Below are positions 1 through 64,000 of a stretch of 64,000 nucleotides of DNA, one piece after another (the stretch's first letter is position 1; each line of letters opens with the position of its first letter). The notes under the pieces are model-generated. The model saw only the letters and a list, made by a program, of their open reading frames with translations. It had not been told where the DNA came from and searched no databases. Source of the DNA: Candidatus Dactylopiibacterium sp. (lineage in GTDB: Bacteria > Pseudomonadota > Gammaproteobacteria > Burkholderiales > Rhodocyclaceae). A program made the position numbers and the translations under genes. The DNA lies in assembly GCA_031119555.1 (NCBI GenBank), contig JAVHXQ010000003.1, positions 1 through 64,000 of the forward strand, written 5' to 3'.

Positions 1-1608
1 GTCCAGGCGCGTGCGCAGCGTGGCCTCGTCGGGCAGCGCGGCCTGGCGTGCGAGCTGGGCCTGGCGGCTGGGCAGAAGCTGGGCGGGCGACGTGAAGCCG
101 CCCAGGCGGCCGGCCGCGATCTCGCCGCGCAGCACGGGCGCCAGCGCCTCGGCGGCCTGCAGGGCGGTCTCGCCGTCGGGCGCGACCAGCGCCGCGATGT
201 AGCGCATGTCGGGCGCGCCGAGGTCTGCCCGCAGCGCTTCGTCGAGCTTCTGCTCGGCGGGGGTGACCGGGGAGAGCGCGTTGAGCTTGCGGTTCCACAC
301 GGCTTCGCCCTGCCAGGCGATCCAGATCGCGGCGGCGGCCACGCCCGCGATCAGCAGCGGGCGCAGGCGGCGCATGGCGGTGAACAGCCGGTCGAGCGCG
401 GCGGCCGGGCGCGTGAGATCGCGCAGGCGCGGCGTTTCCGGTGTGAGCGCGGGCAGCACGTGGCGGCCCGTGAGCGCGGCGGCCACCAGCCCCGCCATCG
501 AGAACACGCCCAGCTGCGAAAGCCCCGGGAAGCCCGAGCACAGCAGCACCGTGAAGCCCGCGAGCGAGCAGGCCACGCCCAGCCACATGGTGCGCCAGAA
601 GCGGCGGGCCTCGATGCCGGCGGCGCGCTGAATGAAGAAGTAGATCGAGTAATCCACCGATTCGCCGATCAGCGTGCTGCCGAAGGCGAGCGTGAGGCCG
701 TGCAGGTTGCCGAACGCCAGGCTCACCGCCGCGGCGCCCGCGAGCAGCCCCGAGACGACGGGCAGGAGCCCCGCGAACAGCAGGCGCGGCGAGCGGTAGA
801 TGGTGAGCAGGAGCGCGATCACGAGCACCATGCTGGCGGCCGCGAGGCGGTGGATGTCGCCCTGGATGCGTTCGCGCGAGGCCACCGAGAACACGCTCGT
901 GCCGCTCATCACGAGCCGGGCGTCGGCGCGCTGGGGCAGGGCCGCGAAGGTTTCCTGCAGGCGCGCCAGCGCGGCGGCCTGGCCGTCGGTGTCGGAGCCT
1001 TCGGCGCGCGTCTGCACGATCAGGATGGCGCGCGCGCCGTCGCGCGAGGCCCACGCCCCGTCCACCTTGTCGGGCTGCGAGCCGCCCGCGAACTGCTCGA
1101 TGAGCGCGAGGCTTTCGGCCGTGGGGTCGCGCGGCAGGAGCTTGCGCAGCAGCAGACCGGCGTCGCCCGCGAGGCTGTCGATGGAATGCCCGATCGCCTC
1201 GCGCAGGCCGGCGGTGCTGAAGCGCTCGGGCGTGACCGCCGGGCTCAGCAGGTAGCGGTTGTCGAAGAACCAGGCGCGATCGAGCGCTTCGCTGGAGGCG
1301 TCGCCGTTCTGCACGCCGATGAAGGCGGCGTCCTGGCGCAGGCGGGTGGCGAGTTCGCGTGAAAGCCGTGCGCGCGTGGGCGCGTCGGCGCCTTCGATGC
1401 CCACCATCACGAGCCGCGCGATGATGCCGTCGCGCAGCTGTTCGATGAGCATCTGCTGGCGCGCGTTGGGCGTGCGCGGCATGAAGGCCGACAGATCGGC
1501 CACGAAGTGGGTCTGCATGAGCACCGCCACGCAGGCGGCCAGCCCGGCCAGCCAGATCAGCAGCGCATGCCGCGCGCGGCGCGCGGGAGCGTGTGGCGCG
1601 GCACTCAT
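1..1608 (-). CDS. MMPL/RND-type exporter of aryl-polyene cluster (3' part off window)
   Basis: The frame reads open from the ATG at 1608 to the left edge, so about 536 residues are present and the C-terminus is missing (family members have about 770). A first membrane segment near residues 13-32 is followed by a long periplasmic loop, then a block of membrane segments from about residue 255 that contains the RND/MMPL signature GESVDYSIYFF near 315. The start overlaps the LolA-like gene's stop by 4 nt (TCAT). In aryl-polyene (APE) clusters the predicted exporter sits directly after the LolA-like gene and is thought to move lipid-linked polyene out of the inner membrane. Family and placement are clear; the substrate is inferred from context. 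Confidence 0.85.
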   Translation of the reverse strand, partial: MSAAPHAPARRARHALLIWLAGLAACVAVLMQTHFVADLSAFMPRTPNARQQMLIEQLRDGIIARLVMVGIEGADAPTRARLSRELATRLRQDAAFIGVQNGDASSEALDRAWFFDNRYLLSPAVTPERFSTAGLREAIGHSIDSLAGDAGLLLRKLLPRDPTAESLALIEQFAGGSQPDKVDGAWASRDGARAILIVQTRAEGSDTDGQAAALARLQETFAALPQRADARLVMSGTSVFSVASRERIQGDIHRLAAASMVLVIALLLTIYRSPRLLFAGLLPVVSGLLAGAAAVSLAFGNLHGLTLAFGSTLIGESVDYSIYFFIQRAAGIEARRFWRTMWLGVACSLAGFTVLLCSGFPGLSQLGVFSMAGLVAAALTGRHVLPALTPETPRLRDLTRPAAALDRLFTAMRRLRPLLIAGVAAAAIWIAWQGEAVWNRKLNALSPVTPAEQKLDEALRADLGAPDMRYIAALVAPDGETALQAAEALAPVLRGEIAAGRLGGFTSPAQLLPSRQAQLARQAALPDEATLRTRLD

Positions 1609-2201
1609 GGGGTGGTGCGCTGGATGCGCATCTCCGAGCGGTCGCCGTCCGCCATGTCGAAATCGATGCGTTGCACGTCGCCCTCGCGGCCGCGGATCAC
1701 GATGCGGCTGATGAGATCGCTCATGCGCGAATAGCGCGGCAGCAGGATCAGTTGCCAGGCCGTGGGCTCGCCCGAGAAGCTCAGGCGGTAGGTGGCCTCC
1801 AGCGCCTGACGGTCGCCCGCGAGCGTGGCGCGGATGCTATCGACGAAAGCCGCGGCCTCGGGGTAGCTCGCGAGCTTGAGCGTCATCGGCGCCTTGCCGG
1901 CCTGCTCCACGACGAGCGTGTCGCCCTGCAGGCGCACGAGTTCGGGGCGGGGCCTGAGGGTGCGTTTCTCGAGGCGGTCGGGTGCCGTGAAGGACAGCGT
2001 GCCCGAGGACTCGACGGGCGCATCGAGCAGCGTGAGCGTCTTCTTCTCGACGAAGGTGGCCTGGCCGGACTTCTGCTGCGCGAGCCGCGCGAGCAGCGCA
2101 TCCAGGGTCCAGGGGGCGGCGTGCGTCACGCCGGTGAAGAGGCCGAACAGGGCTGCCGCGACGAAGTGTCGGAGGCGGCGCGGGTCACGGTGCGTCGGCA
2201 T
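1605..2201 (-). CDS. LolA-like outer-membrane lipoprotein carrier of APE cluster
   Basis: 198 aa with an N-terminal signal peptide (basic start, hydrophobic stretch, cleavage near THAAPW). The mature part reads WTLDALLARLAQQKSG and continues with alternating strands typical of the LolA/LolB barrel fold. It overlaps the acyltransferase upstream by 17 nt and the exporter downstream by 4 nt, so translation is probably coupled. Housekeeping LolA carries lipoproteins across the periplasm; the cluster-specific version is proposed to carry the polyene lipid. Divergence from housekeeping LolA and its place next to the MMPL exporter favour the cluster-specific role, which is an inference. Confidence 0.82.
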   Translation of the reverse strand: MPTHRDPRRLRHFVAAALFGLFTGVTHAAPWTLDALLARLAQQKSGQATFVEKKTLTLLDAPVESSGTLSFTAPDRLEKRTLRPRPELVRLQGDTLVVEQAGKAPMTLKLASYPEAAAFVDSIRATLAGDRQALEATYRLSFSGEPTAWQLILLPRYSRMSDLISRIVIRGREGDVQRIDFDMADGDRSEMRIQRTTP

Positions 2202-3117
2202 GGGCGGACTCCCAGAAATCGAAGAAGTTGAACCAGTTCCAGGGCGCGGTGCGGCAATGCCGTTCGAGCAGGAGCACGTAGCGCTGCATCGCGGCGCGGA
2301 TCTCCGCGTCGCGCTGTGCGGGCGTCACCGCGCTGAAATCCGCCAGCGGCTCGAACACGATGTCGTAGCGCAGGCCGCCACGGTAGAGGCCGGTCATGAA
2401 GAACACCGGGCGGCGCAGCATGGCCGCCATGCGGAACGGGCCGGTCGGGAAATCCGCCGGCGCGCCGAGGAAATCGAAACGCAGGAACTGGTCCGCGCCG
2501 CTTGCGCGGTCGGCCAGGATGCCCACCAGCGCGCCTTCTTCGAGGCGCTGGTGGACGGTCAGCATGGCATCGAGCCGCCCGAGCGGGATCACGTCGGCGA
2601 GCGCCTCGGGGTTGATCGCCTCGAGCGCCTGGTTGATCTGGCGCGAATTGCCCGCGTACATGGCCGTGACCACGCGCAGCTCGGGGCGCTGGCGCGCCAG
2701 GCACTTGAGGATCTCGAAGCTGCCCAGGTGCGCGCCGAAAAGCAGCAGGCCACCGTGGGCGGCGTGGGCGTCGCGCAGCGCCGCATCCCCCTCGTAGCGC
2801 ACGTCGAAGATCTGCTCGCGGCCGCCGAGCAGGAAGCTGCGGTCGTGGATGGTGGTCGCGAAGACCCGCACGTGGTGATAGAGATCGCGCCAGCGCGGCG
2901 GCCGGCCGAGCGCGCGCGCGAGGTAGATGCGCTGGGCGCGCCGCACGGGGCCCGAGGTCAGCAGGAAGTAGAGCGCGATGCCCCACACGATGGGCAGCAT
3001 GGTGTTGCGCCCCAGCGTGAGCGAGAGCGTCTGCATCACGCGCAGCCAGAAGAGGCTGCCGCGCTCCTTGCGGTCCAGCCAGGCCGGCTGCGGTGTCTTG
3101 CGGGGGGCGGCCGTCAT
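2185..3117 (-). CDS. LpxL/HtrB-like lysophospholipid acyltransferase
   Basis: 310 aa. Residues about 41-58 form a membrane anchor. The LpxL-family catalytic motif HX4E is present as H130-LGSF-E135 within GAHLGSFE, and later blocks (LRVVTAMYAG, GILADRAS, RRPVFFMTGLY) match the family. It would attach an acyl or polyene chain to a lipid headgroup at the inner membrane. In several APE clusters this domain is fused to or neighboured by a GT2 glycosyltransferase; no GT2 is present here. It overlaps the dehydratase start by 4 nt. Confidence 0.85.
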   Translation of the reverse strand: MTAAPRKTPQPAWLDRKERGSLFWLRVMQTLSLTLGRNTMLPIVWGIALYFLLTSGPVRRAQRIYLARALGRPPRWRDLYHHVRVFATTIHDRSFLLGGREQIFDVRYEGDAALRDAHAAHGGLLLFGAHLGSFEILKCLARQRPELRVVTAMYAGNSRQINQALEAINPEALADVIPLGRLDAMLTVHQRLEEGALVGILADRASGADQFLRFDFLGAPADFPTGPFRMAAMLRRPVFFMTGLYRGGLRYDIVFEPLADFSAVTPAQRDAEIRAAMQRYVLLLERHCRTAPWNWFNFFDFWESAHADAP

Positions 3118-3404
3118 GCGCCGGCGAGCGTGAAGCGGCCGCTCGCGATCTTGCGCGTGCCGCAGGAGATCTCGAAGCGCACGCCGCCGTTGTGCGCCGC
3201 GAAGTCGAGCGCGAGGGCGTCGCCGGGCGCGGCGGGGCTCGTGAATTTGGCCAGCGCGATGCCGCTCACGGCGGTGCCGAGGGCGGCTTCCACGAGCGCC
3301 TGGGCCGCGTCGAGCAGGACCACGCCGGGCACGATGGGGTGGCCGGGGAAGTGGCCCGCGAGGGCGGGGTGATCGGGCGCGACGGACAGGGGCTGCTGCG
3401 GCAT
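3114..3404 (-). CDS. FabZ-like 3-hydroxyacyl-ACP dehydratase (hotdog)
   Basis: 96 aa, short for FabZ (about 150), as is usual for APE-cluster dehydratases. The active-site segment HFPGHPIVPGVVLLD starts at residue 18 with the catalytic-type His. It would dehydrate the beta-hydroxy intermediate so that conjugated double bonds accumulate in the polyene chain. The stop overlaps the acyltransferase start by 4 nt and the start lies 1 nt after the AMP-ligase stop. Confidence 0.85.
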   Translation of the reverse strand: MPQQPLSVAPDHPALAGHFPGHPIVPGVVLLDAAQALVEAALGTAVSGIALAKFTSPAAPGDALALDFAAHNGGVRFEISCGTRKIASGRFTLAGA

Positions 3405-3405
3405 C

Positions 3406-4779
3406 TCAGGGCTTCCGGGTGATGTGGCGGGCGATCAGCGCCTCGAGTTCGGCGGCCGGGATCTTGCCCGTGGCGTTGCGCGGGAGCTGATCCACGAAGA
3501 CCAGCGGGCGCGGCAGGAAGACGGCGTCCACCTGCTGGCGCAGACCCGCGAGTATCGTGGCCGCGCTCAGGCCGGGCGCGACGACGAAGGCCGCGAGGCG
3601 CGCGGTTTCGCCTTCGCGCGGCAGGCAGAAGCAGGCGTCGCGCACGCCGGGCAGGCGCAGCAGCATGTGGTTGAGGAAGCCCAGCGAAGAGCGCTTGCCG
3701 GCCACGTTGATGAGGTCGGCGTGACGGCCCAGCAGGCGGAAGCGGCCGTCGGCGACCGGCTCCACGACGTCGCCCAGGCGCAGCCGCGCTTCGAGGTGGC
3801 CGCCATCGACGAAGCAGTCGTCGCCCTCGCAGGCGAGGCGGATGTCGTCGTGCAGCAGCCACAGGTCTTCGAGCGCGGGGCGGCGGGTGGCGATCTGGCC
3901 GGTTTCGGTGGAACCGTAGATTTCGAGCAGCGGCGCCTGCAGGCGCGCTTCCGCGTGGCGGGCAAGCTCGTTCGCGAGCGGCGCGGTGGCCGACAGCAGA
4001 CCGGCCACGGGCGCGATCGCGATGCCCGACGCGAGCAGGTTGCGCAGGTGGTAGGGCGTGGTCACGAGAAAGCGCGGCTCGGGCAGGCGCGCGAGCTGCT
4101 CGGCCACGTCGGCCGGGTAATAGGGGCGCGGCGCGCACAGGATGCCCCCGCCCAGCACCGGCAGCAGCACCGTCGATTCGAGCCCGTACATGTGCTGGAA
4201 CGGCACCGTGCCGAGCACGGCGCAGGGGCCGCCGGTGGTGCTCCACGTCCGCCGGGCCTGCGCGCGCACGTTGCGCACGAGCTTGCCGAAGGTCTTGAAA
4301 TGCGGCTGCGGCCGCCCCGTGGAGCCCGACGTGAAGACGCAGGCCACGCGTTGCTGGGCGGGGATCTGCGGCATGGCGGGGGTGGCGGCGTCGGCGGGCA
4401 GCGCGGCGAGCAGGGTGTCCAGGCGCAGCGCGGGCAGCGCGCCGGCGCTGTGCGCGTCGTCGGTGAGGCAGACGAGGTCGGGGTAGTCGGCCTGCAGCGC
4501 GGCGAGATTGCCTTCGGCCGTGGAGTTGGGCAGCAGGCTCAGGTTGCCCTGGACGATGCCGGCGAAGAGGCCCAGCGCGAAATGGTAGCGGTCGCCGCAG
4601 AGGTTCAGCAGCGGCCGCCCGGCGGGCAGGCGCGCCGCGAGCGCGCAGAGTTCGCGCACGAAGCGGTCGCGGCGGATGGTTTCGTGGCCGTGCAGGGCGA
4701 CGATGGCGTCGGGCGCGGCCTCGGGCAGCAGCGGCAGGGTCACGGCGGCAAGTTCAGGAGCGGCGTTGCGAATACTCAC
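3406..4779 (-). CDS. AMP-dependent acyl/aryl-CoA (ACP) ligase of APE cluster
   Basis: 457 aa ANL-superfamily adenylating enzyme. The ATP-binding P-loop reads FTSGSTGRPQPHFK, the A5 motif is EIYGSTETGQ, and the C-terminal lysine motif is RNATGKIPAAE. In APE clusters this ligase activates the aryl starter (for example a 4-hydroxybenzoate- or cinnamate-type acid) for loading onto ACP. At 457 aa it is shorter than FadD-type ligases, in line with APE ligases. The start codon lies inside the 3' end of the upstream membrane-protein gene (26-nt overlap). Confidence 0.85.
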   Translation of the reverse strand: MSIRNAAPELAAVTLPLLPEAAPDAIVALHGHETIRRDRFVRELCALAARLPAGRPLLNLCGDRYHFALGLFAGIVQGNLSLLPNSTAEGNLAALQADYPDLVCLTDDAHSAGALPALRLDTLLAALPADAATPAMPQIPAQQRVACVFTSGSTGRPQPHFKTFGKLVRNVRAQARRTWSTTGGPCAVLGTVPFQHMYGLESTVLLPVLGGGILCAPRPYYPADVAEQLARLPEPRFLVTTPYHLRNLLASGIAIAPVAGLLSATAPLANELARHAEARLQAPLLEIYGSTETGQIATRRPALEDLWLLHDDIRLACEGDDCFVDGGHLEARLRLGDVVEPVADGRFRLLGRHADLINVAGKRSSLGFLNHMLLRLPGVRDACFCLPREGETARLAAFVVAPGLSAATILAGLRQQVDAVFLPRPLVFVDQLPRNATGKIPAAELEALIARHITRKP

Positions 4780-5398
4780 GATAGGCTCGGATGGTCTGGA
4801 CGAGCCCCAGGCGCAGGTGCCGGGGCAGGAAACGCATGCGCAGCGCGAATTCGACGGCGAACAGGGCGCCGATGATCAGCGGCGTGGCCAGGTTGGCATA
4901 GACCGACCACAGCGCGACCGGTGCGAAGGCGAACAGCAGCGCCGAGGCCAGCGTGGTCAGCAGGAAGTAGGCGGTCCAGCCCAGCGTGACCCACCACGTA
5001 TAGCGATAGTAGGTGGCATCCAGGCGGTCGCCATGCACGAAGTGGGCGACCTGCGAGCACAGCGCCGCCGACTGCGGGCCGCTCAGGGTGCGCCCGAACA
5101 TGATGCCCAGCAGGGCGTGCATGCCGGCGTGCTGCACGAAATACACCCAGGCGGCGTTCTCGCACAGGAAATCCAGCTTCGTCACGATCAGCCCGAAGGC
5201 CGCCAGACACAGGCCGATGAGCCAGGGCGAGCGCGCATGCCAGGCCAGCAGGGCGGCACTCGCACCGAGCGGAACGAAGCCCGTGAGCACGCTCAGCGCC
5301 GACGGATGCGTGGTGGTGGAGGCCAGGTGGGCCAGCCACAGGTAGGCCAGCGCGAAGGGAGCGAGCAGCGCCAGGCGCAGCCACTGCTTGCCGGTCAT
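4754..5398 (-). CDS. COG4648-like integral membrane protein of APE cluster
   Basis: 214 aa, strongly hydrophobic, with about six to seven membrane segments starting at residue 7. A conserved-looking loop contains YFVQHAGMHALLGIMFGRTL followed by HFVHGDRLDATYYRYT. Proteins of this kind sit between the ACP and ligase genes of aryl-polyene and xanthomonadin clusters and have no established biochemical role. The assignment rests on synteny and overall character rather than a catalytic motif. Operon position: 11 nt after the ACP, 26-nt overlap with the ligase. Confidence 0.7.
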   Translation of the reverse strand: MTGKQWLRLALLAPFALAYLWLAHLASTTTHPSALSVLTGFVPLGASAALLAWHARSPWLIGLCLAAFGLIVTKLDFLCENAAWVYFVQHAGMHALLGIMFGRTLSGPQSAALCSQVAHFVHGDRLDATYYRYTWWVTLGWTAYFLLTTLASALLFAFAPVALWSVYANLATPLIIGALFAVEFALRMRFLPRHLRLGLVQTIRAYREYSQRRS

Positions 5399-5409
5399 GG
5401 GGCGGTTCT

Positions 5410-5685
5410 TCAGGTCGTGCGGTGGGCGGCGATGTGCGTGGCGAGGCTGCGCAGCGAGGCGAAGATGGCGAAGTTGTCTTCGCTGTCGGCCTTGAGCTGG
5501 AAGCCATAGCGCTTGGAGACGACGAGCGCGACTTCGAGGATGTCGATCGAATCGAGTCCCAGGCCGTCGTCGCCGAACAGGGCGTCGTCGGGCTGGATGG
5601 AGGCGGCTTCGACTTCGAGGTTGAGCGCCTCGACGATCATGGCGGCCACTTCGCGTTCAAGGGCTTCGTTGGGAGTCGCGTTCAT
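5410..5685 (-). CDS. Acyl carrier protein, first gene of APE operon
   Basis: 91 aa from the ATG at 5685; an in-frame upstream start would add 33 residues that do not look like ACP. The phosphopantetheine site is GLDSIDIL with Ser46, and the protein is acidic and helical as expected. It would tether the growing polyene. APE clusters usually carry two ACP genes; only one is here, so a second would have to lie past the left edge. It is promoter-proximal: a perfect TATAAT lies 33 nt upstream on this strand. Confidence 0.88.
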   Translation of the reverse strand: MNATPNEALEREVAAMIVEALNLEVEAASIQPDDALFGDDGLGLDSIDILEVALVVSKRYGFQLKADSEDNFAIFASLRSLATHIAAHRTT

Positions 5686-5718
5686 GGTGGAAGCGTCGGG
5701 ACGATTATTAAACGCGGG

Positions 5719-5724
5719 ATTATA
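5719..5724 (-). promoter_or_regulatory. -10 element (TATAAT) of the APE operon
   Basis: On the minus strand the sequence is a consensus TATAAT about 33 nt upstream of the ACP start, implying a leader of roughly 27 nt. No good TTGACA is seen 16-18 nt further upstream, so an activator or another sigma context may be needed. Confidence 0.5.
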
Positions 5725-5788
5725 GCGAATCGCATGGAATCCTCGGCGCACGGCCTGCGGCAGATCAGCATCGGGGACTTGCAAATCG

Positions 5789-5795
5789 CTAGAAT
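5789..5795 (+). promoter_or_regulatory. CTAGAAT -10-like element of hpt
   Basis: CTAGAAT lies 21 nt upstream of the hpt start. The same heptamer occurs before the FabMG-like gene, the LysR gene near 19158 and psd. A matching -35 is not obvious. Confidence 0.4.
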
Positions 5796-5816
5796 CGCGC
5801 TTTTGGGAGCTACCTG

Positions 5817-6383
5817 ATGGACAAGCGCAAGGAGAACCTGCTCGACGCGAAGCAGGCGATGGCCGAGGCGGACTGCCTCGTTAACAATGAACAGGTCGAG
5901 ACCGCGCTGGACGCCATGGCCGCTGCCATCACCGCGCAGCTCGCCGAGCGCGACCCGCTCGTGTTCACGGTCATGAACGGCGGGCTCGTGCTGGCCGGCC
6001 GTCTGCTGCCCAAGCTGAACTTCCCGCTCGAAGTGGCCTACCTGCACGCCTCGCGCTACGGCCACGCGCTCAACGGCACGCTGCTCGACTGGCGCGTGCG
6101 TCCCACGCAGGACCTGCGCGGCCGCACCGTGCTGATCCTCGACGACATCCTCGACGAAGGCTGGACGCTGCAGGCCATCCTCGAGCATTTCAAGGCCGAT
6201 GGCGCGGCGGAGGTCTTTTCGGCGGTGCTCGTGCACAAGCTCCACGAGCGCAAGGCCTATCCCGGCATGCGCGCGGACTTCACGGGCGTGGACGTGGCCG
6301 ACCGCTTCCTCTTCGGCTGCGGCATGGATTACAAGGGCTACTGGCGCAATGCGCCGGGCATCTACGCACTCAAGGGCCACTGA
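5817..6383 (+). CDS. hpt: Hypoxanthine-guanine phosphoribosyltransferase
   Basis: 188 aa cytosolic purine-salvage enzyme converting hypoxanthine or guanine plus PRPP to IMP or GMP. The PRPP-binding motif is VLILDDILDEGWTL, and the N-terminal PPi-loop region FTVMNGGLVLAGRLL and the C-terminal RFLFGCGMDYKGYWRN fit the family. Start chosen at ATG 5817 with GGGAG 8 nt upstream. The gene is divergent from the APE operon and followed by its own short intergenic region. Confidence 0.92.
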   Translation: MDKRKENLLDAKQAMAEADCLVNNEQVETALDAMAAAITAQLAERDPLVFTVMNGGLVLAGRLLPKLNFPLEVAYLHASRYGHALNGTLLDWRVRPTQDLRGRTVLILDDILDEGWTLQAILEHFKADGAAEVFSAVLVHKLHERKAYPGMRADFTGVDVADRFLFGCGMDYKGYWRNAPGIYALKGH

Positions 6384-6437
6384 GGGAATGCCCGGGCCGT
6401 GGCTCGCGTGCCCGACCGCCGCGCGGCGGCCGCCTTC

Positions 6438-6457
6438 GACATACGCTTAGGTATGTC
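6438..6457. promoter_or_regulatory. Inverted repeat GACATAC-N6-GTATGTC, putative operator
   Basis: A perfect 7-bp inverted repeat with a 6-bp spacer sits 12 nt upstream of a CTAGAAT -10-like element (6470-6476) and 56 nt before the GTG start of the FabMG-like gene. Placement over the probable -35 region suggests a repressor or activator site. The regulator is unknown. Confidence 0.5.
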
Positions 6458-6469
6458 CAGCGGGCTCGT

Positions 6470-6476
6470 CTAGAAT
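6470..6476 (+). promoter_or_regulatory. CTAGAAT -10-like element of the FabMG-family gene
   Basis: The heptamer CTAGAAT ends 37 nt before the GTG start and is identical to the elements at 5789, 19105 and (reverse strand) 37924. Confidence 0.4.
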
Positions 6477-6513
6477 CCGCGCCCTGACACCGATCCACAG
6501 CAAGGAATCCAAC

Positions 6514-7830
6514 GTGAGCGCTCCGACCGCACTGAGAACCCTGAGCCAGCAAACCCTGTTCAGGAAGGGCGACGTCTTCGTCCTCTTCGGCGAACTGTTC
6601 GGCCGTGGCTACGCCAACGGGCTCGTCAACGAGGCGCGCGCGGCCGGCATGACGCTGATCGGCATGACCGTCGGACGCCGCGACGCCGACGGCGGCCTGC
6701 GCCCGCTCAACGCGGAGGAACTCGCCGCCGCCGAAGCCAATCTCGGCGGGCGCATCATCAACGTGCCGATGATGGCCGGCTTCGACATGGATGCCCCCGC
6801 CGGCACGCCCACGCCGACCGAACTCGCGAACGCGATGAGCCTCAAGACCTGGCAGGGCGACACGCTGGACTGGGCCCACATCGAAGCCTGCCGCGCGCTC
6901 GGCGTCGCGCGCTTCCAGAGCGCCGTCACGGAGGCCATGCGCCAGCTCGACGCGCTGATTCCCGCCGGCGCCAACGTGTTCTTCGCGCACACCATGGCGG
7001 GCGGGCTCGTGAAGGCCAAGGTGTTCCTGGCCATCGCCAACCGCATCTACAAGGGGCGTGGCGACCGCTTCATGTCGTCCCGCGCGCTGATCGAAAGCGA
7101 TCTGGGCAAGCTCAACCTCATGAACTTCGACGAAGTGACCGCCAACACCTTCGGTCATCTCATCGAGGGCTCGGCCACGATCCGCGCGCGCATCGAGGCC
7201 GCGGGCGGCGCCGTGCGCTACACGGCCTACGGCTACCACGGCACCGAGATCCTGATCGGCGGCGAATACACCTGGCAGACCTATACCAATTACACGCAGG
7301 GCTACGCCAAGAAGCGCCTGGAGGACATCGCGCGCGCCGCCTGGGCGCAAGGCGTCCAGGCGACGGTGTTCAACTGTCCCGAGATCCGCACGAACTCGTC
7401 GGACATCTTCGTGGGCGTGGAACTGTCGCTCGTGCCGCTGCTGCACGCGCTGCGCCGTGAAGGCGGTGGCGCCTGGGCCGAGGCGCAGTGGGCGGCGTGC
7501 GAAGCGCTGCTGCAGGACGGGCAGTCGCTCGCCGACGTGCTGGCGCGCCTCGATGCCTACAACCAGGACCCGGTCATGGTGTCGTTCCGCGATTTCGCGG
7601 CCTGGCCCATGGACAACACACCCGAACTCGCCGAACGCATGATAGGCACGGCCGAGGCCATCACCGCGCTTCACAAGGAACGCGGCGCGCTGATCACCGA
7701 CCATCTCTCCGCGCTCGTGATCGAGGCCACCGGCCCGCTGATGTTCAACGAAGCCGCCGCCCCCGCCGCGCCGGTGCTGTGGCTGTCGCACGATGTGATC
7801 GCCCGGCAGCTCGCGCGCCTGCACGGCTGA
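6514..7830 (+). CDS. FabMG-family enoyl-ACP reductase-like oxidoreductase
   Basis: 438 aa, GTG start at 6514 with AAGGA 8-12 nt upstream. The N-terminus reads VFVLFGELFGRGYANGLV, a Rossmann-like opening, followed by GMTVGRRDAD. A Tyr-X6-Lys pair (Y260/K267) sits in the tract YTNYTQGYAKKRLED, reminiscent of SDR and trans-enoyl reductase catalytic pairs. From memory, proteins of this length and sequence in Burkholderiales are labelled FabMG-family enoyl-ACP reductase; that family name is my recollection and the substrate is unproven. It is a single gene with its own promoter and an IR operator candidate, ending at a strong hairpin. Confidence 0.6.
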   Translation: MSAPTALRTLSQQTLFRKGDVFVLFGELFGRGYANGLVNEARAAGMTLIGMTVGRRDADGGLRPLNAEELAAAEANLGGRIINVPMMAGFDMDAPAGTPTPTELANAMSLKTWQGDTLDWAHIEACRALGVARFQSAVTEAMRQLDALIPAGANVFFAHTMAGGLVKAKVFLAIANRIYKGRGDRFMSSRALIESDLGKLNLMNFDEVTANTFGHLIEGSATIRARIEAAGGAVRYTAYGYHGTEILIGGEYTWQTYTNYTQGYAKKRLEDIARAAWAQGVQATVFNCPEIRTNSSDIFVGVELSLVPLLHALRREGGGAWAEAQWAACEALLQDGQSLADVLARLDAYNQDPVMVSFRDFAAWPMDNTPELAERMIGTAEAITALHKERGALITDHLSALVIEATGPLMFNEAAAPAAPVLWLSHDVIARQLARLHG

Positions 7831-7847
7831 GCGCTCGCATGTCCGCA

Positions 7848-7873
7848 AGAAGGCCGCCCACGGGCGGCCTTCT
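7848..7873. terminator. 12-bp hairpin between convergent genes
   Basis: The arm AGAAGGCCGCCC is followed after 2 nt by its exact complement, giving a 12-bp GC-rich stem. It lies 18 nt past the FabMG-like stop and before the convergent reductase stop at 7967. There is no long T-run, so termination efficiency is uncertain. Confidence 0.65.
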
Positions 7874-7966
7874 GGCATGGCGCGCGGCCTTCGCGGCAGC
7901 GGCGCGCAAACCCGCCGCGCCGGCATGCGCGCGGCCGCAAGGCCGCCCGCCCGGCGCCGCGTGCTG

Positions 7967-8950
7967 TCAGCGATTCACGTCCACGATCACGCGGCCGCGC
8001 ACCTCGCCGCGCATCAGCGCTTCGGCGCAGGGGATCGCCTCGGCGAGTGCGATCTCCCGGCTCATCGTCTCGATCAGCGCGGGATCGAGTTCGCGCGCCA
8101 GGCGTTGCCACGCGGTGATGCGCTCGGCGCGCGGACACATCACCGAATCGATGCCGGCGAGCGTGACGCCGCGCAGGATGAAGGGCGCGACGGTGGCCGG
8201 AAACTCCATGCCCCCCGCGAGTCCGCAGGCCGCGACCACGCCACGGTAGCGCATGCTCGCGCAGACGTTGGCGAGGGTGTGGCCGCCCACCACGTCGACG
8301 GCGCCCGCCCAGCGTTCCTTGCCCAGCGGCTTGCCGGGCGCCGAGAACAGCGCGCGGTCCACCACGTCGACGGCGCCCAGCCCCTTCAGGTAGGGCGCTT
8401 CGGCCGGGCGGCCGCTGGCGGCGACCACGCGATAGCCCAGGCGGGCGAGCAGCGCCACCGCCACGCTGCCCACGCCGCCGGCCGCACCCGTGACCAGCAC
8501 TTCTCCGTCGGCGGGCTTCACGCCGTGGTGTTCCAGCGCCATCACGCAGAGCATGGCGGTATAGCCGGCGGTGCCGATCGCCATGGCCTGACGCGGCGTG
8601 AGGCCGGCCGGCAGCGGCACGAGCCAGTCGCCGTCGAGCCGGGCGCGCTGCGCGAGCCCGCCCCAGTGGCGTTCGCCCACGCCCCAGCCGTTGAGGATCA
8701 CCGCGTCGCCGGCACGCCAGTCGGGGTGGTCGCTGGCTTCGACGACCCCCACGAGGTCTACGCCGGGCACCATGGGGAAGCTGCGCACGACCGGCCCCTT
8801 GCCGGTGATCGCGAGGCCGTCCTTGTAGTTGAGCGTCGAATGGCTCACGCGCACGGTGACGTTGCCTTCGGGCAGGCGGGCGTCGTCGAGTTCCTGCAGG
8901 CGGGTGCGGTAGCCGGCGTCGTCCTTCTCGATGAGCAGGGCTTTGAACAT
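7967..8950 (-). CDS. acuI: AcuI/YhdH-type acrylyl-CoA reductase (MDR family)
   Basis: 327 aa medium-chain reductase of the YhdH/AcuI branch. Visible features are the N-terminal block [17 protein letters not shown] (NYKD is typical of the branch), the nucleotide-binding motif [12 protein letters not shown] (residues 153-164), no zinc ligands, and [19 protein letters not shown] near the C-terminus. The family reduces acrylyl-CoA to propionyl-CoA with NADPH and protects against toxic acryloyl-CoA. The TetR gene 35 nt upstream on the same strand resembles AcuR, matching known acuR-acuI linkage. Function is inferred from branch and context. Confidence 0.8.
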
Positions 8951-8985
8951 GAAGTATTCCTTTATGGCTGGATGAGAGAGGGCAT

Positions 8986-9633
8986 TCAGGCCGGCGCGCG
9001 TGCCGCCGCGCAGGCGAGGAAGTGGGTGGCGAAGTCTTGCAGCGGGACGGTGCTGCGCTCGAGACCGGCGCGCAGCACGGCCCCTTCCCAGCCCGTCCAG
9101 AAAAAGGCCGCGAGGCGCTCGCAGTCGGTGGCGGGCGGAATCTCGCCGGCCTCGCGCGCGGCGGCGAGGCAGCGCGCGAGGCGGGCCTGCCAGTCGCCGA
9201 AGGTGGCGATGAGGCGGGCGCGGAACGCTTCGGGCAGGGTGTTCATTTCCTGGCCGAGCTTGCCGATCAGGCAGCCCCGGCGGAAATCGAAGCGGCGCAT
9301 GCCCGCGCAGGCGTCATCCACGAAGGCCTGGAGGCGCGCCAGCGGGGCCAGCGCGGCGTTGTCGAAATGGCGGTCGAGGCGGGCCGCGAAGTAGGCGCCA
9401 TAGCGGTCGATGAGGGCGGCGCCGAAGGCTTCCTTGCTGGCGTAGTAGTGATAGAAGGAGCCCTTGGGGACGCGCGCGCTGCGCAGGATCTCGTCCAGCC
9501 CGGCGACCGAGAAGCCTTTCTCGGTAAGCACTTCCAGGCCCGCCCGGAGCAGGCGTTCGCGCGTGTCGGCGAGGCTGTCGGGCTGGCGTGGCGGGCGGCC
9601 ACGGCGACGGGGCGGAGAGGAGACGGCATCCAT
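8986..9633 (-). CDS. AcuR-like TetR-family repressor
   Basis: 215 aa. A basic tail ([12 protein letters not shown]) precedes the TetR HTH at residues about 23-70, ending in [17 protein letters not shown]. The ligand domain has [18 protein letters not shown], which resembles AcuR-type regulators that sense acrylate. It lies upstream of, and probably in an operon with, the AcuI-like gene. An imperfect palindrome at 9646-9656, just before the start codon, could be its own operator. Confidence 0.8.
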
Positions 9634-9645
9634 GTGGCGATATTG

Positions 9646-9656
9646 GACCGATCGTC
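9646..9656. promoter_or_regulatory. Possible TetR operator before acuR-like gene
   Basis: GAC-CGATC-GTC, a short inverted repeat 13 nt upstream of the TetR start codon, in the place expected for autorepression. Arms of 3 bp are weak evidence on their own. Confidence 0.25.
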
Positions 9657-9794
9657 TCTTAAATTCAAGCGAAAGCCATCGGGGCGCCAGCGGTAGGCGC
9701 GTCGTGCCGCCGGGGTGCGCGGGCGCCGGCCGGCACGCTGCGCGCGGCGGGTATCGCGGCGATAATGCCGGTTCGAAACCCGGAGACTGCCCGC

Positions 9795-10325
9795 ATGCTC
9801 ATCCGCGATGCCAACGCGACCGATGTCGCCGCCATCCTCGCCATCTACAACGACGCCGTGCTGCACACCACGGCGATCTGGAACGAGACGCCCGTGGATG
9901 CGGCCAACCGTGCCGCGTGGCTCGCCGCGCGCAAGGCGGCGGGCATGCCCGTGCTGGTCTCGGAGGACTCGCACGGGGTGGTCACGGGCTACGCGTCATT
10001 CGGCGACTGGCGCCCGTTCGAGGGCTATCGCCACAGCGTGGAACATTCGGTGTACGTGCGCCACGACTGCCGCGAGCGCGGCATCGGCCGCGCGCTCATG
10101 GAGGCCCTGATCGTGCGGGCGCGCACGCTGGGCAAGCACGTGATGGTGGCCGGCATCGATGCCGCCAACGTGTCTTCCATCGCGCTGCACGCGAAGCTGG
10201 GCTTCCGCGAGGTGGGGCGTCTGCCCGAGGTGGGCACCAAGTTCGGTCGCTGGCTGGATCTGGTGTTCCTGCAGCTCACGCTGGACGCCCGCCGCGATCC
10301 GGACGCGCCGCCGCGCCAGGGCTGA
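9795..10325 (+). CDS. GNAT acetyltransferase, phosphinothricin/MnaT-like
   Basis: 176 aa from ATG 9795; an in-frame ATG 30 nt earlier adds unconserved residues. The fold begins MLIRDANATDVAAILAIYN, and W(N)ETPVDAANR and GYASFGDWRPFEGYRHSVEHSVYV are typical of PAT/YncA-type N-acetyltransferases. The acetyl-CoA loop is RERGIGRALM, followed by GIDAANVSSIALHAKLGF. These enzymes acetylate small amines such as phosphinothricin or methionine sulfoximine; the true substrate cannot be told. Confidence 0.82.
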   Translation: MLIRDANATDVAAILAIYNDAVLHTTAIWNETPVDAANRAAWLAARKAAGMPVLVSEDSHGVVTGYASFGDWRPFEGYRHSVEHSVYVRHDCRERGIGRALMEALIVRARTLGKHVMVAGIDAANVSSIALHAKLGFREVGRLPEVGTKFGRWLDLVFLQLTLDARRDPDAPPRQG

Positions 10326-10354
10326 GCCCCGGCCCGGCTCGCGGCATCCCGTCT

Positions 10355-10969
10355 TCAGGCGGCCGCCGCGAGCTTCGCTTCGGCGCTGGCGAGGTCGGCA
10401 TAACCGTAGAGCCGCGCGGTGTGGTCCATCGCGATCGTCGTGAGGTTGTCGCCCCGCGCGCGGAGGTCGGCGATCATCTGCCGGTAGGCGCCCAGCGTGG
10501 CTTCGGAATAGGTGCCGAGTTCGCCGCGCAGGTAGGTCTCGAAAGAGGTGCCCCAGGGCGTGTCCTCCTCGGTGCGGATCAGGCGCGCCTGGCTGGACAT
10601 GTGCGGCCATTCGCGCGCGAAGGCTTCGCGCCAGGCGAGCTGCTGCGCGATGATTTCCTCGATGGTGGCGAGCTGCCCCGGGTTCAGCGCGGGCAGGGTG
10701 TGCGCGAAGGTCGCGTACTGTGCCGGCGCGGTGGAGGCCATCATGCGCGCGTACTTCTCCTGGATCAGGTTGCGCCCGGCCAGCGTGGCCCGCAGGAGGT
10801 CGTTGTAGTACGCGTCGCGCGTGGCCGCGTCCCAGCTCAGGAACTGGCTCTTGCGCATGATCTCGAAGGTGCCGAAGTCGTCCTGGCAGTCGGCGCGACC
10901 GCCCTCGTTGCGGACCTTGTCGAAGGCGCGCCATTCGAGCGCGATGATTTCGTCGATGAGAGTGCTCAT
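10355..10969 (-). CDS. DUF4125 family protein
   Basis: 204 aa, soluble, predicted mainly helical. It starts MSTLIDEIIALEWRAFDKV and contains QDDFGTFEIMRKSQF and YLRGELGTYSEATLGAY, blocks I associate with DUF4125. No catalytic motif is recognised and no function is established. It is the last gene of a three-gene operon, 6 nt after the DUF4037 stop; such neighbours suggest it acts with the nucleotidyltransferase-like protein and the TPR scaffold. Confidence 0.75.
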   Translation of the reverse strand: MSTLIDEIIALEWRAFDKVRNEGGRADCQDDFGTFEIMRKSQFLSWDAATRDAYYNDLLRATLAGRNLIQEKYARMMASTAPAQYATFAHTLPALNPGQLATIEEIIAQQLAWREAFAREWPHMSSQARLIRTEEDTPWGTSFETYLRGELGTYSEATLGAYRQMIADLRARGDNLTTIAMDHTARLYGYADLASAEAKLAAAA

Positions 10970-10975
10970 GGTCGT

Positions 10976-11860
10976 TCAGGCGGTGTGGCCGAGAATGGCG
11001 TCTACGTGGGTTTCGAGAAAGCCGTCGCCGGGGCGCGTGAGGCCATGGGCGATGAGGGCGGCGAGCGCTTCGGCGCAGATCGTTTCGACGAGCGCAGGGG
11101 CGGCCCCGGGCGGCGTGCGCGCGAGCTGGGCGAGGCGCGCGTGCAGGGCGGGCTGGCTGGCGAGCCCCGCCGTACTGCGATGCAGCCATTTGTCGTGCGG
11201 CGCGTAACGGCGCTCGAGCGCATGGGCGAGCAGGCAGCTGTGGCGCAGGAAGTCCGCCTGGGCCAGCAGCGCGGCGGCGTCCTCGCCCCGCGCCAGTGCG
11301 CGCGGCAGGTTGTACTGCCCGCTTTGTGCCATCTTCGCGGCGGCCTGGGCGAGCTTGCGCCGGCGCACGCCCTCCGGGTAATACGCGGCGAGCTGCGCGC
11401 GGATCGCACTGAATGCCCCCGCCGGGTCTTCGAAGACCTCGCCATTCACGGCGGCGGCGAGCAGGGGTTCGGGAATCTGCAACCAGTCGGCATCGCTGAT
11501 CGGCAGTTGCGGCGCGCCGAGAAAGCGGCTGTAGAAGCCCGACAGCGAGAACACGCCGACGCGCTGACCCGCGCGCGGGCTCGCGATGCGCGGGCCGAAG
11601 CCTTCGAAGCGGGCGGGCAGCGCATCGTAGGCCGCCTGCAGGGCCGGGCCGATCGCGGCGAAATCGGCGTCGCCCAGCCACACGCAGAAGCCCGGGCCGA
11701 AGTCGTGGTCGCGCGAGAGTGCGTCGTCGAAGCCGAAGCACTCCGAGCCGTGGCCCACCAGCCCGGCCGCCGCGCGGGGCCGCCAGGCCTCGAAGCCGGC
11801 GAAGAGCGTGTCGCGCCAGGCGTGGTAACAGCGCCGCGCGAGCGCGAGCCCGGTGCTCAC
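10976..11860 (-). CDS. DUF4037 nucleotidyltransferase-like protein
   Basis: 294 aa. The N-terminal part has the hallmark of polymerase-beta-like nucleotidyltransferases: a GS motif GHGSE (residues 36-40) and, 11 residues later, an acidic pair D51-H-D53 in SRDHDFG. The rest is helical and carries RRRKLAQAAAKMAQSGQYNLPRAL and LLAHALERRYAPHDKWLHR, typical of DUF4037. Keeping GS and DxD suggests a catalytically competent NTase, perhaps modifying a protein, RNA or small molecule. The start overlaps the TPR gene stop by 4 nt (ATGA-type), indicating coupled translation. Confidence 0.78.
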   Translation of the reverse strand: MSTGLALARRCYHAWRDTLFAGFEAWRPRAAAGLVGHGSECFGFDDALSRDHDFGPGFCVWLGDADFAAIGPALQAAYDALPARFEGFGPRIASPRAGQRVGVFSLSGFYSRFLGAPQLPISDADWLQIPEPLLAAAVNGEVFEDPAGAFSAIRAQLAAYYPEGVRRRKLAQAAAKMAQSGQYNLPRALARGEDAAALLAQADFLRHSCLLAHALERRYAPHDKWLHRSTAGLASQPALHARLAQLARTPPGAAPALVETICAEALAALIAHGLTRPGDGFLETHVDAILGHTA

Positions 11861-12708
11861 CGCAGGGTGGCCTGGATGGCCTGCGCCTCGGCCTGGAGTT
11901 CCGCCGCGCGCGCGGGTTCGAGGGCTTCATAGACCGTGGCCAGGCTTTCGAGCGTGACCGCGTAGTACTGGTTCTTGCCGTAGTGCGTGTGGATCTCGCC
12001 CAGCGCGCGTTCGTAGAAGCGCACGGCATCCTGCAGGCGTCCCTCGCGATAGGCGACCTCGCCCAGGCCGGCGAGGGCGGCGCCGTAGTGCGAGTTGCGC
12101 ACGGGCTGGCCTTCGAACAGCCGCACGGCCTGCGCGAGGTCTTCGCGCGCCTCGGCGAGCTGATCCAGCCGCAGGCGCGAGAGCGCGCGGTTGGTGCAGG
12201 TCACGGCCTGGTCGACCTCGCTGCCCGGCCGGCTTGCCACCAGCGGCAGAGCCTGATCCAGGCACGCGATGGCCTTGGCGTGCTCGCCCGCTTCCTGGAA
12301 GGCGAGGCTGAGGTTGTTGTAGAGGCTGGCAATCAGGTGGGCGTCCTGCACGTTGCGCGCCACGAAGAGGCGGCCGACTTCCTCGAACAGGCCGATCGCC
12401 CTGGCCGTCTGGCCATCGGCGCGGTAGGCCGTGGCCACGTTGAGCAGTGTGGTGGCGTAGGGCACCGAGTCCTTGTAACCCATGGCTTCCATGAGCCCCA
12501 GGGCTTCGTCTCCGGTTGCGAGCGCTTCCTTGAAGCGGCTCATGCCACGGTAGAAGCCCATGAGTTCGTTGAGCAGCGTGAGCACCGCGCTGCGGTCGGC
12601 GGCGGCGCGCGCGACGGCGAGATGGCCGAGCAGGAAGGGCTCGACCTGCGCGATCTGCTGGTTGCGGAAAAGACTGTCCAGTTCCTGCAGGATGTTCTGC
12701 ACGTTCAT
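11857..12708 (-). CDS. Tetratricopeptide-repeat protein, head of DUF4037/DUF4125 operon
   Basis: 283 aa built of about six TPR-like helix pairs, such as TTLLNVATAYRADGQTARAI, ASLYNNLSLAFQEAGEHAKA and AALAGLGEVAYREGRLQDAV. No signal peptide is seen, so it is probably cytosolic. TPRs mediate protein-protein contacts, so a scaffold or substrate-recruiting role for the two downstream proteins is likely. It is the first gene of the operon, with 177 nt separating it from the divergent ParD-like gene. Confidence 0.8.
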   Translation of the reverse strand: MNVQNILQELDSLFRNQQIAQVEPFLLGHLAVARAAADRSAVLTLLNELMGFYRGMSRFKEALATGDEALGLMEAMGYKDSVPYATTLLNVATAYRADGQTARAIGLFEEVGRLFVARNVQDAHLIASLYNNLSLAFQEAGEHAKAIACLDQALPLVASRPGSEVDQAVTCTNRALSRLRLDQLAEAREDLAQAVRLFEGQPVRNSHYGAALAGLGEVAYREGRLQDAVRFYERALGEIHTHYGKNQYYAVTLESLATVYEALEPARAAELQAEAQAIQATLR

Positions 12709-12849
12709 CGTGGCTCCTGTGTGGGCGCGGGGAAGCGACCATTAGACGGCGAAATGCGCGGCGCAGCCCTGATGCGGGTCAGTTGCGCGCGCGAAGGCCC
12801 CGGCATGGTAGCCCGGCGAACGGGTTGCCGCAGCCGCGTCCGTATGGCA

Positions 12850-12871
12850 ATATACGTTTCATATACATTTC
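12850..12871. promoter_or_regulatory. Tandem 11-bp direct repeats ATATACRTTTC, putative ParD-like operator
   Basis: Two adjacent copies, ATATACGTTTC and ATATACATTTC, differ at one base and are spaced exactly one helical turn apart. They cover the probable -10 region 15 nt before the ParD-like start. Ribbon-helix-helix antitoxins commonly bind such short tandem sites for autoregulation. The tract is also much more AT-rich than its surroundings. Confidence 0.55.
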
Positions 12872-12885
12872 GTTTGGTGACAGTT

Positions 12886-13113
12886 ATGGGAATCGTCAAG
12901 ATCTCCGACGCCATGCATGGCAACCTGCGGCTGGCGAGCGCGGCGCTGAGCCGCTCCATCAATGCCCAGGCCGAGCACTGGCTGCGCGTGGGCATGCTCG
13001 CGGAACTCAACCCGGCGCTGAGCTACCCCGAAATCTGCCAGCTCCTGCTGACGGCCGAGGGAGGCGAGCTGTCGGCGCGCGCGCCGGAATTGCCGGAATC
13101 CGAGGCCGCATGA
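12886..13113 (+). CDS. ParD-like antitoxin-family protein
   Basis: 75 aa from ATG 12886, with GGTGA 5 nt upstream. The sequence MGIVKISDAMHGNLRLASAA then LSRSINAQAEHWLRVGMLAE fits the ParD-like family: an N-terminal beta strand followed by two helices as in ribbon-helix-helix regulators. There is no ParE-type toxin next to it; instead the methionine aminopeptidase gene follows with a 4-nt overlap. It may be a dedicated transcriptional regulator of this operon. AT-rich direct repeats sit right upstream. Confidence 0.75.
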   Translation: MGIVKISDAMHGNLRLASAALSRSINAQAEHWLRVGMLAELNPALSYPEICQLLLTAEGGELSARAPELPESEAA

Positions 13114-13910
13114 TGCTCCGACGCCAGATTCCGCTCCATGCCGAAGCCGGCATCGCCGCCTCGCGTGAGGCCGGCCGGCTCGCGGCGCGCGTGCTCGAGA
13201 TGATCGGCCCGCACGTGCAGCCCGGCGTGACGACCGACGAACTCGACCGCCTGTGCCACGATTTCATCGTGCACGAACTGCATGCCGTGCCCGCCAACAT
13301 CGGTTATCACGGCTACCCCAAGACCATCTGCGCCTCGGTCAATCACGTGGTGTGTCACGGCATTCCGTCGGGCAAGCGCCTGCATGCCGGCGACATCGTC
13401 AATATCGACGTGGCGCTCATCAAGGACGGCTGGTTCGGCGATACCAGCCGCATGTTCTTCGCGGGCGAGCCGTCCATCCTCGCGCGCCGCCTCGTGCGCA
13501 CGACGCACGAAGCGATGATGGCCGGCATCGCGCGGGTGCGCCCGGGCGCCACGCTCGGCGACGTGGGGCATGCGATCCAGACCGTGGCGCATCGCGAAGG
13601 GTTCTCGGTGGTGCGCGAATACTGTGGCCACGGCATCGGCCGCGTGTATCACGACGAGCCGCAGGTCCTCCACTATGGCCGCGCCGGCGAGGGGCTGCGC
13701 CTGGAGGCCGGCATGATCTTCACGATCGAACCGATGATCAACGCGGGCAAGGCCGGCACGCGCGTGCTGCCCGATGGCTGGACGGTGATCACGCAGGACC
13801 GCGCGCTCTCGGCGCAGTGGGAGCACATGGTGGCGGTGCGCGAGGATGGCTGCGAGATCCTCACGCCGTGGCCCGACGGTGAGGGCGAGTACGCCGCCCG
13901 GGCGGCCTGA
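13110..13910 (+). CDS. map: Type I methionine aminopeptidase
   Basis: 266 aa cytosolic metalloprotease removing N-terminal Met. The five metal ligands are visible: D100, D111, H174, E207 and E238, in NIDVALIKDGWFGD, CGHGIG, FTIEPM and QWEHM. The N-terminus RRQIPLHAEAGIAASREAGRLAARVL fits type I enzymes. ATG 13110 overlaps the ParD-like stop by 4 nt. The essential map gene usually sits near rpsB in this group, so this may be a second, specialised copy; that needs the rest of the genome. Confidence 0.9.
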   Translation: MMLRRQIPLHAEAGIAASREAGRLAARVLEMIGPHVQPGVTTDELDRLCHDFIVHELHAVPANIGYHGYPKTICASVNHVVCHGIPSGKRLHAGDIVNIDVALIKDGWFGDTSRMFFAGEPSILARRLVRTTHEAMMAGIARVRPGATLGDVGHAIQTVAHREGFSVVREYCGHGIGRVYHDEPQVLHYGRAGEGLRLEAGMIFTIEPMINAGKAGTRVLPDGWTVITQDRALSAQWEHMVAVREDGCEILTPWPDGEGEYAARAA

Positions 13911-13911
13911 G

Positions 13912-14406
13912 ATGCCCGATCGCGGCCGCCCCGGGCTGGCGCAGATGGTGCGCCATCTGCGTCGCTCGAACGAGATCGCGCGCCACGCCATGACGCGGGG
14001 CCACCATCCCTTCGGTGCGCTGCTCGTCGGCCCCGATCACGAGACGGTGCTGCTCGAACAATCCAACATCGACACCGTGAATCACGCCGAATCCACGCTG
14101 GCGCGCCTCGCGGCCACCCGCTTCACGCCGGCCTTCCTCTGGCAATGCACGCTCTACACCGCCGTGGAGCCCTGCTGCATGTGCGCCGGCACGGCCTACT
14201 GGGCCAACATCGGGCGCGTCGTGTATGCCATGAGCGAGGCGCAGCTGCTCGCCCAGACCGGCGCCCACCCCGAGAATCCGACCCTTTCCGTGCCCGCGCA
14301 GTACGTCTTCGCGCACGGCCAGAAGGCCGTCGAACTGATCGGCCCGGTGCAGGAAGTGGTGGACGAGACCGTGGCCCTGCAGCGCGAATTCTGGGCGCGG
14401 CGCTGA
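13912..14406 (+). CDS. Zinc-dependent nucleoside deaminase (CDA/dCMP fold)
   Basis: 164 aa from ATG 13912, one base after the map stop. The zinc site is complete: H58-A-E60 (NHAEST) and P87-C88-C89-M-C91. TLYTAVEPCCMCAGTAYWANI and a late QREFWARR place it with guanine/adenine-type deaminases of the TadA/GuaD class. The substrate cannot be assigned by eye. It is very probably cotranscribed with the ParD-like gene and map, since there is no room for a promoter. Confidence 0.85.
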   Translation: MPDRGRPGLAQMVRHLRRSNEIARHAMTRGHHPFGALLVGPDHETVLLEQSNIDTVNHAESTLARLAATRFTPAFLWQCTLYTAVEPCCMCAGTAYWANIGRVVYAMSEAQLLAQTGAHPENPTLSVPAQYVFAHGQKAVELIGPVQEVVDETVALQREFWARR

Positions 14407-14472
14407 GGCGGGCGGGCCGGGGCGGGAAAGCGTATCCGGCCGCGCCAAGCCCGCTCGCGCGGGCTCCGGAGA

Positions 14473-15777
14473 TCAGGCTTTCTGCAGCGCGGCGGCGGTG
14501 TCGCCGCCGGCGCCGAGGGGCGCCCGCCCGGTGTCGTCGCGCAGGATGAACCACACGGCGGCGGCCGCGCAGAGGTCGAAGATCGCCAGCACCACGAAGA
14601 GCGGCGAGAAGCCGATCCGGTCCGCCAGACCGCCCACCACCAGCGCGAACAGCGTGCTGGCGGTCCAGGCCGCCATGCCGGTGAGCCCGTTGGCGGTGGC
14701 GACCTCGTTCTTGCCGAAGACGTCCGATGACAGCGTGATGAGCGCGCCCGACAGCGCCTGGTGGGCGAAGCCGCCGATGCACAGCATGGCGATCGCGATG
14801 TAGGGGCTGGTGAAGAGCCCGATCATGCCGGGGCCGACCATCAGCACGCCGCCCAGCACCACCACCATCTTGCGCGACACGATGAGCTTCACGCCGAAGT
14901 GCTTCTGGAAGAAGGCCGGCATGTAGCCTCCGAGGACGCAGCCGAGGTCGGCGAAGACCATGGGCATCCACGCGAACATCGCGATTTCCTTCAGGTTGAA
15001 GCCATACACGCGCGCCATGAACAGCGGGATCCAGGCGTTGAACGTGCCCCAGGCCGGTTCGGCCAGGAAGCGCGGCAGCGCGATGCCCCAGAACTGCCGG
15101 TTGCGCAGGATCTCGCCCACCGAGGCCCGGCGGGTGTTCCCGTCCTTGAGGCGCGCTTCCTGACCGTCGAGGATGTAGTCGCGCTCTTCGGCGCTGAGGC
15201 TTGGGTGGTCGGCCGGCTTGCGGTATTTCCAGATCCACAGCAGCGCCCAGACGAGGCTCAGCGCGCCGACCACGATGAAGGCCGCGTTCCAGCTGTGCGC
15301 CATGATCGCCCATACCACCAGGGGCGGCGCCAGCATGCCGCCGATGGAGGAGCCGACGTTGAACCAGCCCACGGCTTGCGGCCGTTCCTTCGCGGGGAAC
15401 CACTCCGAGGTGGCCTTGAGGCCGCCCGGGATCATCGCCGCTTCGGTGGCCCCGACCGCGCCGCGCGCCAGCGCGAGCCCCTGCCAGCTGCCGGCCAGCG
15501 CGGTGGCGGCGCAGAAGACGGCCCACAGCACGGCGAAGACCGCGTAGCCGGCCTTGGTGCCGAGCAGGTCGAGCACGTAGCCCGCGACCGGCTGCATGAG
15601 GGTGTAGCACGCGGAGTAGGCGGCCACGATGTAGCCGTACTCCTGCGTCGTGATGTGCAGCGTCCGCTCGAGTTCGGGCATGGCCACGGCGATGGAGTTG
15701 CGCGTGAGGTAGCCGAGGATGGTGCCGAGCGTGACGAGCCCGATCATGTACCAGCGCAGGCCTTTGACTTTTTTCAT
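14473..15777 (-). CDS. MFS transporter, anion:cation symporter (hexuronate-type) family
   Basis: 434 aa from ATG 15777 with twelve membrane segments. The start MKKVKGLRWYMIGLVTLGTI, TRNSIAVAMPEL in segment 1-2, and GLKATSEWFPAKERPQAVGW between segments 4 and 5 are typical of the ExuT/ACS branch that takes up hexuronates or related organic anions by H+ symport. No catabolic genes are adjacent, so the substrate is open. A longer in-frame start at 16047 adds 90 unconserved residues and was not used. Confidence 0.85.
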   Translation of the reverse strand: MKKVKGLRWYMIGLVTLGTILGYLTRNSIAVAMPELERTLHITTQEYGYIVAAYSACYTLMQPVAGYVLDLLGTKAGYAVFAVLWAVFCAATALAGSWQGLALARGAVGATEAAMIPGGLKATSEWFPAKERPQAVGWFNVGSSIGGMLAPPLVVWAIMAHSWNAAFIVVGALSLVWALLWIWKYRKPADHPSLSAEERDYILDGQEARLKDGNTRRASVGEILRNRQFWGIALPRFLAEPAWGTFNAWIPLFMARVYGFNLKEIAMFAWMPMVFADLGCVLGGYMPAFFQKHFGVKLIVSRKMVVVLGGVLMVGPGMIGLFTSPYIAIAMLCIGGFAHQALSGALITLSSDVFGKNEVATANGLTGMAAWTASTLFALVVGGLADRIGFSPLFVVLAIFDLCAAAAVWFILRDDTGRAPLGAGGDTAAALQKA

Positions 15778-16104
15778 TGCAGTGGACCTCCCAAACACGA
15801 AGCGATGCAGAAGTGGATGGGCCAAAAGTAGTCCTGCTGCCTGCATAAAAAAAGCTAAGCGGCGGGGGCGGAATGTTGCGCACTGTGTCGCGCCCGGCAT
15901 GCCGCCGGAAACCGCCGGAGCGCAAGGGATTGCAAGGGTATAAGGCCGCCTGATCATGACGATGGGATCGTCACGGATTGTGTCGGACGCCGGCATATGG
16001 CGAACGGATGGCGCGGCCGCGCCAAGAAAGGGGGGAGGTCCGCGCATGAAGATGCCATGCCGCGCGCGCGGTGGCGGGGGCGCGGTCGCATGACCGCGGC
16101 AGGC
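15778..16104. other. 327-nt intergenic region upstream of MFS gene
   Basis: No gene is supported here. A perfect inverted repeat TGACGAT-GGG-ATCGTCA lies at 15957-15973, 180 nt upstream of the MFS start, as a possible operator. A 7-bp hairpin CGCGGTC-GCAT-GACCGCG at 16081-16098 lies just past the GNAT stop and may end that transcript. An A-rich run at about 15846-15852 is seen in the MFS leader. Confidence 0.5.
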
Positions 16105-16542
16105 TCAGGCCAGGAGCGGGAGGGACATGCGCTGGTAGGGCAGGCCGTGCTTGGTGAAGACCTCGCCTGCGGGGCGCAGCCCGAAGCGGGCGTAGAAGGC
16201 GGTGGCGCCCAGGCGGGCGTCCAGCGTGAGTTCGCGGGCCGCGCGCGCGCGCAGCGCGTCGAGCGCGTGCGAGAGGATCGCGCGGCCCACGCCCTGCCCC
16301 TGGTGGGCGGCCAGCACGGCGAACTTGCGCAGCTGGTAGCGATGCGCCCCCAGCGGGCACAGCGACGCCACGCCGACCAGCCGGCCCGCGACTTCGGCGC
16401 CCAGATGGATCGCCGTGGCATCGTCGGGCAGCAGGCAGTGCGCGGGCGGCAGATCGGGCCACAGCACCGCGTGCCGGATCGGCAGGCAGTCCTCGGCGCT
16501 GACTTCGCGGATCAGGATGGCGGGCGCGGGCATGCGGCGCAA
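16105..16542 (-). CDS. GNAT-family N-acetyltransferase
   Basis: 145 aa (or 142 from the ATG at 16533). Recognised by ILIREVSAEDCLPIRHAVLW at the N-terminus and the acetyl-CoA pyrophosphate loop RKFAVLAAHQGQGVGRAIL, then LDARLGATAFYARFGLRP. It resembles ElaA/GCN5-like proteins of unknown substrate. It is a monocistronic-looking gene, 29 nt from the ferredoxin reductase stop. Confidence 0.78.
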   Translation of the reverse strand: MRRMPAPAILIREVSAEDCLPIRHAVLWPDLPPAHCLLPDDATAIHLGAEVAGRLVGVASLCPLGAHRYQLRKFAVLAAHQGQGVGRAILSHALDALRARAARELTLDARLGATAFYARFGLRPAGEVFTKHGLPYQRMSLPLLA

Positions 16543-16571
16543 GGCGGGCGCGCGGGCGCCCGCCAGCGGTC

Positions 16572-17348
16572 TTACTTCTCGACGAAGGCGCGTTCGATCA
16601 CGTAGTCGCCGGGGTGGCCGATGCGCTTGGAGGCTTCCAGCCCCAGGCGTTCGAGCAGCGCGGCGGTGTCGGCGAGCATCGCGGGGCTGCCGCAGAGCAT
16701 GGCGCGGTCGAGCTTGGGATCGATCGCGGGCAGGCCGATGTCGGTGAAGAGCTTGCCGTTCTCGATCAGGGTCGTCAGACGGCCCTGGTTGCGGAAGGCT
16801 TCGCGCGTCACGGTGGGGTAGTAGATCAGTTTCTCGCGCACGGCCTCGCCAAAGAACTCGTGCTCGGGCAGTTCGCGCGTGATGAAGTCGGCATAGGCCA
16901 GCTCCGACACCTGGCGCACGCCGTGCACCAGAACGACCTTCTCGAAGCGCTCGTAAGTCTCGGGGTCCTGGATCGTGCTCATGAAGGGCGCGAGACCGGT
17001 GCCCGTGGACAGCAGGTAGAGGTTGCGGCCGGGGCGCAGATCGTCGAGCACCAGCGTGCCGGTGGGCTTGCCGCTGACGAGGATTTCGTCGCCGGGCTGC
17101 AGATGCTGCAGGCGCGAGGTCAGCGGGCCGTTCTCGACCTTGATGCTGAAGAATTCGAGATGCTCTTCGTAGTTCGGGCTGGCGATGCTGTAGGCACGCA
17201 GCAGCGGCTTCTCATTGACCCGCAGGCCGATCATCACGAACTGGCCGTTGTCGAAACGCAGGCCGGGGTCGCGCGTGGTGCGGAAGGAGAACAGGGTTTC
17301 GTTCCAGTGATGGACGCTGAGGACTTTTTCGGTATTGATGACTCTCAT
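16572..17348 (-). CDS. fpr: Ferredoxin--NADP(+) reductase
   Basis: 258 aa FAD enzyme exchanging electrons between NADPH and ferredoxin or flavodoxin. The FAD-binding block is RAYSIASPNYEEHLEFFSIKV (quoted partly: RAYS), the NADP(H)-binding block LLSTGTGLAPFMSTIQD, then LVHGVRQVSELAY and LCGSPAMLAD, ending in FVEK as expected for bacterial subclass Fpr. The start is ATG 17348; an upstream in-frame start would overlap etfA. It lies 13 nt after the etfA stop, so it is probably cotranscribed with etfBA, an uncommon pairing. Confidence 0.92.
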   Translation of the reverse strand: MRVINTEKVLSVHHWNETLFSFRTTRDPGLRFDNGQFVMIGLRVNEKPLLRAYSIASPNYEEHLEFFSIKVENGPLTSRLQHLQPGDEILVSGKPTGTLVLDDLRPGRNLYLLSTGTGLAPFMSTIQDPETYERFEKVVLVHGVRQVSELAYADFITRELPEHEFFGEAVREKLIYYPTVTREAFRNQGRLTTLIENGKLFTDIGLPAIDPKLDRAMLCGSPAMLADTAALLERLGLEASKRIGHPGDYVIERAFVEK

Positions 17349-17361
17349 GGCGTGACGGGGC

Positions 17362-18303
17362 TTACGGTTGCGGACGAAGGGCGGCCGTGAGTTCGGGCAC
17401 GGCGGTGAAAAGGTCGGCGACGAGACCATAGTCGGCCACGTCGAAGATCGGTGCGTCGGGGTCCTGGTTGATCGCCACCACGACCTTGCTGTCCTTCATG
17501 CCGGCCGTGTGCTGCGCGGCGCCCGAGACGCCGATCGCGATGTAGCAGTCGGGGGCGACGATGATGCCGGTCTGGCCGACCTGGATTTCATTGGGCGCGT
17601 AACCGGCGTCGACCGCCGCGCGCGTCGCGCCCAGCGCCGCACCCAGGGTGCTGGCGAGCGGTTCGAGGAGGGCCGCGAACTGCTCCTGGCTGCCCAGGCT
17701 GCGTCCGCCCGAGACGACGATGCGCGCGCTCGACAGGTCGGGGCCGTCGCTGTCCGCCTGGCGCAGCGCGATGTGTTCGACGCGCGTGTCGGCGGCGGGC
17801 AGCGCGAGGCGCTCGACGCTGGCGGCGCCGCCGTCGGCCACGGGTTCGAAGCGGCTGCCGCGCACGGTCAGGATCTGGATCGGTTCCTCGTTATGCACGG
17901 TGGCCTGCAGATTGCCCGCGTAGATGGGGCGCACGTAGTCGTTGCCCGGCAGGATCTCCAGCACGTCGGACAGCATCCCGGCGTCCAGCAGACCCGCCGC
18001 GCGGGGCAGGATGTCGCGCGCGAAGCTGCCGTGGGCGGCCACGATGGCGGTGTAGCCGGGGGCGAGGGCCGCGATCACGGCGGCGGCGTCCTCGGCGGAG
18101 ACGAACGCCAGGTGCGCGGCTTCGGCCAGGCGCACGCGGCTCACGCCTTCGAGCGCCTGCGCGGCGGCGGCCACGGCGGTCAGATCGGCGCCGAACAGCA
18201 GCACGTCGACCTCGGCGGCCAGCGCGCGCGCGGCGCGGATCGCCTGGCGCGTGGAAATCTTGATGTGTTGGCCGTCGTGTTCGGCCAGGACGAGGGCTTT
18301 CAT
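17362..18303 (-). CDS. etfA: Electron transfer flavoprotein alpha subunit
   Basis: 313 aa. The C-terminal FAD domain is clear: ARIVVSGGRSLGSQEQF, then AVDAGYAPNEIQVGQTG, YIAIGVSGAAQHTAGM and VAINQDPDAPIFDVADYG. With EtfB it accepts electrons from acyl-CoA dehydrogenases such as FadE at 52774 and passes them to ETF-quinone oxidoreductase. The start ATG overlaps the last base of the etfB stop, giving tight coupling. Confidence 0.95.
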   Translation of the reverse strand: MKALVLAEHDGQHIKISTRQAIRAARALAAEVDVLLFGADLTAVAAAAQALEGVSRVRLAEAAHLAFVSAEDAAAVIAALAPGYTAIVAAHGSFARDILPRAAGLLDAGMLSDVLEILPGNDYVRPIYAGNLQATVHNEEPIQILTVRGSRFEPVADGGAASVERLALPAADTRVEHIALRQADSDGPDLSSARIVVSGGRSLGSQEQFAALLEPLASTLGAALGATRAAVDAGYAPNEIQVGQTGIIVAPDCYIAIGVSGAAQHTAGMKDSKVVVAINQDPDAPIFDVADYGLVADLFTAVPELTAALRPQP

Positions 18304-19052
18304 TACAGGACTCCCGCTTCGTTCTTCAGTCTGTCGACCAGCTCGGCGATGCTCTTCACGCGCACGCCGGCCTTGCGCGCGGGCGGTTCCACCACGCGCA
18401 GCGTGCGCTGGCGCGGTGCGAGGTCCAGCCCCAGCGCGGCCACGTCGAGGGTTTCGATGGGCTTCTTGCGGGCCTGCATGAGGTTGGGCAGGCGCACGAA
18501 GCGCGGCGTGTTGAGACGCAGGTCGGCCGTCAGCACGGCGGGCAGCTGCAGGCTGCGCACTTCGGTGCCGCCTTCGACTTCGCGCACCACGCGGGCGCGG
18601 CCGTCGGCCACCGTGAGTTCCGACACGAAGCTCGCCTGCGGCCAGCCCAGCACCGCCGCCAGCATCTGGCCGGTCTGGCCCGCGTCGTCGTCGATGGCCT
18701 GCTTGCCCAGCAGCACGATCTGCGCGGCTTCGCGCAGGGCGACTTCGCGCAGCACGCGCGCCACGCCGCGCTGTTCGAGCGCGGCATCGTGGCGGGCATG
18801 GATCACGCGGTCCGCGCCCATCGCGAGCGCATGGCGCAGCACGTCATGCACGGCATCCGTGCCGATGCTGACGGCCACGATCTCGCTGGCCACGCCGGCT
18901 TCCTTCAGGCGCAGGGCTTCTTCAAGCGCGTTCTCGTCGAAGGGATTCATGGCCGTCTTGAGGCCCTCGGTCTCGACGCCCGAACCATCGGCCGTCGGCT
19001 CCACGCGGATCCGGTGATCGACCACGCGCTTGACTGCCACCAGCAGCTTCAT
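18303..19052 (-). CDS. etfB: Electron transfer flavoprotein beta subunit
   Basis: 249 aa. It starts MKLLVAVKRVVDHRIRVEPT, and contains MNPFDENALEEALRLKEAG and LGKQAIDDDAGQTGQMLA, the AMP-binding region of EtfB. It forms the EtfAB heterodimer. It is first in an etfB-etfA-fpr unit and diverges from a LysR gene across 105 nt. Confidence 0.95.
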   Translation of the reverse strand: MKLLVAVKRVVDHRIRVEPTADGSGVETEGLKTAMNPFDENALEEALRLKEAGVASEIVAVSIGTDAVHDVLRHALAMGADRVIHARHDAALEQRGVARVLREVALREAAQIVLLGKQAIDDDAGQTGQMLAAVLGWPQASFVSELTVADGRARVVREVEGGTEVRSLQLPAVLTADLRLNTPRFVRLPNLMQARKKPIETLDVAALGLDLAPRQRTLRVVEPPARKAGVRVKSIAELVDRLKNEAGVL

Positions 19053-19157
19053 TGTGATTTCTCCGTGTGCTCTAACAGGTATTTACGCCGAATTCTAAGG
19101 GGCGCTAGAATATCTGTTAAATGGATTGTTGAGATAAGATATATCCACAAAATAGAT
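19053..19157. promoter_or_regulatory. Divergent etfB / lysR-type control region
   Basis: The 105-nt spacer is AT-rich. It holds CTAGAAT at 19105-19111, inverted arms ATATC (19110-19114) and GATAT (19138-19142), and the palindrome GATATATC (19138-19145). A LysR-type regulator binding here could control both directions. No specific T-N11-A site can be singled out. Confidence 0.4.
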
Positions 19158-20084
19158 ATGAGACTGACCCTCAGACAAGTTGAAGTGTTCTCCGCCGTCG
19201 CCCGCCACCAGAGCGTGTCGCGCGCGGCCGAAGAGCTGGCGATGTCGCAGTCCGCCACCAGCACCGCGCTGGGCGAACTCGAGCGCGCGTATGACCACGC
19301 CCTGTTCGACCGCGTGGGCAAGAGCCTGCGCCTCAACGAGATCGGCGCCATGCTGCTGCCCGCCGCGGTCGAGCTGCTCGACCAGGCCGCGCAGATCGAG
19401 AACCTGCTCGAAGGCCGCGCGGGCTTCGGGCTGCTGCGCATCGGCGCCACGCTGACCATCGGCAATTACCTGGCCACCCTCATCGTTGGCCAGCACCTGC
19501 AGCGCCATCCCGAAAGCCGCGTCGAACTGCAGGTGCACAACTCGGCGCGCATCATCCAGCAGATCGCCAATTTCGAACTCGATCTGGGCCTCGTCGAAGG
19601 CGACTGCTCGCATCGCGACCTCGTCGTCACGCCGTGGATCAACGACGAGCTGGCGGTGTTCTGTGCCCCGGGCCACCGGCTGGCCGGGCACGGCCCGGTG
19701 CCGCTCGCCGAGCTGGCGCGGGAAAGCTGGATCATGCGCGAGCAGGGCTCGGGCACGCGCCAGGCGCTGGAGTACGCCCTCGCGCCGCATCAGTTCCGTC
19801 CGGACGTGCGGCTGGAACTCGAGCACACCGAGGCCATCAAGCGCGCCGTGGAGTCGGGCCTGGGCATCGGCTGCATCTCGCGCCTCGCGCTGCGCGAGGC
19901 GAGCCGGCGCGGCAGCCTCGTGCTGCTGGAAGTGCCGGAACTCAATCTGCGCCGCCGCTTCAATTTCGTCTGGCATGCGCGCAAGTACCAGACACCCGGC
20001 CTGCGGGCCTTTCTCGACGAATGCCACGCCTTCACGGCGGGCGCGCGCCGCAGCGACGAAATCGAACTTCCCTACATCCCCTGA
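19158..20084 (+). CDS. LysR-family regulator linked to ETF genes
   Basis: 308 aa from ATG 19158; a much longer in-frame reading from 18789 runs through the antisense of etfB and is rejected. The HTH occupies residues about 3-60 (LRQVEVFSAVARHQSVSRAA ... SQSATSTALGELE). The effector domain contains LLRIGATLTIGNYLA and ESGLGIGCISRLAL. Lying between divergent etfBA-fpr and the codirectional ETF-QO gene 27 nt downstream, it probably controls this electron-transfer set. The inducer is unknown. Confidence 0.85.
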   Translation: MRLTLRQVEVFSAVARHQSVSRAAEELAMSQSATSTALGELERAYDHALFDRVGKSLRLNEIGAMLLPAAVELLDQAAQIENLLEGRAGFGLLRIGATLTIGNYLATLIVGQHLQRHPESRVELQVHNSARIIQQIANFELDLGLVEGDCSHRDLVVTPWINDELAVFCAPGHRLAGHGPVPLAELARESWIMREQGSGTRQALEYALAPHQFRPDVRLELEHTEAIKRAVESGLGIGCISRLALREASRRGSLVLLEVPELNLRRRFNFVWHARKYQTPGLRAFLDECHAFTAGARRSDEIELPYIP

Positions 20085-20111
20085 CCGGCGACCCGCCAGG
20101 AGCAAGAATCC

Positions 20112-21761
20112 ATGGAACGTGACGTGATGACTTACGACGTGCTGATCGTCGGCGCCGGCCCCGCCGGGCTGGCGGCGGCGATCCGCCTCAAGCAGCAGGC
20201 GCAGGCCGCGGGGCGCGAGATCAGCGTGTGCGTGCTGGAAAAGGCCGCGCAGGTGGGCGGGCACATCCTGTCCGGCGCGGTCATGGACCCGCTCGCGCTC
20301 GACGAGCTGCTGCCCGACTGGCGCAGCCGCAGCGGGCTGGCGGTGGCGCCGGTGCGCGAGGACCGCTTCCTGTTCCTCACCGCCCGGCGCGCCTTCGGCC
20401 TGTCGCATGCCGCGATGCCGCCGCTCATGAGCAACGCGGGCGCGGTGATCCTGAGTCTGGGCGAGCTGTGCGTGTGGCTCGCGGCCGAGGCGGAGGCGCT
20501 GGGCGTGGAGATCTACCCCGGCTTCTCGGGCGCCGGCATGCTCTACGACGAAGCGGGCGCCGTGGTTGGCGTGCTGACCGGCGACATGGGGCGCGAAGCC
20601 GATGGCCGCGAAGGCCCGCAATTCGCGCCGGGCATGGAGATCCGCGCCGCCTACACGCTGATCGCCGAAGGCACGCGCGGCACGCTGACGGCCGACCTCG
20701 AGGCGCGCTACAACCTGCGCGAAGGCGCTTCGCCGCAGAAGTACGGCATCGGTCTGCGCGAACTCTGGCGCGTGCCGGCCGACAAGCACCGGCCGGGTCT
20801 CGTGCAGCACAGCCTGGGCTGGCCGCTCACGCACGACACGGGCGGCGGCTCCTTCCTGTATCACTACGGCGAGGGGCTGGTGGCCGTGGGCTTCGTGGTG
20901 CACCTCGATTACCGCAACCCGTATCTGTCGCCGTTCGAGGAGCTGCAACGGTTCAAGACGCATCCGGCCATCCGCCCGCAACTCGAAGGCGGCCACCGCA
21001 TCGGTTACGGCGCGCGCGCGATCAGCGAAGGCGGCCTGCAGTCGCTGCCGCGGCTCGTGTTTCCGGGCGGCTGCCTGCTCGGCTGCGCGGCCGGTTTCGT
21101 CAACGTGCCGCGCATCAAGGGCATCCACAATGCGATGAAGTCCGGCATGCTCGCCGCCGAGGCCGTGGCCCAGGCGCTGGCCGAGGGCCGCGCCCAGGAC
21201 GCGCCCGAAGCCTACGTCGCGGCCTTGCGCGCGTCGTGGGTGTGGAAGGATCTGGATCGCGTGCGCAACGTGAAGCCGTGGCTTTCGCGCTTCGGTGCGC
21301 TGGGCGGGCTCGCGCTGGGCGGCGTCGAGATGTGGCTTGCGGCGCTGGGGCTGCGCGCGCCATGGACGCTGCGCCACCGCAAGGCCGATCACGAATGCCT
21401 GGTGCCGGCCGCGCAGGCGGCGCGCATCGAGTATCCCCGCCCCGACAACGTGGTGAGCTTCGACCGCAACAGTTCGATCGCGCTGTCCGGCCTCGCGCAC
21501 CGGCATGACCAGCCGGGGCACATCCACCTGCGGGATGCGTCGACGCTGATCACGCTGAATCACGCCCGCTACGATTCGCCCGAGGTGCGCTACTGCCCGG
21601 CGGGGGTGTACGAAGTGCTGGGCACGCCGGAAGCGCCGCGCCCCCATCTGAACCCCGAGAACTGCGTCCATTGCAAGAGCTGCGACATCAAGGACCCGGG
21701 CCAGACCATCCAGTGGGTCACCCCCGAAGGCGGCAGCGGCCCTTCCTACCACGGCATGTGA
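20112..21761 (+). CDS. Electron transfer flavoprotein-ubiquinone oxidoreductase
   Basis: 549 aa membrane-associated flavoprotein carrying electrons from ETF to quinone. The FAD motif GAGPAGLAAAIRLK begins at residue 14, GGHILSGAVMDP is typical of the family, and the 4Fe-4S ligands C495, C518, C521 and C524 are in CPAGVYEV and NCVHCKSCDIKDP. The C-terminus ends PEGGSGPSYHGM as in known ETF-QO. AGGAG lies 9 nt before ATG 20112. It completes the FadE-ETF-quinone route encoded in this window. Confidence 0.95.
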   Translation: MERDVMTYDVLIVGAGPAGLAAAIRLKQQAQAAGREISVCVLEKAAQVGGHILSGAVMDPLALDELLPDWRSRSGLAVAPVREDRFLFLTARRAFGLSHAAMPPLMSNAGAVILSLGELCVWLAAEAEALGVEIYPGFSGAGMLYDEAGAVVGVLTGDMGREADGREGPQFAPGMEIRAAYTLIAEGTRGTLTADLEARYNLREGASPQKYGIGLRELWRVPADKHRPGLVQHSLGWPLTHDTGGGSFLYHYGEGLVAVGFVVHLDYRNPYLSPFEELQRFKTHPAIRPQLEGGHRIGYGARAISEGGLQSLPRLVFPGGCLLGCAAGFVNVPRIKGIHNAMKSGMLAAEAVAQALAEGRAQDAPEAYVAALRASWVWKDLDRVRNVKPWLSRFGALGGLALGGVEMWLAALGLRAPWTLRHRKADHECLVPAAQAARIEYPRPDNVVSFDRNSSIALSGLAHRHDQPGHIHLRDASTLITLNHARYDSPEVRYCPAGVYEVLGTPEAPRPHLNPENCVHCKSCDIKDPGQTIQWVTPEGGSGPSYHGM

Positions 21762-21768
21762 GCGAGCC

Positions 21769-22365
21769 TCACTGCCAGGGCGTGCCGGGCTGGCGATAAG
21801 GCTCGGCGCGCTGGCCCTGCAGACGGTAGGCGGCCGCGCCGAGCGGGTTGTCGCTGCGCGCGATGCGCATTTCGCCGCTGATCCAGAAGGGCTCCATCAT
21901 GCGGGCCTTGAAGGGCTTGTCCATGATGACGTGGATGACCTGGTTGGGCGGTGGCGGCGGCACGTGGATGCAGGCGCCGAAATACGGCACCAGCAGGAAC
22001 TCGCGCATCGTGTCGCCGTCGGCGTCGAGCGGCACGAGAAAGCCCGCGATGCGCACGCGCTTGCGGTCGAGCGCGGGCATGACGGGCGCCTTGTCCCACG
22101 CCTCGCGCATTTTCGCGAGCACGCCGGCGGCGCGCGGATCGTTGTCGCGCATGCTTGCGAGCGCTTCCTTGTTGAATCCCGCCATCGGGTTCCAGCCCGG
22201 CGGCGAGAGCGCGTAGAAATCGATGTCGGCATAGGCCGCGCGGGGCGAGCCCTGGGCGGCCGGCGCGGGCTTGAGGCGGTCGCCGATCTGGTAACCGCCC
22301 TGGGCGAAGGCGGGCGCGCCGAGGGCGATCAGCAGGCTGGCGATGAGAAGGCGGAAGGCACGCAT
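21769..22365 (-). CDS. DUF3299 exported protein of the Zrg-like operon
   Basis: 198 aa with a signal peptide (MRAFRLLIASLLIALGAPAFAQ). The core has AGFLVPLDADGDTMREFLLV, PYFGACIHVPPPPPNQVIHV and EPFWISGEMRI. The cysteine plus histidine in GACIHVPPPP could bind metal. DUF3299 has no established biochemistry; here it follows the FtsX permease after 66 nt, in an operon that resembles the zinc-regulated zrg genes of Vibrio. The gene converges on ETF-QO with only 7 nt between stops. Confidence 0.72.
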   Translation of the reverse strand: MRAFRLLIASLLIALGAPAFAQGGYQIGDRLKPAPAAQGSPRAAYADIDFYALSPPGWNPMAGFNKEALASMRDNDPRAAGVLAKMREAWDKAPVMPALDRKRVRIAGFLVPLDADGDTMREFLLVPYFGACIHVPPPPPNQVIHVIMDKPFKARMMEPFWISGEMRIARSDNPLGAAAYRLQGQRAEPYRQPGTPWQ

Positions 22366-22431
22366 GGGCGGATTCGGCGGAGAAGAAAGGCGTAGACGGG
22401 AAGGGCACAGACCTGCGCGCGCGGGCTTCGT

Positions 22432-23703
22432 TCAGAGGCGCGGGTTGAGGCCGTCGGCGAGCGAGAGGCGGTAGGCGCGCCAGGCCGGCAGGAGTGTCGC
22501 CGCCAGACCGGCGCCAAAAAGCGCGGCCAGGCGCAGCCAGCCGCTGGAGCCTGGCGCCGCGCTGGCCAGATCGAGACCGAAGCGGGCCTGCAGCCAGTCC
22601 GCGCCCAGTGCCTGCGCGAGCAGCACGAGCGCCAGCCCGCCGACGCAACCCGCGAGCGTGACGCCGCCGCCCTCCAGCATCAGCAGCGCGAGGATCTCGC
22701 CGGGCCGGGCGCCCACCGAGCGCAGGATGGCCATTTCGCGCCGGCGCGTGTCCAGGCTCGCGAGGATGGCCGCCATGAGGCCCGCGAGGCTGACCGCCGC
22801 GACGAGCGCGGAGATGGCGTGGAGGGCGCGCTCGCCGGTTTCGAGCAGGCGCCAGAGCTGGTCCAGCGCCACGCCCGGCATCGCCGCGGTGAGCGCCTCG
22901 CCGGGGGCTTCGTCGATGCGCCGCTGCACCGCGAAGACCTCGCCGCGCCGCTTGAGGCCGACGAGCAGCGCCGTGATCGTCTGCGGGCTCAGGTCGAAGC
23001 GGCTGACGAGTTCGGGCGGGATGGCGAAACCCGGCACCGGCATGCCGCCCTGCCAGTCCAGATGCAGCGCTTCCATGGATTCGAGCGAAATGTGCACGCC
23101 CCGGTCGACGGGGGTTCCGGTCGGGGCGAGCACGCCGACGATGGTGAAGGGCTTGTCGCCGTGCTGCGCGATGACCGCCCCCGACGCGCCGTGCGCGAGC
23201 ACGATGCGCTGGCCAGGCGCGTAGCCGAGATCGCGCGCCACCCCGGCGCCGAGCACGGCCTCGAAGGGCTGCGCGAAGACGCGTCCGGCCGTGATCCGCA
23301 GCGGCTGGCGCGCGCCGTACAGATAGTGGGCGAAGTAGGCCGTGCTCGTGGCGATGACCGGAAAGCCGCGATGCGAGTCCCCCAGCGAGATCGGCACCGT
23401 CCAGGCCACGGCCGGATCGGCGGCGATGCGCTGCGCGCTGCGCCAGCTGAGGTTGGGGGCCGGCTCGCCGAGGTGGAAGACGCTGTAGAGCAGCAGCGTG
23501 ATGGGGCTGCCACGCGCGCCCACGATGAGGTCGGTGCCCGCGAGCGAATGCGAGAACCCGCTGCGCGCGCCTTCGCGCAGGCGCTCGACGCCCAGCAGCA
23601 GGGCGCTCGACAGCGCGATCGCGAGCAGCATGAGGCCCAGGCTGTAGCGCCGGTTCCAGGCGCTGTGGGCGGCGATGCGCGCGAGCGCGGCCAGGCGCTT
23701 CAT
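22432..23703 (-). CDS. FtsX/MacB-type ABC transporter permease
   Basis: 423 aa. One membrane segment near residue 20-40, a large extracytoplasmic domain (about 45-275), then three segments in the C-terminal FtsX domain, with LDTRRREMAILRSVGARPGEI between the second and third, the typical FtsX coupling region. It overlaps the ATPase gene by 4 nt. With the ATPase and the His-rich DUF2796 protein it forms a probable metal-linked ABC system. FtsX/MacB-type systems often act as mechanotransmitters or lipid/lipoprotein movers, so direct ion import is not certain. Confidence 0.82.
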   Translation of the reverse strand: MKRLAALARIAAHSAWNRRYSLGLMLLAIALSSALLLGVERLREGARSGFSHSLAGTDLIVGARGSPITLLLYSVFHLGEPAPNLSWRSAQRIAADPAVAWTVPISLGDSHRGFPVIATSTAYFAHYLYGARQPLRITAGRVFAQPFEAVLGAGVARDLGYAPGQRIVLAHGASGAVIAQHGDKPFTIVGVLAPTGTPVDRGVHISLESMEALHLDWQGGMPVPGFAIPPELVSRFDLSPQTITALLVGLKRRGEVFAVQRRIDEAPGEALTAAMPGVALDQLWRLLETGERALHAISALVAAVSLAGLMAAILASLDTRRREMAILRSVGARPGEILALLMLEGGGVTLAGCVGGLALVLLAQALGADWLQARFGLDLASAAPGSSGWLRLAALFGAGLAATLLPAWRAYRLSLADGLNPRL

Positions 23704-24389
23704 GCGAGCGCCTCGATGTGGCCGTCGGTCAGGCGCGCGCGACGGTCGAACGCCATGGCGAGGCGTTCGTCATGGCTCACGAAGATCAGCGCGCTCTGCG
23801 CGGCGTTGGATTCGGCGCGCAGCAGGGCCAGGAAATCCTGCTGGCGGACGGCATCCAGCGCCGACGTGGGTTCGTCGGCCAGCAACAGTTCGGGGCGGCC
23901 GATGAGGGCGCGCGCGGCGGCCACGCGCTGCTGCTGACCGATGGAGAGCAGACGGGCGGGGCGCGTCCAGCAGGATTCGGGCAGGCCCAGGTGGTCGAGC
24001 AGGCGGCGCGCCTCGTGCGCGGGGCGGGCGCCCGCGCGCCCGGCGCGGCGCGCCGAGAAGCGGCAGGGCAGCAGCACGTTGTCGAGCACGGGCAGGTAGG
24101 GCAGCAGGTTGAACTGCTGGAAGAGGTAGCCGATGTGGTCGGCGCGCAGGCGGTCGCGGGTGCGCGCGCGGTGGGCGGAGAACGCTGCGCCGAACAGCCG
24201 CACGGTGCCCGCCGTGGGCGTGATGAGGCCGGCCGCGAGGCTCAGCAGGGTGCTCTTGCCGCTGCCCGACTCTCCTTGCAGGAACAGCTGCTCACCGGGC
24301 GCGAGGTGGAACGCGGGAATGTCCAGACCGTCGCGCGTGGCCCCGGGCCAGCGCTGGCGCAGCGCCTCGAATTCGAGGATGGGGCTCAC
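23700..24389 (-). CDS. ABC transporter ATP-binding protein (LolD/MacB-like)
   Basis: 229 aa from a GTG start at 24389 that overlaps the DUF2796 stop (GTGA). Walker A is GESGSGKST, the Q-loop is YLFQQFNLLPYL, and Walker B is ELLLADEPTSALD. The signature is LLSIGQQQRVAAARAL, with SIGQQ in place of the usual LSGGQ; the switch His is in FVSHD. The relaxed signature is as seen in some LolD-like proteins. It partners the FtsX-like permease next door. Confidence 0.85.
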   Translation of the reverse strand: MSPILEFEALRQRWPGATRDGLDIPAFHLAPGEQLFLQGESGSGKSTLLSLAAGLITPTAGTVRLFGAAFSAHRARTRDRLRADHIGYLFQQFNLLPYLPVLDNVLLPCRFSARRAGRAGARPAHEARRLLDHLGLPESCWTRPARLLSIGQQQRVAAARALIGRPELLLADEPTSALDAVRQQDFLALLRAESNAAQSALIFVSHDERLAMAFDRRARLTDGHIEALA

Positions 24390-24943
24390 CACACGAGGCG
24401 GCGTCCGGCCGGCGTGAGGCGCGCGCCGCGCTGGTGTTCGCCGGCCGCCACTTGCACGTCCAGCGTGCGCAGGCGCGGGAAGGCCGCGAAGAGATTCACC
24501 TCCAGCCCGCGCAAGGCCGCCGGCGCCGCGCAGCGGAAGTGGAACTCGCCGTCGAGATCGGCATGGCCGGCCGCTTCCGCATGGGCGTGAGGCGTGGCCG
24601 CGGAGGTGGCCGCGGTTTCGCCCAGCAGCGCCGGCGATGCGGCGGGAGAGGCGAGGCGCACGCTTTCGAGCCGGCAGCGCGCGGCGGCGGGCGTCACGAA
24701 GAGCGTGGCCGCGTCGCGCAGGCGGGCGGCCGCGTCGCGCACGGCGTGCTGCTCGGCCGGCGTGCGCGCGGGGTGCTCGAAGCCCACCAGTGAGTCGAGC
24801 GGGGCTTCCAGCGTCACGTGCAGGCGGTCGTCCTCCACGGCAACGTTCAGCGCGGCCACGCCGTGCTGGTGCGCCGGCGCGGCGTGGAGCGGAAGGGCGG
24901 CCGCCAGCAGGGCGGCGCGGCAGAGAAGCGGCAGGGCGCGCAT
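24386..24943 (-). CDS. DUF2796 (ZrgA-like) periplasmic protein
   Basis: 185 aa with a signal peptide (MRALPLLCRAALLAAALPLHAAPA) followed by HQHGVAALNVAVEDDRLHVTLEAPLDSLVGFEH, the DUF2796 core. A histidine/acid-rich stretch HAHAEAAGHADLDGEFHFRC near residues 120-142 could bind zinc. ZrgA of Vibrio cholerae, a zinc-regulated periplasmic protein needed with an ABC transporter for zinc uptake, belongs to this family. First gene of a four-gene operon with the ABC ATPase, FtsX permease and DUF3299. Zinc is an inference from family and His content. Confidence 0.78.
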   Translation of the reverse strand: MRALPLLCRAALLAAALPLHAAPAHQHGVAALNVAVEDDRLHVTLEAPLDSLVGFEHPARTPAEQHAVRDAAARLRDAATLFVTPAAARCRLESVRLASPAASPALLGETAATSAATPHAHAEAAGHADLDGEFHFRCAAPAALRGLEVNLFAAFPRLRTLDVQVAAGEHQRGARLTPAGRRLVW

Positions 24944-24997
24944 GGTCCGTGTCCTCGGGCAAGGGAAGGGTGATTGGACCATGCACGGCCCGCACAT

Positions 24998-25010
24998 GCA
25001 ACCGTGTTGC
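24998..25010. promoter_or_regulatory. Inverted repeat GCAAC-CGT-GTTGC before DUF2796 operon
   Basis: A perfect 5-bp inverted repeat with a 3-bp spacer lies 55 nt upstream of the DUF2796 start, in the only non-coding stretch available for a promoter. It could be an operator. It does not clearly match the AT-rich Zur consensus known from gamma-proteobacteria, so a Zur call is not made. Confidence 0.35.
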
Positions 25011-25016
25011 GTTTGC

Positions 25017-25994
25017 TCACGGGCGCAGCAGGATCTTGCCGTGCCGGCCCGGGCACACGCTCGCGGCTGCCGCGGCGGTGACATCGCCGAGGTCGAAGAT
25101 GCCCTCCACGGGCAGGCGCAGCTCGCCGCTGGCGGCGCGCGCGAGGAGTTCCGCGACGAGGCGGCGCTTGTCCGCCACGGGCATCTCGGCGCTGGTCTTG
25201 CTGCCCCAGAAGCCCTTCACGGTCGCGCGCTTGAAGATCATGTCGCCCGAGCCGATGTGCATGGATTCCCCGCTCAGCGCGCCGAAGGACACGAGCGTGC
25301 CGCCTTCGCCGAGCTGGCGCAGCAGCGCGCCGCTGGCCGAGCCGCCCACCGAATCGACGGCGGCGGCGATCGGTGCCCCGCGCGTGGCGGCCTCGACGGC
25401 CTCGGCCCAGTCGGGCGCGCTCGTGGCGATCACGTTGTCGATGCCCAGCGCGCGCAGCGCCGCGATGCCTTCCTCGCTGCGCACGAGGCTCACGACGTGC
25501 AGGCCGCGCGCGGCGGCCAGCATCGCCAGCGCCTTGCCGACCGCGCCGCCGGCGGCGTTCTGGAGTATCCACGCGCCTTCCGGCAGGTCGAGGAACTCCA
25601 GCAGCATCAGGGCGCTCAGCGGCATCGCGACGACTTGCGCGGCGAGCTCGTCGGGCAGTGTGTCCGGCATCGGGATCACCATGCGCGCGGGCGCGACGAA
25701 ATACTCGGCCCAGCTGCCATGAACCGAGGCCGCGCTCACGCGCTGGCCCACCCGCAGGCCCTCGACGCCTTCGCCGAGCGCATCGACCACCCCGGTGCCC
25801 TCGCTGCCGGCGATGGCGGGCAGCACGGGCTTGTAGCCGTAGCGGCCGCGGATCGTCCACAGATCGTGGTTGTGGACGGTGGCGAGCGTGGTGCGGATGC
25901 GCACCTCGCCGGCGGCCGGCGTGGGCACCGGGCTGTCGCCGCAGTGGAGAACTTCGGCCGGATCGCCGAATACGTCGTGGAGTGCGCTGCGCAT
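25017..25994 (-). CDS. Quinone-oxidoreductase-like MDR protein
   Basis: 325 aa from ATG 25994. Zinc-free MDR: the N-terminal GroES-like half has ATVHNHDLWTIRGRYGYKP and IAGSEGTGVVDALGEGV. The nucleotide fold has WILQNAAGGAVGKALAMLAA, with NAAGGAVG in place of the usual AAAGGVG, and a late SVGGSASGALLRQL. It resembles trans-2-enoyl-CoA reductase/MECR-like and quinone-oxidoreductase branches. No pathway partner is adjacent, and 72 nt separate it from the DUF2796 start downstream. Confidence 0.75.
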   Translation of the reverse strand: MRSALHDVFGDPAEVLHCGDSPVPTPAAGEVRIRTTLATVHNHDLWTIRGRYGYKPVLPAIAGSEGTGVVDALGEGVEGLRVGQRVSAASVHGSWAEYFVAPARMVIPMPDTLPDELAAQVVAMPLSALMLLEFLDLPEGAWILQNAAGGAVGKALAMLAAARGLHVVSLVRSEEGIAALRALGIDNVIATSAPDWAEAVEAATRGAPIAAAVDSVGGSASGALLRQLGEGGTLVSFGALSGESMHIGSGDMIFKRATVKGFWGSKTSAEMPVADKRRLVAELLARAASGELRLPVEGIFDLGDVTAAAAASVCPGRHGKILLRP

Positions 25995-26124
25995 GGGGGG
26001 CTCCTGGCGGGCACCGGCCGCGGGGACCGGCGATGGACGGGCCCCCATGCTACCAGCGCCGCCGGCGCCGCTCATGCCCGCGCCGGCGCGGGGCGGGGCG
26101 GGCGAGGCGGGGCCCGGCCGGGGC

Positions 26125-27138
26125 TCAGTCGCGCGGTGGCGCGACGGGCTCGCCGCCGAGGCGCCGCCACAGCCATGCAAGGCTGCGGCGCAGATCGGGC
26201 AGGCTGGGGCGCGCTTCGACGGGGACGGCGCGGAAGCCTTGCGGCGTGCGTTGGGCGAGGGCGAAATTGAAGGTGTAGTGCGGCTCCTGCCCCATGCGCA
26301 GATCGCTGATGACGAGCGTGCCGGTCTGCTCGCGCAGGCGGTAGAAGCCGTGGCTGAACCACTGCATGCGCGCGAGTTCCCAGTTGCCGGGCAGCGCCCC
26401 GGCCAGCTCGCGCTGCTGGGCAAACGCGTCGAAACGGATGCCTGGTTCGCGATCCAGGAGGGAGCGGAAGCCTTCGTGGTAGCGGCCGTCGGGTGACATC
26501 GCGAGCACGCGCCAGAGCACGGTGTTGAACGGTGTCGGCGTGACGAGCAGGCGCTCCGCGCGGATGCCCTGGCGTGCAAGCTCGGCTTGCGCCAGATCGC
26601 GCACGTGCGCCTGCGCCCCCACGCTCCAGGCCAGGTAGAGCGTGCTCAGCAGCAGCCCCGCCTGGTTGCCGCGCAGCCCGCGTGGCGTGCGCAGCGCGAG
26701 GGCGGCGATCACCCCCGCGAGCAGGGGCAGGGTGTACAGCGGATCGATGATGAAGACGCTGCCGACCGCGAAGGGGTGGTCCGTGAAGGGCAGCCCCAGC
26801 TGCGTGCCATACACGGTCATGAGATCGAGCAGCGGATGCGTGACGAGGATCAGCCACACCGCCAGCCACCACGCGCGGAAGTCTTCCGCCTCGCGCCACA
26901 GGCGGGCGACCAGCCAGGCCAGGGCGGGTGCGAGCAGCGTGAGATAGAACAGCGCATGACTTTCCGTGCGGTGGAAGGTCATGTTGCGGATCGGGTCGCC
27001 GTGATCGACGAAGGCGTCGAGATCGGGCAGGGTGCCGAGCACGGCGCCGGTGAGAGCGGCCTTCCAGGGCGCGGTGCGGCGCCCGCGCACGGCGAGGCCC
27101 ACGGCGGCGCCCAGCGCGATCTGGGTCAGGGAGTCCAT
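26125..27138 (-). CDS. Membrane-bound metal-dependent hydrolase (YdjM/COG1988-like)
   Basis: 337 aa from the ATG at 27138, chosen because MDSLTQIALGAAVG is the usual family start. Visible landmarks are GTLPDLDAFVDHGDP, TFHRTESHALFYL and LVTHPLLDLMTVYGTQ, whose His and Asp residues form the putative metal site, followed by several membrane segments and a soluble tail. The family is known as LexA-regulated membrane-bound hydrolases in enterobacteria, with no defined substrate. It is a single gene. Confidence 0.82.
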   Translation of the reverse strand: MDSLTQIALGAAVGLAVRGRRTAPWKAALTGAVLGTLPDLDAFVDHGDPIRNMTFHRTESHALFYLTLLAPALAWLVARLWREAEDFRAWWLAVWLILVTHPLLDLMTVYGTQLGLPFTDHPFAVGSVFIIDPLYTLPLLAGVIAALALRTPRGLRGNQAGLLLSTLYLAWSVGAQAHVRDLAQAELARQGIRAERLLVTPTPFNTVLWRVLAMSPDGRYHEGFRSLLDREPGIRFDAFAQQRELAGALPGNWELARMQWFSHGFYRLREQTGTLVISDLRMGQEPHYTFNFALAQRTPQGFRAVPVEARPSLPDLRRSLAWLWRRLGGEPVAPPRD

Positions 27139-27281
27139 GGCGCGCAGCATGCCATGGGCCGCCGGCCGGCGTCATGCGCGCCCGCTTGCCGGCGAGGGCA
27201 AAAGCGGTCGCGGCCGGGCCGGCTTGCTGGCATCATGTTTCGCGTCACACGCATTCCTTACGCTCACAGAAAGGTGTTGCC

Positions 27282-27857
27282 ATGGCAGACAAACCGCGTT
27301 TGAACATCATCATCGCGAGCACCCGTCCCGGCCGTGTGGGGCCGGTCTTCGCGAACTGGTTCCATGAAGTGGCGCAGGCGCACGGCGGCTTCGAGGCCGT
27401 GCTGGTGGACCTGGCCGACTTCGCGCTGCCGGTGTACGACGAACCCAACCATCCCCGCCTGCAGCAGTACACGAAGGCGCACACCCGGCGCTGGGCCGAG
27501 AGCGTGGCGGCGGGCGACGCTTACGTGTTCGTGATGCCGGAGTACAACTTCAATCCGCCGCCTTCGCTGCTCAATGCGCTGCAATACGTCTACAACGAAT
27601 GGAACTACAAGCCCGCGAGCTTCGTGAGCTATGCCTTCGTGTCCGGCGGGCTGCGCGCGGTGCAGGAGATCAAGCCGCTGCTGACCTCGCTCAAGATCGT
27701 GCCGCTCGTGGAGCAGGTCATGGTGCCGATGTTCACGCAGCATCTGGCCGAGGACGGCGCGTTCACGCCGACCGAGCTGCACACCACCTCGGCCACCGCC
27801 ACGCTCGACGAGCTGCTGCGCTGGACGAAGGCGCTGCGCCCCCTGCGCGAAGCCTGA
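27282..27857 (+). CDS. NADPH-dependent FMN reductase
   Basis: 191 aa flavodoxin-like protein. The FMN phosphate loop is IIASTRPGRVGP near residues 9-20, and VMPEYNFNPPPSLLNALQYV is the typical YNxxxPxxLKNAxDY-like segment, here with PPSL in place of the usual Lys-containing version. It would reduce FMN, quinones or azo compounds. Start ATG 27282 is preceded by AGAAAGGTG. Codons 3-7 hold a CAAAC-N3-GTTTG sequence that matches a PsrA-type half-site arrangement, possibly by chance. Confidence 0.82.
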   Translation: MADKPRLNIIIASTRPGRVGPVFANWFHEVAQAHGGFEAVLVDLADFALPVYDEPNHPRLQQYTKAHTRRWAESVAAGDAYVFVMPEYNFNPPPSLLNALQYVYNEWNYKPASFVSYAFVSGGLRAVQEIKPLLTSLKIVPLVEQVMVPMFTQHLAEDGAFTPTELHTTSATATLDELLRWTKALRPLREA

Positions 27858-27954
27858 GCGCCGCAAGGCCCTTGCCGCCGGCCGCCCCGTCGGGCGCGCC
27901 GGCACCCCCGTTCCGCCCGGCCTTGCCGGCGCTGCGTTTCACCGGAGGATTCCC

Positions 27955-28554
27955 ATGCCCACGTTGCGTGCCCTGTTGCTGGCGCTGAGCCTGCTCGTGC
28001 TGGGTGGCTGCGGCTACAACCAGATCCAGATCAACGACGAAGGCGTGAAGTCGGCCTGGGCCGAAGTGCTCAACCAGTACAAGCGCCGCGCGGACCTCGT
28101 GCCCAATCTCGTCAACGTGGTGCGGGGCTACGCCGACCACGAACGCGAGGTGTTGACCCGCGTGACCGAGGCCCGCGCCAGCGTGGGCGGCCTCAACGTG
28201 ACGCCGGAGCTGCTCGACGATCCGGCCGCGCTCGCGCGTTTCCAGCAGGCCCAGGGCGCGCTGTCGGGGGCGCTGTCGCGCCTGCTGGTGGTCAGCGAGA
28301 ACTATCCGCAGCTCAAGGCCGACGCCAGCTTCCGCGATCTGCAGGCCCAGCTCGAAGGCACCGAGAACCGCATCACCGTGGCGCGCAACCGCTTCATCCA
28401 GGCCGTGGAGCAGTACAACATCGGCGTGCGCACCTTCCCGAACAACCTCACGGCGCGGCTCATGGGCTATCAGCCCAAGGCGAGCTTCACGGTGGAGAAC
28501 GAGGCCGCCATCAGCAACGCCCCCGCGGTGAACTTCGGCAGCGGCCCGCGCTGA
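27955..28554 (+). CDS. LemA-family lipoprotein
   Basis: 199 aa. The N-terminus has a lipobox (LLVLGGCGYNQIQ), so it is probably a lipoprotein. The core matches LemA: LNQYKRRADLVPNLVNVVRGYADHE, then VTEARASVGG and SENYPQLKADASFRDLQAQLE, forming a helical coiled bundle. LemA proteins are commonly followed by TPM-domain proteins, as here, and their function is poorly defined. It is first of three tightly packed genes. Confidence 0.9.
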   Translation: MPTLRALLLALSLLVLGGCGYNQIQINDEGVKSAWAEVLNQYKRRADLVPNLVNVVRGYADHEREVLTRVTEARASVGGLNVTPELLDDPAALARFQQAQGALSGALSRLLVVSENYPQLKADASFRDLQAQLEGTENRITVARNRFIQAVEQYNIGVRTFPNNLTARLMGYQPKASFTVENEAAISNAPAVNFGSGPR

Positions 28555-28555
28555 G

Positions 28556-29305
28556 ATGCGCCGTCTGCTGCTCGTCTTCTGCCTCGCGCTGACGGCGGCC
28601 CTCGCCCAGGCGCAGGTCGCCGTGCCGCCGCTGAGCGGGCGCGTCGTGGATCTTACCGGCGCGTTGTCGACCGCCGCGCGCGAAGATCTCGCCGCGCGCC
28701 TGGCCGTCATCGAGCGCGACCGTGGCAGCCAGGTGGCGATCCTGCTGCTGCCGACGGTACAGCCTGAGGGGCTGGAAGCCTTCGGCATCCGCGTGGCGGA
28801 CGCCTGGAAGCTCGGCCGCGCGGGCGTGGACGACGGCGCGATCCTGCTCGTCGCGCTGCAGGACAGGCGCTTGCGCATCGAGGTGGGACGCGGGCTGGAA
28901 GGGGCCGTGCCCGACGCCGTGGCCAAGCGCATCGTGGCCGACACCATCACGCCCTACTTCCAGCGCGGCGATTTTCACGGCGGCCTGGCGGCGGGCGTGG
29001 ATGCCCTCGCCGCGCGCATCGGGGCCGAGGCCCTGCCGCCCCCCGTGCCGCCGCGCGAGGTTGCCGGCCCGGCGCTGCCGCTGCCGCTGCCCTGGCTTGT
29101 CGTCGGCCTGTTCTTCGTGCTGGCCGCGCTGGGCGTGGCCGTCACCGACGGCAGCCTTTACAGCCAGGGCGGTCGTCGCCGTGGCGGGGGCGGCTTTCCG
29201 CCCGGCGGCGGCTGGGGTGGCGGAGGCGGTGGGCGCGGCGGCGGCGGTGGTTTTCGCGGCGGCGGTGGCGGGTTCGGGGGCGGCGGTGCTTCGGGAGGCT
29301 GGTAG
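28556..29305 (+). CDS. TPM-domain (YgcG-like) exported protein with glycine-rich tail
   Basis: 249 aa. Signal peptide (LLLVFCLALTAALAQAQ), then the TPM domain at about 28-160 with VVDLTGALSTAAREDLAARL, DRGSQVAILLLPTVQPE, DDGAILLVALQDRRLRIEVG and FQRGDFHGGLAAGVDAL. One membrane segment near 182-203 precedes a Gly/Arg/Ser low-complexity tail of about 45 residues ending in GW. YgcG proteins are linked to envelope or photosystem-repair-like roles. The start is 1 nt after the lemA stop. Confidence 0.88.
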   Translation: MRRLLLVFCLALTAALAQAQVAVPPLSGRVVDLTGALSTAAREDLAARLAVIERDRGSQVAILLLPTVQPEGLEAFGIRVADAWKLGRAGVDDGAILLVALQDRRLRIEVGRGLEGAVPDAVAKRIVADTITPYFQRGDFHGGLAAGVDALAARIGAEALPPPVPPREVAGPALPLPLPWLVVGLFFVLAALGVAVTDGSLYSQGGRRRGGGGFPPGGGWGGGGGGRGGGGGFRGGGGGFGGGGASGGW

Positions 29306-29806
29306 ATGAAACGCCTGCAGCAGATCTGGCGCCATCTGTGGCGCGGAGAGCGCGAAATGCGGCGCGCCTTCGGGGCCGCCGTGCGCGAGCGCATCGCCAC
29401 GGCGGTGGAGGCCGCCGAGCGGCAGCATCGCGGCGAGTTGCGCGTGCTCGTGCAAGGCGGGCTGGGCTGGCGCGCGCTGGGCGCCGTGCCCGACAGCCGC
29501 GCGCTCGCGCTGGCGCATTTCGCCCGCCAGGGGGTGTGGGATACCGCCGAGAACGCCGGCGTGCTGGTCTATGTGCTGCTGGCCGAGCACCGCGTCGAGA
29601 TCGTCGCCGACCGGGGCATCGCGGCCCGCGTGCCGCAGACGGAATGGGACGCCATCGTGGCGCGCGCGCTGCCGCTTTTCGCGGCCGGTGACGCGCCCGC
29701 CGGGTTGCTGCGGCTCCTGAGTGAAGTGGGCGACCTGCTCGCGACGCATTTCCCCGCGCGCGGTGAGCATCCCAATGAGTTGCCCGACGCGCCCATCCTG
29801 CTCTGA
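29306..29806 (+). CDS. Second TPM-domain protein
   Basis: 166 aa, beginning directly after the previous stop codon. It has no signal peptide and its TPM core reads FARQGVWDTAENAGVLVYVL, EHRVEIVADRGIAARV and EWDAIVARALPLFAAGD, so the domain is shorter than in the first copy. It is probably membrane-peripheral or cytosolic and acts with the LemA and YgcG-like proteins. The lemA-TPM-TPM order is common in proteobacteria. Confidence 0.86.
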   Translation: MKRLQQIWRHLWRGEREMRRAFGAAVRERIATAVEAAERQHRGELRVLVQGGLGWRALGAVPDSRALALAHFARQGVWDTAENAGVLVYVLLAEHRVEIVADRGIAARVPQTEWDAIVARALPLFAAGDAPAGLLRLLSEVGDLLATHFPARGEHPNELPDAPILL

Positions 29807-29896
29807 GCCCGCCGGATTACGCGACCGGAAACGGGAGGCGCGCGCGCCACGCGGCGCGTAAGCTGCAAGCGTCTTTTGCCACCGGGGAGTCCTCGC

Positions 29897-30964
29897 ATGA
29901 ATCCGTCCGCCAGTCCGTCACCGGGTGATGAGGCCCGCTGGGCCGCGGTCTGCGCGCGCGACGCGGGCGCGGATGGCGCGTTCGTGTATGCCGTCCTGAC
30001 CACGGGCGTGTACTGCCGGCCCTCGTGCCACGCGCGCCGGGCGCGGCGCGAGAACGTGCGCTTCTTCGAGGCCCCGGCGGACGCCGAGCGCGCGGGCTTC
30101 CGGGCCTGCCTGCGGTGCCGCCCCGCCGCCGCCCCGCGCGCGCAACGCGAAGCCGCCCTCGTGGCCCAGGCCTGCCACCTCATCGAGACGGCCGAAGGCA
30201 TTCCCGACCTGGCGGCGCTGGCGGCGCGCCTGGGCGTGGGCGTGTCGCCATTGCAGCGCCTGTTCAAGGCACACCTCGGGCTCACCCCGCGCGCCTACGC
30301 GGCGGGCCTGCGCGCCGGGCGCGTGCGCGGCGCCCTGCGGGGCGGAGCCCCCGTGTCGGCCGCGCTGTTCGAGGCGGGCTTCCAGGCCGGCAGCCGCTTC
30401 TATGCACAGGCGGATGCCATGCTGGGCATGTCGCCCGCGCGCTTTCGCGCCGGCGGCAAGGGGGAGCGCATCCGCTTTGCGCTGGCCCGGTGCGCGCTTG
30501 GCGCGCTGCTGGTGGCCGCGAGCGAGCGCGGTCTCTGCGCGATCGCACTCGGCGATTCGCCCGAAGCCCTGCTGCGCGATTTCCAGGACGATTTCCACGC
30601 GGCGCAGCTCGTGGGCGCCGACGAGCCGTTCGAAGCCTGGGTGGCGCAGGTCGTGCGGCTGGTGGAGACGCCGGCGCTGGGGCTCGGCTTGCCGCTGGAC
30701 CTGCGCGGCACGGTCTTCCAGTTGCGCGTGTGGCGCGCGCTCGGCGAGATCCCTCCCGGCCAGACCCTGAGTTACACCGAGCTGGCCCGGCGCGTGGGCG
30801 CGCCGGCAGCGGTGCGCGCCGTGGCGAGCGCCTGCGCGGCGAACCGCCTCGCGGTGGCCGTACCGTGTCACCGCGTGCTGCGCATCGACGGCCAGCCCGG
30901 CGGCTACCGCTGGGGGCTCGCGCGCAAGCTGGATCTGATCTCGCGCGAAGCGGAGCCGGGCTGA
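29897..30964 (+). CDS. ada: Bifunctional Ada: AraC-type regulator and O6-methylguanine-DNA methyltransferase
   Basis: 355 aa from ATG 29897. The N-terminal zinc domain takes methyl groups from phosphotriesters: GVYCRPSCHARR (C40, C44) with CLRC further on. An AraC-type HTH follows (AALAARLGVGVSPLQRLFKA), and the C-terminal domain carries the alkyl-acceptor C324 in VPCHRVLR. Methylated Ada would activate this operon. Its stop overlaps the AlkA start (TGATG), so the two are cotranscribed. The HTH second half is somewhat diverged (RGGAPVSAALFEAGFQAG). Confidence 0.93.
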   Translation: MNPSASPSPGDEARWAAVCARDAGADGAFVYAVLTTGVYCRPSCHARRARRENVRFFEAPADAERAGFRACLRCRPAAAPRAQREAALVAQACHLIETAEGIPDLAALAARLGVGVSPLQRLFKAHLGLTPRAYAAGLRAGRVRGALRGGAPVSAALFEAGFQAGSRFYAQADAMLGMSPARFRAGGKGERIRFALARCALGALLVAASERGLCAIALGDSPEALLRDFQDDFHAAQLVGADEPFEAWVAQVVRLVETPALGLGLPLDLRGTVFQLRVWRALGEIPPGQTLSYTELARRVGAPAAVRAVASACAANRLAVAVPCHRVLRIDGQPGGYRWGLARKLDLISREAEPG

Positions 30965-31845
30965 TGCCGTCGTGCGTGCTGCCCTTGCCCGAGGGTTTCC
31001 GTGCGCGCGATCTTTTTGCCTTTCACGGCCGTGACGCGAGCGCGCTGGCCGAAACCGTGCAGGCCGGCAGCCTGCGCAAGGGCATCGTGTGGCAGGGGCG
31101 CCCGGCCGTGCTGATGCTCACGCTCACGCCCGCCGAGGCCCGCGCGACGCTCACGGGGGCGGCGGGCGAGGGGGAGGCGCGCGCGCTGCTGCCGCTCGTG
31201 CGTCGCATGCTGGGGCTTGCGCAAGCCGTGGAAACCTTCGAGGCAACGCATGCCGCGCATGCGCAGATCGGAGCCCTGATTGCGCGTCAGCGCGGCTTGC
31301 GCGTGCCTGCCACCGCGACGCCGTTCGAAGCTTTGTCATGGGCGATCACGGGGCAGCAGATCAGCCTGGCGGCGGCCTTGTCGCTGCGGCGGCGGTTGAT
31401 TCTTGCGTGCGGGCTGCGCGCAGACGGCCTGGGCTGCTACCCCGACGCTGCCGCGATCCTGGCCCTCGCCCCCGCCGCCTTGCGCGAAGCCGGCTTTTCG
31501 GCCGCCAAGGCCGCCACCCTGCGAACCGTGGCCACGGCCGTGGCGGACGGAGCCCTGCCGCTGGACGACTGGAGCGAGGCGCTGCCGTCCGATGCGGCGC
31601 AGCGCCTGCTGGCCTGCCGGGGCGTGGGGCCATGGACCGTGGACTACACCTTGTTGAGAGGATTCGGCTGGCTGGATGGCTCGCTCCATGGCGACGCCGC
31701 GGTGCGCCGCGCGTTGCAGCGGGTACTCGGTCTGGACGCGCGCCCCGACGCGGAGACGACCCGGCGCTGGCTTTTGCCCTTCGCCCCGTGGCGCGCACTG
31801 GTGGGGGCGCATCTGTGGGCAAGCCTTGCCGACGGCGCCGGCTAG
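30964..31845 (+). CDS. alkA: DNA-3-methyladenine glycosylase II
   Basis: 293 aa. The HhH-GPD region is LLACRGVGPWTVDYTLLRGF followed by LDGSLHGDAAVRRALQRVL, with the Asp of HGD as the expected catalytic acid. ATPFEALSWAITGQQISLAAA is the preceding family block. It excises 3-methyladenine and similar alkylated bases. It overlaps ada by one base; the pair forms an adaptive-response unit. Confidence 0.92.
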   Translation: MPSCVLPLPEGFRARDLFAFHGRDASALAETVQAGSLRKGIVWQGRPAVLMLTLTPAEARATLTGAAGEGEARALLPLVRRMLGLAQAVETFEATHAAHAQIGALIARQRGLRVPATATPFEALSWAITGQQISLAAALSLRRRLILACGLRADGLGCYPDAAAILALAPAALREAGFSAAKAATLRTVATAVADGALPLDDWSEALPSDAAQRLLACRGVGPWTVDYTLLRGFGWLDGSLHGDAAVRRALQRVLGLDARPDAETTRRWLLPFAPWRALVGAHLWASLADGAG

Positions 31846-32904
31846 GTGCTGCCGTTCGTCTGGAACGTCGACGCATGACGCAGCGCGGGTCTTGTGTTTG
31901 TGGTGCCTCTGCAACGTATTTCCGGCGAAGTCCGCGGACTGCCCGGATGGGACGTTGCCACGCTTCAGGCGGGAGGCGGGGCCGGTAGCCGTCGTCATGG
32001 TGGTGACGGCTGTGCGGAATTTATTCATGAAAATCAATGCTGATTCGCAGCGTCCCAGCGCCTTGCCGTGCGCAATCCTGATCACGCTTTCCGGCAGACA
32101 GCCTGGGCCGCCCCTCCGTCAAACCCGCATCCTGTCTGGTCCCTAGGTAGACACCCCGAGTGGGCGGACGCAAGGCGGTGCGTTATTGCTGTGACCGTTC
32201 GTCGTCTCGATATGGAAAATCATGTCGCAAAGGTCTAGCGGAAAATCTGGCGTTCAGGGGCCTCACGGCGGCGCCATGAAGGCGCAGGGGCGCCTGGCCG
32301 CATCGCGACCGCGCGGCGCGAGGGGCGGGGCGCATTTCCGTGCGGAGCCGCCGCGGCATTGCGGGGTATGCGGGACGACGCACGGCGGTGTCTGTGCCAG
32401 GCGTTGCGCGAGAGAGGTGGGGCCGGGGGCAGGGCGCAATCCGGCATTGCGCGCTGCCGGCGGCAAGGTGGCGCGTGGCCCGGAGGCGGTGGCCGCGCAT
32501 CTCGCTTGTCAACGAGGCGGCGTGCCCGCGCGCCCGGGCCGGCAGGCACCAGCCGGCGTGGCGTGGCGCGGCCTGCCGGCGTTGCGGGCCGTTGTACGCG
32601 CGGCGCTCCGCGCGCCCGCGGCCGGCGTTGCTGTCGCAAGGGGTGCTTCGTGCTGCGATAAAGCAATAGCTGTACCAACATGGAGCGGGTCGCAATGCTT
32701 CCGCCCCTTGCAGCGTTGCATTCAGCGCACTTGAAAGGGAGTTTTGTTGCTGAATTGATGAAAAAAGTGGGGGTAATCCCTAGTTTTTGATCCAAATAGA
32801 GCGGATTGGGAGCGCTAGGAACTATTTTTTTTAACACTGGTCCAGAAGGGCATATGTGATGCCGGGCCAGCATCCGGTCATCGATTCAGGGAAGGATTTC
32901 CGTT
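31846..32904. other. 1.06-kb region without a supported gene
   Basis: No protein, tRNA or rRNA can be supported. Reading frames here are Arg/Ala/Pro-rich on both strands without family resemblance. A 7-bp inverted repeat AGCCGTC-N11-GACGGCT at 31987-32011 lies about 140 nt after alkA. From about 32680 to 32860 the composition drops to clearly AT-rich, with runs such as TGAAAAAAG and eight T at 32825-32832. This looks like a long leader or promoter zone for the antiporter-like gene at 32905, or a decayed segment. Confidence 0.5.
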
Positions 32905-34164
32905 TTGTCTGTCACCACCATCGAGATCCTCGCCGCCATCCTGTTCGCGCTGGCACTGGTTCACACCTTTTCCACGCGCGTTTTCGAGCGCCTCGCACAT
33001 CGTTATCCGTCGCATTCGGGCCTGTTCCATCTGCTGGGAGAAGTCGAAGTCGTGTTCGGCCTCTGGGCCATGGTGCTCTTCGCGGCGATGCTGGTGCTGC
33101 AGGGGAAGGCCGCCGCGACGGACTACATCTCCTCGCGCAATTTCGTCGAACCGCTGTTCGTGTTCGCCATCATGGTGATCGCGGCGAGCAAGCCCATCAC
33201 CGATCTGGCCGCCACGCTCGTCACGGGCTTCGCGCGCCTGTTGCCGGTGCCCGCGAATCCCGGACTTTTCGTGCTGTGCATGGGGTTGCTGCCCTTGCTG
33301 GGATCCTTCATCACGGAACCCGCCGCCATGACCGTGGCGGCATTGATGTTGCGCGACCGTTTTCTGTCCGCGGGGATTTCCGAACGCTTCAAGTACGGCA
33401 TCGTGGGCGTGCTCTTCGTCAATATTTCCATCGGCGGGGTGCTCACGGCATACGCGGCGCCGCCCGTTCTGATGGTGGTCGGCGCCTGGGGCTGGGACAG
33501 CGCCTACATGCTCACCCACTTCGGCTGGAAGGCCGCCCTGGCGGTCGTGATCAATTCCGTGGCGCTGACCTTCGTGTTCCGTCGCGAGCTGCTGGCACTG
33601 CCGGCGGTGAGCGCCGAGGCGCGCGCGCAAGCCGCCCCGTGGCACATCACCGCGATCCATCTCGCCTTTCTGGCGGGCGTCGTCTATTTCGGCCATTACC
33701 CGGCGGTCTGCATGGGTCTGCTGATGGCCTTCATCGGCTTCGCGCACGCCTACGAGCGTCACCAGAACCGCCTCATGATCAAGGAGGCCCTGCTCGTGGC
33801 CTTCTTCCTGAGTGGTCTGGTCACGCTGGGCGGCCTGCAGGAGTGGTGGCTGCGGCCGCTGCTCGTCAGCATGAGCCAGGATGCCGTGTTCTTCGGCGCG
33901 ACGGCCCTGACGGCGATCACCGACAACGCCGCGCTGACCTATCTGGGCTCGCTGGTGGAGGGTTTGCCGGAGGGCTTCAAGTACATGCTGGTGGCCGGCG
34001 CCGTGGCCGGCGGTGGCCTGACCGTGATCGCCAACGCGCCGAATCCGGCGGGGATATCCATCCTGCGCGGGCATTTCGCGGATGAAACGGTTTCGGCGGG
34101 GCCGATGTTGCTGGCGGCCTTGCCGCCCACCGTCGTCGCCATGGCCGCGCTCTGGCTGCTCTGA
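32905..34164 (+). CDS. Putative Na+/H+ antiporter (PF07399-type), UUG start
   Basis: 419 aa with about eleven membrane segments. The start is TTG 32905, supported by AGGGAAGGA ending 8 nt upstream; no ATG lies nearby in frame. Family-like blocks are LLPLLGSFITEPAAMTVAAL, NISIGGVLTAYAAPPVLMV and ATALTAITDNAALTYLGSLV, with polar and acidic residues in membrane segments as in NhaD/arsenite-type carriers, then GGLTVIANAPNPAGISIL. It is a probable cation/proton exchanger; specificity is unknown. Confidence 0.8.
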   Translation: MSVTTIEILAAILFALALVHTFSTRVFERLAHRYPSHSGLFHLLGEVEVVFGLWAMVLFAAMLVLQGKAAATDYISSRNFVEPLFVFAIMVIAASKPITDLAATLVTGFARLLPVPANPGLFVLCMGLLPLLGSFITEPAAMTVAALMLRDRFLSAGISERFKYGIVGVLFVNISIGGVLTAYAAPPVLMVVGAWGWDSAYMLTHFGWKAALAVVINSVALTFVFRRELLALPAVSAEARAQAAPWHITAIHLAFLAGVVYFGHYPAVCMGLLMAFIGFAHAYERHQNRLMIKEALLVAFFLSGLVTLGGLQEWWLRPLLVSMSQDAVFFGATALTAITDNAALTYLGSLVEGLPEGFKYMLVAGAVAGGGLTVIANAPNPAGISILRGHFADETVSAGPMLLAALPPTVVAMAALWLL

Positions 34165-34253
34165 GCACGGCGGTGATAAGGGCAGGGGGCGGAAATGGGC
34201 GGTCCCCGCCCCGCCCGGCAGGAAATCAGTAATCAAGACAGACAGAGGAGACC

Positions 34254-35384
34254 ATGAGAACAAAACGCAGTCGAACCGTCTTGCTGGTGCTGGACAGCAG
34301 CAAGCCGTTTCATCGCGATGTCATGCGCGGCATCGGGGCCTTCGTGCATGCCGGCGAGCTGGGCTGGCATCTTCGCGTGGCCAAGCGTCTGCCGGCGACG
34401 TTCGATCACGTCGATGGCCTGATCACCGACGTGGAAGTGCCGGGCGTGGAGCGTCTGAGCGAAATGCCGGCACCGTGCCCGGTCATCTACATCGGCAGCG
34501 CGGCGACGGCGGGGTACGAGGCCGCGCATCCGCGCGTCTGTGCCGACAACCACGCCATCGTGGAACTCGCCATCGGCCACCTGCGCGACAGCGGGCTGTC
34601 GACGATCGTCTTCTACTCGCTGGCGCGCTACCAGGGCATGCCTTGGGCGCGCGAGCGCATCGAGTCGTTCCGCGAGCTGATGGGCGCGGGCGCGAACGTG
34701 CACGAAGGGGGGGCCTCGGACAGCGCCATGCACGAGGAGCGCGCGCTCAAATGGCTGCGCAAGCTGCCGTCGCGCACCGGCATCGTCGCGGTGAATGATT
34801 CCACCGCGCGCGAGCTGTTGCAGCTCTGTGCGCAGACGGGGCGTTCCGTGCCCCGCGACATTGCGGTGGTCGGCATCGACAACGACCCGCTTGCCGCGGC
34901 GCTTTCGCCGCTGACGATCTCGTCGGTGATCCAGGCTTACGACGAGATCGGCCGCAAGGCCGCCGACAAGCTGCGGCGCGCGTTGCTGGGGCCGGACGAG
35001 CAGTTGAATGACGTGCTCGTGGAACCCGAAGGGGTTCAACTGGCGGCGACGAGCAGCAAGTCCAGCGCCCTCGTGCGCGGTGCGCTGGATTTCATCGAGA
35101 CCCAGATCGGCCGCTGCATCAAGGCGCAGCAGGTGGCGGACTTCATGGGGGTTTCGCGCGCCACGCTGGAACGCACCTTCCTCAGCCAGCTCGGCGTCTC
35201 GGTGCACGACGAACTGCTGAGCCGCCGCATCGCGCAGGCCAAGCAGCTCCTGCTCACGCGGGAGTACAGCACCGCCGAGGTCGCGCGCATCTGCGGCTTC
35301 CGCACGCAGCAGTACATGCACGTGGTCTTCAAGCGCGAACTGGGCATGTCGCCGGTGGATTTCTCGCAGAGCGCACCGAGCTAG
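34254..35384 (+). CDS. XylR-type regulator: LacI-like sensor fused to AraC HTH
   Basis: 376 aa. The N-terminal 280 residues form a periplasmic-binding-protein-like sensor (TVLLVLDSSKPFHRDVMRGI, then AVNDSTARELLQLC and VAVVGIDNDPLAAALSPLTI-like text), as in LacI and XylR. The C-terminal AraC domain starts near residue 275 with CIKAQQVADFMGVSRATLERTF and RICGFRTQQYMHVVFKREL. This is the arrangement of XylR, a xylose-responsive activator, but no sugar genes are adjacent; it lies between an antiporter-like gene and a porin, which it may control. Confidence 0.85.
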   Translation: MRTKRSRTVLLVLDSSKPFHRDVMRGIGAFVHAGELGWHLRVAKRLPATFDHVDGLITDVEVPGVERLSEMPAPCPVIYIGSAATAGYEAAHPRVCADNHAIVELAIGHLRDSGLSTIVFYSLARYQGMPWARERIESFRELMGAGANVHEGGASDSAMHEERALKWLRKLPSRTGIVAVNDSTARELLQLCAQTGRSVPRDIAVVGIDNDPLAAALSPLTISSVIQAYDEIGRKAADKLRRALLGPDEQLNDVLVEPEGVQLAATSSKSSALVRGALDFIETQIGRCIKAQQVADFMGVSRATLERTFLSQLGVSVHDELLSRRIAQAKQLLLTREYSTAEVARICGFRTQQYMHVVFKRELGMSPVDFSQSAPS

Positions 35385-35480
35385 TTTGCGGTACTTGCCC
35401 GATGGCAGAGCATGAGGCGTTGTGGTAGTGCTGCAACATGAACGGGTTCCACGACTCCATTTGTATGACATATGACGAAA

Positions 35481-35505
35481 CGGCACCGGGAAGGGTGCCG
35501 TTTTT
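35481..35505 (+). terminator. Rho-independent terminator after XylR-type gene
   Basis: Stem CGGCACC with complement GGTGCCG, 6-nt loop, followed directly by TTTTT. It lies 97 nt past the regulator stop and isolates the porin promoter region. Confidence 0.85.
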
Positions 35506-35583
35506 ATTTTCAATGACTTGCGGGATTCGTGACGCGATTTAGCAAAACCCTTTCAGCAATAACGGAATTGAGAGGGGCAGGGG

Positions 35584-35606
35584 GGTCGGGTCAAATCGAC
35601 CCGACC
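35584..35606. promoter_or_regulatory. 9-bp inverted repeat in porin promoter region
   Basis: GGTCGGGTC-AAATC-GACCCGACC is a perfect repeat 113 nt upstream of the porin start, inside the 334-nt gap 35385-35718, which otherwise holds only the terminator at 35481. A possible promoter TTGAGA (35568) N17 TCAAAT (35591) overlaps it, so it may be an operator; without a T-run it is a poor terminator. Confidence 0.5.
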
Positions 35607-35718
35607 TCTGATCAACGACCACCGCGCAGGAACGGAGTATTACCCCGTCATACGGGACTCGCGTCACAGACAGCCGGGTTCGGAGAGAGAGTCATCCATT
35701 CATGTCAGGAGATAACTC

Positions 35719-36849
35719 ATGCAGAAGAAACTGATTGCTCTGGCTGTCGCCGGTCTGATGTCCGGTGCCGCATTCGCTCAAACTTCCGTCACCCTGGGCG
35801 GCAAGTTCGATGCTTGCTACGAATTCTCGCGCGGCGAGCGTGGCTCTTCGACCAAGGAAACGCAGAAGGACGGTTGCAACTCGACCTCCCGCGTGTCGAT
35901 CGGCGCCCGTGAAACCATTGCCAAGGGCTACAGCATCCGTGTCGACTATGACATCCGCTTCGCCGGCAACAACGTGCATGAAGGCAAGACCGGTCTGGCC
36001 TCGAACGACAAGAAGGCCATGGCCTTCACGACCCCGTTCGGCACCCTGCAATGGGGCGTGGCCAACCTGATGTCCAACGACTACAAGCTGGCCGAGAAGC
36101 CGTACATGGTCACGCCGAAGGACACCGAGCTGGTCAAGTATGGCCTGTCGCAACAGCGCGAAACCTCGCTGACCAACCGCAGCACGTCCTACTGGTCGCC
36201 GGTTCTGTCGATCGGTCCGTGGCAAGGTCTGGTCAAGGGCACCTTCGCCTTTGGCGATAACCAGAAGAGCGGCGCGAACGATGCCGCTGGCGTGAATGCC
36301 GCCAACGTGATGGTGCTCGGTACCGAAGGCAAGCTGTTCGACGGTATCGCCGACTACGGTATCGACGTGACGCAACGTGGCGCGACCTCCTCCGAGGGCG
36401 GCGCCAGCGGTGGTGCCTTCGTGTACAACCACTACTACGTCAATGTCCGTCCGATCCCGGGCAACAAGAACCTGAAGCTGTCGGCCCAGTACAACACGTA
36501 CAAGGGCTGGGAAGGCGCCAACGGCGCTGCCACCGGCGCGATGACCTCGTTCAAGGAAAAGAACACGAACTTCGTCGTCTCGTACAACTTCAACGGCAAG
36601 GCCGAAGTCGGTCTGGGCGTGTCCCACATGAACGAAGTCGGCACGAACCGTAACAACGGTCGCGGCATCATGCTGGGCGGCTCCTACTTCCTGAGCAAGA
36701 GCGTGCAGGTGTATGGCGGCTTCGCCAAGAACGACGTGAAGACCACGACCAAGGTCTATCGTTATGACGGCACCGCTTCGGGCTTCAACGCGACTCGCGA
36801 CTACGCCGATGGCCGCGTCGTCAAGGTCGGCATCCTGAAGGAATTCTGA
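35719..36849 (+). CDS. General outer-membrane porin
   Basis: 376 aa trimeric-type betaproteobacterial porin. Signal peptide MQKKLIALAVAGLMSGAAFA, then QTSVTLGGKFDACYEFSRGE, alternating beta strands, and the terminal Phe of an outer-membrane barrel (VGILKEF). AGGAG lies 7 nt before the ATG. Codon use differs from neighbours: more GTT, GGT, AAC, AAG and CTG and fewer GC-ending rare choices, as in very highly expressed genes. Two cysteines near residues 32 and 53 are unusual for porins. It is flanked by terminators, so it is monocistronic. Confidence 0.92.
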   Translation: MQKKLIALAVAGLMSGAAFAQTSVTLGGKFDACYEFSRGERGSSTKETQKDGCNSTSRVSIGARETIAKGYSIRVDYDIRFAGNNVHEGKTGLASNDKKAMAFTTPFGTLQWGVANLMSNDYKLAEKPYMVTPKDTELVKYGLSQQRETSLTNRSTSYWSPVLSIGPWQGLVKGTFAFGDNQKSGANDAAGVNAANVMVLGTEGKLFDGIADYGIDVTQRGATSSEGGASGGAFVYNHYYVNVRPIPGNKNLKLSAQYNTYKGWEGANGAATGAMTSFKEKNTNFVVSYNFNGKAEVGLGVSHMNEVGTNRNNGRGIMLGGSYFLSKSVQVYGGFAKNDVKTTTKVYRYDGTASGFNATRDYADGRVVKVGILKEF

Positions 36850-36887
36850 TCTCCGCCTTCCAGACGGAACAGATCCTGCTGTAAATG

Positions 36888-36922
36888 AAACGGCCCACCG
36901 CAAGGTGGGCCGTTTTGTTTTG
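36888..36922 (+). terminator. Rho-independent terminator after porin
   Basis: A 12-bp stem AAACGGCCCACC / GGTGGGCCGTTT with GCAA tetraloop, followed by TTTTGTTTT. It is a strong terminator 39 nt past the porin stop; the A-rich upstream side may let it work in both directions. Confidence 0.9.
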
Positions 36923-37051
36923 GGCGCGCCGGACGCGTCATGAGACGCGGCGTTGCCGGCGATGGCCGGAGCATTTCAGGATGACACAGGCATTTCGGCG
37001 CGGCGGCGGGCGGCGCGGCTTGCGCCGATGGCCGGCCGCGCGGGCGGGACA

Positions 37052-37891
37052 TCAGGCCATGGCTTCGCCCATGCGCACGCTGCCGCCCGCCTGCCACAGC
37101 GGATTGAAGCGCACGCCGGCCGTGGCGGGGAACAGCATGACGACGGTCGAGCCGAGCAGGAAGCGCCCCATCTCGGCGCCGCGATCGAGCGTGAGGTTTT
37201 GGTCCGCGTAGTGCCATTCGCGCACGTCGCGCACGCGCGGGGGATTGACGACGCCGTGCCATGCCGTCGCCATGCTGCCCACGATGGTCGCGCCCACGAG
37301 AACGAGCGCGAAGGGGCCGGCGGCCGTTTCGAAAATGCACACCACGCGTTCGTTGCGCGCGAAGAGCCCGGGCACGCCGCGCGCCGTGAGCGGGCTCACC
37401 GAGAAGAGTTCGCCGGGCACATGGATCATGCGCAGCAGGCGGCCCGCGCTGGGCATGTGGATGCGGTGATAGTCGCGTGGCGACAGATAGATCGTCGCGA
37501 AGCTGCCCTCCGCGAACTGGCGCGCCAGCGCCGCGTCCCCTCCCAGCAATGCCGTGGCCGAATAGCGATGCCCCTTGGCCTGGAAGATCTGCTCGCCTTC
37601 GATGCGACCGAACTGGCTGATCGCGCCGTCGACGGGACACAGCCACGGGGCGTCGGCGAGGGGCCGGACGCCGGGCTTGAGCGCGCGCGTGAAGAAGGCG
37701 TTGAAGGTGTCGTAGCTGGCGGGATCGGGGTTTGCGGCTTCCTGCATGTTCACGCCGTAGTGGCGCGCGAACCAGCGGATGAAGGCGGTCGTGGCGCCGC
37801 CGCAGGGCCGCGCCGCGAAGCGCCCGGCCAGTTCGGTCAGGGCTTGCTTGGGCAGCAGGTATTGCGGCAGGACTTTGAGGCGGTCGGACAC
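37052..37891 (-). CDS. psd: Phosphatidylserine decarboxylase proenzyme
   Basis: 279 aa from GTG 37891, with GGAG 5 nt upstream. The enzyme makes phosphatidylethanolamine at the inner membrane. The self-cleavage site LGST is present with Ser248 as the future pyruvoyl group. FATIYLSPRDYHRIHMPSAG and ELFSVSPLTARGVPGLFARNERV are the family's core, and the catalytic-type D and H are in CPVDGAISQ and DYHRIH. A CTAGAAT element lies upstream on this strand at 37924-37930. Confidence 0.93.
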   Translation of the reverse strand: MSDRLKVLPQYLLPKQALTELAGRFAARPCGGATTAFIRWFARHYGVNMQEAANPDPASYDTFNAFFTRALKPGVRPLADAPWLCPVDGAISQFGRIEGEQIFQAKGHRYSATALLGGDAALARQFAEGSFATIYLSPRDYHRIHMPSAGRLLRMIHVPGELFSVSPLTARGVPGLFARNERVVCIFETAAGPFALVLVGATIVGSMATAWHGVVNPPRVRDVREWHYADQNLTLDRGAEMGRFLLGSTVVMLFPATAGVRFNPLWQAGGSVRMGEAMA

Positions 37892-37923
37892 GATGGCTCC
37901 GCGAGACTTACAGGAAAGCCGCA

Positions 37924-37930
37924 ATTCTAG
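37924..37930 (-). promoter_or_regulatory. CTAGAAT -10-like element of psd
   Basis: On the minus strand CTAGAAT ends 32 nt before the psd GTG start, the same heptamer found before hpt, the FabMG-like gene and the ETF-linked LysR gene. Confidence 0.4.
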
Positions 37931-37986
37931 CCTGTGTGCCGCATCGGCATGTCCGTGGCGCGCAAGCGGCGCTTGGCGCGGCGATC

Positions 37987-38901
37987 TCAGGGTCCGGCGC
38001 GCAGACGCACGTCCAGGGCCGCTGCCGCCTCGGCCAGGGCCTGCGCGAAGGTTTCCACATGCGGGCCGCCGGGGCGGAATGCCGGCCGCGCCAGGCTGAC
38101 CCGGAACGGGATGGATACGTCCAGCGGGCGCCATGCGAGCCCCGCCGCCGCATGTTCCAGCGCGCTGAGGGGATTGACGATGCCCACCCCCAGCCCCGCG
38201 CCCGCCAGGCCGCACACCGAGGCGGCGCTCTGCGTCTCGAAGATCATGCGGCGCGCGATGCCCGCCGTGGCGAACAGGGCGTCCACCTGCTGGCGGTAGG
38301 GGTCGGCGGGCGCGAGGCTGACGAAGGGTTCATCCGCGAAATCGGCGAGCGTCAGGCGCGCCTTTGCGAGCAACCGGTGCCCCGCGGGCAGCACGCAGAC
38401 TTCGTCGGCGACGAGCAGCGGCGCGAGCGTGCAGCCGGGCGGGGCGGTGTCCTGTTCGGTGAGGCCCAGATCGAAGCGCTGGGCGCTGAGCCATTCCTCG
38501 AGCAGGGGGGATTCCTGCGGCGTGATGGATACGCCGACTTCCGGCAGACGGGCGTGGAAGCGGCGGCAGGCCTCGGGCAGCAGCGTTTGCGCGAACACCG
38601 GCACGCACACCAGGGCCAGCGGGCCGGCGGAGAAATCGCGCAGGCCGCGCGCGGTGGCGCGCACCGCGTCCAGGCCCTGCCAGGCGCGCTGAACCTCGGC
38701 GTAGAGCAGATGGGCGCGGGGGGTCGGCTGCAGGCGGCCGCGTATGCGTTCAAAGAGGGCGAAGCCGAGCAGGGTTTCGAAGCGTGCGAGTTCGCGGCTC
38801 ACCGTGGGCTGCGAGGTGCGCAGGATCTGCGCCGCGCCGGTGACGCTCGCGGCGCGCATCACGGCACGAAAGATCTCGATGTGACGATGCTCGATTTCCA
38901 T
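37987..38901 (-). CDS. lysR: LysR, activator of lysA (enterobacterial type)
   Basis: 304 aa. The N-terminus HRHIEIFRAVMRAASVTGAA...SQPTVSRELARFETLLG and the block PQESPLLEEWLSAQRFDLGLTE are, from memory, very like E. coli LysR, as are DEVCVLPAGH and ETQSAASVCGL. E. coli LysR activates the divergent lysA and responds to diaminopimelate and lysine. The same divergent arrangement is present, with 95 nt between starts. This is strong support for orthology, though other LysR paralogues cannot be fully excluded. Confidence 0.88.
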   Translation of the reverse strand: MEIEHRHIEIFRAVMRAASVTGAAQILRTSQPTVSRELARFETLLGFALFERIRGRLQPTPRAHLLYAEVQRAWQGLDAVRATARGLRDFSAGPLALVCVPVFAQTLLPEACRRFHARLPEVGVSITPQESPLLEEWLSAQRFDLGLTEQDTAPPGCTLAPLLVADEVCVLPAGHRLLAKARLTLADFADEPFVSLAPADPYRQQVDALFATAGIARRMIFETQSAASVCGLAGAGLGVGIVNPLSALEHAAAGLAWRPLDVSIPFRVSLARPAFRPGGPHVETFAQALAEAAAALDVRLRAGP

Positions 38902-38996
38902 ATCGAAAACGAATTGACGGCGAATGAATTGCTATTTTACTGAATGATCCCGCCGCGGCATCATCCCTGCACCGTTTGACTGCCCGGATTTTCATC
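38902..38996. promoter_or_regulatory. lysR-lysA divergent promoter region
   Basis: Ninety-five AT-richer nucleotides. A possible lysA promoter is TTGACG (38914-38919), 16 nt, TTTACT (38936-38941), which leaves about 55 nt of leader to the ATG at 38997. The LysR site should lie in this spacer, but a single T-N11-A box is not clear. Confidence 0.4.
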
Positions 38997-40241
38997 ATGC
39001 TGATTCCGCCCGATGCGCCCCGCCTGCGCACCCTTGCCGCCGAGTTCGGCACGCCGCTGTGGCTTTACGACGCCGCCGTGATCCGTGCGCGGATTGCCGA
39101 ACTCAAGGCGTTCGACCGCATCCGCTTTGCCCAGAAGGCGTGTTCCAACACTCACATCCTGCGCCTCATGCGCGCCGAAGGCGTGGCGGTGGATGCCGTT
39201 TCGGCGGGCGAGATCACGCGGGCCCTGGCGGCGGGCTTCTCGTCGCGCGAAGGGCGCAGCGAGATCGTGTTCACGGCCGATCTCGTGACCGAAGAAACGC
39301 TCGCGCTGGTGATCGAACATGAGATTCCGCTCAACGCGGGTTCGGTGGACATGCTTCACCAGCTCGGGCAGCGCGCGCCCGGTCATCGCGTCTGGCTGCG
39401 CATCAACCCCGGCTTCGGGCACGGCCACAGCAACAAGACCAACACCGGCGGCGAGCACAGCAAGCACGGCATCTGGCATGCCGAGCTGGAGGCCGCGCTG
39501 GCCGCCATCCGCACGTATGGCCTGCAACTCGTGGGGCTGCACATGCACATCGGTTCGGGGGTGGACTACGCCCATCTGCGGCAGGTCTGCGGCACCATGG
39601 TGGCGCTCGTCAAGGCGGCGGGGCAGGACGTGGCCGCGATTTCCGCCGGGGGCGGGCTCTCCATTCCCTACCGTGAGGACGAGGCGCGCATCGACACCGC
39701 GCATTACTTCGCCCTGTGGGACGCGGCGCGGCGCGAGATCGAGCACCATCTGGGGCATGCCGTGGAACTGGAGATCGAGCCGGGCCGGTATCTGGTCGCG
39801 GAGTCCGGCCAGTTGCTGAGCGAAGTGCGCGCGGTCAAGGATGCCGGCGCCAATCACTTCGTGCTCGTCGACGCGGGGTTCTCGGATCTCATGCGCCCGT
39901 CGATGTACGGCAGCTTCCATGCCATCAGCATCGTCCCGGCGCAAGACGGGGGTGCTGCGCGCGAGCCCCGCGAATGCGTGGTGGCGGGGCCGCTGTGCGA
40001 GTCGGGCGACGTCTTCACGCAGGCCGAAGGGGGCGTGGTCGAAACGCGGCGCCTGCCGGCCCCGCGCGTGGGCGACCTGCTCGTGCTGCACGACACGGGG
40101 GCCTATGGCGCGTCGATGTCCTCGAACTACAACAGCCGTCCGCTGATCGCCGAAGTCTTGCTCGACGGCGCGCGCGCGCGCTTGATCCGCCGTCGCCAGA
40201 CGATGGACGAACTGCTCGCGCTGGAGGATGTTTCCGCCTGA
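38997..40241 (+). CDS. lysA: Diaminopimelate decarboxylase (E. coli-type)
   Basis: 414 aa from ATG 38997; a TTG 21 nt earlier is also in frame but lacks a ribosome site. Fold-III PLP enzyme making lysine from meso-DAP. The PLP lysine is K47 in RFAQKACSN; HMHIGSGVDYAHL, SAGGGLSIPY, EIEPGR and PLCESGDVF with its catalytic Cys follow. The sequence resembles E. coli LysA far more than the type I recall beside cyaY in most betaproteobacteria, so it may be a second or replaced copy. Divergent from lysR. Confidence 0.93.
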   Translation: MLIPPDAPRLRTLAAEFGTPLWLYDAAVIRARIAELKAFDRIRFAQKACSNTHILRLMRAEGVAVDAVSAGEITRALAAGFSSREGRSEIVFTADLVTEETLALVIEHEIPLNAGSVDMLHQLGQRAPGHRVWLRINPGFGHGHSNKTNTGGEHSKHGIWHAELEAALAAIRTYGLQLVGLHMHIGSGVDYAHLRQVCGTMVALVKAAGQDVAAISAGGGLSIPYREDEARIDTAHYFALWDAARREIEHHLGHAVELEIEPGRYLVAESGQLLSEVRAVKDAGANHFVLVDAGFSDLMRPSMYGSFHAISIVPAQDGGAAREPRECVVAGPLCESGDVFTQAEGGVVETRRLPAPRVGDLLVLHDTGAYGASMSSNYNSRPLIAEVLLDGARARLIRRRQTMDELLALEDVSA

Positions 40242-40268
40242 GCGGCGCGGCCGCGCGCCCTGCGGGCG

Positions 40269-41222
40269 TCAGGCCGTCAGCCGCGCGCGCGCCTCGGCGT
40301 ACTCGCGCGCGAGGCGTTCCACGATGGCCGCGACGGGCGGGGCGTCGTCGATGTTGCCCACGCCCTGGCCGGCGCCCCAGATGTCGCGCCAGGCTTTCAC
40401 GTCCTTGTCCATGAGGTCCAGCGCGCGGCCATCGCTCGCGGGCAGCCGCGCCGGGTCCAGCCCGGCGGCCACGATGCTGGGCTTCAGGTAGTTGCCGGCG
40501 ACCCCCGTGAAATACGGCGTGTAGACGATGTCGGCCGCGCTCGCGTCGCGCACGCAATCCTTGTAGGCGGGTGAGGCTGAGGATTCCTCGCTCGCGATGA
40601 AGCGGGTTCCCATGTAGGCGAAGTCCGCGCCCATGGCCTGCGCGGCCAGGATGTCCGCGCCGCGCGAGATGGCGCCCGAGAGCACGATGGGGCCATCGAA
40701 GATGCGCCGGATCTCACCGACCAGGGCGAACGGCGAGAGCGTGCCGGCGTGGCCGCCCGCACCCGCGCAGACGAGGATCAGCCCGTCCACACCCGCCTCG
40801 AGCGCCTTCTCGGCGTGGCGCACGCTGATCACGTCGTGGAACACGAGGCCGCCATAGGCATGCACGGCGGGCACGATCGCGTCGGGGGCGTGCAGGCTCG
40901 TGATGATGAGCGGAACGCGATGGCGCACGCAGGCTTCCATGTCATGCGCAAGCCGCGGGTTGCTCGGATGCACGATCTGGTTGACGGCAAAGGGGGCGAT
41001 GCGGCGATTCGGGGCGATCTTGCGCGCCGCCTCGAGCGCGCGCCCGATTTCTTCTAGCCAGGTGTCGAGCGCGCTCTCAGGCCGCGCGTTGAGCGCGGGA
41101 AAGCTGCCGACCACCCCGGCCAGGCACTGCGCGATCACCAGCGCGGGGTGGGAGAGGATGAACATCGGCGCGCAGATCACCGGCAGGCTGAGCTGCGCGC
41201 GCAGATCGGCGGCGATGCTCAT
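40269..41222 (-). CDS. Nitronate monooxygenase-like FMN oxidoreductase
   Basis: 317 aa TIM-barrel flavoprotein. Recognised by LPVICAPMFILSHPALV at the N-terminus, LVCAGAGGHAGTLSPFAL with the conserved GAGGHAG, and GADFAYMGTRFIASEES near the phosphate-binding site. Family members oxidise nitronates or serve as enoyl reductases in lipid pathways. Overlap of 4 nt with fadD upstream shows it is the last gene of the fatty-acid cluster, which favours a role in acyl metabolism. Confidence 0.85.
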   Translation of the reverse strand: MSIAADLRAQLSLPVICAPMFILSHPALVIAQCLAGVVGSFPALNARPESALDTWLEEIGRALEAARKIAPNRRIAPFAVNQIVHPSNPRLAHDMEACVRHRVPLIITSLHAPDAIVPAVHAYGGLVFHDVISVRHAEKALEAGVDGLILVCAGAGGHAGTLSPFALVGEIRRIFDGPIVLSGAISRGADILAAQAMGADFAYMGTRFIASEESSASPAYKDCVRDASAADIVYTPYFTGVAGNYLKPSIVAAGLDPARLPASDGRALDLMDKDVKAWRDIWGAGQGVGNIDDAPPVAAIVERLAREYAEARARLTA

Positions 41223-42886
41223 GCCTCCTCCTTCAGCGCGCGGCGCAGGATCTTGCCGACGTTGGTGCGGGGCAGGTCATCGCGAAACTCGACCTTGCGC
41301 GGCACCTTGTAGGCGGTGAGCTGGGTGCGGCAGTGGTCGATGACCATCTGCGCGGTCAGGCGCGGATCGCGCCGCACCACGAAAACCTTCACGGCCTCGC
41401 CCGTGCGCTCGTCGGGAATGCCGATGCAGGCCACGTCCTGCACGGCGGGAATCATGGCCACCACCGCCTCGATCTCGTTCGGATACACGTTGAAGCCCGA
41501 GACGAGGATCATGTCCTTCTTGCGATCCACGAGATAGACGAAGCCCTTGTCGTCCACGCGCGCGATGTCGCCGGTCATGAGGAATCCGTCGGGGTGGAAG
41601 GCTGCCCGGGTTTCGTCGGGGCGCCCGAAGTAGCCCGCCATCACCTGCGGGCCGCGCACGCAGAGTTCGCCCGTTTCGCCCAGCGCGACTTCCTGGCCCT
41701 CGGGGTCGCGGATGGAGATCTCGGTGGAGGACACCGGCAGGCCGATGGAGCCCGTGAACTCGGTGACGTTGAAAGGGTTGATGCAGACCGCGGGCGAGGT
41801 TTCGGTGAGGCCGTAAGCCTGCACCAGCGGCACGTGCGTGAGTTCCTGCCAGCGTTTCGCGACGGGCTCCATCACCGCCATGCCGCCGCCCAGCGTGAGG
41901 CGCAGCGCGGAGAAATCCAGGCGCCGGAAATCGGCGTTGTCGAGCAGCGCCTTGAACAGCGTATTGACGCCCGTGATGGCGGTGAAGCGGTTGCCCGCGA
42001 GCGTCTTGACGAAGGCGGGAATGTCGCGCGGATTCACGATCAGCAGGTTGGTCGCGCCCAGGCGCAGGAAGGTGAGGCAGTTCGCGGTGAGCGCGAAGAT
42101 GTGATAGAGCGGCAGCGCCGTGACGATCACCTCCTGCTCGCCGTGCCCGCCGGTGACCGGCTGCAGCCAGGCGTCGGCCTGCAGCACGTTGGCCACGATG
42201 TTGCGGTGGGTCAGGACGGCCCCTTTCGCCACCCCCGTGGTGCCCCCCGTGTACTGCAGGAAGGCGGCGTCATCGGGGCCGGGCCGGGCGGCGCGGAAAC
42301 CGGCGCGCTCGCCTTCGGCAAGCGCCTGCTGGAAGCGGATCGCGCCCGGCAGATGCCAGGCCGGCACCATCTTCTTGACGTGGCGAAGCACGAAATCCAC
42401 GAGGCCGCCCTTGAGCGCCCCGAGCTGCGCGCCGATGGAGGTGACCACGATGTGGCGGACCGCGCAGCCTTCGAGCGCGTGCTCCAGCGTGTGCGCGAAG
42501 TTCTCCACGATCACCACCGCCTCGGCGCCGCTGTCCTTCAACTGATGCTGAAGCTCGCGCGCGGTGTAGAGCGGATTGCAGTTGACCACCGTGCAGCCCG
42601 CGCGCAGCACACCGAAGAGGCTGATGGGGTACTGCAGCAAGTTGGGCATCATGAGCGCGACGCGCTGACCCTGGCCCAGCCCGCGCGCCTGCAGCCAGCC
42701 CGCGAAGCGGCGGCTCTCGCGATCGAGTTCGGCGTAGGTCAGCGTCGCGCCCATGCACTGGTAGGCGACGCGGTCGGCAAAGCGCGTGCAGCTTTCCTCG
42801 AAGATCTCGACGAGCGAGGTGTAACGCGTCGGGTCGATTTCGGCGGGCACGCCTTCTTCGTAGTGTTGCAGCCAGATCTTTTCCAT
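41219..42886 (-). CDS. fadD: Long-chain fatty-acid--CoA ligase
   Basis: 555 aa from ATG 42886. ANL motifs: YTGGTTGVAKGAVLTHRN (P-loop), VQAYGLTETSPAV (A5), GYFGRPDETRAAFHPDGFLMTGDIA, and C-terminal LPRTNVGKILRR with the adenylation lysine. Length and motifs match FadD. It activates imported fatty acids to acyl-CoA at the inner membrane face. It is 10 nt downstream of the chalcone-isomerase-like gene and in one operon with the thiolase and multifunctional enzymes upstream. Confidence 0.93.
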   Translation of the reverse strand: MEKIWLQHYEEGVPAEIDPTRYTSLVEIFEESCTRFADRVAYQCMGATLTYAELDRESRRFAGWLQARGLGQGQRVALMMPNLLQYPISLFGVLRAGCTVVNCNPLYTARELQHQLKDSGAEAVVIVENFAHTLEHALEGCAVRHIVVTSIGAQLGALKGGLVDFVLRHVKKMVPAWHLPGAIRFQQALAEGERAGFRAARPGPDDAAFLQYTGGTTGVAKGAVLTHRNIVANVLQADAWLQPVTGGHGEQEVIVTALPLYHIFALTANCLTFLRLGATNLLIVNPRDIPAFVKTLAGNRFTAITGVNTLFKALLDNADFRRLDFSALRLTLGGGMAVMEPVAKRWQELTHVPLVQAYGLTETSPAVCINPFNVTEFTGSIGLPVSSTEISIRDPEGQEVALGETGELCVRGPQVMAGYFGRPDETRAAFHPDGFLMTGDIARVDDKGFVYLVDRKKDMILVSGFNVYPNEIEAVVAMIPAVQDVACIGIPDERTGEAVKVFVVRRDPRLTAQMVIDHCRTQLTAYKVPRKVEFRDDLPRTNVGKILRRALKEEA

Positions 42887-42896
42887 TGTGGTCTCC

Positions 42897-43484
42897 TCAC
42901 TGTCCCAGCAGGGCGCGCTTGAGCTCGGCCGACACCGGCTGTTCGCCGAGCCAGATGCGCAGCAGCGCGCGCCCCAGCGCGGCACTGGCGATGTCGCCGT
43001 GTGGCTGGCCGTTCACGCTGACGCGCACGTGGCCGCCTTCCAGGTCGATCTGCACGCGGTCGCCGTCGCTCACGCGGCCGACCTTGAAGAAGATCTTCTC
43101 GAGTTCGGCCACGGGCGCTTTCACGGCTTCGAGCTCGGCTTCGGGCAGGTTGGCATAAAGGCCGTCGCGCAGCGCATCGAGCAGCGAGGGGCCCTCGATG
43201 TTGCGCAGCATGTGCAGCACCACGCGGCGGGGGCCGTTGCCTTCGATGATGGCGGCGGCCTGGCTGCTCTTCTGCGGCAGGTAGAGGGCCGCGACATAAA
43301 CCTTGAACACCAGCCGCGTGCGCAGGCCCGCGCCGTTGAGCAGCAGCGTGCCCTGCGGCGTCTGCGCGCTGTCCGGCACGCTCACGCCGGCCACCTGTGC
43401 GGCCTGGGCCGGAAGCGCGATGAGCGCGGCGAGCGCCGAGGCGGCGAGCGCGCGGCGGAGGATGGAGTGGGTGATGGGTTTCAT
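42897..43484 (-). CDS. Chalcone-isomerase-like exported protein
   Basis: 195 aa with a signal peptide (ILRRALAASALAALIALPAQAAQ). The core VSVPDSAQTPQGTLLLNGAG, TRLVFKVYVAALYLPQKSS and IDLEGGHVRVSVNGQPHGDI is typical of the bacterial chalcone-isomerase-like domain (Chalcone_3), a fold also known as a fatty-acid-binding protein. Plant fatty-acid-binding relatives and the neighbouring fad genes suggest fatty-acid binding in the periplasm. No isomerase activity is implied. It starts 4 nt inside the DUF4442 gene end. Confidence 0.82.
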   Translation of the reverse strand: MKPITHSILRRALAASALAALIALPAQAAQVAGVSVPDSAQTPQGTLLLNGAGLRTRLVFKVYVAALYLPQKSSQAAAIIEGNGPRRVVLHMLRNIEGPSLLDALRDGLYANLPEAELEAVKAPVAELEKIFFKVGRVSDGDRVQIDLEGGHVRVSVNGQPHGDIASAALGRALLRIWLGEQPVSAELKRALLGQ

Positions 43485-43999
43485 GCGGGTCTCCTCGTGT
43501 CTTTCTTCTGCTTGTAGTGCGCCTTGTGGGCGATGTAGAGCGTGCGCTCGACCTGCGCATGCACGATGCCGTCCGCATCGCGCAGCTCGACGAGATAGTT
43601 GCAGTCGAGTTCGGGGGCCTCCGTCAGTTGCGCGCGGATGCGCTCGACTTCCTCGGGCGGGATATGGAAATCGGCATACAGCGTCTTCATGCCGGGCTTG
43701 CGGAAACGGATCGAGGCGGATTTGTCCCACACGATGTAATCGGGGCCCAGCGCCCAGATCAGCATGAACGGGTGGGGGCCGTCGGTGACCGCGAAGATCG
43801 AGCCGCCGAAGATGGAGCCGACCATGTTGCGCGTGCTGCGCCGCAAGCCCAGGCTCACGCGGATATGGCTCAGATCGGGCGCGACGTAATCGACGCGGCC
43901 GCCCGTGCGCCGGTAGGCCGGGTGCCAGTTGAAGCCCCAGCGCACCAGCGGAGCGAGCCACGGTGCGGGCACCTTGCGAAGCCAGTTTCCGCCCGGCAT
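43481..43999 (-). CDS. DUF4442 hotdog-fold thioesterase-like protein
   Basis: 172 aa. It starts MPGGNWLRKVPAPWLAPLVR and contains GRVDYVAPDLSHIRVSLGLR, GSIFGGSIFAVTDGPHPFML and WDKSASIRFRKPGMKTLYAD, characteristic of DUF4442, a hotdog domain related to acyl-CoA thioesterases. It probably hydrolyses or binds an acyl-CoA. It is 3 nt after the thiolase stop and overlaps the next gene by 4 nt. Confidence 0.8.
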   Translation of the reverse strand: MPGGNWLRKVPAPWLAPLVRWGFNWHPAYRRTGGRVDYVAPDLSHIRVSLGLRRSTRNMVGSIFGGSIFAVTDGPHPFMLIWALGPDYIVWDKSASIRFRKPGMKTLYADFHIPPEEVERIRAQLTEAPELDCNYLVELRDADGIVHAQVERTLYIAHKAHYKQKKDTRRPA

Positions 44000-44002
44000 G
44001 GC

Positions 44003-45205
44003 TCAGACCCGTTCGAACAGGCCGGCCGCGCCCATGCCGGTGCCGATGCACATGCTGACCAGGCCGTAACGCAGCGCGGGGTCGCGCTGCATCGCGCTCA
44101 TCAGCGTGGCGACGCGGATCGCGCCGGTGGCGCCGAGCGGATGACCCAGCGCGATCGCGCCGCCCAGCGGATTGACGCGCGCGGGGTCCATGTCCAGCGT
44201 GCGCATCACCGCGAGCGCCTGCGCCGCAAAGGCTTCGTTGAGTTCGATCCAGTCGATGTCCAGCAGCGTCAGGCCGGCCGGCTCGAGTACGCGCGGGATC
44301 GCTTCCACGGGGCCTATGCCCATGACTTCGGGGGGCACCCCGGCCACCGAGAAACCCCGGTAGCGCGCGATCGGCGTGACGCCGTAGCGCTTGACGGCGG
44401 TCTCGCTCATGAGCAGCACCGCGCCCGCGCCGTCGGACATCTGCGAGCTGTTGCCCGCCGTCACGCTGCCTTGCGCGGCGAACACCGGGCGCAGCTTGGC
44501 CAGCCCCTCGCGCGAGCTGTCGGCGCGCGGCCCTTCGTCGTGCTCCACCCAGCGTTCCACGATGCGGACCGCGCCGCCGGCAAGGTCGGGCAGGTGTTCG
44601 CGCACGGCATAGGGCGTGATCTCGGCGGCGAAATGCCCCGCCGCGATGGCGGCGCTGGCCTTCTCGTGCGAGGCCTGCGCGAAGGCGTCCTGGTCCTCGC
44701 GCGAGACCCCGTAGCGCTGCGCCACCTTCTCAGCCGTGAGGCCCATGCCGTAGGCGATCGCGCGGTTCTCCGCGTCCGCGAAGACGGCCGGATTCATCGC
44801 CACCTTGTTGCCCATCATCTGCGGCATCACGGTCATGGACTCGGTGCCCGCGCCTATCATCACGTCCGCTTCGCCGAGCTGGATGCGCCGCGCCGCCTCG
44901 GCCACGGCGTTGAGCCCCGAGGCGCAGAAGCGGTTGAGCGTGACGCCCGGCACGCGGTCCGGAAAGCCCGCCAGCAGCACGCCGATGCGCGCCACGTTCA
45001 TGCCCTGCTCGGCTTCGGGCATCGCGCAGCCCACCACCACGTCGCCGACCTCCTGCAACGCGAGCTGCGGGACTTGCGCGGTGACGGCACGCAGCACGTG
45101 GGCGAGCATGTCGTCGGGGCGTACGTGACGGAAGGCGCCGCGGCGCTTGGCGACCGGGGTGCGCGTGGCGGCGACGATGTAGGCATCCTGGATCTGTCTG
45201 TTCAT
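44003..45205 (-). CDS. fadA: Acetyl-CoA C-acyltransferase (thiolase), partner of HCDH-ECH protein
   Basis: 400 aa. Nucleophilic Cys94 in [17 protein letters not shown], the His motif in [14 protein letters not shown] and [12 protein letters not shown], and the second active-site Cys in [12 protein letters not shown]. It cleaves 3-ketoacyl-CoA to acetyl-CoA and shortened acyl-CoA. It follows the HCDH-ECH gene by 88 nt, the usual fadN-fadA or fadB-fadA style pairing. Confidence 0.92.
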
Positions 45206-45293
45206 CTTCGTTTCCTCTGCGGGGGGCGGGGCGAAGGGCCGGGGCGCGCGGAGCGGTTCCGCGCCGTGTGCCGGTGGGCCTGCGCGGGCGCCG

Positions 45294-47675
45294 TCAGTTT
45301 CTCAAGGGCTTGCCGGTTTCCAGCATGTGCACGAGGCGCGCCGCGGTTTCCGGCGTGCCGAGCAGCGTCACGAACTGCTCGCGTTCCACGTCCAGCAGCC
45401 AGCGTTCGTCGACGAGGCTGCCGCCTTCCACATCGCCACCGCAGAGCGCCGTGGCGATGGCCAGCGAGACGCGGTAGTCATGGGGCGAGATCAGGCCGCC
45501 TTCGCGCATGTTCTCCAGCATCATCTGCAGCGTGGCGATGCCGCCGCGCCCGGCCACCGGAATGCCGGCGGGCGCGAGCGGCGCGCGGTGACCGGCGGCG
45601 TGCAGCGCGCGCGCGGTCTGGCGGGCCACGTGCAGCACCTCGTGGGCATGCGGCACCACGATGTCCTGCTCGCGCAGGAAGCCCAGCTCGGCGGCCTGCA
45701 GCGCGCTCTTGCCGAGCTGCCCCAGGGCGAGGGTCTGGAAGATCCCCTGCAGCCAGTTCATGGGATCGTTGGTTGCCGTGCGCGCGGCCGCGCGGCTCGT
45801 GCGCAGCGCGAACTCCTTGCAGCCACCGCCGGCCGGGATCAGGCCCACGCCGGCTTCGACAAGCCCGATGTAGCTTTCCTGCGCGCACACCGCGCGCGTG
45901 GCATGCATCACGATCTCGCAACCGCCGCCGAGCGCCAGGCCGCTGACGGCGGCGATCACGGGGATCTGCGCGTATTTCAGCGTCTGGCTCATCTGCTGGA
46001 ACTTCGCGACGATGCCTTCGAGCGCGACGAAATCGCCCGCCTCCAGCAGCGGGCGGATCTGCTTGAGGTTGGCGCCGACCGAGAAGGGCCCGGCCGGCTG
46101 CCAGATCACGAGGCCGTCGTGCTCGCGCTCGGCCCGGTGCACCGCTTCGATGATGCCGTCGAGCACCACGGGGCCCACGGCGTTCATCCTGCTCTTGAAC
46201 GAGAGCACGGGAACATGGCGGCCGTCTTCGTCGTCCAGCGTCCACAGGCGGACTTCGGGATTCTCCCAGAGCGTGCGCGTGGCGCGCTCGGCTTCGCCCG
46301 TGACGCGCTCGGGGAAGAGCTGGCGCTGATACACGGGTAGCGCCGAACGGGCCACGAAGCGTGCGCCGGCGGCGTCGAAGGCGCCTTCGACGCGATGCAC
46401 GCCGTCGAGGGTGTCCACCCAGGCCGGCAGCGGCGTGGCGCTCATGGCGTGGCCCGCCGCGATGTCGGCCGCGATCGCGGCGGCAACGGTCTGCCAGCCT
46501 GCCTCCTGCCACGTCTCGAAGGGGCCTTGCGCCCAGCCGAAGCCCCAGCGCATGGCCAGATCCACGTCGCGCGCGCTGTGCGCGATGGCGCTCAGGTGAT
46601 GCGCGGCGTAGTGGAAAACATCGCGGAAAATCGCCCACAGGAAGCGTGCCTGCGGATGCGCGCTCGCGCGCAGCGCCGCCAGGCGGCGGCCGGCGTCGCG
46701 CTCGGCGAGGATGGCCGCCACCTCGGGCGCCACTTCGGCGCCGGAATCGCGGTACTCGCCGCGGGCGGGGTCGAGCACGCGGATCTTCTTGCCTTCCTTG
46801 CGGTAGATGCCCGCGCCGCTCTTCTGCCCCAGCGCGCCCTGGCCGACCAGGGTTTCGAGCCATGCGGGCAGCTTGAAGTGCGCGGCCCAGGGGTCGTCCG
46901 GCAGGGTCGCGATCATGGTGCGGATCACGTGCGTGAGCGTATCCAGCCCGACGACGTCGGCCGTGCGGTAGGTCGCGCTCTTGGGGCGGCCGATGAGCGG
47001 CCCCGTGAGGGCATCGACCTCGTCGAAGCCGAGGCCCAGGCGTTCGGTATGGTGCAGCACCGCCAGGATGGAGAACACGCCGATGCGGTTGGCGACGAAG
47101 TTCGGGGTGTCGAGCGCGCGGATCACGCTCTTGCCCAGCGTGCTCGTGAGGAAGGTTTCGAGCCGGTCGAGCAGCGCGGGGTGCGTGCCACGGCTCGCGA
47201 TGAGTTCCACGAGCGGCATGTAGCGCGGCGGGTTGAAGAAGTGCACGCCGCAGAAGCGCGCCTGCAGGGATTCGGGGCAGCCCTCGGCAAGCGTGTTGAT
47301 CGACAGGCCCGACGTATTGCTCGCGAAGATGGCCTTGTCATGCAGGTGCGGAGCCACGCGTGCGTAGAGCGCGTGTTTCCATTCGGTCTTTTCGGCGATG
47401 GCTTCGATCACCAGATCGCATTCGGCGAGCCGGTCCAGATGCTGGTCGTAGTTGGCCACCTCGATCTGGCGCGCGAGGTCGGCGCGCGCGAGCGGGGCCG
47501 GTTCCAGCCGGGCGAGGCCGGCGATGGCTTTCTTCACGATGCCGTCGGCATCGTCCTTGCCGGGCAGGTCGAACAGGATGACCGGCACGCCCGAATTGAC
47601 GCAATGGGCCGCGATCTGCGCGCCCATGACGCCGGCGCCCAGGACGGCCACCTTGCGGATGATGAACTTGCTCAC
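45294..47675 (-). CDS. Multifunctional 3-hydroxyacyl-CoA dehydrogenase / enoyl-CoA hydratase (HCDH first)
   Basis: 793 aa. The NAD-binding domain is N-terminal (VAVLGAGVMGAQIA, GAGVMG at 13-18; HFFNPPRYMPLVEL; VANRIGVFSI), and the enoyl-CoA hydratase domain is C-terminal (FSVGANLKQI, GLALGGGCEIV near 575, VEAGVGLIPAGGG). This order is the reverse of E. coli FadB and matches the FadN type. It makes 3-ketoacyl-CoA for the thiolase downstream. A second multifunctional enzyme with opposite order lies at 49530. Confidence 0.92.
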   Translation of the reverse strand: MSKFIIRKVAVLGAGVMGAQIAAHCVNSGVPVILFDLPGKDDADGIVKKAIAGLARLEPAPLARADLARQIEVANYDQHLDRLAECDLVIEAIAEKTEWKHALYARVAPHLHDKAIFASNTSGLSINTLAEGCPESLQARFCGVHFFNPPRYMPLVELIASRGTHPALLDRLETFLTSTLGKSVIRALDTPNFVANRIGVFSILAVLHHTERLGLGFDEVDALTGPLIGRPKSATYRTADVVGLDTLTHVIRTMIATLPDDPWAAHFKLPAWLETLVGQGALGQKSGAGIYRKEGKKIRVLDPARGEYRDSGAEVAPEVAAILAERDAGRRLAALRASAHPQARFLWAIFRDVFHYAAHHLSAIAHSARDVDLAMRWGFGWAQGPFETWQEAGWQTVAAAIAADIAAGHAMSATPLPAWVDTLDGVHRVEGAFDAAGARFVARSALPVYQRQLFPERVTGEAERATRTLWENPEVRLWTLDDEDGRHVPVLSFKSRMNAVGPVVLDGIIEAVHRAEREHDGLVIWQPAGPFSVGANLKQIRPLLEAGDFVALEGIVAKFQQMSQTLKYAQIPVIAAVSGLALGGGCEIVMHATRAVCAQESYIGLVEAGVGLIPAGGGCKEFALRTSRAAARTATNDPMNWLQGIFQTLALGQLGKSALQAAELGFLREQDIVVPHAHEVLHVARQTARALHAAGHRAPLAPAGIPVAGRGGIATLQMMLENMREGGLISPHDYRVSLAIATALCGGDVEGGSLVDERWLLDVEREQFVTLLGTPETAARLVHMLETGKPLRN

Positions 47676-47834
47676 GGAATTCTCCTGTGGGTTGGCGCCG
47701 GTTCGCGCGCGGGGGCAGACCTCCGCCGGCGTGGCGCGCGTGGCGCCGTGCGGTGCCGGCGGTCTCCTGCCGCGTTGCGCGATCCGGTGCGAGCGCCGCT
47801 GCCCGCTCTGCGGCGGGCTGGCGGCCGGCCGCGC

Positions 47835-49115
47835 TCAGAACGAGCGGGAGTACTGCACGCCGAGGATCGCCACGCTGCCTTCATACGTGCCGGTCACGCG
47901 GCCACGGCCTTCGGCGGTCTGGTCGTTGTCGATCTTCGTGTCCTTGATGAACAGGTAGCCCGCGCCCACGTCGATGCGGCTGTCGCGATCGAGCGCGTAG
48001 CCCGCGCCCAGCGTGAGCCAGAGGCGGTCGTTGTCGGGCAGCGACGTCAGGCGCGAAGCGTCGGAGCGCACGGGGGACTGATCCCAGGCGATGCCGTAGC
48101 GCAGCTTCCACTTGTCATTGAGGGTCTGGCTCGCGCCCAGCGCCACGCGCCAGGTGTCGCGGAAATCGGCGTGCAGCACCTGGGCCGTGCTGCCGGCCTG
48201 GGCCCCGCTGTCGCGCAGGATGTCGATGCTGCCGATCTTGCCCCAGCCCGTGCGCGACACGTCGCCCAGCAGCTCCCAGTTGCCGATGCGGTGCGAGGCG
48301 CTCGCGATCCAGGTGTCGGGCAGCTTGATCGATGCCTTGGCCAGCACGTCGGGCGACACGAGCTGGTTGCTCGATTTCAGCGTGCCCGACAGATCGTGCT
48401 TGACGGCCGAGCGGTAGGACAGGCCCAGGCGCGTGGCTTCGGTGAGCTTGAACTGGGCGCCGGCGTTCCAGCCCCAGCCCTCGCTCGTGGCGTCCAGCGT
48501 CACGCGGGTGTTCTGCACGGCCGGGGTGAGGCCGGGCAGCGGCCCGGCGACCGCGGCCATGCGTTCGTACTGCGCTTCCATGCGCTGCCAGTTCACCCCC
48601 GCGCCCAGCGACAGGCGCTCATTGACGCGCCAGGCCACGGCCGGATTCACGTTGTAGGTCTTGATGTCGAACTCGATGGAGTGGAAGCGGCCGACCCAGT
48701 CCTGGTCGTACACGGTGGCCAGTCCGAAGGGAGCGTTGATACCCAGGCCCAGGTACCAGTCGCGGTTCAGCGCGTAGGTGAAGTAGGTGTTGGGCAGCGC
48801 GGACAGGCCGCCCGCGTCGCCGCCGTTGCTGCCGCGTGTGGCCGGCGCCACGTTGGAGCCGTCGTCCCTGAACTTGAAGCTGGGCTGGATCAGCGCCGCG
48901 CCCAGTGAGACTTCGCGCTCGCGCAGTTCCGTCATGGCCGCCGGGTTGAAATAGAGCACGCTGGCGTTCTCCGCCTGGACCGCCGAGCCGGCGTAGGCGT
49001 TGCCCAGGCCGGTGGAGTTCTGTTCCAGCAGCTGGAAGCCGGAGGCGGACGCGCCCTGGGCCAGGGCGAGGCCGCCGATGAGGGCGATGCTGTGCGAGAT
49101 CATGGTTCTTGTCAT
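47835..49115 (-). CDS. fadL: FadL-type long-chain fatty-acid outer-membrane transporter
   Basis: 426 aa. Signal peptide (IALIGGLALAQGASASG), then SGFQLLEQNSTGLGNAYAGS, the N-terminal hatch typical of OmpP1/FadL/TodX, with NASVLYFNPAAMTEL, and a beta-barrel ending in Phe (VQYSRSF). It imports fatty acids or hydrophobic compounds. Spacers of 159 nt downstream and 34 nt upstream surround it in the fad cluster, so it is probably in the main transcript. Confidence 0.92.
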   Translation of the reverse strand: MTRTMISHSIALIGGLALAQGASASGFQLLEQNSTGLGNAYAGSAVQAENASVLYFNPAAMTELREREVSLGAALIQPSFKFRDDGSNVAPATRGSNGGDAGGLSALPNTYFTYALNRDWYLGLGINAPFGLATVYDQDWVGRFHSIEFDIKTYNVNPAVAWRVNERLSLGAGVNWQRMEAQYERMAAVAGPLPGLTPAVQNTRVTLDATSEGWGWNAGAQFKLTEATRLGLSYRSAVKHDLSGTLKSSNQLVSPDVLAKASIKLPDTWIASASHRIGNWELLGDVSRTGWGKIGSIDILRDSGAQAGSTAQVLHADFRDTWRVALGASQTLNDKWKLRYGIAWDQSPVRSDASRLTSLPDNDRLWLTLGAGYALDRDSRIDVGAGYLFIKDTKIDNDQTAEGRGRVTGTYEGSVAILGVQYSRSF

Positions 49116-49149
49116 GCTTTGTCTCCTGTCGGGTGGGCGAAGCGCGGGG

Positions 49150-49533
49150 CTACTGAGGCGGCAGCGGCCGCTTCCTGCCGCTGTCGTCGATGGCTACATA
49201 GGTCAGGCTGGCGTCCGCGACCTTCACGATGAAGGGGCTCTGCGGATCACGCTCGCAATAGACTTCGACCTCCACCGTCATGGAGGTCGTGCCTTCGCGC
49301 ACGAGGCGCGCGTAGAAACTGACGAGATCGCTCTTGAAGATTGGCGCGCGGAAGGTGCAGCCGTTCACGGCCAGGGTCACGACGCGGCCGCGCGCGCGGC
49401 GCACCGCCGGCACCACGCCGGCGAGGTCGATGTGCGAGAGGATCCAGCCGCCAAAGACATCGCCCGCCGCGTTGAGATCCTTGGGCAGCGGCAGGACGCG
49501 CAGCACGGGTTCGTCGCGCGGCAGGGCCGTCAT
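49150..49533 (-). CDS. YciA-like acyl-CoA thioesterase
   Basis: 127 aa hotdog protein from ATG 49533. Recognised by LRVLPLPKDLNAAGDVFGGW (N..GDVFGGW is the catalytic Asp region), LSHIDLAGVVPAVRRARGRV and VTLAVNGCTFRAPIFKSDLV. It hydrolyses acyl-CoA, probably relieving acyl-CoA build-up. It overlaps the multifunctional enzyme gene by 4 nt. Confidence 0.86.
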   Translation of the reverse strand: MTALPRDEPVLRVLPLPKDLNAAGDVFGGWILSHIDLAGVVPAVRRARGRVVTLAVNGCTFRAPIFKSDLVSFYARLVREGTTSMTVEVEVYCERDPQSPFIVKVADASLTYVAIDDSGRKRPLPPQ

Positions 49534-51491
49534 CGGGCGTGCCTCGCGGCGTAGTGCAGGGGGCCGCCCGTCCAGGGGGCGAAGCCGGTGCCGAAGATCA
49601 CGCCGGCGTCCGCGAGGTCGGCATCGGCCACCACGCCGGCGGCCAGACAGCGTTGCGTGGCGGCGAGCAGCGGGGCCACGAGCCGTTCGGTGAGGCCCGC
49701 TGGCACGTCGCCGGGCGGATTCTTCTGGGCGCGGCCGTCCGTCCAGCGGTAATAGCCCTCGCCACTCTTGCGCCCGAGCTTGCCGGCGGCGACGCGGCTC
49801 TGCAGGCGGGCGGGGACTTCCTGCGCGCCGGTGAGCGCACGCCCCGTCGCGAGCGCGATGTCCAGCCCCACCGTGTCCGCGAGTTCGATCGGCCCCATGG
49901 GCATGCCGAAATCGGTGGCGGCACGATCCACGGTCTCGGGCGCGATGCCTTCCTCCACGCAGCGCAGGGCTTCGAGCAGATAGGGCCCCAGCACGGCATT
50001 GACGAGAAAGCCCGGCGCGCTCTTCACGGGCAGCGGCAGCTTGTCGAGCCCATGCACGAAGGCCGTCGCGCGGCGGACCGCGGTGGCGTCGCTGTGCTCG
50101 GTGCTCACCACTTCCACGAGCGGCATCATCGCGACCGGATTGAAGAAGTGGATGCCGACCAGGCGCTCCGGCGCGGCGAGCGCGGTGGCGATGTCTTCCA
50201 GGCGCAGGCTGGAGGTGTTGGTGGCGATCAGCGCGTCGGGCCGTGCGCGCGCTTCGATGTCGCGCAGCAGGGCGTGCTTGGCGTCGAGATTCTCGAAGAT
50301 CGCCTCGATGACCACGTCGGCCCGCCGCAGACCGTCTCCGCGCGGGTCGGCGATCAGGCGGTCCAGCGCGAAGCGCACCTGTTTGCGGTCGCCCCGGAAC
50401 TTCTTGCCGAAGCTCGTCGCGGCGCGCGCGATGGCCGGCGCGATGCGGTCCACGCCCTGATCCTGCAGCGTCACCGTGAGGCCGCGCAGCGCGCACCATG
50501 CCGCGATGTCGCCGCCCATCACACCCGCCCCCACGACATGGACGTGTCGCGGCGAGAAAGCGGCCTCGCCGCCGTCGTGCTTGCCCAAGCCCTTGAGGCG
50601 CTGCTGGAGGAAGAACACGCGCACGAGATTCATGGCCGTGCCCTGGCCCAGGAGGTGCTCGAACGAAGCCGGGTGCCCGGGCGGCACGGCCAGCGAGTTG
50701 CCGCCGAAATGCTGCCAGGTGTCGATGATGGCCCACGGTGCGGGGTAGTGCTCGCGGGGCGCCTTGCGCGCGACCTGTTTGCGCGCGGCGTTGGCGGCCA
50801 CGCCGCGCAGCGGGCCGCCCAGCAGGCGCTGCACGAAGCCCGGGCGGTGCGCGGGGCGGCCGGAACGCACGAGGATGCGCGCGGCATCCTCCATCACGCG
50901 GGGCGGCACGGCGTCGTCGACGAGCCCCATCTTGCGCGCGCGGCGGGCGTCGATCTGCTTGCCCGTGAGCATCATGTCCAGCGCGGCGGCCGGGCCGACG
51001 AGGCGCGGCAGGCGCAGCATGCCGCCCCAGCCCGGCACGATGCCCAGCATCACTTCCGGCAGGGCGAGGCGGGTGGCCGCTTCATCGACCGCGAGCCGGT
51101 AGCGGCAGGCCAGCGCGAGTTCCAGCCCGCCTCCCATGCAATGACCGCGGATCAGCGCCAGCGTGGGAAACGGCAGGGCTTCGATGCGCGCGTAGAGATC
51201 CCAGCTCTTCTGCACCATCGCGCGCGCCGCGGCGCCGTCGGCGAGCTGCGTGAATTCCTCGACGTTGGCGCCGGCGATGAAGCCTGCGTCCTTGCCGGAG
51301 CGGAAGACCAGCGCGACGGGCGGTTCGGCTTCGAGCGCGCGGATACGGGTGTCAAGTTCGGCGATCACCGCCGCGCCCAGGGTGTTGGTGGACACGCCCG
51401 GGCTGTCGAGCGTGAGCCAGGCGATGCCATCGGCATCGCGTGCGAGCTGCCAGTGTGGCAACTGGTGGGCAGGGGTTTCGTTCATGTTCAT
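49530..51491 (-). CDS. Multifunctional enoyl-CoA hydratase / 3-hydroxyacyl-CoA dehydrogenase (ECH first)
   Basis: 653 aa from ATG 51491, which overlaps the thiolase stop (TGATG-type); an open frame further upstream runs inside the thiolase gene and is rejected. The hydratase domain comes first (FIAGANVEEF, IRGHCMGGGLELAL near 113-126, PEVMLGIVPGWGG), then the NAD domain (VHVVGAGVMGGDI near 320, IHFFNPVAMMPLVEVV). This is the FadB/FadJ order. With the thiolase upstream it makes a second beta-oxidation pair, complementing the HCDH-first pair at 44003-47675. Confidence 0.92.
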   Translation of the reverse strand: MNMNETPAHQLPHWQLARDADGIAWLTLDSPGVSTNTLGAAVIAELDTRIRALEAEPPVALVFRSGKDAGFIAGANVEEFTQLADGAAARAMVQKSWDLYARIEALPFPTLALIRGHCMGGGLELALACRYRLAVDEAATRLALPEVMLGIVPGWGGMLRLPRLVGPAAALDMMLTGKQIDARRARKMGLVDDAVPPRVMEDAARILVRSGRPAHRPGFVQRLLGGPLRGVAANAARKQVARKAPREHYPAPWAIIDTWQHFGGNSLAVPPGHPASFEHLLGQGTAMNLVRVFFLQQRLKGLGKHDGGEAAFSPRHVHVVGAGVMGGDIAAWCALRGLTVTLQDQGVDRIAPAIARAATSFGKKFRGDRKQVRFALDRLIADPRGDGLRRADVVIEAIFENLDAKHALLRDIEARARPDALIATNTSSLRLEDIATALAAPERLVGIHFFNPVAMMPLVEVVSTEHSDATAVRRATAFVHGLDKLPLPVKSAPGFLVNAVLGPYLLEALRCVEEGIAPETVDRAATDFGMPMGPIELADTVGLDIALATGRALTGAQEVPARLQSRVAAGKLGRKSGEGYYRWTDGRAQKNPPGDVPAGLTERLVAPLLAATQRCLAAGVVADADLADAGVIFGTGFAPWTGGPLHYAARHAR

Positions 51492-52777
51492 CACAGGGCC
51501 TCCACGAGCATGGCGCCGCCCTGGCCGCCTCCGATGCAGATGCTGGCGATGCCCCGGCGACCGCCCGTGCGGCGCAGCACGTGCAGCAGATGCAGCACGA
51601 TGCGCGCCCCGCTCGCGCCGACCGGGTGCCCCAGCGCCACGGCGCCGCCATCCACGTTGAGCCTGTCTTCGTCGAGCGCGCCGAGCGCGCCCGGCAGACC
51701 GAGCTGTTCGCGGCAGTAGGTTTCGTCCTGCCAGGCGCGCAGGCAGCCGATCACCTGCGCGGCGAAGGCTTCGTTGATTTCCCAGGCATCCAGGTCGTTG
51801 AGCGCCAGGCCATGGCGCTGCAGGATGGGGGTGGCGGCGTGCACCGGCCCCAGGCCCATCTGCTCGGGGGCGAGGCCTGCCCACTGGCTGTCGCGGATCA
51901 CGCCGATGGGGGAGAGACCGTGCCGCGCGACGGCTTCTTCGGACGCGAGGATCAGCCAGCTCGCGCCATCCGTCACCTGCGAGCTGTTGCCGGGCGTGAC
52001 GCGGCCGTACTTCTTGTCGAAAAAGGGCTTGAGCTTGGCGAGGTTGGGCAGCGAGGAGTCGCGTCTGAGGCCATCGTCGGCGGCATAGGGCGTGCCCTTT
52101 TCATCGATGAGCGCGGCCAGTTCGGCATCGAAGTGGCCGGCATCCACGGCGGCCGCCAGGCGTTGATGGCTGCGCACCGAGAAGGCGTCCATCTCGGTCC
52201 GCGTGATCCGGAAGCGCCAGGCGAGGTTCTCGGCGGTTTGCCCCATGAGCAGGCCGACGACGGGGTCGGTGAGGCCCTTGACGATGCCGATCACGGGCGC
52301 GAGGTAGCCCAGGCGGAACCGGCGCAGCGCGGCGAGCCGCTGGCCAAGGCTTTTCGCGGCATACCAGCCCGACAGCCAGCGCACCATGCTGTCGGAGAAC
52401 AGCAGCGGCGCGCGCGAGAGCGCATCGACGCCCCCCGCGAGCACGAGCTGCGAGCGCCCCGACTGGATGTTGGCGATGGCGGAGTCGAGCGCCTGCATGC
52501 CCGAGGCGCAGTTGCGCATGACCGTCCAGCCCGGCACTGCGTTGCCGCAGCCCATGCGCAGCGCGGCGACGCGGCCGATGTTCACTTCGTCGGGCGAGGG
52601 CGACGCGCAGCCCAGGATCACTTCATCCAGTTCATCGGCCGCAAAGGGCTGGCGGGCGAGCAGGGCGCGCCCGGCCACCGTGGCCAGATCGGATGCGGCG
52701 AACGGGCCGGGGGCGTTCTTCGCCTTCAGGAAGGGCGTGCGCGCGCCATCGATCACATAGACGGGGCGAAACATCAC
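51491..52777 (-). CDS. Acetyl-CoA C-acyltransferase, FadI-like thiolase
   Basis: 428 aa. Nucleophile Cys90 in MRNCASGMQALDSAIANIQ, EINEAFAAQVIGC, ALGHPVGASGARIV and the late SICIGGGQGGAM. It has an insertion (RWLSGWYAAKSLGQRLAAL) typical of FadI-type thiolases, which act on longer or varied chains. It overlaps fadE by 4 nt and the downstream multifunctional gene by 1 nt, giving a fadE-thiolase-ECH/HCDH core operon. Confidence 0.92.
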   Translation of the reverse strand: MMFRPVYVIDGARTPFLKAKNAPGPFAASDLATVAGRALLARQPFAADELDEVILGCASPSPDEVNIGRVAALRMGCGNAVPGWTVMRNCASGMQALDSAIANIQSGRSQLVLAGGVDALSRAPLLFSDSMVRWLSGWYAAKSLGQRLAALRRFRLGYLAPVIGIVKGLTDPVVGLLMGQTAENLAWRFRITRTEMDAFSVRSHQRLAAAVDAGHFDAELAALIDEKGTPYAADDGLRRDSSLPNLAKLKPFFDKKYGRVTPGNSSQVTDGASWLILASEEAVARHGLSPIGVIRDSQWAGLAPEQMGLGPVHAATPILQRHGLALNDLDAWEINEAFAAQVIGCLRAWQDETYCREQLGLPGALGALDEDRLNVDGGAVALGHPVGASGARIVLHLLHVLRRTGGRRGIASICIGGGQGGAMLVEAL

Positions 52778-55140
52778 GCGGCCTCGCGTTGCAGGGGCGC
52801 GGTGGCCGGATCCGGACGGACGTGGGCGTCGGCGTGGCCGAAGCCGAAATCCTGCGGGAAGTCGTCAACGCGGATCGCTTTCTGCCGCAGCGTCTCGCGG
52901 CGTTCCAGCAAGGCTTGTTCGTCGCGGCTCACGAGGCCCTTGGCGATGGCGTCGGCGAGCAGCTCGGGAAGGCCATGGCCGCTGATCTGTCCAGCCTTCT
53001 GAGCCTTGCGCAGGCGGCCTTCGATGGCTTCGGCGCCCATCGTCGCGACGAGCGCGAGTTCGAGCACGGCGACGGGATCGTCTTCGTTGCCACGATCCAC
53101 GAAGCTGTCCGCCACGAGCCGGTCGCGCGTGGCAGACGGCGCGAGCAGCAGTTGCGCGACCTGTTGTCCCAGCAGGTCCGAGGGCGGAGCGAAGGGCTGG
53201 CCCAGCGGGAAGACGAGAACCCGCAGCAGCCCGGCGACGGCCCGGTTCGGGAAGTTCGCCAGCACGCCCTCGAAGGCGCCCTGCATGCGGAACAGCGCAT
53301 CCTGCATGGACCAGTGCAGCAGCGGCGCGTCTTCCGCCGCGCGGCCCTCGGCCTCGAAACGCCGCAGCGTGGCCGCGCCCAGGTAGAGCAGCGAAAGGAT
53401 GTCGCCCAGGCGCGCGGAGATCTTCTCGCGCCGTTTCAGGTCGCCGCCCATCGTCAGCATGGAAGCGTCTGCCAGCACCGCGAGCCCCGCCGAAAAGCGC
53501 GACAGATGGGCGTAGTAGCGCGCCGCCTCGGGCGCCACGCCGGCAGGCACCGCGGCTGTGCGCGCGCCCGTGAGACCGAGGCCGAAGGCGCGCAGCGCGT
53601 TGCCCACGGCAAAGCCGACGTGGCCGAAGAAGGCCTTGTCGAAGGCGGCCAGGCCGCGTGCGTGATCGCTGTCCTGCGCGGCCTGCATCTCGCGCAGCAC
53701 GAACGGATGGCAGCGGATCGCCCCTTGTCCGAAGATGATGAGGCAGCGCGTGAGGATGTTGGCGCCTTCCACGGTGATGCCGATGGGCAGCTGCTGGTAG
53801 GCGCGGCCCAGGAAGTTCTGCGGACCGAGGCAGATGCCCTTGCCGCCCAGCACGTCCATGCCGTCATTGACCGACTGACGGCCGCGTTCGGTGACGTGAT
53901 ACTTCACGATGGCCGAGACCACCGAGGGCTTCTCGCCCAGATCGAGCGCGCCGGCCGTCATGACGCGCGCGGCGTCCGCCATGTAGAGATTGCCGCCGAT
54001 GCGGGCGAGCGGCTCCTCGATGCCCTCGAACTTGCCGATCGCCATCTTGAACTGGCTGCGCACGCGAGCGTAGGCGCCCACCGCGCGCGCCGTCAGCTTC
54101 ATCATGCCGGTGTTGCAGCCGGGCAGTGAGATCGAGCGGCCGGCGGCGAGGCATTCCATGAGCATGCGCCAGCCCTGGCCGGCCATCTTTGGCCCGCCGA
54201 TGATGAAGTCGATGGGCATGAACACGTCATTGCCCCAGTTCGGCCCGTTCTGGAACACCGCGTTCAGCGGGAAGTGGCGCCGGCCGATGTTCACGCCGGG
54301 GTGATCGTGCGGCACCAGCGCGCAGGTGATGCCGATGTCTTCCACGTCGCCCAGCAGGTGATCCGGATCGTAGAGGCGGAAGGCCAGGCCCAGCACGGTG
54401 CAGATCGGGCCCAGCGTGATGTAGCGCTTGTCCCAGGTCACGCGCATGCCCAGCACCTCGCGCCCCTGGTGGAAGCCGCGGCAGACCACGCCCCGGTCGG
54501 GAATGGCGGCGGCGTCCGAACCCGCCTGGGGGCTGGTGAGCGCGAAGGCCGGAATGTCCTCGCCGCGCGCCAGGCGCGGCAGGTAGTGCTGCTTCTGCGC
54601 GTCGGTGCCGTAATGCAGCAGCAGTTCCGCCGGGCCCAGGGAGTTGGGCACCATCACGCTGATCGCCGAGGCCGAGCTGCGCGTGGCGAGCTTGGTGATG
54701 ACTTCCGCGTGGCCAAAGGCCGAGAAGCCCTTGCCGCCGTATTCCTTGGGAATGATCATGCCCAGGAAGCCCTTCTCCTTCACGTAGGCCCAGGCTTCGG
54801 GCGACATGTCGTTATGGACGTGGGTGGTCTCCCAGTCGCGCATGAGACGGCAGAGCGTTTCGGTCTCGTTGTCGAGAAAGGCGCGCTCCTCGGGCGAAAG
54901 CTTCGGCCAGGCCGTGTTCAGCAGGCGCTGCCAGCGCGGCCGGCCCGAGAAAAGCTCCCCCTCGAACCACACCGTGCCGGCTTCCAGCGCGGTGCGCTCG
55001 GTGTCCGACATCGGCGGCAGGATGCGGCGGAAGACGCCCAGCAGGGGGCGGCTCACGAGCGCGCGGCGCAGCGGCGCAATGCCGAAGAGGCAGATCGCGG
55101 CGGCGAGCACGACGAGGATCAGCAGGCTCAGGATGTTCAT
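52774..55140 (-). CDS. fadE: Acyl-CoA dehydrogenase FadE
   Basis: 788 aa, the long form seen in FadE (about 810), with an N-terminal membrane-like segment (LSLLILVVLAAAICLFGI). The flavin and substrate region is visible in FSAFGHAEVITKLATRSSAS, FALTSPQAGSDAAAIPDRG and QGWRMLMECLAAGRSISLP; the active-site Glu lies in the ITVEGANILTR tract. A C-terminal domain of about 300 residues is present. It carries out the first beta-oxidation step and donates electrons to ETF. It is the first enzyme gene after the regulator, 35 nt downstream. Confidence 0.93.
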   Translation of the reverse strand: MNILSLLILVVLAAAICLFGIAPLRRALVSRPLLGVFRRILPPMSDTERTALEAGTVWFEGELFSGRPRWQRLLNTAWPKLSPEERAFLDNETETLCRLMRDWETTHVHNDMSPEAWAYVKEKGFLGMIIPKEYGGKGFSAFGHAEVITKLATRSSASAISVMVPNSLGPAELLLHYGTDAQKQHYLPRLARGEDIPAFALTSPQAGSDAAAIPDRGVVCRGFHQGREVLGMRVTWDKRYITLGPICTVLGLAFRLYDPDHLLGDVEDIGITCALVPHDHPGVNIGRRHFPLNAVFQNGPNWGNDVFMPIDFIIGGPKMAGQGWRMLMECLAAGRSISLPGCNTGMMKLTARAVGAYARVRSQFKMAIGKFEGIEEPLARIGGNLYMADAARVMTAGALDLGEKPSVVSAIVKYHVTERGRQSVNDGMDVLGGKGICLGPQNFLGRAYQQLPIGITVEGANILTRCLIIFGQGAIRCHPFVLREMQAAQDSDHARGLAAFDKAFFGHVGFAVGNALRAFGLGLTGARTAAVPAGVAPEAARYYAHLSRFSAGLAVLADASMLTMGGDLKRREKISARLGDILSLLYLGAATLRRFEAEGRAAEDAPLLHWSMQDALFRMQGAFEGVLANFPNRAVAGLLRVLVFPLGQPFAPPSDLLGQQVAQLLLAPSATRDRLVADSFVDRGNEDDPVAVLELALVATMGAEAIEGRLRKAQKAGQISGHGLPELLADAIAKGLVSRDEQALLERRETLRQKAIRVDDFPQDFGFGHADAHVRPDPATAPLQREAA

Positions 55141-55175
55141 GACGATGGGTCTCCGGGTGGGTCGGGGTGGCGCCG

Positions 55176-55856
55176 TCAGTGCGGCGCTTCTGGGCGAATG
55201 TCGGCAAGCGGTGCGCGCAGGCCGCCGAGCAGGAAGCTCATGAGGCGTGGCAGCAGCAGTTCTTCCTGGCGCGCCTGCTCGCCTGGCGGAATCTGCCAGT
55301 CGGTGGCGGCATCGAGGGAATCGGTGCCCGCAATGGCGTAGGCGGTGGCGCCGAGCATGAAATGCAGGCGCCAGATGATTTCAACCTTGGGGACTTCTGG
55401 GAGGGCGAGGTAGAGCGCGTCGCGAAAGCGGGTCAGCACCTCGTCGTATTCGGCGGCGAGCAGCGAATGCAGCAGGTTGTTGGGGTTGCCCCGGCTGCGC
55501 CCGAGCAGGCGCAGGAAGGTCTCGCCGCCGAGTTCCTGGCGCGTGCCCATGCGCAGCAGCGTGCCGAAGAAGGCATCCACGATCTGCGAGGGTTTGAGGG
55601 GTTGCTGGCCGGCTTCGGCTTCCATTTCGGAGAGCACGCGCAGGCGTTCGCTGTTGAGCCAGGCGAGGCGGCGCTTGAAAACGGCTTCGAGGAGGGCGTC
55701 CTTGCTGCCGAAGTGATAGTTGGCCGCCGCCAGATTGACGCCGGCTTCGCCCGTGATCTGGCGCATGGACGTGCCTTCGAAGCCGTGCTCGGTGAAGAGG
55801 CGTTCGGCGGCGTCGAGGATTCGGGTACGGGTATCGGGAAGGGCTTCGGGCTTCAT
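55176..55856 (-). CDS. PsrA-like TetR regulator of fatty-acid oxidation
   Basis: 226 aa from ATG 55856. The TetR HTH at residues about 8-55 reads TRTRILDAAERLFTEHGFEG ... GVNLAAANYHFGSKDALLEA, and the C-terminal domain has EIIWRLHFMLGATAYAIAGT. Both segments are, from memory, close to Pseudomonas PsrA, a long-chain fatty-acid-responsive repressor of beta-oxidation and etf genes. It leads the fad cluster, with an exact PsrA-type site upstream, so it probably represses itself and the cluster until fatty acids bind. Confidence 0.85.
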   Translation of the reverse strand: MKPEALPDTRTRILDAAERLFTEHGFEGTSMRQITGEAGVNLAAANYHFGSKDALLEAVFKRRLAWLNSERLRVLSEMEAEAGQQPLKPSQIVDAFFGTLLRMGTRQELGGETFLRLLGRSRGNPNNLLHSLLAAEYDEVLTRFRDALYLALPEVPKVEIIWRLHFMLGATAYAIAGTDSLDAATDWQIPPGEQARQEELLLPRLMSFLLGGLRAPLADIRPEAPH

Positions 55857-55868
55857 CGGGATGTATTG

Positions 55869-55886
55869 TTCAAACGTTTGTTTGAA
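55869..55886. promoter_or_regulatory. PsrA-type operator TTCAAAC-GTTT-GTTTGAA
   Basis: Perfect 7-bp inverted repeat with a 4-bp spacer, 13 nt upstream of the regulator start codon. It fits the published PsrA consensus (G/C)AAAC-N2-4-GTTT(G/C) and also holds the overlapping palindrome CAAACGTTTG (55871-55880). Confidence 0.75.
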
Positions 55887-56207
55887 TCCTAGGGGGTGTT
55901 CTGGCGCCTGTGGCATAGGGAGTTTCCTCAATAAAGCCGGTTGCGAGCCCAAAGGGCAGGGGTCGGCCGGCGTTGAAGAAGCGGGAAAGGAGGATTTGCC
56001 GCGCCAGACGGGGCGGGCCGCCGCGAGCGCCGCTGGCGGTCGAGCGCGCCCGGGCCTGCCTCGATGACGACAGGCGGCGAGACCGTGGCCTGGTCGGGCG
56101 GGCGCCACGCGGGCCGGGGAAAGCCGGCCGGCCACATGGCGAAGCGCTTCGCCCTGCGGCGCTGAAGGCTGCTGTCGGCGGAGCCCCGGGAGGCCCCGCC
56201 GGCGCGC
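55887..56207. other. Gap of 321 nt between psrA-like gene and DUF1854
   Basis: No gene is supported. A perfect 16-bp palindrome GGCGAAGCGCTTCGCC lies at 56138-56153, about 55 nt past the DUF1854 stop, and may form a terminating hairpin. The rest is GC-rich with further short self-complementary tracts. Confidence 0.5.
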
Positions 56208-56675
56208 TCAGAGGAAGCGGTCGAGAAGCCTGCGCGAGTGACGGTCCAGCGCCGCGAGATCGCGGATGACGAACTGGATGCCGTGCGCGTCGGAGATCAG
56301 CAGCACGTTGCCGGGCAGGCGCAGGATGTTCTCCTCGCCCTTGAGGATGAAGCGCGTGGCGCCCCGCGTGGTTTGCACGTCCCAGGTGCTCGGCGTGGCG
56401 AAGCTCGACACGCTGTCCAGGCGGGTGATTTCCGGCATGAACTCGCGCGCGGCGAGTTCCTCGGCCAGCAGCGCGCGCGGGGCGGGCGGCAGGTCTTCGA
56501 GGCGATCCAGCCAGACCAGTTCATGGCCATCCGGCCCCATGATGGCCAGCCCGTCGGCGGGGGCGCTGATCGGATGCGCGCGCACCGGCAGCACGCCTTC
56601 GTGGCGCATGCCGTCGGCGTCGGTGAGCGTGAGGCGGCCGAAGGCGTCGCGCTGGAGTTCAAAGGCCGGCTTCAT
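56208..56675 (-). CDS. DUF1854 protein of cyanophycin locus
   Basis: 155 aa, no signal peptide. It contains EITRLDSVSSFATPSTWDVQ, TRGATRFILKGEENILRLPG, and LLISDAHGIQFVIRDLAALD, the DUF1854 core. The family is found mainly next to cyanophycin synthetase genes and the ABC protein encoded just upstream (4-nt overlap), but its role is unknown. It may be an accessory or regulatory subunit of that ABC protein, because the two are translationally coupled. Confidence 0.8.
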   Translation of the reverse strand: MKPAFELQRDAFGRLTLTDADGMRHEGVLPVRAHPISAPADGLAIMGPDGHELVWLDRLEDLPPAPRALLAEELAAREFMPEITRLDSVSSFATPSTWDVQTTRGATRFILKGEENILRLPGNVLLISDAHGIQFVIRDLAALDRHSRRLLDRFL

Positions 56676-58921
56676 GCGTCGCTCCCTTCGGCGAGTTGTT
56701 CGGCGTGGCGCAACTGCGCCTGGTAGAGCCGCCAGTAGGCGCCCTGCGCGGCCATGAGTTCGTCGTGATTGCCGACTTCGACGATCTCGCCACGGTCCAT
56801 GACGACGAGGCGGTCGGCCTTGCGCAGCGTGGACAGACGGTGCGCGATGGCGATCGTGGTACGCCCCTGGACGAGGTTCTCGAGCGCTTTCTGGATTTCC
56901 TTCTCGGTCTCGGTATCCACGGCCGAGGTGGCTTCGTCCATGATCAGGATGCGCGGATCGATCAGCAGCGCGCGCGCGATCGACACGCGCTGGCGCTCGC
57001 CGCCCGACAGCCCCTGGCCGCGCTCGCCGACGATGGAGTCGTAGCCCAGCGGCAGGCGCAGGATGAAGTCGTGCGCGTGCGCGGCGCGCGCGGCGGCGAT
57101 GATCTCGGCGCGCGTGGCGTCGGGGCGGCCATAGGCGATGTTTTCGGCAATGGTGCCGAAGAACAGGAAGGGCTCCTGCAGCACGAGGCCGATGTTGCGG
57201 CGGAAATCCGCGAGCGCGACGTTGCGGATGTCCACCCCGTCGATCGAGATGGCGCCGCCCGAGACGTCATAGAAGCGGCAGATCAGATTCACCAGCGTGC
57301 TCTTGCCGGAGCCCGAGTGGCCGACCAGACCGATCATTTCGCCGGGGCGGATGTCGAGGTCGAGGTTGCGGATCACGCCGCGGTTGCCGTAGCGGAAGCT
57401 CACTTCGCGCAGCGAGATGGCGCCTTCGACGCGGGGCAGCGGCACCGGGCGCGTCGGTTCGGGCACGCTGGAAACGTGGTCGAGGATGTCGAAGATGCGC
57501 TTGGCGCCGGCGGCGGCCTTCTGCGTGACGGACACGATGCGGCTCATCGAATCGAGCCGCGTGTAGAAGCGCCCGATGTAGGCGAGGAAGGCCGTCAGCA
57601 CACCCACGGTGATCTGGCTGTGGGCGACGAGCCAGATGCCGAAGCCCCACACCACGAGCAGGCCGACCTCGGTGGCCCAGGTCACGGTGGGGGAGAACTT
57701 CGACCACGTGCGGTTGATGCGGTCGTTGAGTTCCAGGTTGTGCTGGTTGGCGGCGCGGAAACGCCCCGTCTCGCGCTTTTCCTGGGCGAAGGCCTTGACC
57801 ACGCGGATCCCCGGGATGGTGTCGGCCAGCACGTTGGTGACCTCGCCCCACACGCGATCGATCTTCTCGAAGCCGGTGCGCAGGCGGTCGCGCACGAAAT
57901 GGATCATCCAGCCCACGAGCGGCAGCGGAATCAGCGTGACCAGCGCGAGCCAGGGATTGATGGTGAACAGGATGAGCGCGGTGACCGCGATCATGAGCAC
58001 GTCGGTCACGAAATCCAGCGCATGCAGCGACAGGAAGACGCTGAGGCGGTCGGAGTCCGAGCCGATGCGCGCGATGAGGTCCCCCGTGCGCTTGCCGCCG
58101 AAGTATTCCAGCGACAGCGACATCAGGTGTTCGTAGGTGCTGGTGCGCAGGTCGGCTGCGATGCGCTCCGAGACCAGCGCCAGGATGTAGGTCTTGTAAT
58201 AGCCGAGGATCCACGATACGCAGGCGGCCGCGAACAGGCCGCCCAGATAGAGCCAGACCTTCTGCGGGTCGATCTGCTGGCCGGCCTGGTACGGGATCAG
58301 CACCTCGTCCATGAGCGGCATGGTCAGATAGGGCGAGACCAGCGTCGCGGCGGTGGCGCCGAACATCAGCGCCAGGCCGGAGAACAGCATGCCGCGATAG
58401 GGGCGGGCGAACCGCCAGAGGCGGAACAGCGTCCAGGTCGAGGGCGCTTCGTGCAGTTCGCGGCTGCAGACCGGGCATTCCTCCTCGCCGGGGGGCAGGG
58501 GGGCCTTGCAGCTGGCGCAGACGGCTTCTTCGCGTGGCAGGGCGGCGCGCCCTTCGCGCAGGGCTTCCCGTCGGCGCTCGAAGTCGCCGATGAGGCGCAG
58601 GGCCGCGAGATTCTGGTTCAGCGTGTAGCGCCAGCTCGCGAGGCGGCCGCCGGCATCCACGAGCTCCAGCGTGGCGACGCCGGCATGGTCGGCGTGACGC
58701 AGGCGCAGACCGGCGTCCAGCGGCCAGGCCTGCCAGTCGGCGCCGGGCGCGCGGGCCAGCAGCCGCCGCGTGGTGAGGACCAGCAGCCCCTGGCCGAAGT
58801 TCAGCGCGGCATCCAGATCCAGGAGGGTCCAGCTCTCCACGCTTTCGTCCGGCGCGAGGCGCGCGCCAAGTTCGGCGCGCCAGGGCGCGGGCAGGGTGTC
58901 GTCGGGCGTGGGATGCGGCAT
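56672..58921 (-). CDS. Cyanophycin-associated ABC transporter with N-terminal zinc ribbon
   Basis: 749 aa, longer than usual ABC half-transporters (about 590). Residues 1-130 form an unusual soluble domain (WTLLDLDAALNFGQGLLVLT, RWRYT-like strands), residues 135-152 a zinc ribbon CASC-N10-CPVC (C135, C138, C149, C152), then six membrane segments (about 170-460) and an NBD with Walker A GHSGSGKST (near 530), signature LSGGERQ and Walker B ILIMDEATSAVD. Exporter-type fold. It diverges from cphA' and is linked to DUF1854, so it may act on cyanophycin granules or dipeptides. Confidence 0.85.
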   Translation of the reverse strand: MPHPTPDDTLPAPWRAELGARLAPDESVESWTLLDLDAALNFGQGLLVLTTRRLLARAPGADWQAWPLDAGLRLRHADHAGVATLELVDAGGRLASWRYTLNQNLAALRLIGDFERRREALREGRAALPREEAVCASCKAPLPPGEEECPVCSRELHEAPSTWTLFRLWRFARPYRGMLFSGLALMFGATAATLVSPYLTMPLMDEVLIPYQAGQQIDPQKVWLYLGGLFAAACVSWILGYYKTYILALVSERIAADLRTSTYEHLMSLSLEYFGGKRTGDLIARIGSDSDRLSVFLSLHALDFVTDVLMIAVTALILFTINPWLALVTLIPLPLVGWMIHFVRDRLRTGFEKIDRVWGEVTNVLADTIPGIRVVKAFAQEKRETGRFRAANQHNLELNDRINRTWSKFSPTVTWATEVGLLVVWGFGIWLVAHSQITVGVLTAFLAYIGRFYTRLDSMSRIVSVTQKAAAGAKRIFDILDHVSSVPEPTRPVPLPRVEGAISLREVSFRYGNRGVIRNLDLDIRPGEMIGLVGHSGSGKSTLVNLICRFYDVSGGAISIDGVDIRNVALADFRRNIGLVLQEPFLFFGTIAENIAYGRPDATRAEIIAAARAAHAHDFILRLPLGYDSIVGERGQGLSGGERQRVSIARALLIDPRILIMDEATSAVDTETEKEIQKALENLVQGRTTIAIAHRLSTLRKADRLVVMDRGEIVEVGNHDELMAAQGAYWRLYQAQLRHAEQLAEGSDA

Positions 58922-59214
58922 CGGGGGATCTGGTCGGTTCGAAAAATTATCGTGGGTACGGCCGCCGCGCAGCGCCGCCGGGGGGAAGTCCGCTAAACTC
59001 CGGCACGGACGGGCTGGCTGCGGCGCATGGCAGCACGCGGCAGGGTATTAACGCAGCAAGGCGGCGCAAGTTTACCCCGAACTGCGCGGCGCCTCGCTCC
59101 GTCTGCCGGACTTGCCCGGCAAATCACGGCAAGCCGCGTAAACTTTTCGCTGTCCGCAGCGTTGATGGACAATCGGCGCAAGCCCAAGGGCCATTCGCCC
59201 GCTTGATCGGTGAC
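58922..59214. promoter_or_regulatory. Divergent control region of ABC/DUF1854 and cphA'-cphA
   Basis: This 293-nt spacer has an inverted pair AAGTTTAC (59068-59075) and GTAAACTT (59138-59145), and a third related GCTAAACT at about 58992. These repeated TAAACT tracts may be -10 elements or regulator sites for the two divergent units. No gene is supported. Confidence 0.4.
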
Positions 59215-61353
59215 ATGAGCAAAGACATCCGCATTCTCGGCGTGCAGTACCTGCGCGGCCCCAATATCTGGACCTATCGTCCGGCCATCGAAGCACTCGT
59301 CGATATCGACGAGCTCGAAGACTTCCCCTCCAATCTGATCCCCGGCTTCTACGAGCGCCTGTCGGCCTGGCTGCCGGGGCTCGTCGAGCACAAGTGCAGC
59401 TATGGCGAACGCGGCGGCTTCCTGCGCCGCGTGCAGGAAGGAACCTGGCCCGCGCACATCCTCGAGCACGTCACGCTCGAGCTGCAGACGCAGGCTGGGC
59501 AACGCACGAGTTTCGGCAAGGCCCGCAGCACCTCGCAGCGCGGCGTGTACAAGGTCGTCGTGCGCTCGCGCCACAAGGACGTGACCATCGCCTGCCTGCA
59601 TGCCGCGCGCGACCTCGTGATGGCCGCGATCAACGACAGCCCCTTCGATGTGCCCGCCACCCTCGCGCGTCTGCACGAACTGGCCGATTCGCTGTGTCTG
59701 GGGCCGTCGACGGCCTGCATCGTGGATGCCGCCACCGACGTCGGCGTACCTTCCATCCGTCTGACCGAGGGCAACCTCGTGCAACTCGGCTGGGGCTGCC
59801 GCCAGCGTCGCGTCTGGACGGCCGAGACCGACCGCACCAGCGCCATCGCGGAATCCATCGCCTCCGACAAGGATCTGACCAAGAGCCTGCTGATTCCCTG
59901 CGGCGTGCCCGTGCCCGAGGGGCAGATCGTCAACAGCCCCGAGGAAGCCTGGGAGGCCGCGCAGGACATCGGCCTGCCCGTCGTCGTGAAACCCTCGGAC
60001 GCGAACCACGCGCGCGGCGTGTCGCTGGAGCTCATGACCGAGGAAGAGGTGAAGGCCGCATTCCCGGTGGCCGAGGCGGAAGGCAGCGACGTGATCGTGG
60101 AGCGCTTCATCCGTGGCAGCGAACACCGCCTGCTGGTGGTGGGCGGCAAGGTCGTGGCGGCGGGCCGTGGCGAGCACATCTCGATCACCGGCGACGGCGT
60201 TTCCAGCGTGCGCGCGCTCATCGACAGCCAGCTCAATACCGACCCCCGCCGGGGCGAGGCCGAAGAATTTCCGCTCGAGACGATCAAGATCGACGAAGAC
60301 CGCATCATGCGTCTGCTGATCGGCCGTCAGGGCCACCACGCCGGGTCGGTGCCCGCCGAAGGCGAGTGCGTGATCGTGCAGCGCAACGGCAACGTCTCGA
60401 TCGACTGCACCGACGAGGTCCACCCCGAAGTGGCCGCGGCCGCCTCGCTCGCCGCGCGCATCGTCGGCCTGGACATCGCGGGGATAGATCTCGTGACCGA
60501 GGATGTCTCGCTGCCGCTGGAGCGCACCGGCGGCGCGATCGTCGAAGTGAATGCCGGCCCCGGCCTGCTCATGCACCTCAAGCCCGCGCAGGGCAAGCCG
60601 CGCCCCGTTGGCGAGGCCATCATCGCGCACCTCTTCCAGGGCGAGGACGGGCGCATTCCCGTGGTGGGCGTGAGCGGTTGCGACCACACCACGCGCGTGG
60701 CGCGCGTGCTCGGCTGGCTGCTGCATCTGGGGGGGCATCACGCGGGCCTGGCCTGTCGCGACGGATTCTTCCTCGACCTGCGCCGCGTCGAACGCGCCGA
60801 TTGCGCGAACTTCGAAGCCGGCCAGCGCCTGCTCATGAACCGCAGCATCGACGCCGCGGTGTTCGAGACGCCCCCCGCCAGCATCGTCAGCGAGGGCCTG
60901 CCCTATGACCGCTGCAACGTCGGCGTGCTCACCAGCCTGCGCGTGCTGCCCGAACTCGAGGCCTTCGACGTGCGCGAACCGGGCCAGGTGGCCAACGTGC
61001 TGCGCACGCAGATCGATGTGGTGCTCGAGTCCGGCGCCGCGGTGCTCAATGCCGACGACGCGAGCGTGGCCGAGCTGGCCGAACTCTGCGACGGCGAAGT
61101 GGTGTTCTTCAGCCAGGAAGCGGAATCGCACGTGATCGGCGCGCATCTGGACGCGGGCGGTCGCGCGGTGTTCCTGCGCGACGGCAATGTGGTGCTCGCG
61201 GGCAGCGGCGAGATGCAGGAAATCGCGCGCCTGGCGCCCTCGGCCGACGATGCCTGCGCCGTGCTGGCCGCCGCCGCGGCGGGCTGGGCGCTGGGCATCG
61301 CGCCGGAGCTCATCGCGAGCGCCATCGAAAGCTACGAATCCAGCCTGGCCTGA
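59215..61353 (+). CDS. cphA': CphA': cyanophycin synthetase-like with degenerate Mur-ligase domain
   Basis: 712 aa from ATG 59215 (a TTG 12 nt earlier is also in frame). The N domain and the ATP-grasp domain align with CphA: VVKPSDANHARGV (residues 257-269), VERFIRGSEHRLLVV and IVEVNAGPGLLMHL with the metal-binding Glu and Asn. In the Mur-ligase part the P-loop GTNGKTTT of CphA is SGCDHTTR (487-494), lacking the GK pair, and the last part of the Mur domain is missing. So it probably has one working active site, like CphA2-type enzymes that join Asp-Arg dipeptides. That function is inferred. Confidence 0.85.
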   Translation: MSKDIRILGVQYLRGPNIWTYRPAIEALVDIDELEDFPSNLIPGFYERLSAWLPGLVEHKCSYGERGGFLRRVQEGTWPAHILEHVTLELQTQAGQRTSFGKARSTSQRGVYKVVVRSRHKDVTIACLHAARDLVMAAINDSPFDVPATLARLHELADSLCLGPSTACIVDAATDVGVPSIRLTEGNLVQLGWGCRQRRVWTAETDRTSAIAESIASDKDLTKSLLIPCGVPVPEGQIVNSPEEAWEAAQDIGLPVVVKPSDANHARGVSLELMTEEEVKAAFPVAEAEGSDVIVERFIRGSEHRLLVVGGKVVAAGRGEHISITGDGVSSVRALIDSQLNTDPRRGEAEEFPLETIKIDEDRIMRLLIGRQGHHAGSVPAEGECVIVQRNGNVSIDCTDEVHPEVAAAASLAARIVGLDIAGIDLVTEDVSLPLERTGGAIVEVNAGPGLLMHLKPAQGKPRPVGEAIIAHLFQGEDGRIPVVGVSGCDHTTRVARVLGWLLHLGGHHAGLACRDGFFLDLRRVERADCANFEAGQRLLMNRSIDAAVFETPPASIVSEGLPYDRCNVGVLTSLRVLPELEAFDVREPGQVANVLRTQIDVVLESGAAVLNADDASVAELAELCDGEVVFFSQEAESHVIGAHLDAGGRAVFLRDGNVVLAGSGEMQEIARLAPSADDACAVLAAAAAGWALGIAPELIASAIESYESSLA

Positions 61354-61385
61354 CCGGCCGGGCATTTCCGAACAGGACAGGTTCC

Positions 61386-63962
61386 ATGGAAGTCTCCCGC
61401 ATCCGCGCGCTGCGCGGCCCGAATCTCTGGAGTCGCCATACGGCGATCGAAGCCATCGTCACCTGCGAGCCCAGTGAGCGCTCGCTGGCCGACCTGGGCG
61501 GTTTCGACGCGCGTCTGCGCGAGCTCTTCCCGCTGATCGGCGAAGTCCGCCCCGCCGCGGCCGGCGAAGTGCTGTCGATGGCGCATGCGCTCGAATTCAC
61601 CGCGCTGGGCCTGCAGGCGCAGGCCGGCTGCCCGGTCACCTTCAGCCGCACGACCGAGACGCAGGAGCGTGGCGTCTATCTCGTGGTGGTCGAGTACAGC
61701 GAGGAAGCGGTCGGCCGCCGCGCCTTCGCGCTCGCCGAAGCGCTGTGCGCCGCCGCCGCGGGGGCTGCGCCCTTCGACACCGCCGCCGCGCTCGCCGAGC
61801 TGCGCGAGCTGGACGAAGACGAACGCCTGGGGCCTTCCACGGGGTCCATCGTGTGGGCCGCCGTGGCGCGCAACATTCCGTACCGCCGCCTCACCTCGGG
61901 CAGCATGGTGCAGTTCGGCTGGGGCTCGCGGCAGCGCCGCATCCAGGCCGCCGAGATCGACCGCACCAGCGCGATCGCCGAATCCATCGCGCAGGACAAG
62001 GATCTCACCAAGAAGCTGCTCGAAGCGGCCGGCGTGCCCGTGCCCAAGGGGCGCCCGGCCACGACCCTGGCGGAGGCGCTCGTGGTGGCCGGCGAGATCG
62101 GCTACCCGGTCGTCGTGAAGCCGCAGGACGGCAACCAGGGCAAGGGCGTGACGGTGAACATCACGACCGCCGCCGGCGTCGAGGCGGCCTGGGCCACGGC
62201 CCACGCGATCAGCGACGAGGTGCTCGTCGAGAAGTACCTCCCGGGCCATGATTTCCGCATGCTCGTGGTGGGCGACAAGCTCGTCGCCGCCGCGCGCCGC
62301 GAGCCGCCGCTGGTGATCGGCGATGGCGTGCAGACCGTGCGCGCGCTCGTCGAGGAAGTAAACCGCGATCCGCGCCGTGGCACGGGCCACGCGACCTCGC
62401 TCACGCGCATCCGCTTCGACGACATCGCGCTCGCGCGCCTCGCCGAACAGGGCATGGGCGCCGACACCGTGCCCGCGCGCGGGCAGCGCGTGATCCTGCG
62501 CAACAACGCCAACCTTTCCACGGGCGGAACGGCCACCGACGTGACCGACGACGTCCATCCCGACCTGGCGGCGCGGGCCGTCGAGGCCGCGCAGATGATC
62601 GGGCTGGACATCTGCGGCGTCGATGTCGTCTGCGAATCGGTCCACCGCCCGCTCGAGGAGCAGTCCGGCGGCATCGTCGAGGTCAATGCCGCGCCGGGCC
62701 TGCGCATGCACCTCTCGCCCTCGTTCGGCAAGGGCCGCAACGTCGGCGAGGCCGTGATCTCCACGATGTTCGAGGCCGGCGACGACGCGCGCATTCCCGT
62801 CGTGGCCGTGACCGGCACCAACGGCAAGACCACCACCGTGCGCCTGATCGCGCATCTGCTCATCAAGAGCGGGCTGCGCACGGGCATGACCAATACCGAC
62901 GGCGTCTACATCCAGGGCCGCCGCATCGATTCGGGCGATTGCTCCGGCCCGCGCAGCGCGCGCAACGTGCTGCTGAATCCCGACGTGGACGCCGCCGTCT
63001 TCGAGACCGCGCGTGGCGGACTGCTGCGCGAGGGCCTGGCCTTCGACCGCTGCAAGGTGGCGGTGGTGACCAACATCGGGCTGGGCGACCATCTCGGGCT
63101 CAACTACATCACCACGGTCGAAGATCTCGCCGTGCTCAAGCGCGTGATCGTGCAGAACGTGGCCGACAACGGTTACGCCGTGCTGAACGCCGCCGACCCC
63201 ATAGTGGCCGGCATGGCCGCCAACTGCCCGGGTCAGGTGATCTATTTCGCCGCCGACCGCAGCATTCCCGTCATGGCCACGCACCGCGCCCAGGGCAAGC
63301 GCGTGGTCTATGTCGAGAACGACGCCATCGTGTGCACCGAGGGCAAGAAGTCGGTGCGGATCTCGCTGGCGGGTGTGCCGATCACGCGTGACGGTACGAT
63401 CAGTTTCCAGGTCGAGAACGTCATGGCCTCGGTGGCGGCGGCCTGGGCCGTGGGACTGGAGTGGGACGTGATCCGCGCCGGGCTCGCGTGCTTCGTCAAT
63501 GATTCCGACAACGCCCCGGGCCGCTTCAACGTGTTCGATTACAAGGGCGCGACGGTGATCGCCGACTACGGCCACAACCCCGACGCGATGCTCGCGCTCG
63601 TGAAGGCCGTCGAGGCCATGCCGGCCCGCCAGCGCTCGGTGGTGATCTCGGGCGCGGGCGACCGGCGCGACGAGGACATCCGCCAGCAGACCGAGATTCT
63701 GGGCAAGGCGTTCGACAACGTGATCCTCTACCAGGATGCGTGCCAGCGCGGCCGTGCCGACGGCGAGGTGCTGGGGCTGCTGCGCCAGGGCCTGCAGGGG
63801 GCGAGCCGCACGCGCGCGGTGGAAGAGATCCACGGCGAGTTCATCGCCATCGATCGCGCGCTCGAACTGCTGCAACCCGGCGACCTCTCGCTGATCCTGA
63901 TCGATCAGGTCGAGGATGCGCTGGCGCACATTGCCCAGCGCGTGGCGCAGAGCCAGGTCTGA
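61386..63962 (+). CDS. cphA: Cyanophycin synthetase CphA
   Basis: 858 aa, the usual CphA length. ATP-grasp domain: VVKPQDGNQGKGVTVNI (about 242-258), VEKYLPGHDFRMLVVGDK, IVEVNAAPGLRMHL. Mur-ligase domain: VTGTNGKTTTVRLIAHL with K481, NDSDNAPGRFNVFDYKG, and DYGHNPDAMLALV. The enzyme builds multi-L-arginyl-poly-L-aspartate: the ATP-grasp site adds Asp, the Mur site adds Arg. It follows cphA' by 32 nt and is probably cotranscribed. No cyanophycinase gene is in the window. Confidence 0.96.
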   Translation: MEVSRIRALRGPNLWSRHTAIEAIVTCEPSERSLADLGGFDARLRELFPLIGEVRPAAAGEVLSMAHALEFTALGLQAQAGCPVTFSRTTETQERGVYLVVVEYSEEAVGRRAFALAEALCAAAAGAAPFDTAAALAELRELDEDERLGPSTGSIVWAAVARNIPYRRLTSGSMVQFGWGSRQRRIQAAEIDRTSAIAESIAQDKDLTKKLLEAAGVPVPKGRPATTLAEALVVAGEIGYPVVVKPQDGNQGKGVTVNITTAAGVEAAWATAHAISDEVLVEKYLPGHDFRMLVVGDKLVAAARREPPLVIGDGVQTVRALVEEVNRDPRRGTGHATSLTRIRFDDIALARLAEQGMGADTVPARGQRVILRNNANLSTGGTATDVTDDVHPDLAARAVEAAQMIGLDICGVDVVCESVHRPLEEQSGGIVEVNAAPGLRMHLSPSFGKGRNVGEAVISTMFEAGDDARIPVVAVTGTNGKTTTVRLIAHLLIKSGLRTGMTNTDGVYIQGRRIDSGDCSGPRSARNVLLNPDVDAAVFETARGGLLREGLAFDRCKVAVVTNIGLGDHLGLNYITTVEDLAVLKRVIVQNVADNGYAVLNAADPIVAGMAANCPGQVIYFAADRSIPVMATHRAQGKRVVYVENDAIVCTEGKKSVRISLAGVPITRDGTISFQVENVMASVAAAWAVGLEWDVIRAGLACFVNDSDNAPGRFNVFDYKGATVIADYGHNPDAMLALVKAVEAMPARQRSVVISGAGDRRDEDIRQQTEILGKAFDNVILYQDACQRGRADGEVLGLLRQGLQGASRTRAVEEIHGEFIAIDRALELLQPGDLSLILIDQVEDALAHIAQRVAQSQV

Positions 63963-63973
63963 CGCGGGCCTTG

Positions 63974-63991
63974 CCGCTAGTGCCGCTAGTG
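63974..63991. repeat. Two tandem copies of GCCGCTAGT
   Basis: A perfect 9-nt tandem duplication 11 nt past the cphA stop, followed by a partial third copy (GCCGC). The window ends here, so the full array cannot be seen. Confidence 0.5.
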
Positions 63992-64000
63992 CCGCCGGCG

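Follow-up and report, generated by a model that had tools for sequence, protein, structure and literature searches.

Nucleotidyltransferases (NTases) with a polymerase-beta-type fold are described as carrying two catalytic acids on one strand and a third on another, strand 5 (PMC11646218). In the MntA/HepT system, MntA is reported to place three AMPs on a tyrosine of HepT by means of a GSX10DXD motif (PMC7641770). A census of HEPN domains files DUF4037 with Aminoglycoside_NT_C, gives no conserved Rx4-6H for it, and remarks in its table that the domain is "occasionally fused to TPRs" (PMC3710099). DUF4125 is absent from the main text of the census, and neither a triple fusion nor a pair of NTase subtypes was found in the portion consulted (PMC3710099). 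Genes for DUF4125 and DUF4037 proteins lie side by side, as LrcL and LrcM, in a limonene ring-cleavage operon (lrcLMABC...), and both are expressed as protein (PMC12583861). That operon differs from the locus described here in being catabolic and in having the DUF4125 gene first; the available part of the account mentions no TPR and assigns the two proteins no function (PMC12583861). The accessible portions of the literature naming DUF4037 or DUF4125 yielded no test of function, and a literature search for a nucleotidyltransferase-tetratricopeptide fusion in Lachnospiraceae found no report.

The present locus comes from a freshwater bacterium and lies in a window of 64,000 nucleotides (the whole stretch of DNA that was analysed), where three genes on the minus strand form a tight operon (Table 1). 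An AGGAG is found upstream of the TPR gene start, the start of the NTase gene overlaps the TPR stop by 4 bases, and 6 bases separate the NTase stop from the DUF4125 start. The original prediction had described three overlapping or abutting reading frames, with positions that proved exact, and its numbering of GHGSE (36-40) and D51-H-D53 in the NTase is correct. The DUF4125 domain (PF13526) covers residues 3-197 of its protein at 254.5 bits, against a curated cut-off of 25, and DUF4037 (PF13228) covers residues 126-226 only of the middle protein, at 111.5 bits against a cut-off of 22.1. The NTase half, residues 1-125, has no significant Pfam match, and neither NCBIfam nor PHROGs gave a match for the NTase or the DUF4125 protein. 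A genome search of the organism itself returned one match for DUF4125 and one for DUF4037. Recent acquisition of foreign DNA was considered from base composition and dropped, the operon having 70.2% GC against 69.8% for the window.

Table 1. Features of the three-gene operon, with positions in the window.
Feature	Position	Strand	Remarks
TPR protein, 283 aa	12708..11857	-	ATG start; first gene of the operon; TPR_12, E 5.4e-26 (Pfam)
NTase with C-terminal DUF4037, 294 aa	11860..10976	-	GTG start; DUF4037, E 3.8e-32
DUF4125 protein, 204 aa	10969..10355	-	ATG start; Pfam E 8.1e-76
NTase motif G36-H-G-S39 ... D51-H-D53 (GSX11DXD)	11702..11755	-	From sequence and alignment
R100-x-G102-V-F of the NTase	11549..11563	-	Third-carboxylate place; E or D in most lone DUF4037 relatives
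DUF4125 conserved stretch N21-EGGRA-x-C28-Q29 and R39	10850..10912	-	From alignments; model confidence is lowest at residues 21-30

The TPR protein, the NTase/DUF4037 protein and the DUF4125 protein almost certainly make up one functional unit. Scanning 84,980 species by pattern, with a single genome per species, gave 474 stretches encoding a relative, of which the best 80 were kept; 73 of these (L030-L102), drawn through the DUF4125 patterns, lie outside the genus, at 48-56% identity and mostly in Lachnospiraceae. Two loci, L067 and L085, were set aside where the contig ends just upstream, leaving 71 that are informative. DUF4037 and DUF4125 share one polypeptide in 60 of these 71 loci, again mostly from Lachnospiraceae and from the best 80 of the 474, and for this reason the three genes represent no chance neighbourhood. 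All three parts are a single protein in 53 of the 71 (counting L092, at a contig edge), and six more have the NTase and DUF4125 in one chain at a locus cut by a contig end (L033, L058, L068, L076 and L100) or a run of Ns (L046), which were counted as NTase-DUF4125 fusions with the TPR part not judged. A TPR gene precedes an NTase-DUF4125 fusion in one locus, a TPR-NTase fusion is followed by a DUF4125 gene in nine, the three genes are separate in one, and in one (L094) the TPR part is fused to DUF4125 without the NTase. Order and strand are constant among the 71 wherever both neighbours are visible. Because the parts are so often welded into one protein in gut bacteria, the three genes of the window are very probably one machine, and the proposed module of three proteins is borne out by repeated gene fusion in a mostly fixed order. 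Within the genus, the TPR and NTase parts are fused in L012, L013 and L014 but are two genes in the window and in L015-L018; a TPR-NTase fusion is also found in Fusobacterium. In the Fusobacterium vincentii copy, an Abi_2 (abortive-infection-like) gene (L011:7061-7972, E 1.1e-39) sits between that fusion and DUF4125.

Co-occurrence was also followed by profile search in 299 genomes from the phylum of genome G434. DUF4125 is present in six of them, including G434 itself as the chosen centre, and in all six the TPR and NTase parts are fused or adjacent to it. In the reverse direction, nine genomes of the same sample have a strong DUF4037 match, six with DUF4125 and three without; of the latter, one has a TPR and an NTase, one a module-type NTase alone and one a lone-subtype DUF4037. 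A TPR and NTase pair with no adjacent DUF4125 was seen at L156:4746-6489, where the flanking genes resemble polyamine synthesis genes by eye. In another genus of the same family as the window (L019), DUF4125 precedes the NTase by about 1.4 kb and no TPR was found at the locus. The genome of L094 (G440) holds a module-type NTase on a separate contig (L155), away from its TPR-DUF4125 fusion, which may be a different permutation of the module parts or an assembly fault. The expectation of conserved co-occurrence in order therefore stands in the main (60/71 fused; 6/6 in the profile sample) and fails in places, given a reverse order in two loci, one TPR-DUF4125 fusion with its NTase elsewhere, and the absence of DUF4125 from three of nine genomes.

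DUF4125 is found in 8/8 genomes of the genus (Uliginosibacterium, own genome included), 1/17 other genomes of the family and 0/16 of the order, and the whole module in all eight Uliginosibacterium genomes searched. Across the phylum DUF4125 occurs in one of 398 genomes, the organism's own, and DUF4037 in three, two of which are weak matches (E 4e-7 and 5e-7). The closest named relatives in the species scan include Uliginosibacterium aquaticum and U. gangwonense. DUF4125 was single-copy in each of the nine genomes searched by way of the loci (one being a member of the genus already counted), three of which have a second, much weaker DUF4037 match. In a plasmid collection DUF4125 matched a single record, from Fusobacterium, which at 2.1 Mb has the size of a chromosome, and among viral contigs the pattern scan gave 10 pattern matches, none of them a DUF4125 relative. 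A FastTree phylogeny of 80 tips, including the window, was rooted arbitrarily on L019 and omitted L023-L029, which are the same records as L012-L018. In each of the three trees (joint, NTase, DUF4125) the eight Uliginosibacterium copies group as a single clade; clostridial sequences, Fusobacterium, L118-L121 (from the phylum of G434) and L019 make up the remaining tips. Supports along the path range from 0.41 to 1.0, and the DUF4125 tree places the Uliginosibacterium clade differently from the joint tree. This mix of tips suggests that the module may have moved between phyla, in a sampling that favours window-like DUF4125.

The middle protein appears from its predicted model to have a two-domain layout of the ANT(4') type, with an NTase domain followed by a HEPN-like helical domain. 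An alignment of 58 of 70 NTase stretches plus the window (59 rows, 41% mean column identity) was used for the prediction, which has a pLDDT of 95.8. The model aligns with ANT(4') kanamycin nucleotidyltransferase (1kny, 6un8, 6p01) at Z 12.3-12.6 and rmsd 6.1-6.3 over 237-240 residues, the best covering residues 1-294 at Z 12.6, rmsd 6.3 and 239 residues, although Z below about 13 can reflect a mere common arrangement in helical proteins. The C-terminal part aligns with HEPN domains, as in sacsin (Z 10.4, rmsd 2.4, 107 residues). On the predicted model the NTase fold is thus supported, with ANT(4') matched over the full length. With Foldseek, no PDB entry reached E <= 0.001 (best 3.3e-3, with ANT(4') at 3.7e-3), and a sequence-profile search of the PDB found no NTase. 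Identity to ANT(4') is 8-9%, and the module NTases differ from it in having no acid conserved where the third carboxylate aligns. The match to ANT(4') agrees with the listing of DUF4037 in the relevant part of the HEPN census (PMC3710099).

Sixteen NTase residues are invariant in all 59 rows: G36, G38, S39, D46, S49, D51, H52, D53, R100, G140, Q179, N184, R187, R191, K224 and W225. The GS and DxD residues said to be intact are therefore invariant, and the spacing GSX11DXD is common to all rows, the window included. At the third-carboxylate place, inferred from the alignment and a predicted strand at 102-105, the module NTases have G102 in 58/59 rows, with R100 in 59/59. Lone DUF4037 proteins could be read at this place in nine cases, eight from plasmid records and one from a clostridial genome, with E in seven, D in one and H in one; 22 loci were given for this comparison, of which L159-L162 had no match at 1e-5, and a second L163 fragment was not counted. 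Q182-x-N184 is present in the module NTases (58/59 and 59/59 rows) and absent from the lone proteins. By sequence, DUF4037 comprises at least two subtypes, module and lone, since G102 in the one stands against E or D in most of the other. The lone genes (L020-L022, L158, L163-L167) come from rhizobial, Xanthobacter, Streptomyces and Klebsiella plasmids and, for L158, from a genome of the phylum of G434; several have transfer or transposase genes nearby. The module-type NTase may still be catalytic; the third carboxylate is missing, and activity is therefore not assured.

The module resembles MntA/HepT in joining a pol-beta-type NTase that carries a GS...DXD motif to a helical partner. It differs from the system as described there in its GSX11DXD rather than GSX10DXD spacing, in having the HEPN-like part within the NTase chain and with no conserved RX4-6H, in having DUF4125 as the partner, and in the extra TPR protein (PMC7641770). 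Across the 59 NTase rows the Rx4-6H of HEPN RNases is not conserved: the window has R217-x4-H222 and R206-x6-H213, position 222 is Y in 40 rows, H in nine and F in eight, and from position 120 onwards H exceeds 20 rows at window position 175 alone (26/59). A separate HEPN gene beside the NTase gene, as in HEPN-MNT pairs, was not found, the partners by Pfam being TPR and DUF4125.

The description of DUF4125 as helical agrees with its predicted model, which is all-helical with a pLDDT of 93. Confidence is lowest at residues 21-30 (61), and this segment, which holds NEGGRA-x-CQ, is probably mobile. The DUF4125 alignment (65 of 77 stretches plus the window) has 68% mean column identity, and 19 residues are identical in 12/12 rows, the window included: E12, W13, F16, A26, C28, Q29, F35, R39, D57, N67, K72, Y73, M76, R129, Y146, E150, T158, N175 and G189. 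Conservation of so many polar residues suggests that there is an active site or a ligand site, and not packing alone. Foldseek with the DUF4125 model gave nothing at E <= 0.001 against the PDB (best 2.5), and a viral library nothing at E <= 0.001; the sole VIA-align row above Z 5 is a designed protein (Z 6.5, rmsd 1.8, 63 residues), and the best profile match to PDB sequences is partial, at E 0.054. No relative of the fold is recognised by these searches, which say nothing on whether the fold is new. As to a remote HEPN, there was none among the 33 aligned chains listed with Z >= 2 and no HEPN match in the Pfam scan. That DUF4125 is the most conserved part of the module (68% vs 41%) was dropped as unproven, since DUF4125 patterns had served to choose the loci. 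Seven members were reached by other routes; in these, percentage identity with the window copy is greater for DUF4125 than for the NTase in L117 (49 vs 34%), L118 (45 vs 35%) and L011 (36 vs 34%), equal in L120 (41%), and lower in L119 (39 vs 41%), L019 (34 vs 42%) and L121 (36 vs 43%).

The surroundings of the module vary. Clustering of all called genes revealed no constant partner, the largest non-module cluster reaching 16 of 82 loci, and in Pfam and NCBIfam tallies of the 131 nearest neighbours (one per side, >= 90 aa, L030-L102) no family exceeds 9/131 (GGDEF). Searched against 12-17 kb around each of the seven other copies in the genus (E <= 1e-20, half of the query), the window's first 30 kb gave no match for the genes that immediately flank its module. 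L014 shares a block at 21.8-25 kb of the window (9-12 kb from the module) at 58-70% identity, along with a TetR match that is weak (39%); the surroundings are thus partly shared by one relative at least. Divergent from the module in the window, a ParD_like antitoxin gene (12886-13113) overlaps an M24 peptidase gene (13110-13910) by 4 bases. Judged by eye, the genes adjoining the module in L120 are presumably for aldehyde/alcohol dehydrogenase and PduL-like proteins, and those near it in L121 for aldehyde dehydrogenase and NADH dehydrogenase subunits. PADLOC gave no match for the NTase or DUF4125 at E <= 1 and, for the TPR protein, only a generic TPR model (27.7 bits); defence-model matches account for at most 8 of the 131 nearest neighbours. 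With no constant neighbour, few defence-model neighbours and no viral DUF4125 relative, the defence role suggested in the original prediction gains no support.

The most likely reading of the whole mechanism, at a probability of roughly 40%, is a regulated NMP transferase for which the TPR and DUF4125 proteins select or provide the target. The NTase would use G38-S39 and D51/D53 to bind NTP and Mg, and would transfer NMP to a hydroxyl of a target other than an aminoglycoside. The TPR arm may hold or sense a protein partner, as scaffold or sensor, and DUF4125 could present the acceptor, or complete or regulate the active site. Such a role would account for the close linkage of DUF4125 and for the polar residues that are invariant in it (C28-Q29, R39, K72-Y73, R129 and E150), and the overlapping genes or fusions may serve to keep the parts at a 1:1:1 ratio. 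Against this reading, the third carboxylate is absent (G102 in 58/59 rows), DUF4125 is not strictly needed (3/9 strong-DUF4037 genomes do without it), and no neighbour gene points to a pathway. The NTase placed apart in G440, the reversed order in L019 and the limonene operon, and the weak Foldseek result also count against it. The exceptions to gene order, the partial synteny with L014 and the relative conservation of DUF4125 have no bearing on the choice between mechanisms.

Two other readings are serious rivals. It is possible, if doubtful, that the module is an internal switch, the NTase nucleotidylylating DUF4125 itself (at Y73 or Y146, for example) to toggle its activity, with the TPR protein receiving the signal. 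The two tyrosines are present in 12/12 DUF4125 rows and the NTase-DUF4125 linkage is close (60/71 informative loci among the best 80 of 474), and the three AMPs reported on a tyrosine of HepT set a precedent (PMC7641770); but DUF4125 has no HEPN match in Pfam and no known activity, TPR-NTase genomes without it exist, and the motif spacing is X11, not X10. Rather unlikely, though still to be taken seriously, is a loss of NTase catalysis in which nucleotide binding gates an enzyme activity in DUF4125. The third carboxylate has become Gly in 58/59 rows, an Arg stands two residues before it in 59/59 and in 9/10 module-type rows of the lone-subtype comparison (L157 has S), and eight of the nine readable lone proteins retain E or D, yet GS and the two DxD aspartates never vary in the 59 rows, which is unusual for a dead enzyme. 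By analogy with GlnE and GlnD, in which opposed activities share one protein, a two-step regulator can be imagined in one chain, where the TPR part would sense a partner, a two-carboxylate NTase would attach a nucleotide, and DUF4125 would be a second catalytic domain, of a novel type, that accepts, removes or passes it on; this is improbable.

Small-molecule inactivation, as by an antibiotic resistance enzyme like ANT(4'), is very unlikely on present evidence. The fold resemblance and the plasmid location of lone DUF4037 genes speak for it; to our knowledge, however, no ANT has a TPR arm or a DUF4125, the module occurs as one copy per genome in 8/8 genus members, DUF4125 is single in 9/9 further genomes (one genus member repeated), and its sole match in the plasmid collection is a chromosome-sized record. 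The scarcely more than marginal chance of an anti-phage or toxin-antitoxin type module draws on membership in the superfamily of the MNT antitoxins and on the Abi_2 gene inside the Fusobacterium copy. It is set against the PADLOC result for the NTase and DUF4125, the few defence-model neighbours (<= 8/131), a viral pattern scan without a DUF4125 relative, and the presence of a single copy in all eight genus members.

The locus brings together, in a single machine whose chemistry can be tested, two domains of unknown function that had stood apart. Expression, pull-down and structural studies are made easy by the single-chain forms that occur in nature, such as L073 (779 aa). An active NTase would make the module a candidate system of regulated nucleotidylylation in gut anaerobes; with an inactive one, it would be a nucleotide sensor descended from an ANT-like enzyme.
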